Source of the DNA: a virus
DNA length: 30,447 nt
IMG/VR virus record: IMGVR_UViG_3300041405_000402
Coordinates: 1-30,447 of that record
Strand: one strand, 5' to 3'
A program made the translations under genes and the position numbers. Position 1 is the first letter of the stretch. Each line of letters starts with the position of its first letter. Under the pieces are notes generated by a model. It made no database searches and was not told the DNA's origin. It saw nothing but the letters and a program-made list of their open reading frames with translations. This document shows, piece by piece, positions 1-30,447 of the stretch.

Positions 1-807
1 CACGGTGGTTGACCGGCAGTTGATGTGCGCCGGCGGCAACGGGCCTTTGCCTAGGTCGAAACGCATCCCATCTAGGCCCTTGCACTGCTGCGAGGTCTTG
101 CGGTCGAGCGTCGACACCCAGCGATAGCCCAGAACCACGTCGCTGTTCGCCTTCAGCGTCTCCATTCGCGCCGTCGTGGCCACGTGCTGGATTGCCGTCT
201 GCACCACAGCAGCAGCGTTGCGATTGCTCACCGCGAGGATGCCGTCCGTGAAGTTCTGCGCCGCGGTTCCGCGAATCGCCTGAATGATCTGCGCGTTCGT
301 TTGACCCTGACCGAAGCCGAGGCGAATGGTGTTGGTGACGCGCATCGTCTCCGTGCGCGTCCAGCCACTGACGAAACTCTTCAGCAGCTTGCCGCCGTCG
401 ATGCCTTTCACCTGCAGCGGATAGGAAAACACCGCCGCTCGGATCACGGTATTGCTCGGCACCACTGCGTCGATGGAAAGCGCATTGCTCAGGCTGTTGG
501 CCTCAAAAGTCGACTCGTACAGCGCGATATCGACCAGATCGCCCTGCACCAGGTCGCCGTAGGCCTTGTAGATCTCCAGCAGCTTACCGTCCACACGAGC
601 GAGGAACTGCTCGAGGCGGTCCCGGCTGTAGGTGGTCAGCTCCTTGCGGGTCAACTGCACCCGCACAAGCGTGTCGATCTGGCGCAGGTACTTCTCGAAC
701 TTCTTGACCTCGCCGGCTTTAAGCCGCTCCAGCATTACCGAGTGGCGCGTCGTCTGCTCCAGCAGTTGGCTGTCTGCCTGCGCCAGGTTTGTCGTTGGCA
801 TCGTCAT
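1..807 (-). CDS. phage minor head / head morphogenesis protein (partial, C-terminus beyond window)
   Basis: The 269 codons in the window read without a stop to the left edge. The visible C-terminal part, with GYRWVSTLD, a Q-C-K-G-L-DG stretch and PPAHINCRSTTV, is the signature of the SPP1 gp7 / Mu gpF head morphogenesis family, which sits inside the capsid near the portal and helps assemble the head. The N-terminal 100 residues are helical and charged. The start is uncertain: ATGs at 807 and 801 are in frame and overlap the portal gene by about 85 bp, while an in-frame ATG at 735 would overlap by only 17 bp. No start has a strong ribosome binding site. It follows the portal gene directly, the usual order. 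The family call is from recalled motifs; the truncation is only the window edge. Confidence 0.85.
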   Translation of the reverse strand, partial: MTMPTTNLAQADSQLLEQTTRHSVMLERLKAGEVKKFEKYLRQIDTLVRVQLTRKELTTYSRDRLEQFLARVDGKLLEIYKAYGDLVQGDLVDIALYESTFEANSLSNALSIDAVVPSNTVIRAAVFSYPLQVKGIDGGKLLKSFVSGWTRTETMRVTNTIRLGFGQGQTNAQIIQAIRGTAAQNFTDGILAVSNRNAAAVVQTAIQHVATTARMETLKANSDVVLGYRWVSTLDRKTSQQCKGLDGMRFDLGKGPLPPAHINCRSTTV

Positions 808-2179
808 TGTCCAAGTTGATGCCGGCCGACTCGCGCTCATCGCTGATCAGGTCGGCTTCGTCTTCGTATGGGCGATCCGGCAGCTTTCCGGTGGTGAGGT
901 ACTGCCAGTAAGTGTCGGCGCTGATCGTGCCGGCCATCACGCCCTTGAGCAGCTCAGTCAGCACCTGCGCATCGACTTCTGGTGTCACAAACTCAGGGCT
1001 CACCTTGAACTTGACCTGCTTGGGGTCGTAGCCCTTCCACTCAGCTGCGTATCGCAACCCCTGCTCCACCGCCTCTGCCACCGTGACGACAATGCTGTGC
1101 AACGTGGCATGCTGGTCGTTCTGACGAGTTTTGCGCGCCTCGCCCGACTCTGTGCCGCCGATGTCCATGACCTTGGCACCCGCTTCAAGCGCGGCGTTCT
1201 TCTGGTCGTCCATTGCCTTGCGGACGGCCTCAATCCCAGCGCCTTGAAACTCCAGATAGCCACATTTTCCGTCTCGACCGAGGTCCCATGCAGCAGATGG
1301 CCCGGTCACGCTTAGCTCTACGGTGTCGTCTAGGCCAGACACCCATGGTTGCGGGTGACTGGTCTGGTGTAGCGCAGTGAAGTAGTCAGCGCTCAACTGG
1401 TAGGACTTCAGCGCCGCACGCGCCATCGTGAGCAACGGCACCTCATCCACTTCCGGCGAGTTGTCGGTCGAGCCGCAATAGATCACCGGCAGGTATGACA
1501 GGCCTTTGACCAGTCGGTTGTCGGTGCCAGTGGTGCCCAGGGGTCTCTCCTCCTCGACGATCTCGCCACCTTCGTTCCGCACAGCGGTGTAACAGGTCTC
1601 GCCTTGCATGAAAAACTCGCGGAACACCGTGTCGCAGTCGTGGCTGTAGCGGTCGCCGCCCTTCTTGCGGAACTCCCGGAACACCGAAAGGACCAAGTCT
1701 TGGCGACCGCCTTGATCAGCGGTGTCCCAGTTGATGGCGTTGCGAGTGGCGTATGTCGAGAAGTACGGTTCGCCGCGCTCATCGATGTTCACCACCAGAG
1801 GGACGCGGCCGTGTGAAATAGCCTGGCGGACCATCCGGAAGAACAGCTGCTTCAGGCCGAAGCCGTCAGAAGTGGCGTTGTCCTCCAGCCTTTTCAGGCC
1901 GGCGGGCAGCTCAATCTCCGGAATCAGCCTGGAAACCAGCCCCATCATCGACCGCAAAGAGTCACGCACCCAGTGCTCGTACTGAGCCCGGTTCGTATAG
2001 TTCTCGTAGAGGTATTTGTTGCCCGCACCGTCGAGCTTTTCTGCTTCGACCATTCCGCTCGGCTTGGGCAGGTTGCGCTCGTTACGCTTCACGGCGCACT
2101 CACCCTCGAGCGCATCGTCCATCATTTCCCACTCGGCGATGTGCGCGTCGTAGTCAGGGTTTGTCGATTGCACTGGCAT
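719..2179 (-). CDS. phage portal protein, DUF4055 family
   Basis: A 486-residue protein matching the DUF4055 portal-like family in length and texture. Typical stretches include an early YENYTNRAQYEHWVRDSL segment followed by G-L-VSR, a central YLPVIYCGS, and a helical LHQTSHPQPWVSG region. The portal forms the dodecameric ring at the capsid vertex through which DNA is packaged and to which the tail attaches. Its start codon shares one base with the terminase stop (TGATG), so translation is probably coupled, and the downstream head protein gene overlaps its last 85 or so bases. The last 40 residues are acidic and low in complexity, typical of a portal C-terminal tail. Position between large terminase and head morphogenesis protein supports the call. 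Confidence 0.88.
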   Translation of the reverse strand: MPVQSTNPDYDAHIAEWEMMDDALEGECAVKRNERNLPKPSGMVEAEKLDGAGNKYLYENYTNRAQYEHWVRDSLRSMMGLVSRLIPEIELPAGLKRLEDNATSDGFGLKQLFFRMVRQAISHGRVPLVVNIDERGEPYFSTYATRNAINWDTADQGGRQDLVLSVFREFRKKGGDRYSHDCDTVFREFFMQGETCYTAVRNEGGEIVEEERPLGTTGTDNRLVKGLSYLPVIYCGSTDNSPEVDEVPLLTMARAALKSYQLSADYFTALHQTSHPQPWVSGLDDTVELSVTGPSAAWDLGRDGKCGYLEFQGAGIEAVRKAMDDQKNAALEAGAKVMDIGGTESGEARKTRQNDQHATLHSIVVTVAEAVEQGLRYAAEWKGYDPKQVKFKVSPEFVTPEVDAQVLTELLKGVMAGTISADTYWQYLTTGKLPDRPYEDEADLISDERESAGINLDNDDANDKPGAGRQPTAGADDAPLGNAGAA

Positions 2180-3504
2180 CAGGCCAAGCCTCCAATTCGG
2201 CGTGTTCCGCCTGTGCGTGTTTTGATCGGGTACCGCTTGGCAATGAAGTACCCAGGGGCATCCACCAGGTGGTCATAGCCGGCCTTCTTGTCGGGCTCGC
2301 CCTTGTCCGTGTAAATCTGGCGCTCTAGGCACTGCGTGTATTTCGGACACTGGTCGACGTTGACCAGATATCGATGCTCGCCGTAGGTATTGGCGAACAT
2401 CGCGCACATGGCGTTGACCCGGTCCTTCACAGCGGGGTTGGTCGAATCCACCACTACGGTAAATCCCGCTTTTTTGAGCAGTGACAGGTCAGATTCGCTC
2501 GCGCTCTTACTGCTGGTGTTCTGGCCGCTGGCGTCCGGGTAGATCGCAATGCTGTGGTCTGGAAAGCGGAGCTTGATCTTCTCGATCATCTCAGGCGTGT
2601 CCCGCACATCTGAAAACTCGCTGAGGGCCAGTGGCAGGTCATCGCGAATGACGTGCACGACTGCCGCCATCTTCATGACGTTGAAGTCCATGCCGATGTG
2701 CAAGGCCTCGCCACGCTTAATGGTTTCGCTGGTGCGGTTCGCCTCACGATTGAACGTGTAATAGACGACACCCGCGTAGTTCTCAAAGCTGGCCTCGTAT
2801 TCCTGTCGAAAGGTTCGAGGGTCCATCTTGCGACGGGCCGCATCCAGCTCTTCAGCCGGAACGTTGCCGCCATCGAGCGAGGTGTAGAGCCAGCTCTTGT
2901 GATCAGGCTCATGCCCCGGCCGGCCGTCTTGGAACGTGTCGTAGCAGTGGTTGAATCCCTTGGGCGTGCCGATGCGTAGCGCGTGACCGCCCTTCCGCAT
3001 GCCGATGCCCGGTATCGAGTATTGGCAGGTCGAAAGCATCGGGCGGAGGACTTCTTCCCATGCTTCCCATGGACAGTCCGCCCATTCATCCACCAGGACG
3101 AAGAACAGACCGGAGCCGCGCAGATTGTCGTAGTTGTCGAGCCCTACCACGCGCATGACGTGGCCAGACTTGAGTGTGATCGAGCATTCCGTTTCGTTCG
3201 GGCGGTGTGCGCGCCAGGCCTCGGGGATCGCCTGCTTCAGCCGTCGCCAGAACACACGCTTGGCCTGCTTGAAGGTCGGCGCGCCGTACCAGATTTCATC
3301 CTCGATGCTCACCCCCCACTCAGCAGCCAGCCGAGCAGCTCGTCGCATCTCAGCTTTGCCCAAGAACGTCTTGCCGAACCGGCGACCACACACCGCATCG
3401 CGGAAACGCGCCTGAGGCTGGAAGCCCCAGCAATAAATGTTCGCCTGTTTAGGCGTCAGCTTTACCGGTGGGTCATAGGTACGGGGTAGCGGGGACATTC
3501 TCAT
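2179..3504 (-). CDS. terL: terminase large subunit (packaging ATPase/nuclease)
   Basis: The ATP-driven motor and nuclease that packages phage DNA. From the chosen start the protein has 441 residues: a Walker A-type GRRFGKT at about 40-46, a hydrophobic strand ending in Walker B D139-E140 (VLVDEWAD), and an RNase H-like nuclease domain with Asp in GMDFN at about 273, Asp in YPDASG at about 324 and D/H near 411-415 (GYDHLVDAPGY). The open frame extends 24 codons further upstream into the small terminase gene, but the ATG at 3504 follows GGAG by four bases; another in-frame ATG lies at 3498. The gene overlaps the small terminase end by about 32 bp and the portal start by one base. Intact and of normal length for its class. 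Confidence 0.93.
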   Translation of the reverse strand: MRMSPLPRTYDPPVKLTPKQANIYCWGFQPQARFRDAVCGRRFGKTFLGKAEMRRAARLAAEWGVSIEDEIWYGAPTFKQAKRVFWRRLKQAIPEAWRAHRPNETECSITLKSGHVMRVVGLDNYDNLRGSGLFFVLVDEWADCPWEAWEEVLRPMLSTCQYSIPGIGMRKGGHALRIGTPKGFNHCYDTFQDGRPGHEPDHKSWLYTSLDGGNVPAEELDAARRKMDPRTFRQEYEASFENYAGVVYYTFNREANRTSETIKRGEALHIGMDFNVMKMAAVVHVIRDDLPLALSEFSDVRDTPEMIEKIKLRFPDHSIAIYPDASGQNTSSKSASESDLSLLKKAGFTVVVDSTNPAVKDRVNAMCAMFANTYGEHRYLVNVDQCPKYTQCLERQIYTDKGEPDKKAGYDHLVDAPGYFIAKRYPIKTRTGGTRRIGGLA

Positions 3505-3949
3505 CAGGCTCCAGGGTGTACTCAGCAACGGCGTGCTGCTGGTCCGCTTGGGAGCCCAGAGGTTTTTCGGGTTCAAGGCGGCGATTCACGTAAACGTCGC
3601 CCACTTCTTTGGCTGCCTGCTCCAGCAACTGGGCAGTCAGCGCCATGTTCTTCATGTTCTCGGCCTTTTCGGCCATGCGCCCCAAGGTGCGAAGTCGATA
3701 CGCTCGGTTGGCGATCGGGATCTCTGCCGTCTCTTCGCGAAACCTCTTGCGGGTGTCGTTGAACAGCGTCTGCCACTTCACGTGCAGGTTGCGTCCAACG
3801 TACTTGGTTGGGTCGTATGCCTCGCATTGCTGGCGGGTCACTTCGAGCCCGAATCTTTCTTTGACGGACGCCACCACTTGCGATGGCGTGTCAAAGCAGG
3901 CGAGAGCCTGTACGACAAAGGCTTTCACCTCGTCTCTGAGTGCGGCCAT
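3473..3949 (-). CDS. terS: terminase small subunit, DUF2280 family
   Basis: A 158-residue protein beginning MAALRDEVKAFVVQALACFD and continuing with a helix-turn-helix-like PSQVVASVKERFGLEV-TRQQCEAYDPTK. This is the DUF2280 pattern found just before large terminases in Pseudomonas and Acinetobacter prophages. It should bind the packaging start site and recruit the large subunit. The middle is helical (LRTLGRMAEKAENMKNMALTAQLLEQAAKEVGDV), consistent with the oligomerisation region of small terminases. The last 32 bp overlap the large terminase gene. The DUF is recognised from memory; the role rests on that and on position. Confidence 0.85.
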   Translation of the reverse strand: MAALRDEVKAFVVQALACFDTPSQVVASVKERFGLEVTRQQCEAYDPTKYVGRNLHVKWQTLFNDTRKRFREETAEIPIANRAYRLRTLGRMAEKAENMKNMALTAQLLEQAAKEVGDVYVNRRLEPEKPLGSQADQQHAVAEYTLEPDENVPATPYL

Positions 3950-3979
3950 AAGTGGGCATCCGTCAAAGTACTGTCAAAG

Positions 3980-4603
3980 TCAGGCCGACTTGAGCAGACA
4001 GGTTCCGCAGGCCCTCGATATGTTCAATTTCCCCACCTCGGCAGGATTGTTTGCAGCTTCCACCAGCTCTTGCACTTGAGGACTCGCCCCATACCGACGC
4101 ACAACACCGACGAACTCTTCAACGTCGTGTCCGCGCATCTCAAGCTTGGGCAATCCTTCCTGGGTGAACTTGGGTGCGCCGTACTGATCGGTCGCCTGAG
4201 CGATGTGATACAGCTCATGTTCGACCAGGGCGCAGAAGTCAGCATCGGAACAGTCAGCGCAGTAATCGGCAGCAAGCGTGATGATGTAGGCCGGCACGTC
4301 ACCGAACCAATCCAGCATCTGCTGTTCCATCCGAGCTTTCTGCCAACCACCCGCGCGGAACGCTACCTGCTCGGCTTGGCCAACAACCATCCTCCCCTTC
4401 TTCGTGAAGGCAGCAGACGCCCACATGACTCTCACGTCCGCATCGATCAGATGGGCGTGGTCTTCGTTGTGGATGCTGCCGGTATTGGCGAGGATCTCGG
4501 CCTGAAGCCACTCCCACACCTCGGGCGCGGGGATAAGGCGGATACCAAAGCCGGACAGCTCCGACAGGTCGAGCAGCGACTGAGGCGGCATTGGTCGATT
4601 CAT
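3980..4603 (-). CDS. putative phage zinc metallopeptidase
   Basis: A 207-residue soluble protein containing HELYH at residues 129-133, a zinc-binding HExxH motif, followed by RGHDVEEFVGVVRRYG near residue 157 that would supply further metal ligands. This matches the 'putative phage metallopeptidase' family seen next to terminase genes in proteobacterial prophages. Four cysteines around C115-C124 and a CGTC near the C-terminus may bind a second metal. The substrate is unknown. GGAG five bases before the ATG supports the start. It lies 30 bp upstream of the small terminase in the same direction and should be expressed late. Protease activity is inferred from the motif only. Confidence 0.8.
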   Translation of the reverse strand: MNRPMPPQSLLDLSELSGFGIRLIPAPEVWEWLQAEILANTGSIHNEDHAHLIDADVRVMWASAAFTKKGRMVVGQAEQVAFRAGGWQKARMEQQMLDWFGDVPAYIITLAADYCADCSDADFCALVEHELYHIAQATDQYGAPKFTQEGLPKLEMRGHDVEEFVGVVRRYGASPQVQELVEAANNPAEVGKLNISRACGTCLLKSA

Positions 4604-4662
4604 TTCATCTCCATCCTCCCACTCAACTAAGATCAGTTGGTCTCATAAAGGGAAATCCGTAA

Positions 4663-4860
4663 GTGAGCCATCGCATTGATGAAACAGCTGTATTGAAGGC
4701 CGCATCAGAATGGGCGGAGCGAACCGGGAGGAACACCGAGACGGTAAGCTCAACCGCTCAGGACGTCATGGTGAGGCTTAAGTCCAAGCTCACCGCTTCC
4801 GAATATCAGGGAGCGCTCAAGCAGCTTCATGGTCAATACAAGCGCGATAATGTCTCTTGA
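4663..4860 (+). CDS. small hypothetical protein, opposite strand to the late operon
   Basis: Sixty-five codons starting with GTG, with AAAGGGAAA about ten bases upstream as a possible ribosome binding site. The protein is hydrophilic and helical (AVLKAASEWAERTGRN, then VMVRLKSKLTASEYQGALKQL) with no recognised domain. It is read against the surrounding late genes, divergent from the metallopeptidase and convergent with the Rz gene, so it must have its own promoter. A paired palindrome begins four bases after its stop codon. Length and amino-acid make-up look like a real gene, but nothing here shows its function. A moron or a small regulator would fit the position. Confidence 0.5.
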   Translation: MSHRIDETAVLKAASEWAERTGRNTETVSSTAQDVMVRLKSKLTASEYQGALKQLHGQYKRDNVS

Positions 4861-4863
4861 CCA

Positions 4864-4906
4864 GTGTCGCGACACAATTTGCACTCTCGCGAAACGTGTC
4901 GCGACC
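4864..4906. promoter_or_regulatory. paired palindrome, operator-like (site A)
   Basis: GTGTCGCGACAC at 4864-4875 is a perfect 12-bp palindrome. A second copy, CGTGTCGCGACC, lies at 4895-4906, with centres 32 bp apart. The pair fills the 45-bp gap between two convergent genes and touches the Rz stop codon. The same two-site arrangement with the same 32-bp spacing recurs at 13177-13222 inside the rha gene. Two-fold symmetry and phased repetition suggest binding of a dimeric protein to one face of the DNA. The binding protein is unknown. Confidence 0.5.
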
Positions 4907-5406
4907 TACTTGCTCTTCTGTGCAGCAGCGTATGCAGCCTCACACGCAAAGCCGGCTATTCGGCTTCGATCAAGCGCTTCTGCCAGTCTTCCCGCTTCTT
5001 CGTCAGCGCTTCTACGCAGGTCGGCGAGCAGAACGGCAAGGTCGGCTCTTGCCTGGCTTCCGCTGGCAACCTCGGCAGAACAGGACTTTCGCTTGGCGAG
5101 GAGGTCGGCGATTTGCTGCTGCAGGCTGCGAGCCCGGTTATCAGCAACAACAACGGCAGCCGACACATGCTCGGTCTTGGCTTTCGCATCGTCGGAGACT
5201 CGGTTGATGTCATTGGTGATCTCGCGCTGAATGCGGAGCGTGTTGGTCAGCGAATCCACTCGGGCGGTCGCGGTGTCGCGCTCGGCAGTGATGGCTGCTC
5301 GATCGTCCTTCACGCTATCCAGTCGCAGTGACAGATAACCGACGGCTGAGGCCGCTGCCAGCACCACCCACAACCATGCAGGGACCAGCTTCAGCAAGGC
5401 GCTCAT
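4906..5406 (-). CDS. Rz-like inner-membrane spanin (DUF2514-like)
   Basis: A 166-residue protein with an uncleaved N-terminal anchor at residues 7-27 (LVPAWLWVVLAAASAVGYLSL) and a long, heptad-rich periplasmic part (TAERDTATARVDSLTNTLRIQREI onward), the layout of Rz-type i-spanins and of DUF2514 lysis proteins. It would span the periplasm and fuse the inner and outer membranes at the end of lysis together with the outer-membrane lipoprotein encoded inside it. Two cysteines, in KSCSAE and GFACEAAY, could form disulphides. The ATG overlaps the preceding gene by four bases (ATGA). The nested lipoprotein gene makes the spanin call much firmer than this sequence alone. Confidence 0.82.
   Translation of the reverse strand: MSALLKLVPAWLWVVLAAASAVGYLSLRLDSVKDDRAAITAERDTATARVDSLTNTLRIQREITNDINRVSDDAKAKTEHVSAAVVVADNRARSLQQQIADLLAKRKSCSAEVASGSQARADLAVLLADLRRSADEEAGRLAEALDRSRIAGFACEAAYAAAQKSK
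4956..5213 (-). CDS. Rz1-like outer-membrane lipoprotein spanin, nested in Rz
   Basis: Read in a different frame wholly inside the Rz-like gene. The 85-residue product carries a hydrophobic signal (LPLLLLITGLAAC) ending in an LAAC lipobox, with the lipidated cysteine at residue 31, then a short proline- and serine-rich mature part (SKSPTSSPSESPVLPRLP). That is the standard make-up of Rz1 o-spanins. The first ATG at 5213 has GAG seven bases upstream; in-frame ATGs at 5189 and 5168 would give shorter, more usual signal peptides. Sorting by the Lol pathway to the outer membrane is expected from the family. Fully embedded Rz1 genes are known in lambda-like phages and are often missed by gene finders. 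Confidence 0.8.
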   Translation of the reverse strand: MTSTESPTMRKPRPSMCRLPLLLLITGLAACSSKSPTSSPSESPVLPRLPAEARQEPTLPFCSPTCVEALTKKREDWQKRLIEAE

Positions 5407-5741
5407 GGCGTCTGCCGTTCGACGGCTTCGTTGACCTTCTCCGCCGCCTTGCTCGCGGTGTCAGCGGCCTGGACGACTGAGTGCGAGGCCTCTTGCACCT
5501 TCACTGCTGCGTCCTGAGTCTTCTCGGCCAAACTGTTCAGTCGGACATCGCGCTTGCCCAGTGCAGCGTCATAAGCGCGGCGAACTTCGGTGAGCTGCTT
5601 TGTGTGCTCACTGCTGGCGGACCAGACGCCGGCCTGGTAGCCAAGGATCGATCCACCGGCGACTAGTAACAGCGCAATCACCCACACCTCGGCGCGCCTC
5701 CACCAGTGGCGGGCGATAAAGTTGATTGCGCATCTGTCCAT
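5403..5741 (-). CDS. membrane-anchored coiled-coil protein of the lysis cassette
   Basis: A 112-residue protein with a basic N-terminus, one membrane segment at about residues 18-38 (EVWVIALLLVAGGSILGYQAG) and a long charged helical tail rich in Ala, Lys, Glu and Val (TQDAAVKVQEASHSVVQAADTASKAAEKVNEAV). GGAGG lies nine bases before the ATG. The start shares one base with the upstream stop and the end overlaps the Rz gene by four bases, so the three genes form one tight unit. I do not recognise the family. A holin partner, a signal-anchor-release-type protein or an extra spanin component are all possible; the role in lysis is inferred only from position. Confidence 0.7.
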   Translation of the reverse strand: MDRCAINFIARHWWRRAEVWVIALLLVAGGSILGYQAGVWSASSEHTKQLTEVRRAYDAALGKRDVRLNSLAEKTQDAAVKVQEASHSVVQAADTASKAAEKVNEAVERQTP

Positions 5742-6112
5742 CAGTTGATACCTCCGAGCTGTGCCCGCAGACGCGCAATCTCTGCGCTCTGCGTGGTCAC
5801 CCTTTCAGTGAGGGTCGCAATCTGGCCGGCCAAAAGCTCTACCCTGCCCTCCATGCGGCCGACGGTAGCGGCAAGCTCGTTGCGCTCCTTGGCGAACTGG
5901 TCGGCGCGGGCTTCGGCGGCGTTGGCGCGGGCACGCTCGGTATCGAGCAGCTCATTCAGCCGGCGGACGGTGCCGATATCGGCGTTATCCATCGCCCGGT
6001 CAGTCGCATCCTTGGAGAGGAACTTCCTCAGCCATAACAGGCCGCCGAGCAACACAGTGCCGGTACCGCCGAGCCACGCGAACGTGCCAGGCCCCAGGTC
6101 GTTAGGATCCAT
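5741..6112 (-). CDS. holin-like protein, one membrane segment and coiled coil
   Basis: A 123-residue protein with a membrane segment at about residues 9-27 (TFAWLGGTGTVLLGGLLWL) followed by a long heptad-rich cytoplasmic helix (RRLNELLDTERARANAAEARADQF, then TVGRMEGRVELLAGQIATLTERV). It is the first gene of the lysis cassette, where holins usually sit. The ATG at 6112 has GGAG five bases upstream. A GTG at 6118 is also in frame but lies within that ribosome binding site, so the ATG is preferred. The single membrane span is unusual for a classical holin, and it could instead be a regulatory partner. No endolysin gene is found in this window; it may lie to the left. Confidence 0.6.
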   Translation of the reverse strand: MDPNDLGPGTFAWLGGTGTVLLGGLLWLRKFLSKDATDRAMDNADIGTVRRLNELLDTERARANAAEARADQFAKERNELAATVGRMEGRVELLAGQIATLTERVTTQSAEIARLRAQLGGIN

Positions 6113-6214
6113 CGCCACTCCATAGAGAAAGGTGGCCGACGTACGACCTGTACAAATAAGTCAGCTCCAACTGCACTCCCAGCTCGGAGCAATGGGTGTG
6201 GGGAGCCGGAAACG

Positions 6215-6238
6215 AAAAAACCCCTGCGAATGCAGAGG
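6215..6238 (-). terminator. intrinsic terminator upstream of the lysis genes
   Basis: On the minus strand a seven-pair stem with one mismatch (CCTCTGC / GCAGGGG, loop ATTC) is followed directly by TTTTTT. It lies about 100 bp upstream of the holin-like gene and faces the late operon. A terminator before the lysis genes matches lambda tR', where transcripts stop unless the Q antiterminator has loaded. It may also stop minus-strand transcripts passing under the moron at 6326-7066. Confidence 0.7.
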
Positions 6239-6325
6239 CTTTGAATATGGAAAAGGTAGCGCGTCAGCGGGCATACTGGGCGTTGAATAATCTCTATCAC
6301 AGCAAATCATTACGAGGATGGCGGA

Positions 6326-7066
6326 GTGGCCAAAAGCAATCTCGGACATCTTTCGCTAGCCTTATTGGCTTGCCTCACCGGTCCAGCAAACGCGGTGCCA
6401 CTTGGCGTTTCACCCGGAGCTGAAGCGCTTTACTTCAAGGCATTGCCTTACCTGGATGAGATTGACGACTTAAACAACGAGCTATTCAGTCTTCAGCATC
6501 AGCTACTCAAGAACGAAAAAATCCCAGATGGGAAAAAAGAAGCACTAAAAAACAAAATAAGCTCACTGCTGGTCGAGGCAACCCCGTTACTCAGACGCTC
6601 ATCTGATGAAGGTAATCCCGCCGCACAATACCGACTTGCTTGGCTTGCAATAGAATTCGATCCCAGAGAGCAGGTGGTAGATCAGGTTTGCTCTTTGTTG
6701 AAATCAAGCCTGACAAAGGGATTCGCTCCGGCTGGTCTACAGATGATCAGCTACTGCTTCGACGATGTAAAAACCGTCGAGTTTCGATCGCTGGTTGATG
6801 CCTTGCCTGAACCTACAAGCCCGTACAGTAAGTACTATCCGCAGCCAGTGCTTTTGCCGAAATGCGACAGTAAGCACGCCTCCAACCGTGAAAATGCAAT
6901 CGATTCACTCGATGAAAAAGCAGTTCGCGCGGATCTCTACATGAGCCTCTCAACTCAAATGTGGAAGCAGAATCTTAAGCAAGAACAAATGAGATATCTC
7001 AAAAAGTCTTCAGAATACGGATGCACTCGCGCTATAGAGCGACTAAAGCTAGAAGGGGGTATCTAG
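6326..7066 (+). CDS. secreted, weakly Sel1-like moron protein
   Basis: The 246-residue product starts at GTG, with GAGG eight bases upstream. It has a classic Sec signal peptide (LSLALLACLTGPANA, predicted cleavage after ANA at about residue 23). The mature protein is helical; segments such as LLRRSSDEGNPAAQYRLAWLA and YLKKSSEYGCTRAIERLKLEGG resemble Sel1-type TPR repeats. Two cysteine-containing segments (QVCSLL, SYCFDD) could form disulphides in the periplasm. The gene is AT-richer than its neighbours, is transcribed against the late operon and is followed by its own terminator. This is the layout of a moron, a gene expressed from the prophage and not needed for lytic growth. Its target is unknown; envelope modification or superinfection exclusion are possible. 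Confidence 0.7.
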   Translation: MAKSNLGHLSLALLACLTGPANAVPLGVSPGAEALYFKALPYLDEIDDLNNELFSLQHQLLKNEKIPDGKKEALKNKISSLLVEATPLLRRSSDEGNPAAQYRLAWLAIEFDPREQVVDQVCSLLKSSLTKGFAPAGLQMISYCFDDVKTVEFRSLVDALPEPTSPYSKYYPQPVLLPKCDSKHASNRENAIDSLDEKAVRADLYMSLSTQMWKQNLKQEQMRYLKKSSEYGCTRAIERLKLEGGI

Positions 7067-7109
7067 GCCTTCCCGAAGGCTGTCTTGGCTACAGGTGAAT
7101 TCGAGGCAT

Positions 7110-7139
7110 AAAAAAACCCCGCTCGGTAGCGGGGTTTTT
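7110..7139. terminator. bidirectional intrinsic terminator
   Basis: A perfect six-pair stem CCCCGC / GCGGGG with a TCGGTA loop, flanked by A-run on the left and T-run on the right, so it can stop RNA polymerase from both sides. On the plus strand it ends the moron transcript. On the minus strand it lies 14 bases after the stop of the small open frame at 7154-7396 and could act as a tR'-like terminator downstream of the Q-position gene. Confidence 0.88.
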
Positions 7140-7153
7140 GGTGAGCGAAAAGC

Positions 7154-7396
7154 TCAAATGAAACCGGCGGCAAGACCGCTTGCCAAGCAACTGCACCCTA
7201 CGGCGTGAACGGTATCTACGACTGCTATCCCGAACGATTTAACCATAGAGCTAACCCCCTTCAAGGACAAAACCGCCTTGGTCGGCATTACATTATTAAT
7301 GGCTTCTGATTTGATCGCGGCCAAACTTAACAACGCCAGGGTGCTAGTTACCAATACTTCCGGAGTTGAACCGGCGCCTCCGTTTAACTTATGCAT
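7154..7396 (-). CDS. possible small hydrophobic protein
   Basis: Eighty codons from an ATG with GGA four bases upstream (AACGGATTGATG). The product has two moderately hydrophobic stretches (VLVTSTLALLSLAAI and GIAVVDTVHAVGCSCLASGLAAGFI) and no recognised domain. It fills most of the 400-bp gap between the Q-position gene and the terminator, and its stop lies 14 bases before that terminator, which supports a real transcription unit. It could be a small late membrane protein such as a holin or antiholin, or just a leader region. The rest of 7140-7470 holds no other gene; a possible promoter is listed separately. Confidence 0.38.
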   Translation of the reverse strand: MHKLNGGAGSTPEVLVTSTLALLSLAAIKSEAINNVMPTKAVLSLKGVSSMVKSFGIAVVDTVHAVGCSCLASGLAAGFI

Positions 7397-7419
7397 CAAT
7401 CCGTTACGCGCAAGATCGA

Positions 7420-7456
7420 CAGGATGGATAAATACTCTCTCACTTTCTCACTCATT
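7420..7456 (-). promoter_or_regulatory. candidate late promoter downstream of the Q-position gene
   Basis: The minus strand has TTGCAA, then about 20 bases, then TATTTAT, separated by a purine-rich GAGTGAGAAAGTGAGAGAG tract. It lies 15-50 bp beyond the end of the Q-position gene, exactly where lambda pR' sits. The spacer is longer than ideal, as would be expected for a promoter that depends on an activator. Weak evidence, mainly positional. Confidence 0.3.
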
Positions 7457-7470
7457 GCAATGGCTTTTTG

Positions 7471-8016
7471 CTACGCCGCGCAACTTTCGATCAAACCCTC
7501 CGCATCGAGCAGCTCCTGCGCTGCTGTCAGTGCTTCGTTGACCTGATCATCGAGCGATTTTCGAATCGATGATCGCCACCGATACCGAGTCGACTCAGGC
7601 TTGCCGTCGTTGTCCCAGTTGGTTATGTCGTACCAGGCCGCAGGCAACACCGCGGAGGAGCGTTTTCCCTCTGTGCCACCAACCTGCGGAATTGCCCAGG
7701 TCAGCACTGCGCACTCACGGAACCGTTGCGGCGCCGGTGACTTCACGGAACTCAGCAGCTCGAGTATCGCGTTGTGCTTTCGCTCTTCGTGCGTTGAATA
7801 CTTCGCTACCAGTGCGCGCCAGTGCACCGGCGTGAGCGCCTTGTGCAGGCGTCCGAACACCCAACAATCTTGGAGCAGAGCCGCCTCTTTGCCTACGATC
7901 TCCGCCTTCTGCTTGGCGCACTGCACCTTGGGCTCAAAATCGCAGCCCCCAGCAGAGCTGATTGTCTCAGCGGCCAGCGCGCGGACCACGGCGGAAATCA
8001 CGTTGCGATAGGTCAT
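7471..8016 (-). CDS. Q-position protein, putative late antiterminator
   Basis: A 181-residue soluble protein and the last gene of the early right operon, before the lysis genes, which is where lambda-like phages carry Q. The segment ALTPVHWRALVAKYSTHEERKHNAILELLSS resembles the conserved block of Q-type antitermination proteins (hxxWRALVARY...), and a basic RYRWRSSIRKSLDDQVNEA helix follows. Cysteines at 'GGCDFE', 'VQCAKQK', 'QDCWVF' and 'RECAVL' are present but not as a clear zinc finger. The start overlaps the preceding gene by four bases. Two terminators lie between it and the lysis cassette, as expected if it works by antitermination. Function is inferred from order and partial motif similarity. 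Confidence 0.5.
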   Translation of the reverse strand: MTYRNVISAVVRALAAETISSAGGCDFEPKVQCAKQKAEIVGKEAALLQDCWVFGRLHKALTPVHWRALVAKYSTHEERKHNAILELLSSVKSPAPQRFRECAVLTWAIPQVGGTEGKRSSAVLPAAWYDITNWDNDGKPESTRYRWRSSIRKSLDDQVNEALTAAQELLDAEGLIESCAA

Positions 8017-8279
8017 GCTGCGGCCCTCCGAGCCAGTTTATGTCCGCACTTTTTGCAGCGATCCCAGTTACCTGGTTCGAACATTGGCATCTTGTCCGTG
8101 CTCACAGTGTCGATCCCGCAGAGCGACCGCCAGAAATAAGCGCGACCATGAGCGGTGACGGCTGCGTACGCCCTCTCTTGGTTGAAGTAATGTGCTTTGC
8201 CGGTTATGGGAAACATCGGCTTGAGCCAGCCCTTCGAGGGTCTGCTGGCGCCGCCGGTAATTTGCGCAACTTGCGTCAT
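8013..8279 (-). CDS. hypothetical phage protein with C-terminal CxxC
   Basis: An 88-residue protein ending GNWDRCKKCGHKLARRAAA, a half zinc-ribbon followed by a basic tail. An aromatic middle (GKAHYFNQERAYAAVTAHGRAYFWRSLCG) precedes it. It overlaps both neighbours by four bases (ATGA), so it belongs to the coupled nin-type gene cluster between NinG and the Q-position gene. The zinc/nucleic-acid binding idea rests only on CKKC. I do not recognise the family. Confidence 0.7.
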   Translation of the reverse strand: MTQVAQITGGASRPSKGWLKPMFPITGKAHYFNQERAYAAVTAHGRAYFWRSLCGIDTVSTDKMPMFEPGNWDRCKKCGHKLARRAAA

Positions 8280-8347
8280 GCTGCTGCCCTCTTCAGTTCG
8301 CGGGTCTTGGCCCGGTATTCGGCCTTGATGGTTTTGATTTCTTCCAT
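8276..8347 (-). CDS. very small protein, 23 residues
   Basis: ATG at 8347 follows GAGG by eight bases and comes two bases after the upstream gene's stop, and the frame ends in an ATGA overlap with the next gene. The product is a single charged helix (MEEIKTIKAEYRAKTRELKR, then AAA). A good ribosome binding site and tight coupling on both sides suggest that it is translated; at minimum it bridges translation between its neighbours. Function unknown. Confidence 0.5.
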   Translation of the reverse strand: MEEIKTIKAEYRAKTRELKRAAA

Positions 8348-8349
8348 TG

Positions 8350-8982
8350 CTATGCCCTCAAGTGCGGCAGGTCGTGCGCCGCCAAGTAATCGTTGCGCGC
8401 CTTCACTGCGTCGTTGAGGTCCTTGAACCGGCCGAGGTGTATCTGCTTCTTCTGCCACTGAACCTTCGCGCACCATCTGCCACGGTCCCAAGAAACCCCG
8501 ACGTGACCGCTCGTGTTCTTGTCCGTCTTTTTGCGGTTGGCCGCCTGCACGTTGTAATCGGCGTAACGGCAATTACCTGGCTCATAGCCTTTCGAGGATT
8601 CAATCCGGTCAAGCGTCAGCTGATCGGTGTACCCGTTGGCGAGAGACCACTCCATGAAGGGCTTGAAGCTCTTCCATTCTTCGCAAAGTGTTACGCCTTG
8701 GTATTTCTGAATTTCGGCACCGCGCGGATTCAGGCAGCGGCGCTTCATGTTCGCCCACGTTACGTGGAGCCGGCTGTTTCTGTTGTTGAGCCCGTGCGCA
8801 GAGCGCTTCTGGGCGCCACGCTTGTTGGCGCAGGGGACGCAAAGCCCCGTCATTACCTTTGCCCGCTCCGTACGCGACTCAAACTCACCAAGGCAGTCGC
8901 GGCACTGAAAGACCCCGATAGATCGACGGCTCCCAGAACGGACTTCGATGAATTTGCGCAGAAGAATCACATCGCTACACAT
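8350..8982 (-). CDS. HNH endonuclease with AP2 DNA-binding domain (homing-type)
   Basis: A 210-residue protein in three parts. Residues 27-55 hold a CxxC...CxxC zinc ribbon (QCRDCLGEF, GLCVPCANK). Residues 65-150 hold the phage HNH-type core, with LHVTWANMKRRCLNP, then GVTLCEEW and LDRIESSKGYEPGNCRYADYNVQAANR. Residues 157-205 hold an AP2/ERF-like DNA-binding domain (SGHVGVSWDRGRWCAKVQW...HLGRFKDLNDAVKARNDYLA). This combination is typical of free-standing homing endonucleases in phages. It overlaps the NinG gene by 16 bp and looks inserted into the nin cluster. Such enzymes nick cognate sites and spread their own gene; a host-takeover role is also possible. Confidence 0.85.
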   Translation of the reverse strand: MCSDVILLRKFIEVRSGSRRSIGVFQCRDCLGEFESRTERAKVMTGLCVPCANKRGAQKRSAHGLNNRNSRLHVTWANMKRRCLNPRGAEIQKYQGVTLCEEWKSFKPFMEWSLANGYTDQLTLDRIESSKGYEPGNCRYADYNVQAANRKKTDKNTSGHVGVSWDRGRWCAKVQWQKKQIHLGRFKDLNDAVKARNDYLAAHDLPHLRA

Positions 8983-9578
8983 GACAAGACCTCCTCGTAA
9001 CGCTTTTCAAGGCGTCTCACTTTCTTTGTGAAGACAGCCTTCAGGCGCTTCAAATACGGTATTTCATGCCGAACCAGATCCTGATTGCGCTCCAGCCATT
9101 CCACCTTTTCCGCGCCGATCTTCTCGACCAAGCGAGGGCGGTAAACCATGATGTTTCCGCTCAGATGCGCATTGCACTGGGAGCAGGACTTGTTCATGCT
9201 CCAGAGGTTGAATCGCAGGTGCGCAGCGGCGCCCACGCTGCGGAAGTGCGAGCAGTGCCATTGGCCGCCCCAGCTCGCCGGCTTGTCGCAGCTGATGCAG
9301 CCCAGATGAGCATCACGCAGCCGCACGTAACGGTTGATGACTGCCTGAGCCTCCTTGGCGTGATCCGCCCTGCTCTTCAGCTTTTCCTTGCGCACCTGGA
9401 TCTCACGGCGGTCGCGCTGGGCGATGGCCTTCCGTGCTTTCTCCATGTGGCGCGGTGCATCAATGGCCGCGCAGGCCGGACTGCAAACCGCCTGCCCCAT
9501 CCGCGACGGGACGAATGAGGCCCTGCAAGTAGCGACTCGGCACTTCTTCGGTTTGGGCAGCTTCCGTTCAATCGTCAT
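8967..9578 (-). CDS. ninG: NinG recombination protein
   Basis: A 203-residue protein from the ATG at 9578, which has GGAGG five bases upstream; an in-frame ATG at 9590 is itself part of that ribosome binding region. The N-terminal zinc motif (KCRVATCRASFVPSRMGQAVCSPAC), a long basic helix, and the HNH-like block CISCDKPAS...HCSHFRSVGAAAHLRFNLWSMN...SQCNAHLSGN identify NinG, the lambda Rap type. Rap is a structure-specific endonuclease that cuts recombination intermediates such as D-loops and Holliday junctions. It starts within the end of the preceding gene and overlaps the HNH gene by 16 bp. The C-terminal 20 residues are very basic. Length is normal for the family. Confidence 0.93.
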   Translation of the reverse strand: MTIERKLPKPKKCRVATCRASFVPSRMGQAVCSPACAAIDAPRHMEKARKAIAQRDRREIQVRKEKLKSRADHAKEAQAVINRYVRLRDAHLGCISCDKPASWGGQWHCSHFRSVGAAAHLRFNLWSMNKSCSQCNAHLSGNIMVYRPRLVEKIGAEKVEWLERNQDLVRHEIPYLKRLKAVFTKKVRRLEKRYEEVLSCVAM

Positions 9579-9805
9579 GCGGACCTCCATATCTGCTCGC
9601 GCGTCTTCAAGCCATTTTTCTTGGCCTCGCGCTTCACCTTTCGCAGTTCGGCCTGCACCTGATCAATGGTCATTTCGCCAGAGTGAATCTTGGCGACCAG
9701 GGATGCTCTGAGCTCCGAGCTGTCGGCCACGATGCCCTGCTCCTCTGCGACTTGCAGAGCAACGCGCTTATCCATTCGACGGTCGTACCAGTCACGTTTG
9801 CTCAT
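9575..9805 (-). CDS. hypothetical nin-cluster protein
   Basis: A 76-residue charged protein (SKRDWYDRRMDKRVALQVAEEQG, then VQAELRKVKREAKKNGLKTREQIWRSA) predicted to be helical, with no recognised domain. It overlaps the upstream NinB-like gene and the downstream ninG gene by four bases each, so it is certainly within one coupled operon. A basic C-terminal half would suit nucleic-acid or protein binding, but nothing more can be said from sequence. Confidence 0.7.
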   Translation of the reverse strand: MSKRDWYDRRMDKRVALQVAEEQGIVADSSELRASLVAKIHSGEMTIDQVQAELRKVKREAKKNGLKTREQIWRSA

Positions 9806-10272
9806 GCCGCCACCTCGCTAAGCAGATCAGCGAACACCACGCCATGGCCGGTGAAGTAAGCTGCCATGCGGTCGGTGTACTGGATGCCCTGGGCGCGATT
9901 GAACAGGCTGGTCACGGGGAATCCGTCCGGGCCGAACAGCTTGTGCTCGCCCATCAGGGCCAGCTTTTCCTCGTACGGCAGGTGGCGCATCACCCGGTAC
10001 CAAGCCGCCTGAAACCCAGAATCCTCGTTGAGCAGGATCTGGACACCGAAGTGCAATTTGCAGTACCGCCGGGCGTCGGCCGCATCACCGATCTGGGTCA
10101 TTTCGGATATCCGCTTGTACATCGCAAACCACAGGGCGTTCTGGTTTAGCGTGCGGTCCTTGCCCGGGCGCAGCGATACCACGACGAACTTCTTGTCGCG
10201 GAACATGGCGCTGAGCCGTGTGATGGCTTCGGAGAGCTTGGCCTGGCAGTTAACGCTGATCTTGTCAGTCAT
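9802..10272 (-). CDS. NinB/Orf-like recombination mediator
   Basis: A 156-residue protein. A strand-rich start (KKFVVVSLRPGKDRTLNQNALWFAMYKRISEM) has the R-[ST]-L-x-QN signature of NinB (lambda Orf), which binds single-stranded DNA and SSB and helps load annealing proteins. The second half (YCKLHFGVQILLNEDSGFQAAW...) is more divergent than lambda NinB. Position just upstream of ninG also fits, since ninB precedes ninG in lambda. It overlaps both neighbours by four bases. Sequence evidence is limited to the QN motif and size. Confidence 0.6.
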   Translation of the reverse strand: MTDKISVNCQAKLSEAITRLSAMFRDKKFVVVSLRPGKDRTLNQNALWFAMYKRISEMTQIGDAADARRYCKLHFGVQILLNEDSGFQAAWYRVMRHLPYEEKLALMGEHKLFGPDGFPVTSLFNRAQGIQYTDRMAAYFTGHGVVFADLLSEVAA

Positions 10273-10700
10273 GCCTGAGCCGCCTTGCCAATGGCCGCGT
10301 CAAGGATGGAGCGCGTTTCTTCAAGCCCGGCGTACTCGCTCCAGTATTCACGCTCGAGCGCGCCGTCGACGTCGGCGATCGCTTTGCGCAGTGCCTCGTT
10401 CTCGGCCTTGAACTGGTCGATCCGTGTGCGCAGCACATCCGCGCGATGGCGGCCAAGTTCGGACGCTTGCACGGTGCACTGCACCCAATCGGTTTTCTCG
10501 ACCCACTCCGAAAATGCGTACTCGATTTGCCCAAGCCGGTTGTTCTCGGCCAGCAGCTCCAGCGCCACCTCCTCCACGGTCTTCTCCCCGAGGAATTCCT
10601 GCAGCGCCTCGGTGTTGCGCTTCCAGTCTGCACAGTCGGCACGGAATGACGCGGCTTCGGCCCACAGCAGCTTCTGGAGTTTTTGTTTATCGATACTCAT
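10269..10700 (-). CDS. conserved phage coiled-coil protein
   Basis: A 143-residue, mostly helical acidic protein. The segment EKTDWVQCTVQASELGRHRADVLRTRIDQFKAEN is a block I recall from many uncharacterised proteins of Pseudomonas phages (a WVQ...LGxHRADV pattern), loosely similar to Ead/Ea22-type proteins. The N-terminus (KQKLQKLLWAEAASFRADCADWKRN) and the ENNRL / AENEAL repeats suggest a coiled coil. It overlaps its neighbours by four bases on both sides. No function is known to me. Confidence 0.7.
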   Translation of the reverse strand: MSIDKQKLQKLLWAEAASFRADCADWKRNTEALQEFLGEKTVEEVALELLAENNRLGQIEYAFSEWVEKTDWVQCTVQASELGRHRADVLRTRIDQFKAENEALRKAIADVDGALEREYWSEYAGLEETRSILDAAIGKAAQA

Positions 10701-11494
10701 TGAGCCGCACTCCTTGCTTCCAATTGTTCGGCCTGCTGAATGAGCAGCGCCCGGCGATCCGCCAGCTCATTGGCTGCCTGAATTCGCATTTCTGTTTTTT
10801 CCTCGGCTGATGCTTGGCGCATGGCGAGCATCGAATCCTTCACCGCGGCGAGCCTCTCGCGCAGCTTTGGTGAAGGCCGTGCAACCTCACCGGTGAGCAG
10901 CGCAACGACGGCCCGACCGTCTTCAGTGACCGGCACGACACTCAAGTCGGACAAGTACTGCTGAGCGCGCTCCTGAGGGATTCGCTGCATCTGCAAGGCT
11001 TTGGTGATCGCCTGTGTGCGGCGGTTGGCGTCGAATCCGACCGACACATGCCAGTTCACTTCCTTGCTGTCCTCCCGCGACTGCCCCACCAGCCGCTCGT
11101 AAGCACTGTTGAACGCCATGCGCGCGCCGACCTTGTCGCCGGCGTCGAGGACAGGTTTCGCCGCTGCGAGTGCGAGCTGGATCTCGTCGGTCAGCACCAC
11201 GGTTTCGAATTCATCGTTGGTGGTCATCGCGATCGCCCAGGCCTCGTCCTTGCCCGGGCGCCCGTCGGCGATCTGAACTCGCTGGAGAATGTCAGCCATT
11301 GCCAACTTGCCTCTCACTTCAAAGCGGCAGGCCTTCAGCGCGGCTTTCACGACCGGTACCGGGTAAGCGCAAAGGTCTTCGGCCATGATCGCCGCAGTGC
11401 CTGGGTTCATTTCCTGTCCCATGGCCTCGGCGGTGGCGCATATCGCAGCAGCGAGCCCGGCAACCTGTTGGTCGTTCATTTCAAAGGTATTCAT
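10697..11494 (-). CDS. P-position replication protein, possible helicase loader
   Basis: A 265-residue protein immediately after the O-like gene, overlapping it by 14 bp. In lambda this position is held by P, the DnaB helicase loader. The N-terminal 100 residues contain helices and the block AEDLCAYPVPVVKAALKACRFEVRGKLAMADILQRVQIADGRPGKDEAWAIAM, seen in phage replication-associated proteins. The C-terminal third is a coiled-coil-like helix rich in Arg, Glu and Ala. There is no Walker motif, so it is not an ATPase of the DnaC type. The loader role is inferred from gene order and general character. Confidence 0.5.
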   Translation of the reverse strand: MNTFEMNDQQVAGLAAAICATAEAMGQEMNPGTAAIMAEDLCAYPVPVVKAALKACRFEVRGKLAMADILQRVQIADGRPGKDEAWAIAMTTNDEFETVVLTDEIQLALAAAKPVLDAGDKVGARMAFNSAYERLVGQSREDSKEVNWHVSVGFDANRRTQAITKALQMQRIPQERAQQYLSDLSVVPVTEDGRAVVALLTGEVARPSPKLRERLAAVKDSMLAMRQASAEEKTEMRIQAANELADRRALLIQQAEQLEARSAAQ

Positions 11495-12452
11495 TGCGCT
11501 CTCCCGCTTGGCGCTTGGCCAAGACCATTTGCGCGGCCTGCTCGGCGGCGGAAACGTTCGCTTCAGTGCGTTCCATCTGGCGCGCGGTTGTTCCGTTGAT
11601 GCGCTGCCCCGTCACCCACTGGGTGTGGTAGCTCTCGGCATTGGCCAGCAGCTCGTTGAGGCTGTGGCACTTGCGCAGAACAGCGGCATCGCTGGTTTTC
11701 AGGAAGTGGGCGGCGACGTGATGGGCGACATCGGCGCCGAGGCGGTCGACCAATTGACCGAGCTGGCCACCGACCTTGGCGTTCCACACCGGCCAGGTGC
11801 TGTAGCGTTTGCGGTAGGCCATGGCGTAGTTCGCCCAGACCTTGAAGGTTTTGCAGGACTGGTCTTTAGGGCCTGGCATGTCGGCGGGGATCTCAACCCG
11901 TGGCGTATCGGTGCGATCAACCACCAACACCAGATTGCGGGCCGGCTTGTCCGGGCTGCCTTGCAAGTACTGACTAGTATCCTGATTGGTACCCTGATGA
12001 TTGGTATCCTGATTTGTCGGAGATTTTTCCGACCTTTGTTCGGATTTTTCTCCGACCTTGCTCGGATTTTTTTCCGAGGTAGATCGGATTTTTTTCCGAC
12101 CTTCGTTCTTCGGCGGGGTCGGATATTTTTCCGACCCGTCCAGCTTCTGGTTCCACTCAATCGCCTTCTCGGTCAGGCGGAACAATGTGATGTTCGAAGT
12201 GCTGGAAAGCTCAATCAGACCGGCCTCTTCCAGGGCCTTCAGCATGCGGTAAGCAGTGTCTGGCTTGTCAGTGAGCAGCGGCAGCTCCTCGATGATCTTG
12301 GCCTTGCTCAGCGCGAAGAAGATCCCGTCGTCAGTCTTGATTGGCTTGGTCCAGCTCGGGCAGCCGTAGACGAAGGCGAACAGCAGGGCCTGCTGAGAAT
12401 TCAGCCCCCACTCCAACGCCTTCACCTGATTGATCGTGACGGTGAATTGCAT
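11481..12452 (-). CDS. O-like replication initiator with internal origin
   Basis: A 323-residue protein. Residues 1-95 form a winged-helix DNA-binding domain (INQVKALEWGLNSQQALLFAFVYGC, then TDKPDTAYRMLKALEEAGLIEL). Residues 100-160 are low-complexity and hydrophilic (KKIRSTSEKNPSKVGEKSEQRSEKS), and residues 190-323 form a helical C-terminal region that should contact the helicase-loading partner. The low-complexity linker is encoded by DNA carrying five iterons, just as the lambda origin lies within O. The protein should bind those iterons to start replication. A P-position gene follows with a 14-bp overlap. Not obviously similar to lambda O in sequence; the role comes from fold, position and iterons. 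Confidence 0.75.
   Translation of the reverse strand: MQFTVTINQVKALEWGLNSQQALLFAFVYGCPSWTKPIKTDDGIFFALSKAKIIEELPLLTDKPDTAYRMLKALEEAGLIELSSTSNITLFRLTEKAIEWNQKLDGSEKYPTPPKNEGRKKIRSTSEKNPSKVGEKSEQRSEKSPTNQDTNHQGTNQDTSQYLQGSPDKPARNLVLVVDRTDTPRVEIPADMPGPKDQSCKTFKVWANYAMAYRKRYSTWPVWNAKVGGQLGQLVDRLGADVAHHVAAHFLKTSDAAVLRKCHSLNELLANAESYHTQWVTGQRINGTTARQMERTEANVSAAEQAAQMVLAKRQAGERNEYL
12016..12135. repeat. five iterons: predicted replication origin inside the O-like gene
   Basis: Five copies of an 18-bp dyad, NTCGGA-N6-TCCGAN with an A/T-only or nearly A/T-only centre, lie at 12016-12033, 12039-12056, 12061-12078, 12083-12100 and 12118-12135. Steps are 23, 22, 22 and 35 bp, close to two helical turns for the first four. 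The steps are not multiples of three, so selection is on the DNA and not on a repeated peptide. Just left, at about 11970-12015, is an AT-richer stretch with three copies of GTA(T/C)CCTGAT, a candidate unwinding element. Confidence 0.75.
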
Positions 12453-12453
12453 A

Positions 12454-13254
12454 TCAGGCCTTCCCGACCAATTTGGCCAGGAGGAAGCGGTCCACGTACC
12501 AGTGAGGCTGTGTCTCGCGTGGGGATTGAGGGCTGGTAAGGTTTTTGCCGTAGGCTAGGCCCTTCTCGGTCACCGACCAGAAGTCGACCATTTCCTGCTT
12601 GGAGTTTTTGCGCTGGAGCTGCTTGAGGAAGCCCTTGGCGGCCAGTGCGCGGTTGAATGCTGCCGGCGCAATGCGAATGCAGTTGTCTTTCAGCAAGGCC
12701 GTGGCCGACTTGGTGGGCATCGAAGAGCCGCCGGCGGCATCAGGTGCAGAGTCGACGGCGTAACCTGGGAGAAACTTCGGATCGAGCCCGTTGTTCTGGG
12801 CGATCTTCGTGAGCATGGCCATCTGGCAGGATGGAGCCGGCTTCAGCAGGCGCGTGAAGCACTCCATGATGGCGATCTCGCCGACGACCTTGGTGCCATT
12901 GAGCAGAACCTGCTCGCGGGCGCCCTGCTGCTGTTCAAGCTCGCGCCACCGGCGAATCACCTTCATGCGCATCGGGGCGCTGTAACCGGTGAGCAGGCAA
13001 TCGGTGTGCTCGCGATCGAGCATGTACTCAACCTGTTCCCGGTTTTGGCCGTCCTTATAGATGTGCTCAAAACTGAGTACATCTAATTTCAGTTCTTTCA
13101 GCATCGCAGCGATGTCGCGCTTCACGTTGGCGTGCCGCTTGCCGGTGACGTTAGCAATCTCGCGAGACGACATCGTGGTACGCGACACGTTTTCAGAATT
13201 GGAAAAACGTGTCGCGACACGTCCGGTATTGTCCTGTTGTGGCTGTGCGTGCAT
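12454..13254 (-). CDS. rha: Rha family phage regulatory protein
   Basis: A 266-residue protein. Residues about 28-105 (MSSREIANVTGKRHANVKRDIAAMLKEL...FEHIYKDGQNREQVEYMLDREHTDCLLTGYSAPMRMKVIRRWRELE) are a clear Rha domain, a winged-helix-like regulator found in lambdoid phages that affects growth in certain hosts. The C-terminal half contains a second DNA-binding-like segment (ALLKDNCIRIAPAAFNRALAAKGFLKQL...FWSVTEKGLAYGKN) similar to antirepressor C-terminal domains. The first ATG has AGAG seven bases upstream; a start at the internal MSSREIAN would drop the 27-residue tail, whose DNA holds the paired palindrome at 13177-13222. It follows a terminator after the CII-like gene. Confidence 0.88.
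   Translation of the reverse strand: MHAQPQQDNTGRVATRFSNSENVSRTTMSSREIANVTGKRHANVKRDIAAMLKELKLDVLSFEHIYKDGQNREQVEYMLDREHTDCLLTGYSAPMRMKVIRRWRELEQQQGAREQVLLNGTKVVGEIAIMECFTRLLKPAPSCQMAMLTKIAQNNGLDPKFLPGYAVDSAPDAAGGSSMPTKSATALLKDNCIRIAPAAFNRALAAKGFLKQLQRKNSKQEMVDFWSVTEKGLAYGKNLTSPQSPRETQPHWYVDRFLLAKLVGKA
13177..13222. promoter_or_regulatory. paired palindrome, operator-like (site B)
   Basis: ACGTGTCGCGACACGT at 13207-13222 is a perfect 16-bp palindrome. A diverged copy, GTACGCGACAC, lies at 13179-13188 or so, with its centre 32 bp away. The arms GCGACACGTTTT and AAAACGTGTCGC also form a long inverted repeat around the spacer. Centre spacing equals that of site A at 4864-4906. It lies inside the first 27 codons of rha and just downstream of the terminator, so a bound protein could control rha, or Rha could bind here itself. 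Confidence 0.5.
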
Positions 13255-13283
13255 AATTGGCTCTACTTGTTTTATTGCTGTAG

Positions 13284-13313
13284 AAAAAGCCGACCTCGTA
13301 CGTCGGCTTTTTT
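13284..13313. terminator. intrinsic terminator between CII-like gene and rha
   Basis: AAAAAGCCGAC and GTCGGCTTTTT form an 11-pair stem around a seven-base loop, with T-runs on both strands. On the minus strand it lies 12 bp after the CII-like gene stop and 30 bp before rha, the position of an early terminator that antitermination must override, comparable in role to lambda tR1. Confidence 0.88.
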
Positions 13314-13324
13314 GTGTCTGAAAT

Positions 13325-13750
13325 TCAGGCTGCCTTCACGGACTGCTTGAATACTTCCAGGCTGACGATTACCTCCTCAGCCTCCTTGAGCAGGCTCGTT
13401 TTCTCGACCGAGCAGACTCGACCATCAGCCTGTGCGTCGAACGCAAGCCGGGTGACATCGGCAAGGTCGGCATGCAGTCGAAGCAGAGCGGCGTTGAGAT
13501 TAATCCCTTCCGGCCGCTCTTTCTGGACTAGGTCGAAACCGAAGGACTCAGCCCAAGCCTTGAGCGGGCGGAAGTCTTGGGTGAACTTCATGATCCGGTG
13601 CAGCTCTTCCACGTTCATGCGGTGGGTGTCGTAGTCCGGGTTTGCCTTCTGCGAAAGCAACGTCCGGGATTTGAAGTCCGCGCCCTCTGCGATCTTTTTG
13701 GTGCCATGGTCGTCAACCACGTCGTAGATCGCTCTCATCAACTCCTGCAT
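13325..13750 (-). CDS. phage regulatory CII-type protein (Phage_CP76 family)
   Basis: A 141-residue protein from the ATG at 13750, which has GAGG six bases upstream. Residues 1-50 form a helix-turn-helix (MQELMRAIYDVVDDHGTKKIAEGADFKSRTLLSQKANPD), followed by the family block HRMNVEELHRIMKFTQDFRPLKAWAESFGFDLV. This is the CII-like regulator family of Pseudomonas and P2-type phages, tetrameric activators thought to promote lysogeny. It is the second gene of the pR operon after cro, where lambda has cII. The C-terminal half is helical and probably mediates oligomerisation. An in-frame ATG at 13762 lacks a ribosome binding site. Confidence 0.88.
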   Translation of the reverse strand: MQELMRAIYDVVDDHGTKKIAEGADFKSRTLLSQKANPDYDTHRMNVEELHRIMKFTQDFRPLKAWAESFGFDLVQKERPEGINLNAALLRLHADLADVTRLAFDAQADGRVCSVEKTSLLKEAEEVIVSLEVFKQSVKAA

Positions 13751-13829
13751 GTCACACCTCAAAAATTGTTACGTGGCTTTGCGCCACCAGCGGCGCGATC
13801 ATTTGCTCAAGGGACGGCGGACTTTGATG

Positions 13830-14036
13830 TCAGGCGGCGGTTCTTTGAGCCGGCAGCTGGCACGGAAATGGACGAACCTCCTCCGCTGTCAGCTTCCCGT
13901 CCTCATGTTCAATGACCAGGATTTCCCTGGCCGCCTTCAAGGCTTTTGAAATGGCTGGAGCGCTGACGCCAAGGCCCTTGGCGACAGCGGACTGACCAAT
14001 TCGCTCAACCAGTTCTGGCAGTGGCGTCTTCTTCAT
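13830..14036 (-). CDS. cro: Cro-like repressor
   Basis: Sixty-eight residues with a helix-turn-helix (ELVERIGQSAVAKGLGVSAPAISKALKAAREI) and a C-terminal TAEEVRPFPCQ typical of lambda-type Cro proteins of Pseudomonas phages. It is the first gene from pR, divergent from cI, and has GAGG seven bases before the ATG. It should bind the operator sites at 14071-14134, turning off cI and favouring lytic growth. Sequence, size and position all agree. Confidence 0.9.
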   Translation of the reverse strand: MKKTPLPELVERIGQSAVAKGLGVSAPAISKALKAAREILVIEHEDGKLTAEEVRPFPCQLPAQRTAA

Positions 14037-14067
14037 GTCGTTGCCTCAGCAAACTTTGTCAGACCCA

Positions 14068-14096
14068 ATATTAACCGCCGGTTAGCTTTCAAGCAA
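14068..14096 (-). promoter_or_regulatory. pR promoter for cro and the early right operon
   Basis: Minus strand: TTGCTT, a 17-bp spacer, then TAATAT, near consensus. Operator site 1 (14071-14084) lies in the spacer and overlaps the -10 box, so repressor binding would block RNA polymerase. Transcription would start about 25 bp before the cro ATG. Confidence 0.82.
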
Positions 14097-14134
14097 TACC
14101 GGCGGTTGCCGCAATAAAATTAACCAACGGTTAA
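14071..14134. promoter_or_regulatory. OR operator cluster, three sites
   Basis: Three related dyads lie between cro and cI: TTAACCGCCGGTTA at 14071-14084, AATACCGGCGGTT at 14095-14107 and TTAACCAACGGTTAA at 14120-14134. The centres are roughly 23 and 26 bp apart. The same sequence recurs at 16825-16864. Site 1 covers pR and site 3 covers the cI transcription start, as in lambda, with a possible cI -10 box (TAAAAT) at 14115-14120. Expected ligands are CI and Cro. Confidence 0.85.
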
Positions 14135-14143
14135 ATTTCACGG

Positions 14144-15010
14144 ATGAGCAGAAAGAAAGAGCTGTCCCCAGAACTGAAAGCTGAGTGCGACGCCGCCAAG
14201 GCGCTTTTCGTATCGAAAAAGAACGCGCTCGGACTGACTCAAGCGAGTCTTGCAGCGGAGGCTGATATATCGGCCGCTGCGGTAGCTATGTACCTGAACG
14301 GAACGAATCCTCTGAACGCCAAGTTCGCGGCGGTTCTATCGCGCTTACTCGGTGTTCCAGTCGAGCGCTTCAGTAAGCGACTTGCGCGCGAGATCAGCGG
14401 GCTGACAAGTGTCGCCGACACATCAGCGGTTTCGACGCTCTCAGCCGCCGACATGGTCCGCCAGATGCTTGACAAGCAGGGCAAAGGCCTAACCGACACA
14501 GCCAGACAAAGATTGATGGCAGCCGCTGAAGCAGATGATGCCGGGGGCGCCATCGAGATTGACTACTACCGGCCAGGAGTTATGGGTGATGAGGTGTGGA
14601 TCGCACACTACGACGTTCGCGCCGCGATGGGTGGCGGGCAGATCCCGCACGACTATCCCGAAATGCTGCAGGACGTCCGCGTAAGCCCTCAACATCTGCG
14701 CGAGATGGGAGTCGAGTTCAAAGAGCATTTCCATCTGAAGATGGTAACCGGCTGGGGTCAGTCGATGGCACCGACGATCAAGCATCGAGATCCTCTGCTG
14801 GTAGACATCAGCGTCCGGGAATTCATGGGGGACGGGATTTACATGTTCTCCTGGGAAGGACATCTCTACATCAAGCGTCTCCAGTGGATCGGTGATGATC
14901 AGATCAAGATGATCTCTGATAATGAACGGCACCCACCGCTGACAATCAGGGCAGACGAAACTTTTATACAGGCTCGCGTGCTTCTGGTTTGGAATGCTCA
15001 ACTGGTGTAA
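14144..15010 (+). CDS. cI: CI-type repressor, S24 peptidase fold
   Basis: A 288-residue protein. Residues about 15-65 are a helix-turn-helix (FVSKKNALGLTQASLAAEADISAAAVAMYLNG). Residues 135-288 are the LexA/CI C-terminal domain with Ser207 in GWGQSMAPT and Lys244 in LYIKRL as the catalytic pair. It keeps the prophage silent by binding OR and OL. The leader from the putative pRM is short (about 17 bases) and there is no good ribosome binding site, reminiscent of lambda cI. The expected Ala-Gly cleavage site before the S24 core reads A-A-M-G-G-G (160-165), so self-cleavage may differ from lambda. The two rex-like genes follow on the same strand. Confidence 0.92.
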   Translation: MSRKKELSPELKAECDAAKALFVSKKNALGLTQASLAAEADISAAAVAMYLNGTNPLNAKFAAVLSRLLGVPVERFSKRLAREISGLTSVADTSAVSTLSAADMVRQMLDKQGKGLTDTARQRLMAAAEADDAGGAIEIDYYRPGVMGDEVWIAHYDVRAAMGGGQIPHDYPEMLQDVRVSPQHLREMGVEFKEHFHLKMVTGWGQSMAPTIKHRDPLLVDISVREFMGDGIYMFSWEGHLYIKRLQWIGDDQIKMISDNERHPPLTIRADETFIQARVLLVWNAQLV

Positions 15011-15087
15011 TGCTAGGCCTAACTCTCAAACAAATAGGCACGCATAACCGTATGACAGGGAAGCGAAGGCCTCAACAGGAAGTTAAT

Positions 15088-15930
15088 ATGTCAAAGACTC
15101 GTTTTAATCTGTTCAGGTACCAGCTACTTCCGAGAGATCGGTATTTTCAAGGTGACTTGTACGGCCCCAAATCGGTCGATGATTTGATAGAGCAGAAAAA
15201 TCGGATCTTTGCCGAAGCGCTAAAGCTGCCTACTGCATTCAAAAGCGAAAGAGCCGAAATAAATGTTCAAAGACTTTATGAAGACAAAGATTTCTTTCTA
15301 TTTAGGGTGGCGGTAAACAGGTCAGTAAATCTTGAAACGAAGGACTTTAGCGTAAAATCCGTCGACAATTGGCCAAAAATATTAGTGGCCATCTGGAATA
15401 ATCCAGAAATACAGCTCATTGCGGTGCAACACAGACTTCAAGCCTTTCAGCATTCACGCGCTGTTGCTAAATTAATTATGAAGTCTATTGAAGAGCCCTT
15501 AGCTCGACACCAGTTAATATCATCAGTAGAGCCTTTGATAGAAAAACGTGTTTTTTGGGATCTCGTTGAAAAACATCGGGGAAAAATCAAAAAGGTTGAG
15601 TTTGAGCTTGTTACTCCTAACATGGCCTCAATCTCGAAAGCCCTTCCCGAGGACCTGCGGTCATTTGCGAAAAAAACTAACGCCGTAAAAAGCACGCTTG
15701 CAATCGAGGCTGACCCAGGCGCGTCGCTAGTACTAGATAAAGCCGACCCAACAGTGGACGGACTCGCGTCTTACACAAGTGACGGCGGAGGCAGTGTTTC
15801 AATCACTTTAAGCGGTGTGAAGAAGAAAATAAATACTGCGAATGAAGTTAAGGAAATTGAGATTGGAGATGCTAAACTAGACGGATCGGCGGAGGATATC
15901 GCTAAAATACTCAAGGAATTGATGAAATGA
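15088..15930 (+). CDS. RexA-like protein, candidate phage-exclusion sensor
   Basis: A 280-residue soluble protein beginning MSKTRFNLFRYQLLPRDRYF; AGGAAG before the ATG at 15088 is a good ribosome binding site, and longer in-frame starts lie inside cI. Features seen: an FFLFRVAVNRSVN strand near 69-81, a block of ILVAIWNNPEIQLIAVQHRLQAFQHS near 95-120, a helical middle, and a glycine/serine-rich DGGGSVSITLSG near 235-250. I do not recognise a Pfam family. Size (lambda RexA has 279 residues), place right after cI, and a four-transmembrane partner overlapping by four bases match rexA. Weak likenesses to RexA (an xFLF strand, then a second hydrophobic strand and xGFA/QAFQ) are suggestive only. 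AT-rich, so probably acquired. Confidence 0.6.
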   Translation: MSKTRFNLFRYQLLPRDRYFQGDLYGPKSVDDLIEQKNRIFAEALKLPTAFKSERAEINVQRLYEDKDFFLFRVAVNRSVNLETKDFSVKSVDNWPKILVAIWNNPEIQLIAVQHRLQAFQHSRAVAKLIMKSIEEPLARHQLISSVEPLIEKRVFWDLVEKHRGKIKKVEFELVTPNMASISKALPEDLRSFAKKTNAVKSTLAIEADPGASLVLDKADPTVDGLASYTSDGGGSVSITLSGVKKKINTANEVKEIEIGDAKLDGSAEDIAKILKELMK

Positions 15931-16370
15931 TAAAACAGGTACTGACAAATACGCTAATTGCGCTAGGTATAGGATATCTATGCCAACTCCTGCAATCGTT
16001 TTGCCAGAGCCAGTTCCTCATCACCTTCTTGAAAGGCAACCTAATTACTTTGCTGATTGCGCTGCTCGCTATCAACTCTGGAACAATGGGCATTGTCCTA
16101 ACAAAAATACGAGAACTTATAGATAAGGCTGGCGCTGGATCGGAAGCCTTTCAGGCAACAAAAAATGAGATGCTGCTATCGATTAAAGAACAGATTGCCT
16201 TGATTGTTGTATCGGTAATCTTGCTTACCGTCGCCGACTCCGAATTAGTCAAACAGTCAAAAGAACTAGCAACTATATATCCAGTTTTGCTTTTCTCTTT
16301 ATTTTCATACTCCATCATTAACTTATACGATACTGCGAAAAGCGTGCTTATAATTATCGATTACGACTGA
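15927..16370 (+). CDS. RexB-like four-span membrane protein
   Basis: A 147-residue protein starting in an ATGA overlap with the RexA-like gene. Hydrophobic segments lie at about 4-22 (QVLTNTLIALGIGYLCQLL), 37-59 (NLITLLIALLAINSGTMGIVLTK), 88-105 (EQIALIVVSVILLTVAD) and 119-138 (YPVLLFSLFSYSIINLYDT), giving four spans with a charged loop between spans 2 and 3. Lambda RexB has 144 residues, four spans and a similar second span followed by basic residues (...RTRRLAKIRE against TKIRELIDKA). RexB acts as an ion channel opened by RexA on infection. By analogy this would depolarise the membrane of an infected lysogen. A strong terminator follows 26 bp downstream. Homology is not proven. Confidence 0.6.
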   Translation: MIKQVLTNTLIALGIGYLCQLLQSFCQSQFLITFLKGNLITLLIALLAINSGTMGIVLTKIRELIDKAGAGSEAFQATKNEMLLSIKEQIALIVVSVILLTVADSELVKQSKELATIYPVLLFSLFSYSIINLYDTAKSVLIIIDYD

Positions 16371-16395
16371 ATTACTGGATGAGCCAACATTAATT

Positions 16396-16425
16396 AAAAA
16401 AGCCCGCAAATGAGCGGGCTTTTTT
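16396..16425. terminator. bidirectional terminator, end of cI operon and DUF1654 gene
   Basis: A-run, GCCCGC, loop AAATGA, GCGGGC and T-run make a strong intrinsic terminator on both strands. It ends the cI-rex-like operon (last stop at 16370) and the convergent DUF1654 gene (stop at 16433). Confidence 0.9.
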
Positions 16426-16432
16426 ATGTCGA

Positions 16433-16747
16433 TCAAAACGGAGCGGCCACCTCCATCGCTACTTCGAACAGATTTTCTACCTTAGCGACTCGCTCCTCTT
16501 CGACTTGAGCATCCCACCTGAGCGTCACAGTTTCATCGTCGTTGTATGTCATGTCTATGCACGCCGTCTCCAACAGCCGGCCCATCACCTCCTCCCACTC
16601 TCTCTCACCGTCCGAGTCCAGTCGATGGATCGTCACCCAGCGCTGAATCTGCGCGACCGGGTGATTGATCATTGACGAGACGCGAAGCTCAAGACGTTCC
16701 AAGGCTGACATACCACCGCTTTCGAGCCGGTTTTGTTGTAGTGCCAT
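16433..16747 (-). CDS. DUF1654 family protein
   Basis: A 104-residue protein whose SALERLELRVSSMINHPVAQIQRWVTIHRLDSDGEREWEEVMGRL block is the DUF1654 signature, a family found nearly only in Pseudomonas and its prophages. Function is unknown. It is read leftward from a promoter just left of the OL cluster, so repressors there could affect it. AGGAG lies 14 bases before the ATG, rather far; an internal ATG at residue 13 is an alternative start without a better site. Ends convergently with the rex-like operon. Confidence 0.8.
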   Translation of the reverse strand: MALQQNRLESGGMSALERLELRVSSMINHPVAQIQRWVTIHRLDSDGEREWEEVMGRLLETACIDMTYNDDETVTLRWDAQVEEERVAKVENLFEVAMEVAAPF

Positions 16748-16824
16748 TGCGATTTATTTCACTCCTGATAGCTGTATATCCATCCAGTTAAAACGAAGCA
16801 TAACCAATCCCTACGAAAAATAAA

Positions 16825-16864
16825 TTAACCGCCGGTATTGACGGTTTTGAAACCGCCGGTTAAT
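16825..16864. promoter_or_regulatory. OL operator cluster
   Basis: TTAACCGCCGGTA at 16825-16837 and AAACCGCCGGTTAAT at 16850-16864 match the OR sites, with a partial third copy (TTGACGGTTTT) between them. The cluster covers the pL promoter and lies 1.8 kb from OR with cI and its followers between, the lambda OL-OR arrangement that permits looping. Confidence 0.82.
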
Positions 16865-16866
16865 TT
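16838..16866 (+). promoter_or_regulatory. pL promoter for the early left operon
   Basis: TTGACG at 16838-16843, a 17-bp spacer, and TAATTT at 16861-16866 form a near-consensus promoter reading right. Operator sites overlap both boxes. The start of the RNA would be at about 16873, at the foot of a seven-pair hairpin. Confidence 0.85.
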
Positions 16867-17208
16867 ACGTCCATCGCAGCGACACACAGCCGCTGCGAGG
16901 GGCCTCAACAGACCCGCCGCTCTTTAACAGCCAGTGCCATGAACGACTACCCGGCCAGCCCGGTTAGGTCACTCCCGGCTCCATCGGTGGGAGGTCAGTA
17001 AACCGATGAACAAAACCGCACTTGCCTCTACCGGCGACCGGCGATCCGACAGGCCCGAAAGCCTGCCCACGCGCAGCCCACTGCGACGGCGGACGAGGTG
17101 TTGACCGAACTGAGTGAATGACCTGGTAAGCGGGTGCGGAGAAAAACAGATTTCACTGGCTGGCCTTGGCGACAGGGCCAGACGGGAAATCAACCGGAGG
17201 AACACAGC
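16867..17208 (+). promoter_or_regulatory. structured pL leader with boxA (nut-like region)
   Basis: The leader begins with a hairpin, TCGCAGC (16874-16880) and GCTGCGA (16892-16898). Then comes GCTCTTTAACA at 16919-16929, identical to the core of the bacterial rRNA boxA that binds NusB-S10 for antitermination. Next is a hairpin CATCGGT (16982-16988) / ACCGATG (17002-17008) whose loop holds GGAGG and whose right arm holds an ATG. A further small stem is CAGGC/GCCTG at 17050-17065. Two short open frames lie within (16939-17001 and 17006-17104). No ordinary gene is present. The arrangement suggests transcription antitermination plus translational control. Confidence 0.6.
17006..17104 (+). CDS. 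possible Arg-rich leader peptide
   Basis: Thirty-two codons, product MNKTALASTGDRRSDRPESL and a tail with LRRRTRC: eight arginines. GGAGG lies 11 bases before the ATG, inside a hairpin loop, and the ATG is in the stem, so translation would need the hairpin opened. A 20-codon open frame at 16939-17001 runs through the left arm and stops five bases before this ATG, which could provide that opening. Whether the peptide matters, or only its translation, cannot be told. Confidence 0.3.
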   Translation: MNKTALASTGDRRSDRPESLPTRSPLRRRTRC

Positions 17209-17406
17209 ATGACCACGATCATCAAGGACACCTTCACCAGCGGTGCACAGGTGAGCATGGAAATGGATAAGGACGAAGGTGAGTTGTTCGTCTTTCATTG
17301 CCCAGCCGGCCAAGGCTGCAAGGTCAGCAAATGGCCTCTGGACAGCTACCACATGCCGATCGCAATGGCGCATTACACAGAGTGCTGCGCGGCTGAGACT
17401 GCTTGA
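17209..17406 (+). CDS. small hypothetical early protein
   Basis: Sixty-five residues from the ATG at 17209, with GGAGG eight bases upstream. Longer in-frame starts lack such a site. The product has alternating strand-like segments (SMEMDKDEGELFVFHCPAGQGCKVSKW) and four cysteines (FHC, QGC, and CC near the end), possibly metal-binding. It is the first clear gene of the pL operon, a place often used for host-takeover or anti-host proteins, but no function is recognisable. Confidence 0.65.
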   Translation: MTTIIKDTFTSGAQVSMEMDKDEGELFVFHCPAGQGCKVSKWPLDSYHMPIAMAHYTECCAAETA

Positions 17407-17459
17407 ACAACCAGCGCCACGACAGCCTGTCGTTAACTGCCCGATCCTCTCTATGAGAG

Positions 17460-17541
17460 CGCATCGGGGTGTGATCTGAAATGACCCGCCATAAACCAAG
17501 AAACTGGAATATGTGGTCAGGTCAGTTCACACCCCGATGCG
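17460..17541. repeat. 15-bp perfect inverted repeat around 52 bases
   Basis: CGCATCGGGGTGTGA at 17460-17474 is repeated exactly inverted at 17527-17541. The 17407-17612 stretch holds no gene that I can support. Just left is a small CTCTC/GAGAG hairpin. A 15-pair stem in RNA would be very stable; as DNA it could be two half-sites for a protein. There is no T-run, so it is not an ordinary terminator. Confidence 0.6.
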
Positions 17542-17612
17542 GACGAAACTGCGGCCTATAACCGCCCATCAGCATCAGGAATGAATCACAGCGAAGTGAG
17601 CAAGCGAGGCAT

Positions 17613-17963
17613 TTACTTCGCGGTGATGAACCCGCCACAAAGGCTGTCCAGCAAGCTCTGGCCGCCTTTGGAATTGAAAAATTCAGTCGACTGCTTCACT
17701 TCCATTTCGTACCGAGGATTTGTAGCAACATCACGGATGTGTTTCGCCATCTCGTCAGTCATGCCCTCTTTCTGCTCCGTCAGGAATTTTTCTAAAGTGA
17801 TACCTGCTTCTGGATGTTTCTTTGCGCACGCCTGGGTGGATGCGACAGCCATAACCGCAGTGTTGTGGTCTGCGACAACGTCGGTGGTAGCCGGAGCTGG
17901 AACAGCATAAGCGAGGGCAATCACCGCAAGGGCTGCAGCACTGCGAACTTTACTTAGAAACAT
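17613..17963 (-). CDS. small periplasmic moron protein
   Basis: A 116-residue product with a Sec signal peptide (residues 1-26, VRSAAALAVIALAYAVPAPA with cleavage after APA) and a helical mature domain of about 90 residues with two cysteines (QACAKK, SLCGGF) that may pair. GGGAG lies seven bases before the ATG. It is read against the pL operon and has its own upstream region containing a palindrome, so it is probably expressed from the prophage. I do not recognise the family. Periplasmic location is inferred from the signal. Confidence 0.7.
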   Translation of the reverse strand: MFLSKVRSAAALAVIALAYAVPAPATTDVVADHNTAVMAVASTQACAKKHPEAGITLEKFLTEQKEGMTDEMAKHIRDVATNPRYEMEVKQSTEFFNSKGGQSLLDSLCGGFITAK

Positions 17964-17986
17964 TCAGATCTCCCGATCGCAATTAT

Positions 17987-18002
17987 TTGGCATTAACGCC
18001 AA
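17987..18002. promoter_or_regulatory. imperfect palindrome upstream of the periplasmic moron
   Basis: TTGGCATTAACGCCAA is symmetric except for one central base pair on each side and lies 24 bp upstream of the 17963 start codon, where an operator would be expected. The rest of 17964-18158 shows nothing I can name. Confidence 0.35.
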
Positions 18003-18158
18003 GACATATCGGCCATGCTCGCTGGTTCCTTGAGCGATTTAGTTACCCTCCCCCGACACCACCCGAATGCACTTCCCTCCGCGCCCAACGGCAACCAGCG
18101 GAACGGATGAGTGCATCCGAGTTTTGTTGGATCAACACCCGCCACTCTGGAGGCGACC

Positions 18159-18563
18159 ATGTCAGCTCTACGCAAACTCATCCCGGAAGACGACTTCCTC
18201 GATACGAAGGCAGGTCAGGAATGGCTGACCGAGTCGGTCGAAGATCTGCTTTCTCGGCAACACGTGGAAGCGCCGAATCCGGTAGGCCGAAGCAAGGTAC
18301 TGGTCAACGCAGACCACTTGCCGGAGGCGCTGGCGGATTACATGGCTGCGAACCCAGACCCAGATCGGTACATCGAGAAAATCCTGATCGAACTGATCAG
18401 GCGGCAAGACGGCGGGGTTCTGCACACCTGGGCCGTTGAAGCCGTCGGCGGTGATCCGCAAATCGTTCGGTCGCTCGCCGCCGACTTGGTTGCCGTGCAC
18501 GCCGACGAATACCGCGACGCCAAACGCGAAAGCGATCTCGTCGAGCAGGAGTGTGGGTTTTGA
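18159..18563 (+). CDS. hypothetical early phage protein
   Basis: A 134-residue acidic protein from the ATG at 18159 (GGAGG five bases upstream; the frame extends upstream without a site). It begins SALRKLIPEDDFLDTKAGQEWLTESVEDLLSRQ and contains MAANPDPDRYIEKILIELIRRQDGGVLHTWAVEAVGGD. Predicted all-helical and soluble, with no recognised domain. It starts a run of tightly packed genes leading to the recombination module, each with a good ribosome binding site. Confidence 0.7.
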   Translation: MSALRKLIPEDDFLDTKAGQEWLTESVEDLLSRQHVEAPNPVGRSKVLVNADHLPEALADYMAANPDPDRYIEKILIELIRRQDGGVLHTWAVEAVGGDPQIVRSLAADLVAVHADEYRDAKRESDLVEQECGF

Positions 18564-18766
18564 GTCCGCACGTCCTTATTGGCGAAGAGTTGGAGACCTT
18601 GCAGCATCCAGAAACGCCGATCAGTTGGTCGCTGATGATTCAGAAGACCATCAGCGAAATGATGACCGACGAGCGCATCACCATCGAAGAATTCAACCAC
18701 TACTGCGGGCGCCTCAACAAGATTGTTGCCAGGCGCAAGGAGTCGTCATGTCTACCCCAATCGTGA
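18560..18766 (+). CDS. small hypothetical early protein, TTG start
   Basis: Read from TTG at 18560, which overlaps the upstream stop (TTGA) and has AGGAG eight bases before it; a GTG at 18551 is in frame but is part of that site. The 68-residue product is helical and acidic (SWSLMIQKTISEMMTDERITIEEFNHYCGRL). Coupling to both neighbours supports expression. Function unknown. Confidence 0.6.
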   Translation: MSPHVLIGEELETLQHPETPISWSLMIQKTISEMMTDERITIEEFNHYCGRLNKIVARRKESSCLPQS

Positions 18767-18942
18767 AATCGCTGGTCGATGAGCAGCTCGACGAAATCGA
18801 ACGCCGCATCGCGATTCTCGGCTTCGGCCTGCCCTTCAATGAAGTGATCGGCCGCAAGCGCGAGGATCTTGTCGACAGCCTCCCGCAGCGCCTGTCGGTG
18901 ACCATGAAAGGCGGTCGCATCGCTGTGAGGGCTCGGCCATGA
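18748..18942 (+). CDS. small hypothetical early protein
   Basis: Sixty-four residues from an ATG with AAGGAG five bases upstream, overlapping the previous gene by 19 bp in another frame. The sequence KSLVDEQLDEIERRIAILGFGLPFNEVIGRKREDLVDSLPQRL looks like a compact helical protein. The next gene starts in an ATGA overlap. No domain recognised. Confidence 0.6.
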   Translation: MSTPIVKSLVDEQLDEIERRIAILGFGLPFNEVIGRKREDLVDSLPQRLSVTMKGGRIAVRARP

Positions 18943-19064
18943 ATCTCGTCTACTGGATTCTCGTTGTGATTCTGGTTGCCGGCGCCGGCGCCTACGGTGT
19001 CATTCGCGATGGCTCGGGCACTTGCCAGGTGCCGCGCTCCACCACCTACCAAGTGTTTCGATGA
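18939..19064 (+). CDS. tiny single-span membrane protein
   Basis: Forty-one residues: NLVYWILVVILVAGAGAYGVI is a membrane segment, followed by a short polar tail with one cysteine. It is linked by ATGA overlaps to genes on both sides (18942 and 19061), which argues that it is translated. Function unknown; such proteins are common in phage early regions and may alter the host envelope. Confidence 0.5.
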   Translation: MNLVYWILVVILVAGAGAYGVIRDGSGTCQVPRSTTYQVFR

Positions 19065-19177
19065 CCAGCCGGCAGTTGGCCCGTAGAACACTGATCTGGC
19101 GCGGCCGGTTCTCCGCCATCGGCATGTTCGCCTTCCTGATGCTGCTCAGCGCCCTCGCCGATCGCATCACCTCCTGA
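19061..19177 (+). CDS. tiny basic membrane protein
   Basis: Thirty-eight residues: a basic start (TSRQLARRTLIWRGRF) followed by a membrane segment (SAIGMFAFLMLLSALA). It begins in an ATGA overlap with the preceding tiny gene. Its net positive N-terminus would remain in the cytoplasm. Function unknown. Confidence 0.45.
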   Translation: MTSRQLARRTLIWRGRFSAIGMFAFLMLLSALADRITS

Positions 19178-19220
19178 CTTTCAACTTCAAGCGCTGCGCA
19201 CGTCGCGGCAAGGATTCCCC

Positions 19221-19955
19221 GTGTCTACGAACATGCAGATCTGGGACAAGGTCAGCACGACCGATACCCGTTACACCAAAGCCGCCGAGGTTGGCGGGCA
19301 GAAAATCACCAGCCTCAACGGCACGGCGATGATCATGAAAGCGACTGAGGTTTTCGGCCCGGTCGGCATTGGCTTCGGTTGGTCGATCGTTGAAGAACGC
19401 TTCGATGAGGGCTCCGAAATGGTCAGCGGCGAAGGCGACAAACGCCTGGCGCTCGGTCGCGAGCTGAACCACACCATCAAGATTCGTTTCTGGTTCGAAC
19501 TGGACGGGAAGCGCGGCGAGATCGAGCAGTACGGCTGCACGCGCTACCTCTACAAATCGAAGTACGGCACCACCACAGACGGGGAGGCGCCGAAGAAGTC
19601 GCTGACCGACGCCATCAAGAAATCTCTGTCGATGCTCGGCTTCAGTGCCGACGTGTTCCTTGGGCTGTTCGATGACCACACCTACGTCGAGCAGCTCAAG
19701 GAAGAACAAGCGATCGAGCAGGCAGTGGACAAGGACGCCGAAATCCTGCGCCAGAAGCAGGAGCGTCTGGACTGGCTGAATTCTGCGGTGGAAACGATGG
19801 GCAAGGCCGTTACCGCTCACGAACTGAAGATGCTGAACGTCAAATACATCCGCGAGGCGACCCGCCGCAACGAGCCGACGTTCATTGCCCGAATCACTCG
19901 CGCCTTTGAAGAGCGCAAAGCGGCCATTGAGCCCGGCAAGGAGAATGCAGCATGA
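19221..19955 (+). CDS. Rad52-type single-strand annealing protein
   Basis: A 244-residue protein starting at GTG, with AAGGA six bases upstream. The N-terminal 150 residues (DTRYTKAAEVGGQKITSLNGTAMIMKATEVFGPVGIGFGWSIVEERF, then HTIKIRFWFELDGKRGEIEQYG, then KKSLTDAIKKSLSMLGFSADVFLGLFDD) match the Rad52/Sak-like core of phage annealing proteins: a substrate block with FGPxGxGWxW and a K-x-SLTDAIKKSLSxLGF helix. It would pair complementary single strands in phage recombination. The C-terminal 80 residues are helical and variable. Gp157 follows with a four-base overlap, an order often seen. A dedicated exonuclease is not visible in this window. Confidence 0.72.
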   Translation: MSTNMQIWDKVSTTDTRYTKAAEVGGQKITSLNGTAMIMKATEVFGPVGIGFGWSIVEERFDEGSEMVSGEGDKRLALGRELNHTIKIRFWFELDGKRGEIEQYGCTRYLYKSKYGTTTDGEAPKKSLTDAIKKSLSMLGFSADVFLGLFDDHTYVEQLKEEQAIEQAVDKDAEILRQKQERLDWLNSAVETMGKAVTAHELKMLNVKYIREATRRNEPTFIARITRAFEERKAAIEPGKENAA

Positions 19956-20515
19956 CCCAGCTCTATGCACTGACCGGGAAGCTCGCCGAACTTCAGGGAA
20001 TGGCAGACACCGACGACGAGGGCCTGAAAGAGGCCCTGCAGCACGCGATGGACGAAATCCAAGGCGAGTTCGAGGTGAAGGCCGACAACATCGTCATGCT
20101 GCGCCGCAACATTGAAAGCGACGTGACCGCCATCGACACCGAGATTGAGCGGCTGACCGAGCTCAAGCGCATCAAGTCCAACAGCGTTGCGCAGATCAGC
20201 GATTACCTGCGTCGGAACATGGAAGCCGCCAACCTCAAGTCGATCAAACGCCCGCTGTTCACCATCACATTGGCCCTGGGCAAGGAGAAGGTCATCGTCG
20301 ACAACGAGGACGCGGTGCCAGACGAACTGACATCCGTGAAAACCAGCATCGCCCCGGACAAGAACGCGATCGCCGCCAAGCTCAAGGAAATTCGCGAGCA
20401 CAACGAAACCGTGCGCAAGCGCATGGCCGCCGGCGAAGACGCAGAACACGAACTGCTCGAAGAACCTGCCTACGCGCATTTGGAGCGCGGCGACAGTTCG
20501 ATCCGGATCAAGTGA
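19952..20515 (+). CDS. Siphovirus Gp157 family protein
   Basis: A 187-residue protein with a helical N-terminal half (IQGEFEVKADNIVMLRRNIESDVTAIDTEIERL) and the characteristic SNSVAQISDYLRRNMEAANLKSIKRPLFTITLALGKEKVIVDNEDAVPDEL block of Gp157. In Streptococcus thermophilus this family has been linked to phage resistance when expressed alone; in phages it usually accompanies recombination proteins. It starts in an ATGA overlap with the annealing protein. Exact biochemical role is not known. Confidence 0.85.
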   Translation: MTQLYALTGKLAELQGMADTDDEGLKEALQHAMDEIQGEFEVKADNIVMLRRNIESDVTAIDTEIERLTELKRIKSNSVAQISDYLRRNMEAANLKSIKRPLFTITLALGKEKVIVDNEDAVPDELTSVKTSIAPDKNAIAAKLKEIREHNETVRKRMAAGEDAEHELLEEPAYAHLERGDSSIRIK

Positions 20516-20522
20516 GGCCAGC

Positions 20523-20765
20523 ATGATCAGCAACCACCTCAACCTCGTCGAGCAGCACCGACCTGACTCCGAGTCGATCGCTGAACGAATCGCGCAGTAC
20601 CTGGCCGCCGGCGGGCGGATCGACCAACTGAAAAACCCGCCGCGCAATCCACTGCCACCGCCCCGCTCGAAGAAAATAGACCCTGAAACGGTCCTCAAGC
20701 GGCGGCCGAAGCCGATATCAGCGGCGGAACGAAAAGCGCTGCGCAAAATGGCGGACTCGCTATGA
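20523..20765 (+). CDS. small basic hypothetical protein
   Basis: An 80-residue protein with a helical start (ESIAERIAQYLAAGGRIDQL), a proline-rich basic middle (NPPRNPLPPPRSKKIDPE) and a basic helical end (KRRPKPISAAERKALRKMADSL). GAGG lies five bases before the ATG and the stop overlaps the next start by four bases. The basic character suggests nucleic-acid binding, no more. Confidence 0.65.
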   Translation: MISNHLNLVEQHRPDSESIAERIAQYLAAGGRIDQLKNPPRNPLPPPRSKKIDPETVLKRRPKPISAAERKALRKMADSL

Positions 20766-21226
20766 AGTCGAAACGCAAACCCAACAACGGTTTCGCCCGG
20801 GCTGAGCGCAGTTGCCGGGCGTTGCTGCGCACCAACCACGTCGCGGTCGTGAACATCGATCCCAGCGGCAGCCAGATCATGGCGAACTGGAAGAGCTGCA
20901 AGCAGATCCGCAGTCTGGCGATCGCCAACGCGATATTCGACTTCTCCTACCGCTGGACGATCTACATCGCCGCCATGTGTCGAGACGAGCGCGGCGCCGA
21001 GTACATCAAGTCGGTGGAGATCTCGCCCGAGGGCATCTACAAGGTCGAGCGCCTCACTGATGCGATCGAGCATTACTACCTGGAGCTGCGCAACAGCGCG
21101 AACCCGAACCATCTGGTGGCGTCAGGCTGGATTGCCATTCCGGACGAACTATCGATGGACGAAGCCCAAGCCGCGAAGCTGTTCTACGCCGCCGGCGCCT
21201 GGCATCAGGTGAAGGTCGCAGCGTGA
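20762..21226 (+). CDS. hypothetical early phage protein
   Basis: A 154-residue protein with a basic start (KSKRKPNNGFARAERSCRALLRTNHVAVVNID), then a segment with strands (RWTIYIAAMCRDERGAEYIKSVEISPEG) and helices. I recall similar uncharacterised proteins next to Gp157 in Pseudomonas prophages, but no domain name. It starts in an ATGA overlap. Its stop overlaps a possible GTG start (21223) of a poorly supported frame. Confidence 0.7.
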   Translation: MKSKRKPNNGFARAERSCRALLRTNHVAVVNIDPSGSQIMANWKSCKQIRSLAIANAIFDFSYRWTIYIAAMCRDERGAEYIKSVEISPEGIYKVERLTDAIEHYYLELRNSANPNHLVASGWIAIPDELSMDEAQAAKLFYAAGAWHQVKVAA

Positions 21227-21301
21227 AACGTTTTCGCACCCAACAACGCAAACGACAGGCCTGGCTGGACTTGCCGGCCAGCGGAATTGAAGAGGTAGGC
21301 C

Positions 21302-21613
21302 ATGGCCAAAAACAACGCGCAGCTGCAACGGGACAAGCGAGCCAAGGAGAAAGCTTTGCTGGAGAGGATCGGCGCCGAGAAGCGTTCTCTGATTGTCTCG
21401 AAGGCATTGGATGATGCTCTTAATGTTCTCGGCGAGCGCCACGGGTTCGAGGAATGGCAGGAGACGGCGTCGACGTTGCTGATCAACCTCGCCCGCGCAA
21501 CGGCCTATGAGTCTGGCCGATTCGCAAACATGTCGCGACCTGAAATAGTGGTTACGGAAAAGCAGTCGCGACAGCTTGAAGAATTCGCCAAACTTGGTGC
21601 TATGCCTTGTTAG
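21302..21613 (+). CDS. hypothetical helical phage protein
   Basis: A 103-residue protein from an ATG with GAGG six bases upstream. It has a basic coil (NNAQLQRDKRAKEKALLERIG), then SLIVSKALDDALNVLGERHGFEEWQETASTLLINLARA and a C-terminal ITVTEKQSRQLEEF-like helix. The LIVSKALDDALNVL segment loosely recalls ribbon-helix-helix proteins, without certainty. It is the last plus-strand gene before the minus-strand Abi cassette, whose end lies nine bases away. Confidence 0.65.
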   Translation: MAKNNAQLQRDKRAKEKALLERIGAEKRSLIVSKALDDALNVLGERHGFEEWQETASTLLINLARATAYESGRFANMSRPEIVVTEKQSRQLEEFAKLGAMPC

Positions 21614-21622
21614 ATGCAACGG

Positions 21623-22678
21623 TCACCCATGAAAAGTAGCGTTAAACTTTTTCCTTAAAATCCCGGTTGAAATATGCCGTCTCTTCTTCATCGACACCCT
21701 CTCACTCTGAGCATCAAGCAACCTTACATCTCTTATTTGTATATCCTCGTAGTCGGCAAATGCAAGGTAACTATAATGGTTATTTGCAAACTTTGGATTT
21801 TCAGCAGCCAACTTGCTAAGCCCTTTAAAAAGAGAGTATTTTTCGGCAAGATATTTCAAGCCTACCCCCTCTTCTGTCAAACAACTTAGGTACAGCATCG
21901 TCAACTCAGCTGGCGTCAATTGAGCACGCAGCATATTTATATATTGGCGCTTTGCAAAATACATAGGCCTATATGCCTTATCCTCTTCTCTCCGCAGCTG
22001 CATTTTCTCCTTAGACGTTAAGCCTTCCACTTTGTTTTCAACCACAAAGTCGCTACTAGCAGCCAACCCTTCATAAGTATCAACATACTTAATTACTTGA
22101 TACATTCCCCTACAGTAGACATTGAGGGTGTCACCAACTCTTTTCCTGAAATCTTTGCTGAATTTTTCTAGCGAATACTCGCCCAAAGCTTCCACACTTG
22201 ATTCATCAGACAAAATTCTAAAACACGGAGCGGAATTGTTTACGAGAATATCAAACGCTTCTTTGCCGACTTTTGTACCAATACAGACATCAGCCCTTGA
22301 GTTCATATAAACATCCAGAAGACGAAAGAAAACCGACTCAAAATTCTGTGTTCTAATGTAGTTAGCTTGCTTCTCCAAATGCTCATTCGCGCGTTTATTC
22401 TCTTCCTGCGCAACCTTAAGCTCTTTACTTTGCAGCCTCATGGTCACCAAGACTGCCGCAAGCGTCAAAGAACTTAATAGGGGATTCAAAATACCGCCAA
22501 AAAAATCTCCAAACTGCCCCCATACCTCCTGCGAGGGTGAGGTTTGAACTCCAAACGTTGTTAGATATTTAATCAACATCACAAAACCAGACAAGGCAAC
22601 CAGACCGATCATTACTTGAAGCCAAATCGGTACAATCGGTGCAGTCTCGTCCATGTTTCCTAGAACGTCCTTATTCAT
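21623..22678 (-). CDS. putative phage abortive infection protein (AbiC-like)
   Basis: A 351-residue membrane protein. Spans lie at about 18-39 (PIWLQVMIGLVALSGFVMLIKYL) and 60-80 (FFGGILNPLLSSLTLAAVLVTM), with WGQFGDFFGG between them, then a coiled coil at 82-108 and a cytoplasmic domain opening with QNFESVFFRLLDVY. FGDFFGG-x-LNP and the QNFESxFFxLL block are the signature of the 'putative phage abortive infection' family, named after lactococcal AbiC. It should act after infection by another phage. GGAG lies eight bases before the ATG and the gene overlaps the small upstream gene by eight bases. AT-rich and read against the operon, so an acquired, independently expressed cassette. Confidence 0.78.
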   Translation of the reverse strand: MNKDVLGNMDETAPIVPIWLQVMIGLVALSGFVMLIKYLTTFGVQTSPSQEVWGQFGDFFGGILNPLLSSLTLAAVLVTMRLQSKELKVAQEENKRANEHLEKQANYIRTQNFESVFFRLLDVYMNSRADVCIGTKVGKEAFDILVNNSAPCFRILSDESSVEALGEYSLEKFSKDFRKRVGDTLNVYCRGMYQVIKYVDTYEGLAASSDFVVENKVEGLTSKEKMQLRREEDKAYRPMYFAKRQYINMLRAQLTPAELTMLYLSCLTEEGVGLKYLAEKYSLFKGLSKLAAENPKFANNHYSYLAFADYEDIQIRDVRLLDAQSERVSMKKRRHISTGILRKKFNATFHG

Positions 22679-22892
22679 CCAACTTTCTCCACGTTACGCT
22701 TCGCTTGAATGGTGGGTAGATAGACATGCTATCTCTAACTTCATATCTCGCAACAGGGAGTTCTCTATTGTCAACCTCTACCAGCTCATATATATCTGCA
22801 TCTTGTCCTTTGCGCTGTTCCATCCTACTGCTTCTAATTACAAGCTTGTGAGAGCGAGGAATATTGAGTAAAGCCTCGTATGTATCACTCAT
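22671..22892 (-). CDS. small partner gene of the Abi cassette
   Basis: Seventy-three residues from the ATG at 22892 (AGG about ten bases upstream; a longer frame to 22970 has no good site and runs into the methyltransferase start region). The product is polar, SDTYEALLNIPRSHKLVIRSSRM then DADIYELVEVDNRELPVARYEV and a C-terminal RSVTWRKLDE, and looks like a small beta-rich protein. It overlaps the AbiC-like gene by eight bases and shares its low GC, so the two are likely one unit. Whether it is a regulator, a sensor or unrelated is unknown. Confidence 0.55.
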   Translation of the reverse strand: MSDTYEALLNIPRSHKLVIRSSRMEQRKGQDADIYELVEVDNRELPVARYEVRDSMSIYPPFKRSVTWRKLDE

Positions 22893-22959
22893 CAGTTTTC
22901 TGCCTTTCAATCTAAGACTAACTAAGCATACCAAACATCCACTGCATTGAGGTGTAACC

Positions 22960-24621
22960 ATGCCCATCACTTACGGAAGCGTGTGCAGCGGCATCGAGGC
23001 GGCAACACTTGCATAGAAGCCGCTCGGCATGCGCGCCACCTGGTTCGCCGAGATCGAAGCGTTCCCCAGCGCGGTGCTGGCCCACCATTACCCAAACACG
23101 CCGAACCTCGGCGACATGACCAAGCTCGGCGCCCTGGTGCTGGCCGGCAAGATCGCCGCTCCGGACGTCCTCGTCGGCGGCACGCCGTGCCAAGCCTTCA
23201 GCGTGGCCGGGATGCGCGAAGGCCTCACCGACCCGCGCGGCGCCCTCACCATCAAATACGTGGAGCTCGCAGATGCAGTTGACTATGTTCGAGCAGGCCA
23301 GCGAAAGCCGCCCTGCGTCATCGTCTGGGAAAACGTCCCCGGCGTCCTCAGCGACAAAGGCAACGCCTTCGGATGCTTTCTTGGCGCGCTTGCTGGGGAA
23401 GACTGCGAGCTGCAGCCTTCAGGGAAGAAATGGCCGGACGCTGGTTGTGTGTATGGACCCAAAAGAACAATCGCGTGGCGGATCTTGGACGCCCAATATT
23501 TCGGCTTGGCCCAACGACGCCGCCGTGTGTTCGTTGTCGCAAGTTCTCGAGACGGATTCGATCCCACCGAGGTACTTTTTGAGCTACAAGGCATGCGCCG
23601 GGATACTGCGCCGCGCCGAGGCGAGGGGCAAGACGTTACCGGATCAGCTCCTTTCGGCCCTGCGCTCCAGTGCGGATGTGGATACACCTTCGACGAGTCA
23701 CTAGGGCAGTACGGCTGTCCGAACTGCGAGGGCGATGAAGGGCCGGCGGTCGGTGTGTTCTGCGGCGTGCCGGCGTTCGGCGGGCACAGCCTTGGCGGAT
23801 CTGTCGAACGATCGGCAACGCTCACCGCCAAGGACACTCGACTCGACATGGAAAGCGAGACGTTCTTCGTGGCGCCAGCGCTTCGAGCTCAGGCGCAGAG
23901 CAGCCACCGCGCCGACTCGGAGGCATTCATTGTGGCTGGCACACTCAATGCCAACGGCAAGGCGGCCGGCAGCGCAACTCAGCAAGACGCGGAGTCCGGG
24001 CTTTTGGTTGTGCATGGCACACAAGACCCTGATGTTCGTTTTGAACAAGCACACACCCTGGGACGGAACAATGGGATGGAAAACGCCGTGCTCGCCTTCT
24101 CTTGCAAGGATCACGGCGCAGACGCTGGCGACGTCGCGCCAACGCTTCGCGCAATGAACCACTCCGGAAGCCATGCAAACGCCGGCGGCCAGGTCGCAGT
24201 GTGCATCACTGGAGACATCACGCACACGCTAAAGGCTGACGGTTTCGACGGGAGCGAGGACGGTACCGGGCGCGGCCAACCGATTGTGGCCGCATTCGCC
24301 GAGAACTCCCGAGCCGAGCTGCGCTATGAAGGTGGCGACGGCACTATCACTGGCGCGCTCGGATGCGGTGGTGGCAAGGCTGGCCAAGGGATGCCGTCGG
24401 CTCAAGTCGGCGCCTCGGTTCGACGGCTCATCCCACGCGAGTGCGAACGTCTCCAGGGAATGACTGACGACTACACGCTGATCCCATGGCGCGGCAGGCC
24501 TGCCAGCGAGTGCCCGGACGGCCCCCGCTACAAGGCGATCGGCAACAGCAAGGCCGTGCCGTGCGTGCGCTGGATCGGCCGGCGCATCCTCAAGCAGATC
24601 ACATCCAGCCCGTACGGATGA
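22960..24621 (+). pseudogene. DNA cytosine-C5 methyltransferase, interrupted by an amber codon
   Basis: The true start is ATG 22960, with GAGG seven bases upstream, giving MPITYGSVCSGIEAATLA, then TAG at 23014-23016, then KPLGMRATWFAEIEAF and 540 more residues in the same frame. Homologues typically read ...TxAWKPLGM, so TGG to TAG is the likely change. Motifs after the stop are intact: GGTPCQAFS (catalytic Cys), VIVWENVPG, FGLAQRRRRVFVVA and IGNSKAVPC. Motif I, which binds S-adenosylmethionine (SVCSGIEAA), lies before it. Restart at ATG 23029 would give 530 residues without motif I, probably inactive. Between motifs VIII and IX is a long target-recognition region with a CxC...CPNC zinc-type site and repeated TLxA units. 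Confidence 0.85.
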
Positions 24622-24682
24622 TCGCTTCGATCAGTCGAATTATGGCGGTGATCAGTTTTACCCAGTCAGTGAGACGCTTCAT
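24599..24682 (-). CDS. possible tiny amphipathic peptide, opposite strand
   Basis: Twenty-seven codons antisense to the gap after the methyltransferase: MKRLTDWVKLITAIIRLIEA then IIRTGWM. AAGGA lies about eight bases before the ATG. The peptide is a basic amphipathic or membrane-active helix of the kind seen in small toxins. It is short and in a gap that needs no gene, so support is thin. Confidence 0.28.
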   Translation of the reverse strand: MKRLTDWVKLITAIIRLIEAIIRTGWM

Positions 24683-24811
24683 TTCTTGAGTCCTTCGGCG
24701 GTATCGGAGCCAACGAACTCAACGATGAAACGGAAGTTGCCTTATAACAGCGCGAACAAGCTGCATAACCAACCCTCCACCGCCCGGGCATGCCCCGGCA
24801 TAGGACGCCCC

Positions 24812-25309
24812 ATGCCCACCGAAAACATCCGCAAGGTAGTCACCGATTCGCTGGTCGGGATGATCTCCGCCGTAACATCGATGACCCCGCCGACGAACGA
24901 ACCGTTGCCCGACTTCATTCAAAGCCCGATTGACCGTGCGGTTGAGCGAATCAGCGCCGCACTTGCACCAGGCGTGACGGCGGCGTGCTCTCGTATCAAC
25001 CGTGTGTACCTGGCCGGGCCGATGACTGGCTTCGAAGACTTCAACTTCCCCGCCTTCAACAAGATGGCCGCCGAGCTGCGCGCGCGGGGCTACGTCGTCG
25101 AGAACCCTGCAGAGCACGGCGTCGTCGACGGTGCGGACTGGGCCGACTACATGGCCTACGACGTGACCCGCCTCGGGCTCTGCGGCCAGGTCGCGGTGCT
25201 GCCCGGCTGGGAGAACTCGAAAGGCGCCCGGCTCGAAGTGCACATTGCCCGCGAGCTCGGCATGAAGGTTGTGAATGCCCATGATCTGTTATCGATGGAG
25301 ATTGCATGA
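24812..25309 (+). CDS. DUF4406 protein (nucleoside deoxyribosyltransferase-like fold)
   Basis: A 165-residue protein from the ATG at 24812 (AGGA six bases upstream; the frame runs 42 codons further up without a site). Residues about 60-165 hold the DUF4406 pattern: RVYLAGPMTGFEDFNFPAFNKMAAELRARGYVVENPAEHG, then DWADYMAYDVTRLGLCGQVAVLPGWENSKGARLEVHIARELGMKV. The fold is related to nucleoside 2-deoxyribosyltransferases and sirtuin/TIR-like Rossmann proteins; no catalytic activity is established. The N-terminal 55 residues form an added helical domain. Overlaps the next gene by four bases. Confidence 0.82.
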   Translation: MPTENIRKVVTDSLVGMISAVTSMTPPTNEPLPDFIQSPIDRAVERISAALAPGVTAACSRINRVYLAGPMTGFEDFNFPAFNKMAAELRARGYVVENPAEHGVVDGADWADYMAYDVTRLGLCGQVAVLPGWENSKGARLEVHIARELGMKVVNAHDLLSMEIA

Positions 25310-25566
25310 TGCGCAACATACAAACGCGTGAAGGTTTCGAATTCTGGGACAAGCTGAACGCGCTTCCCCGCTACGCCTTCCTGCTTTCGCCCTCCGGCAA
25401 CTCGGTGCAGAAATTCGAAGACCAGGCCATGGGCAACTGGATCGATGTGCACGAAGCACAGAAGGTTGTTGATCAGGCCCAAGACCGGATCAACGAACTT
25501 AAGGAAGAGCTGGCAACTGTTCGGCTTGGCCCCTGCAAGATGGTCGCCGGAGACGAACTGCCATGA
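25306..25566 (+). CDS. hypothetical phage coiled-coil protein
   Basis: An 86-residue protein beginning in an ATGA overlap. An N-terminal GFEFWDKLNALPRYAFLLSPSGNSVQKFED segment is followed by a coiled coil (EAQKVVDQAQDRINELKEELATVRL). The stop overlaps the next start by four bases. No known function. Confidence 0.65.
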   Translation: MMRNIQTREGFEFWDKLNALPRYAFLLSPSGNSVQKFEDQAMGNWIDVHEAQKVVDQAQDRINELKEELATVRLGPCKMVAGDELP

Positions 25567-25997
25567 CTGAAGTCCATCGATACAAAGCCGTGACAATGAT
25601 TTCAGCGGCCGGCGCGACCATTGGATATGACCCGCACGGGCCTGATGTGGTGATGGCCACCGAGTTCGACCGGGTCACCGCCGAGCGTGACGCCCTGCAG
25701 CAGCGCCTGAACGCAGCGGATCAGCGGATTGATGAGCTGGCCCAAGAGCGCGAAAGCCTGATTGCCTACGGTCGCAATAATGGCCTCCATGAGGCATCCA
25801 CTGTGTGCAGCCGCATGGCGTACGACACCTATTACCCGGCCGGCTCTCGCTTCAAACACTTCGTGCCAAAGGCGCTGGAGCAGCAAGGCAATTTGCTCAT
25901 CAAGGCGGCCAACGCAATCGCTGCTTTGCCTGATGGGCCCATCGAACGTCACCGGGCTCGCCAGCAGAAGAAAGCGGAAAAGTCCGCCACTGCCTGA
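25563..25997 (+). CDS. hypothetical phage coiled-coil protein
   Basis: A 144-residue protein with a short N-terminal domain, a coiled coil at about 38-65 (FDRVTAERDALQQRLNAADQRIDELAQER) and a C-terminal helical region with a basic end (RHRARQQKKAEKS). The 'VTAERDALQQRLNAADQRIDEL' pattern is common in Ead/Ea22-like and related accessory proteins of Pseudomonas phages. It ends the coupled trio of genes starting at 24812; a hairpin follows two bases after the stop. Confidence 0.65.
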   Translation: MTEVHRYKAVTMISAAGATIGYDPHGPDVVMATEFDRVTAERDALQQRLNAADQRIDELAQERESLIAYGRNNGLHEASTVCSRMAYDTYYPAGSRFKHFVPKALEQQGNLLIKAANAIAALPDGPIERHRARQQKKAEKSATA

Positions 25998-25999
25998 CA

Positions 26000-26017
26000 G
26001 GAGTACATCCGTACTCC
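26000..26017. terminator. hairpin at gene end, no T-run
   Basis: GGAGTAC, loop ATCC, GTACTCC: a perfect seven-pair stem two bases after a stop codon, in the 58-bp gap between convergent genes. There is no T-tract, so it may stabilise the mRNA 3' end more than terminate. Confidence 0.4.
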
Positions 26018-26055
26018 ACCCACAAAACTACTCCCTCCCCCTTCAAAGTCAGCCG

Positions 26056-26352
26056 CTATTTCGAGGACGCTGACTTAGGACTCGCACTTCCAGCAGCAGC
26101 CAACTGACGAGCTCGGCTTACGCCCCAAGCCATAGCTCTGGTCATTGATTCACCCGGACTTGGGTTAACGGTTTCTTCATGCAACGCCATGCCACCGGAA
26201 GCATAAACACCGATGAACATTTGAGTTTCGCCGGTACGAGATAGCCTGACCTGCACGTCGATGTGAGTTCCATTACTGAGAGTTTCATCATGTGTTCGGT
26301 TGTGGATCTCGGGATCTGCCCAAGCCCAGAAAATGTCGCCGCGAAGCCTCAT
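26056..26352 (-). CDS. hypothetical protein, opposite strand
   Basis: A 98-residue soluble protein with a strong ribosome binding site (GGAGG five bases before the ATG). Its middle (THIDVQVRLSRTGETQMFIGVYASGGMALHEETVN) looks beta-rich, and the C-terminus is helical and Ala/Ser-rich. It is read against the pL operon and so needs its own promoter between 26353 and 26521. No recognised domain. Possibly another moron. Confidence 0.6.
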   Translation of the reverse strand: MRLRGDIFWAWADPEIHNRTHDETLSNGTHIDVQVRLSRTGETQMFIGVYASGGMALHEETVNPSPGESMTRAMAWGVSRARQLAAAGSASPKSASSK

Positions 26353-26495
26353 ACCGCCCTCCTGCCTGTTCCTTGATAGGGGCTTAAAACTCCTCCAAAG
26401 ATAGACCTGATCGAACGAAGCGCAACGGCGCCGAAGCGGTTACGGACGGCTGGTTTCAATACCTCTACAGCTCCAATTCCCTTGTACATATTTTA

Positions 26496-26509
26496 GCCGC
26501 TATAGCGGC
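26496..26509. promoter_or_regulatory. perfect palindrome directly before a ribosome binding site
   Basis: GCCGCTATAGCGGC is a perfect 14-bp palindrome ending one base before AAGGAC, the ribosome binding site of the gene at 26522. In RNA it folds into a short hairpin beside the site; in DNA it could be an operator. Confidence 0.4.
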
Positions 26510-26521
26510 AAGGACGAAGTC

Positions 26522-27262
26522 ATGCCCAAGCATAAGACAGAGCTGGCCCGGATCTACAACCTGTTCGGCCTCAGCTCCAACCACGAACTGTCGACGCTGT
26601 TGGTCAACATCGAAAACACCAAACACTTCTCCGACCTTCTCCAGGCTGTCGAGCGTGAGTTCTTCATGGTGCCGGGCGAACCGTCAGGAGAGCCAGAAGA
26701 CGAAGGCGCGCCGGTTGATGACGAGTGCCTGCTTAATCGCTGGGGATCGAAGCCAGCCGAATATCTCGAACAGTTCAGGGCGGCCCTACCGATCGCTGCG
26801 GCGAACTCGATTCCAGACTATGAAGCTCCGGCAACTGGCGAGAAGTGGTCGCTCTCCGGCGAGAACGGTTCGTGGGATTACGACAGCCTGACCGACTTGC
26901 TCAAAGACAACTACGGCCATGACAGCTGCGGCGACGGGCACCCGGCCAGCTTCAGGCCCGGCCTATACGAGGGCGATACGGTCTATCGCGGCACCGAGTG
27001 TAAAGACGACCCGGCGAGCTTTCTGCCAGACCAAGACGATTTGCTCGAACACATGTGCGACCGCGCCTACGAAAGCGACGCCGGCGAGTGGGTCGACAAT
27101 TACCCAACGCTCGACGCCGCCGCGAAGGCTGACTTGGCGCAGGCAATGCGGCCGCTCATGGCCTGGGCGCGGAAGCACTGCCAACCGGAATTCTTCACCA
27201 TCAAGGACGTCATCCCCCACATCGTCACCGTCGAGGACGTAAGGAAGGCTGCCGCATGGTGA
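26522..27262 (+). CDS. hypothetical early phage protein
   Basis: A 246-residue acidic protein. The N-terminus (MPKHKTELARIYNLFGL) is followed by linker-like acidic stretches (GEPSGEPEDEGAPVDDE), a tryptophan/tyrosine-rich middle (GEKWSLSGENGSWDYDSLTDLLKDNYGHD, then LYEGDTVYRG) and a helical C-terminus. The middle resembles domains of uncharacterised phage proteins that accompany methylases, but I cannot name it. The tiny gene at 27256 overlaps its end. Confidence 0.65.
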   Translation: MPKHKTELARIYNLFGLSSNHELSTLLVNIENTKHFSDLLQAVEREFFMVPGEPSGEPEDEGAPVDDECLLNRWGSKPAEYLEQFRAALPIAAANSIPDYEAPATGEKWSLSGENGSWDYDSLTDLLKDNYGHDSCGDGHPASFRPGLYEGDTVYRGTECKDDPASFLPDQDDLLEHMCDRAYESDAGEWVDNYPTLDAAAKADLAQAMRPLMAWARKHCQPEFFTIKDVIPHIVTVEDVRKAAAW

Positions 27263-27336
27263 CCAAGTGCTTACTCGGCTGCACCCTCTTCTTCTGGCTT
27301 CCATTGGTACTGACCATAAAGGCGGTAAACGGATGA
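27256..27336 (+). CDS. tiny membrane protein
   Basis: Twenty-six residues, MVTKCLLGCTLFFWLPLVLT then IKAVNG: one membrane span. It overlaps the end of the previous gene and its stop overlaps the methyltransferase start (ATGA). AAGGA lies about ten bases upstream. The coupling suggests translation; function unknown. Confidence 0.45.
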   Translation: MVTKCLLGCTLFFWLPLVLTIKAVNG

Positions 27337-28484
27337 GCGACTACACCATCGTGGTCGGCGATTGCTTGGAGCTCCTGCGGCGAATGCCGGACAGCAGCGT
27401 CGACAGCGTCGTAACTGACCCGCCGTACGGTCTGTCCTTCATGGGCAAGAAATGGGACTACGACGTTCCAGCAACCGAGGTTTGGGTAGAGTGCTTGCGC
27501 GTGCTCAAGCCCGGCGGGCACTTGCTCGCCTTCGCCGGTACTCGCACCCAGCACCGCATGGCTGTCCGCATCGAGGACGCCGGTTTCGAGATCCGCGACA
27601 TGATTGCGTGGGTGTATGGCTCCGGCTTCCCGAAGTCGCACAATCTCGGCGGTTCGCATGAGGGCTGGGGCACAGCATTGAAGCCGGCGCTTGAGCCAAT
27701 CACTGTGGCTCGCAAACCATTTTCCAGCACGGTCGCTGCCAACGTCATAGCGCACGGAACCGGCGCCCTGAATATCGATCGATGCCGGGTAACAACCGGA
27801 GACGACACGGCTCGGATCAGTAACGGAGCAATCAAGGGAGGTAACTTCGGCGCGGGCGGATCTGCGCCCGGCCCGATCGCCGGCGGACATTCAGATGGAC
27901 GCTGGCCCGCCAATCTAATCCACGACGGCAGCGCCGAGGTAGTCGCGATGTTCCCCGCTCAGGCGGGCGCAGCGGCACCGGTGACAGGCAACGAACCGAC
28001 GGCCAACGGCTTCAGCGGCCCGGTCAAGTACAGCGGGATGCGCGAGCGGGTGCCCGGCACCTTCCACTCTGACAGTGGGAGCGCTGCCCGCTTCTTCTAC
28101 TGCGCCAAGACCAGCCGCAAAGATCGAAACGAGGGGCTGCTCAGCTCGGACGCTCCCGCCGTCGCCAAGGATGCAACCATGCGCGACTGCGAAACCGCCG
28201 AGTGGGGTACTCGCAACGGTAACAGCCATCCCACGGTCAAGCCCACTGACCTGATGGCCTACCTGCTGCGCCTGGTGACACCGGCCGGCGGCGTTGCTCT
28301 CGATCCATTCATGGGCAGCGGCAGCACCGGCAAGGCCGCTATGCGCGAAGGTTTCCAGTTCATCGGGTGCGAGATCGACGAGCAGTACGCGGCGATCGCC
28401 CGGGCGCGGATCGATCACGAAATCACTCGACGGCAAGAGGTGCAAGCTGGAACTGATCAGCTCGACCTATTCGGCACCGCCTAA
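27333..28484 (+). CDS. DNA methyltransferase, DPPY type (N6-adenine or N4-cytosine)
   Basis: A 383-residue enzyme with the catalytic motif DPPYG at residues 29-33 and the S-adenosylmethionine-binding motif at about 323-352 (LDPFMGSGSTGKAAMREGFQFIGCEID). Catalytic motif first and binding motif last is the beta-class order. The central part (residues 90-290), with AWVYGSGFPKSHNLGG, is the target-recognition region and matches phage-borne 'site-specific methyltransferase' proteins. A DPPY motif is seen in both adenine-N6 and cytosine-N4 enzymes, so the base cannot be fixed. No restriction partner is present. Likely protects phage DNA from host restriction. Starts in ATGA overlap with the tiny upstream gene. 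Confidence 0.9.
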   Translation: MSDYTIVVGDCLELLRRMPDSSVDSVVTDPPYGLSFMGKKWDYDVPATEVWVECLRVLKPGGHLLAFAGTRTQHRMAVRIEDAGFEIRDMIAWVYGSGFPKSHNLGGSHEGWGTALKPALEPITVARKPFSSTVAANVIAHGTGALNIDRCRVTTGDDTARISNGAIKGGNFGAGGSAPGPIAGGHSDGRWPANLIHDGSAEVVAMFPAQAGAAAPVTGNEPTANGFSGPVKYSGMRERVPGTFHSDSGSAARFFYCAKTSRKDRNEGLLSSDAPAVAKDATMRDCETAEWGTRNGNSHPTVKPTDLMAYLLRLVTPAGGVALDPFMGSGSTGKAAMREGFQFIGCEIDEQYAAIARARIDHEITRRQEVQAGTDQLDLFGTA

Positions 28485-28503
28485 CCCCTCCCCCAACTCA
28501 ACA

Positions 28504-28524
28504 GCCTGCCGGTGTACGGCGGGC
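28504..28524. repeat. intergenic hairpin
   Basis: GCCTGCCG, loop GTGTA, CGGCGGGC: an eight-pair stem with one G-U, ending three bases before the GAGG of the gene at 28536. It resembles the hairpins at 26496 and 29049 in position. Confidence 0.4.
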
Positions 28525-28535
28525 GAGGTATCCCA

Positions 28536-29033
28536 ATGTCCGAAGAAAAGAATGCATTCCGCGAGGCTGCTATCGAAGCCATCTCGGATATGGCCCAGCA
28601 TTTGCCGCTTGATTGCGAGCTGCTGGTGGTGGCATGCCGCCCCGGCAAGAAAGACTTTGACCTCGTGCTGCCGTCGCCAGAGTCGAACCTGAACAATGCC
28701 CTGGACGCTCTGCGCCGGAACGGTCTGAGCATCGACGGTGACAACGCCTACAAGCGCGACCTGCTGGACGCTGTGGTCGGCTCGCTGGCCCTCGGCGCGC
28801 AGAACAGCAACCCGCCGCCATCGTCTCACTGGGCAACGCGATTCTGGGAAATCGGTCGGGAAGAGCGCGAGCTGCACGAAGAGCTGGTCGCCGCGCTGAA
28901 ACTCACCTGCGAGAACCTGCGCGCCTGCCAAGCAACCATCCACCTGTGCGGCGGGTTCGACCCCGCATATGTCGACGATGCGCAGGCTGCCATGAAGGTT
29001 GCCGACGCAGTTCTGGCCAAGGCCGGCGCATAA
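28536..29033 (+). CDS. hypothetical phage protein
   Basis: A 165-residue protein from the ATG at 28536 with GAGG seven bases upstream; a GTG at 28512 in frame lies in the upstream hairpin and has no site. Helices dominate (NAFREAAIEAISDMAQHL, then EIGREERELHEELVAALKLTCENLRACQ). A central strand-rich piece reads CELLVVACRPGKKDFDLVLPS. No recognised domain. Second gene before the excisionase. Confidence 0.65.
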   Translation: MSEEKNAFREAAIEAISDMAQHLPLDCELLVVACRPGKKDFDLVLPSPESNLNNALDALRRNGLSIDGDNAYKRDLLDAVVGSLALGAQNSNPPPSSHWATRFWEIGREERELHEELVAALKLTCENLRACQATIHLCGGFDPAYVDDAQAAMKVADAVLAKAGA

Positions 29034-29048
29034 CCCATCACCACCTTC

Positions 29049-29065
29049 TGCCGCCACGCGCGGCA
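29049..29065. repeat. intergenic hairpin
   Basis: TGCCGC, loop CACGC, GCGGCA: a perfect six-pair stem whose foot is one base before the GGAG of the excisionase gene. Confidence 0.4.
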
Positions 29066-29077
29066 TGGAGCATCACA

Positions 29078-29311
29078 ATGGCAAAAATTCTGGCCCAGAT
29101 CACGGTCAAGTTGCCGCGCCTTATGGAGGCAGGCGAATACAGAAAGCTCCGCTACGTCGGCGGCAAGCCGAGTTTGCAGCAACTGAAAAAATGGATTGAG
29201 GAAGGCGAAGTGGTAGGAGAAGTAAAAGGCGGGATGTATTTCGTGGATGTGCAGGCGGCCGTGATGGGGTCAGATGATCCCCTGCTGGCCAAGATGTTGG
29301 AGATAGGCTGA
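29078..29311 (+). CDS. excisionase-like DNA-binding protein
   Basis: A 77-residue protein from the ATG at 29078 (GGAG seven bases upstream), just before the integrase and sharing one base with its start. It contains a winged-helix-type segment (GGKPSLQQLKKWIEEGEVVGEVKGGMYFVDVQAAV) similar to lambda-type Xis and MerR-like recognition helices. Xis bends attachment-site DNA and directs the integrase toward excision. The assignment rests on position, size and fold; sequence similarity to lambda Xis is low, as is usual. Confidence 0.75.
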   Translation: MAKILAQITVKLPRLMEAGEYRKLRYVGGKPSLQQLKKWIEEGEVVGEVKGGMYFVDVQAAVMGSDDPLLAKMLEIG

Positions 29312-30447
29312 TGGCTGCCCGGCCGCGCACGCTCAAAAACAGGAAGCTACCGCCAAATCTTTACCCGAACGGTAAATATTTTCGGTACCGGAACCCAATC
29401 ACCGGTTTGATGACGAGCATCAACCGCCCACTTGAGGAGGCAATAAAGCTCGCGCACGCAGCAAACCTCAAGGTCGCGGCGCTGGTCGTCGATGACGGCG
29501 CCCTGCTCACTCTGTTGACGGGCGACCGGTTGCCGACGGTGAGCAACTTGCTGCAGCGGTTCAATGACGAATGGCTGGTGGACAAGGGTTATGCGGCGCG
29601 GACATTGGAAGAGATCAAATTCAAGCTAGAGCGGTACCGGCAAGATCTCGGCGATCGCCTGATCGGGCAGATGGACGTGCTGGCCATGGCTGAATACCTG
29701 GACCAGTTCAGCAACAACGCCTACACAAAGCATCGCGGGCTGTGGGTGCAGATCTTCGCTTTCGCCGTTGCAAAAGGTTTGGCCGAGCGCAATTGCGCCG
29801 AGCTGACGCTGGTCAAAAAGGAGGCCGAGAAGAAGCGCCAGCGGCACACGCTGGAAGGATTACAGACGATCATCGGCGCGCCGACCACGCCGCCCTGGCT
29901 GAAACGGACAATCCGCCTGGCACTGGCCAGCCTTCAGCGCCGCGAGGATATCGTGACCTGGCTGAAGTCGGCGGTCGACATGGACAAGAACACGCTGACC
30001 GTGTCGCCGGGCAAGACGCAGGGCTACGACAATCCGGTTCACCTGAAGATCACCATGGGCGCCGCGCTACGCGAAGTCGTCGGTGAGTGCCTGCGCTCGC
30101 CGCTGGTCTCGCCCTACCTGATCCACTACAAGCCGAAGGCCCGGCGCAGGGAACAGATCGACGCAAAGGATCACTGGACGTCGGTGACTCCAGATTATCT
30201 GACCAAGGAGTTCAGCAAGGCGCGGGACGCGGCGCACGCTTATGACCATGTGCCCGCCGGTGAACGCCCCACTTTTCACGAGATCCGCGCTTTAGGTGCA
30301 TGGCTGTACGAGCAGCAAAACTTCCCACAGGAATACATCCAGGCGCTGCTGGGCCATGCGGACGAGAAGATGACGAAGCACTATCAGGAGGGACACGGCG
30401 ACAAGACGATCGAGTATGTTGAGGTGAGCGCCGAACTGGCGTTCTGA
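29311..30447 (+). CDS. int: tyrosine-family phage integrase
   Basis: A 378-residue recombinase. Residues about 10-50 form an arm-binding domain (PPNLYPNGKYFRYRNPITGLM), 75-165 the SAM-like core-binding domain (FNDEWLVDKGYAARTLEEIKFKLERY), and 175-378 the catalytic domain, with Arg at about 210 (LQRREDIV), His323 and Arg326 (HEIRALGAW), His349 (LLGHADEKM) and nucleophile Tyr358 (KHYQEG). All expected residues are present. It integrates the phage by attP x attB recombination and, with the excisionase, removes it. The stop codon is the last base of the window, so the attachment site probably lies just to the right. Confidence 0.95.
   Translation: MAARPRTLKNRKLPPNLYPNGKYFRYRNPITGLMTSINRPLEEAIKLAHAANLKVAALVVDDGALLTLLTGDRLPTVSNLLQRFNDEWLVDKGYAARTLEEIKFKLERYRQDLGDRLIGQMDVLAMAEYLDQFSNNAYTKHRGLWVQIFAFAVAKGLAERNCAELTLVKKEAEKKRQRHTLEGLQTIIGAPTTPPWLKRTIRLALASLQRREDIVTWLKSAVDMDKNTLTVSPGKTQGYDNPVHLKITMGAALREVVGECLRSPLVSPYLIHYKPKARRREQIDAKDHWTSVTPDYLTKEFSKARDAAHAYDHVPAGERPTFHEIRALGAWLYEQQNFPQEYIQALLGHADEKMTKHYQEGHGDKTIEYVEVSAELAF

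Follow-up and report, generated by a model that had tools for sequence, protein, structure and literature searches.

What are the two genes that directly follow cI in this viral DNA, and do they form a RexAB-type module? The genes, designated hereafter as A and B, lie in a stretch of 30,447 nucleotides from a Pseudomonas-type bacterial virus (IMG/VR record IMGVR_UViG_3300041405_000402), the whole of which is referred to as the window. A preliminary description had placed them, as an AT-rich pair with a four-base overlap, within an OR–OL region ahead of a strong terminator, and both arrangement and location were confirmed (Table 1). The overlap consists of the bases ATGA, and the GC content of A (0.43) and B (0.40) compares with 0.573 for the whole window. 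The gene ahead of A was identified as encoding a CI-type repressor based on its Pfam matches to Peptidase_S24 (E 1.6e-16) and HTH_3 (E 7e-8); it also matched phrog_4, transcriptional repressor (E 7.6e-36). Clusters of the operator-like sequence TTAACCGNCGGTTA are present on both sides of cI and the pair. The window contained 14 matches to it at up to three mismatches, a number reached by 0 of 100 shuffles, and one of the OL-like sites, reading on the minus strand at 16850, had a single mismatch. The hairpin closing the operon begins approximately 25 bases past the stop codon of B, and the overall order, OR, cI, A, B, terminator and OL, is that of lambda. No promoter-like site was detected between cI and A by a scan that found none anywhere in the stretch. 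Between the terminator and OL lies a conserved gene of 104 amino acids (16433–16747, minus strand), which is also present in the phages VW-6S and SC_8.

Table 1. Features of the window around genes A and B
Feature	Position	Strand	Product or location	Basis
cro-like small gene	13830–14036	−	left of cI	
CII gene			left of cI, on the other strand	Pfam Phage_CP76, E 1e-24
OR-like operator cluster	14071–14134		between cro-like gene and cI	TTAACCGNCGGTTA at 14071 (0 mismatches) and 14120 (1 mismatch)
CI-type repressor	14144–15010	+	288 aa, HTH and S24 peptidase	
Gene A	15088–15930	+	280 aa, soluble	open frame, AGGAAG a few bases upstream of ATG
Gene B	15927–16370	+	147 aa, predicted four-span membrane protein	hydropathy
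Bidirectional hairpin terminator	16395–16426		closes the cI-A-B operon	13-pair stem, T-runs on both sides
OL-like operator cluster	16825–16863		right of the pair	TTAACCGNCGGTTA-type sites at 16825 and 16849, 2 mismatches each

Relatives of A were identified in Pseudomonas-type viral contigs (99, 98, 93, 73 and 53% identity), with more distant ones (approximately 30–37%) in prophages of E. coli, in Yersinia alsatica and in other viral contigs. Another is encoded by a tailless Vibrio prophage of 13.3 kb, with 42% identity to the E. coli query protein, and one more was detected at 50% identity in a gammaproteobacterial genome. In all 14 loci on a contig long enough to tell, the last 4 to 56 bases of A overlap with the start of a gene for a B-type membrane protein, and this pairing holds even where B is only 10–16% identical to the B of the window. 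Among measurable pairs, dN/dS was 0.06–0.10 for A and 0.05–0.23 for B, with values of 0.05–0.10 in most of them; the pair is under purifying selection. Because both genes are conserved as a unit, chance can be ruled out for the pair, and A-B is a real, conserved and co-selected two-gene unit. Of the complete E. coli genomes, 41 of 5,426 carry it, and the products are annotated there as 'hypothetical proteins'. Across species it is rare, with two positives in 369 evenly sampled gammaproteobacterial genomes, one of the two being the sample centre. A tblastn search with A gave no match among phages and one distant E. coli record among plasmids. Matches to A in BFVD were to three uncharacterised phage proteins, the best being A0A8S5PCY0 from phage ctgr818. 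The search with B gave a weak match (rank 18, E 1.6) to another ctgr818 protein, 156 amino acids long; the two matches (A0A8S5PCY0 and A0A8S5PEF7) hint at another distant pair, which is left out of the counts here.

The sizes of the two products had been likened to those of lambda RexA (279 amino acids) and RexB (144 amino acids), and this comparison is correct for the window proteins; across the family, A ranges from 280 to 302 and B from 147 to 166 amino acids. The four spans and charged loop predicted earlier for B, as in RexB, are in agreement with our hydropathy analysis, which placed the spans at residues 4–22, 31–49, 90–108 and 113–131 and gave a middle loop of 40 residues with five positive and five negative charges. 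The same prediction, four spans and a charged loop in the middle, was obtained for RexB, Sbash gp31 and CarolAnn gp43, and hydropathy predicted four spans in every B protein except that of contig L003, which had three at the threshold. A RexB-like 'LY-containing tail' had also been put forward; it is not conserved in distant members of the family and therefore provides no evidence.

No clear sequence family had been recognised for either protein, and database searches upheld this: neither A nor B had a significant match in Pfam, NCBIfam or PADLOC, PHROGs returned only a chance-level match, and no database has named these families. The RexA models PF15969, PDLC02339 and phrog_12654 gave nothing at E ≤ 1 with the window A or its relatives, and the RexB models PF15968, PDLC02340 and phrog_14878 matched none of the B proteins. 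As positive controls, lambda RexA and a RexA from the prophage contig L083 matched the RexA models strongly, and the same models readily found the divergent L083 pair. Judged by sequence, A-B therefore lies outside the RexA and RexB families as they are now defined.

Comparisons of A with RexA, by hhalign and by custom profile scores, stayed at chance level, also when more RexA sequences were included, and a control comparison of lambda RexA with actinophage RexA gave the same result. The hhalign comparison of A with the actinophage RexA-like proteins was at chance level as well, as was its positive control. Since lambda RexA and the actinophage RexA-like proteins also miss each other, this profile–profile test is short of power. 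The homology to RexA and RexB that had been suggested is so far unsupported, with models giving no match and profile comparisons at chance, the control pair equally so. Two local resemblances were considered and rejected. Around the hinge of RexA, the two proteins have an 'EPL' stretch in common (residues 142–151 of A and 129–138 of RexA), which ranked first among local matches in two scorings, but 18–32% of shuffles reached the same level. A local match of A to the actinophage proteins (Z approximately 3) joins unrelated ends, namely residues 103–114 of A and 343–353 of gp44. AlphaFold2 models built from shallow alignments had a mean pLDDT of 50 for A and 62 for B, too low for a comparison with the RexA structure 8TWQ. 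A search of PDB folds with these low-pLDDT models returned nothing significant, and because the models are so weak, fold matches obtained from them are meaningless.

Evidence on the nature of the pair came from its position. The preliminary description had proposed looking for the pair beside cI in Pseudomonas prophages, and relatives were found there, including a pair in a cI-linked slot on a contig designated both L011 and L073. Genes downstream of cI were read in 63 viral contigs whose repressor is of the same CI type as in L011 and in a further contig with the pair, L035, and the contents of the slot differed between prophages. Family tests were carried out on ten slot proteins, chosen mainly as large ORFs, which does not give an unbiased rate. 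In L083, the slot encodes a 319-aa protein, identified as RexA (PADLOC E 9.2e-72, Pfam E 1.3e-53), and an overlapping 154-aa four-span protein, identified as RexB (PADLOC PDLC02340, E 2.9e-28). L073 and L083 are 83% identical in cI, 80% in a small gene and 76% in the gene after the slot; between these common flanks, L073 carries the new pair and L083 the genuine RexA-RexB. The new pair therefore occupies the position that a bona fide RexAB has in a sister prophage. Other slots contained an IetS match with IteA upstream, that is, IetAS (L081), HEC-04 (L074, E 5.7e-216) and AAA/OLD-like ATPases (L104). The presence of RexAB, IetAS and HEC-04 in sister prophages indicates that this slot is a defence hotspot, in which the pair replaces rexAB.

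The survey also recorded slot genes of other kinds. L131 has a PDC-M66B-like gene, and many nameless genes are present in the slots of L073 to L135, 0–4 kb downstream of cI. A three-gene set without a family name recurs in L079 (4927–6750), L091 and L109 (4995–6630); it encodes a weakly HATPase-like protein of 344–369 amino acids, one of approximately 108 and one of 166–167 amino acids, and the first gene had no PADLOC match.

The pair behaves as mobile cargo. DNA identity between the window and L011 is 68% over exactly 15084–16366, which corresponds to the pair, and two short stretches to the right of OL are similar as well, whereas the two CI repressors are only 24% identical; A-B moves as a unit. 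Conversely, the Pseudomonas phages VW-6S and SC_8 have cI and the region to the right of the terminator in common with the window and are without the pair. In VW-6S, the corresponding slot (L068, 2644–4305) encodes a member of the TIGR04255 family (E 1.8e-24) together with a protein of 198 amino acids that belongs to no known family. Two settings were found in E. coli, one following the integrase at the edge of a prophage integrated at icd, and one in another prophage between a hok-type and an ead-like gene. In Vibrio, the pair occupies an early accessory position in the tailless prophage (L021, 2178–3543; PQ189321), and tailless prophages have been reported to possess a variable locus enriched in defence genes (PMC11630473). 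As this prophage belongs to the tailless Vinavirales, the pair crosses between virus realms. Among the relatives from E. coli, Yersinia and Vibrio, the two genes do not adjoin cI, and co-expression with cI is therefore not a fixed feature of the family.

Taken together, we consider it probable (about two in three) that A and B constitute a superinfection-exclusion (abortive infection) module of RexAB type that is encoded by the prophage, expressed in lysogens and formed by two undescribed protein families. The earlier proposal of an undescribed Rex-type system thus stands as regards a conserved, cI-linked cargo in the slot of true RexAB and is so far unsupported as regards homology to RexA and RexB. 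For the window pair we infer co-expression with cI, sensor and effector roles, action at the membrane and an exclusion phenotype. By analogy with RexABpp of Pseudomonas putida, CarolAnn and lambda, A-B most likely works like RexAB, with a soluble sensor triggering a membrane effector so that the infected cell is stopped. The putative sensor A would be made at a low level in lysogens from the cI promoter and would sense an invading phage, probably through an intermediate of its replication or recombination or through one of its proteins. Once active, A would switch on B, an oligomer of which may open a pore or damage the inner membrane, and growth would be arrested before the invader matures. 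Precedents for such a mechanism are RexABpp (PMC12894663), CarolAnn 44/43 and Sbash 30/31; in RexABpp, over-production of RexA alone leads to RexB-dependent arrest and membrane leakage (PMC12894663). As to its origin, we tentatively suggest, at somewhat less than even odds, that A-B is unrelated to RexA/RexB by descent, an independent sensor and membrane-effector system that converged on the RexAB architecture, took the cI-linked rexAB slot by allelic replacement and spread to E. coli, Yersinia and tailless Vibrio prophages.

The same placement and cargo nature would be expected if the logic were reversed, with the soluble A as the antiviral effector and the membrane protein B holding it inactive. 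Such roles exist in the Rex-like pair gp30/31 of mycobacteriophage Butters (PMC12894663), and architecture alone cannot separate the two arrangements; in lambda, CarolAnn, Sbash and RexABpp, the remaining Rex-like pairs described, the effector is, however, the membrane protein, and we regard a Butters-like reversal as unlikely. The tight translational overlap of two small genes that are mobile between unrelated elements would also suit a toxin–antitoxin or addiction pair that maintains the prophage and contributes to phage defence only incidentally or not at all. Against this, the soluble partner is large (280–302 amino acids), no toxin or antitoxin family matches A or B, and it is RexAB, IetAS and HEC-04 that occupy the slot in sister prophages, which makes an addiction function quite improbable.

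That exclusion is secondary for A-B appears very improbable. Lambda RexA does bind DNA non-specifically and bias the bistable switch (PMC11077077), and the A protein of the window is basic, with a predicted pI of 9.1, but several members of the A family are acidic, down to pI 5.1. Moreover, the elements from E. coli, Yersinia and Vibrio retain the pair in locations far from cI, and RexABpp has no effect on cI expression (PMC12894663). A RexAB-type exclusion module remains our preferred reading of the locus. How RexAB recognises infection has been an open question for approximately 70 years, and as of January 2026 descriptions existed of only five Rex-like systems (PMC12894663). An additional family, taking the place of rexAB at one and the same locus and also occurring in E. 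coli, provides comparative material testable in standard E. coli hosts, and the defence hotspot immediately after cI in Pseudomonas prophages lends itself to mining.

Among known systems, lambda RexA-RexB (PF15969/PF15968) resembles the pair in its position after cI in the OR–OL region. The likeness to lambda rexA-rexB claimed at the outset holds for gene order, protein sizes and the four predicted spans of the second protein, to which can be added the true RexAB homologue in the same slot of the sister prophage L083. It does not extend to the overlap, the lambda genes being separated by a 15-base gap; further differences are the lack of any HMM or profile match between RexAB and A-B and the location of distant A-B relatives away from cI. 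The RexA fold (PDB 8TWQ) consists of a split globular domain and a dimerisation domain and is RdgC-like; RexApp resembles 8TWQ with a Z-score of about 8. The actinophage Rex-like systems CarolAnn gp44/gp43 and Sbash gp30/gp31 are, like the pair, two-gene prophage defences with a soluble and a four-span protein encoded by overlapping genes, and the CarolAnn genes adjoin the repressor as in the window. Their A-type proteins are larger (356–372 amino acids) and have no significant sequence similarity to A. RexABpp (PP_5643/PP_5644), from the P. putida prophage P1, also combines a soluble with a four-span membrane protein and lies downstream of a CI-like repressor in a Pseudomonas prophage (PMC12894663). 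In L011 and L035, two small genes separate cI from the pair, as in P1. An identity of L011 with P1 was considered and rejected, L011 having no HicA gene and an A protein of different mass. RexApp-His has a mass of 37.5 kDa compared with 31.6 kDa for A, RexBpp has a residue Y181 whereas members of the B family extend to only 147–166 residues and are without the reported RexBpp residues, none of the seven matching in the window B. Compared by mass, length and reported residues, RexABpp is not an ortholog of A-B, but in biology and layout it is the nearest described system.
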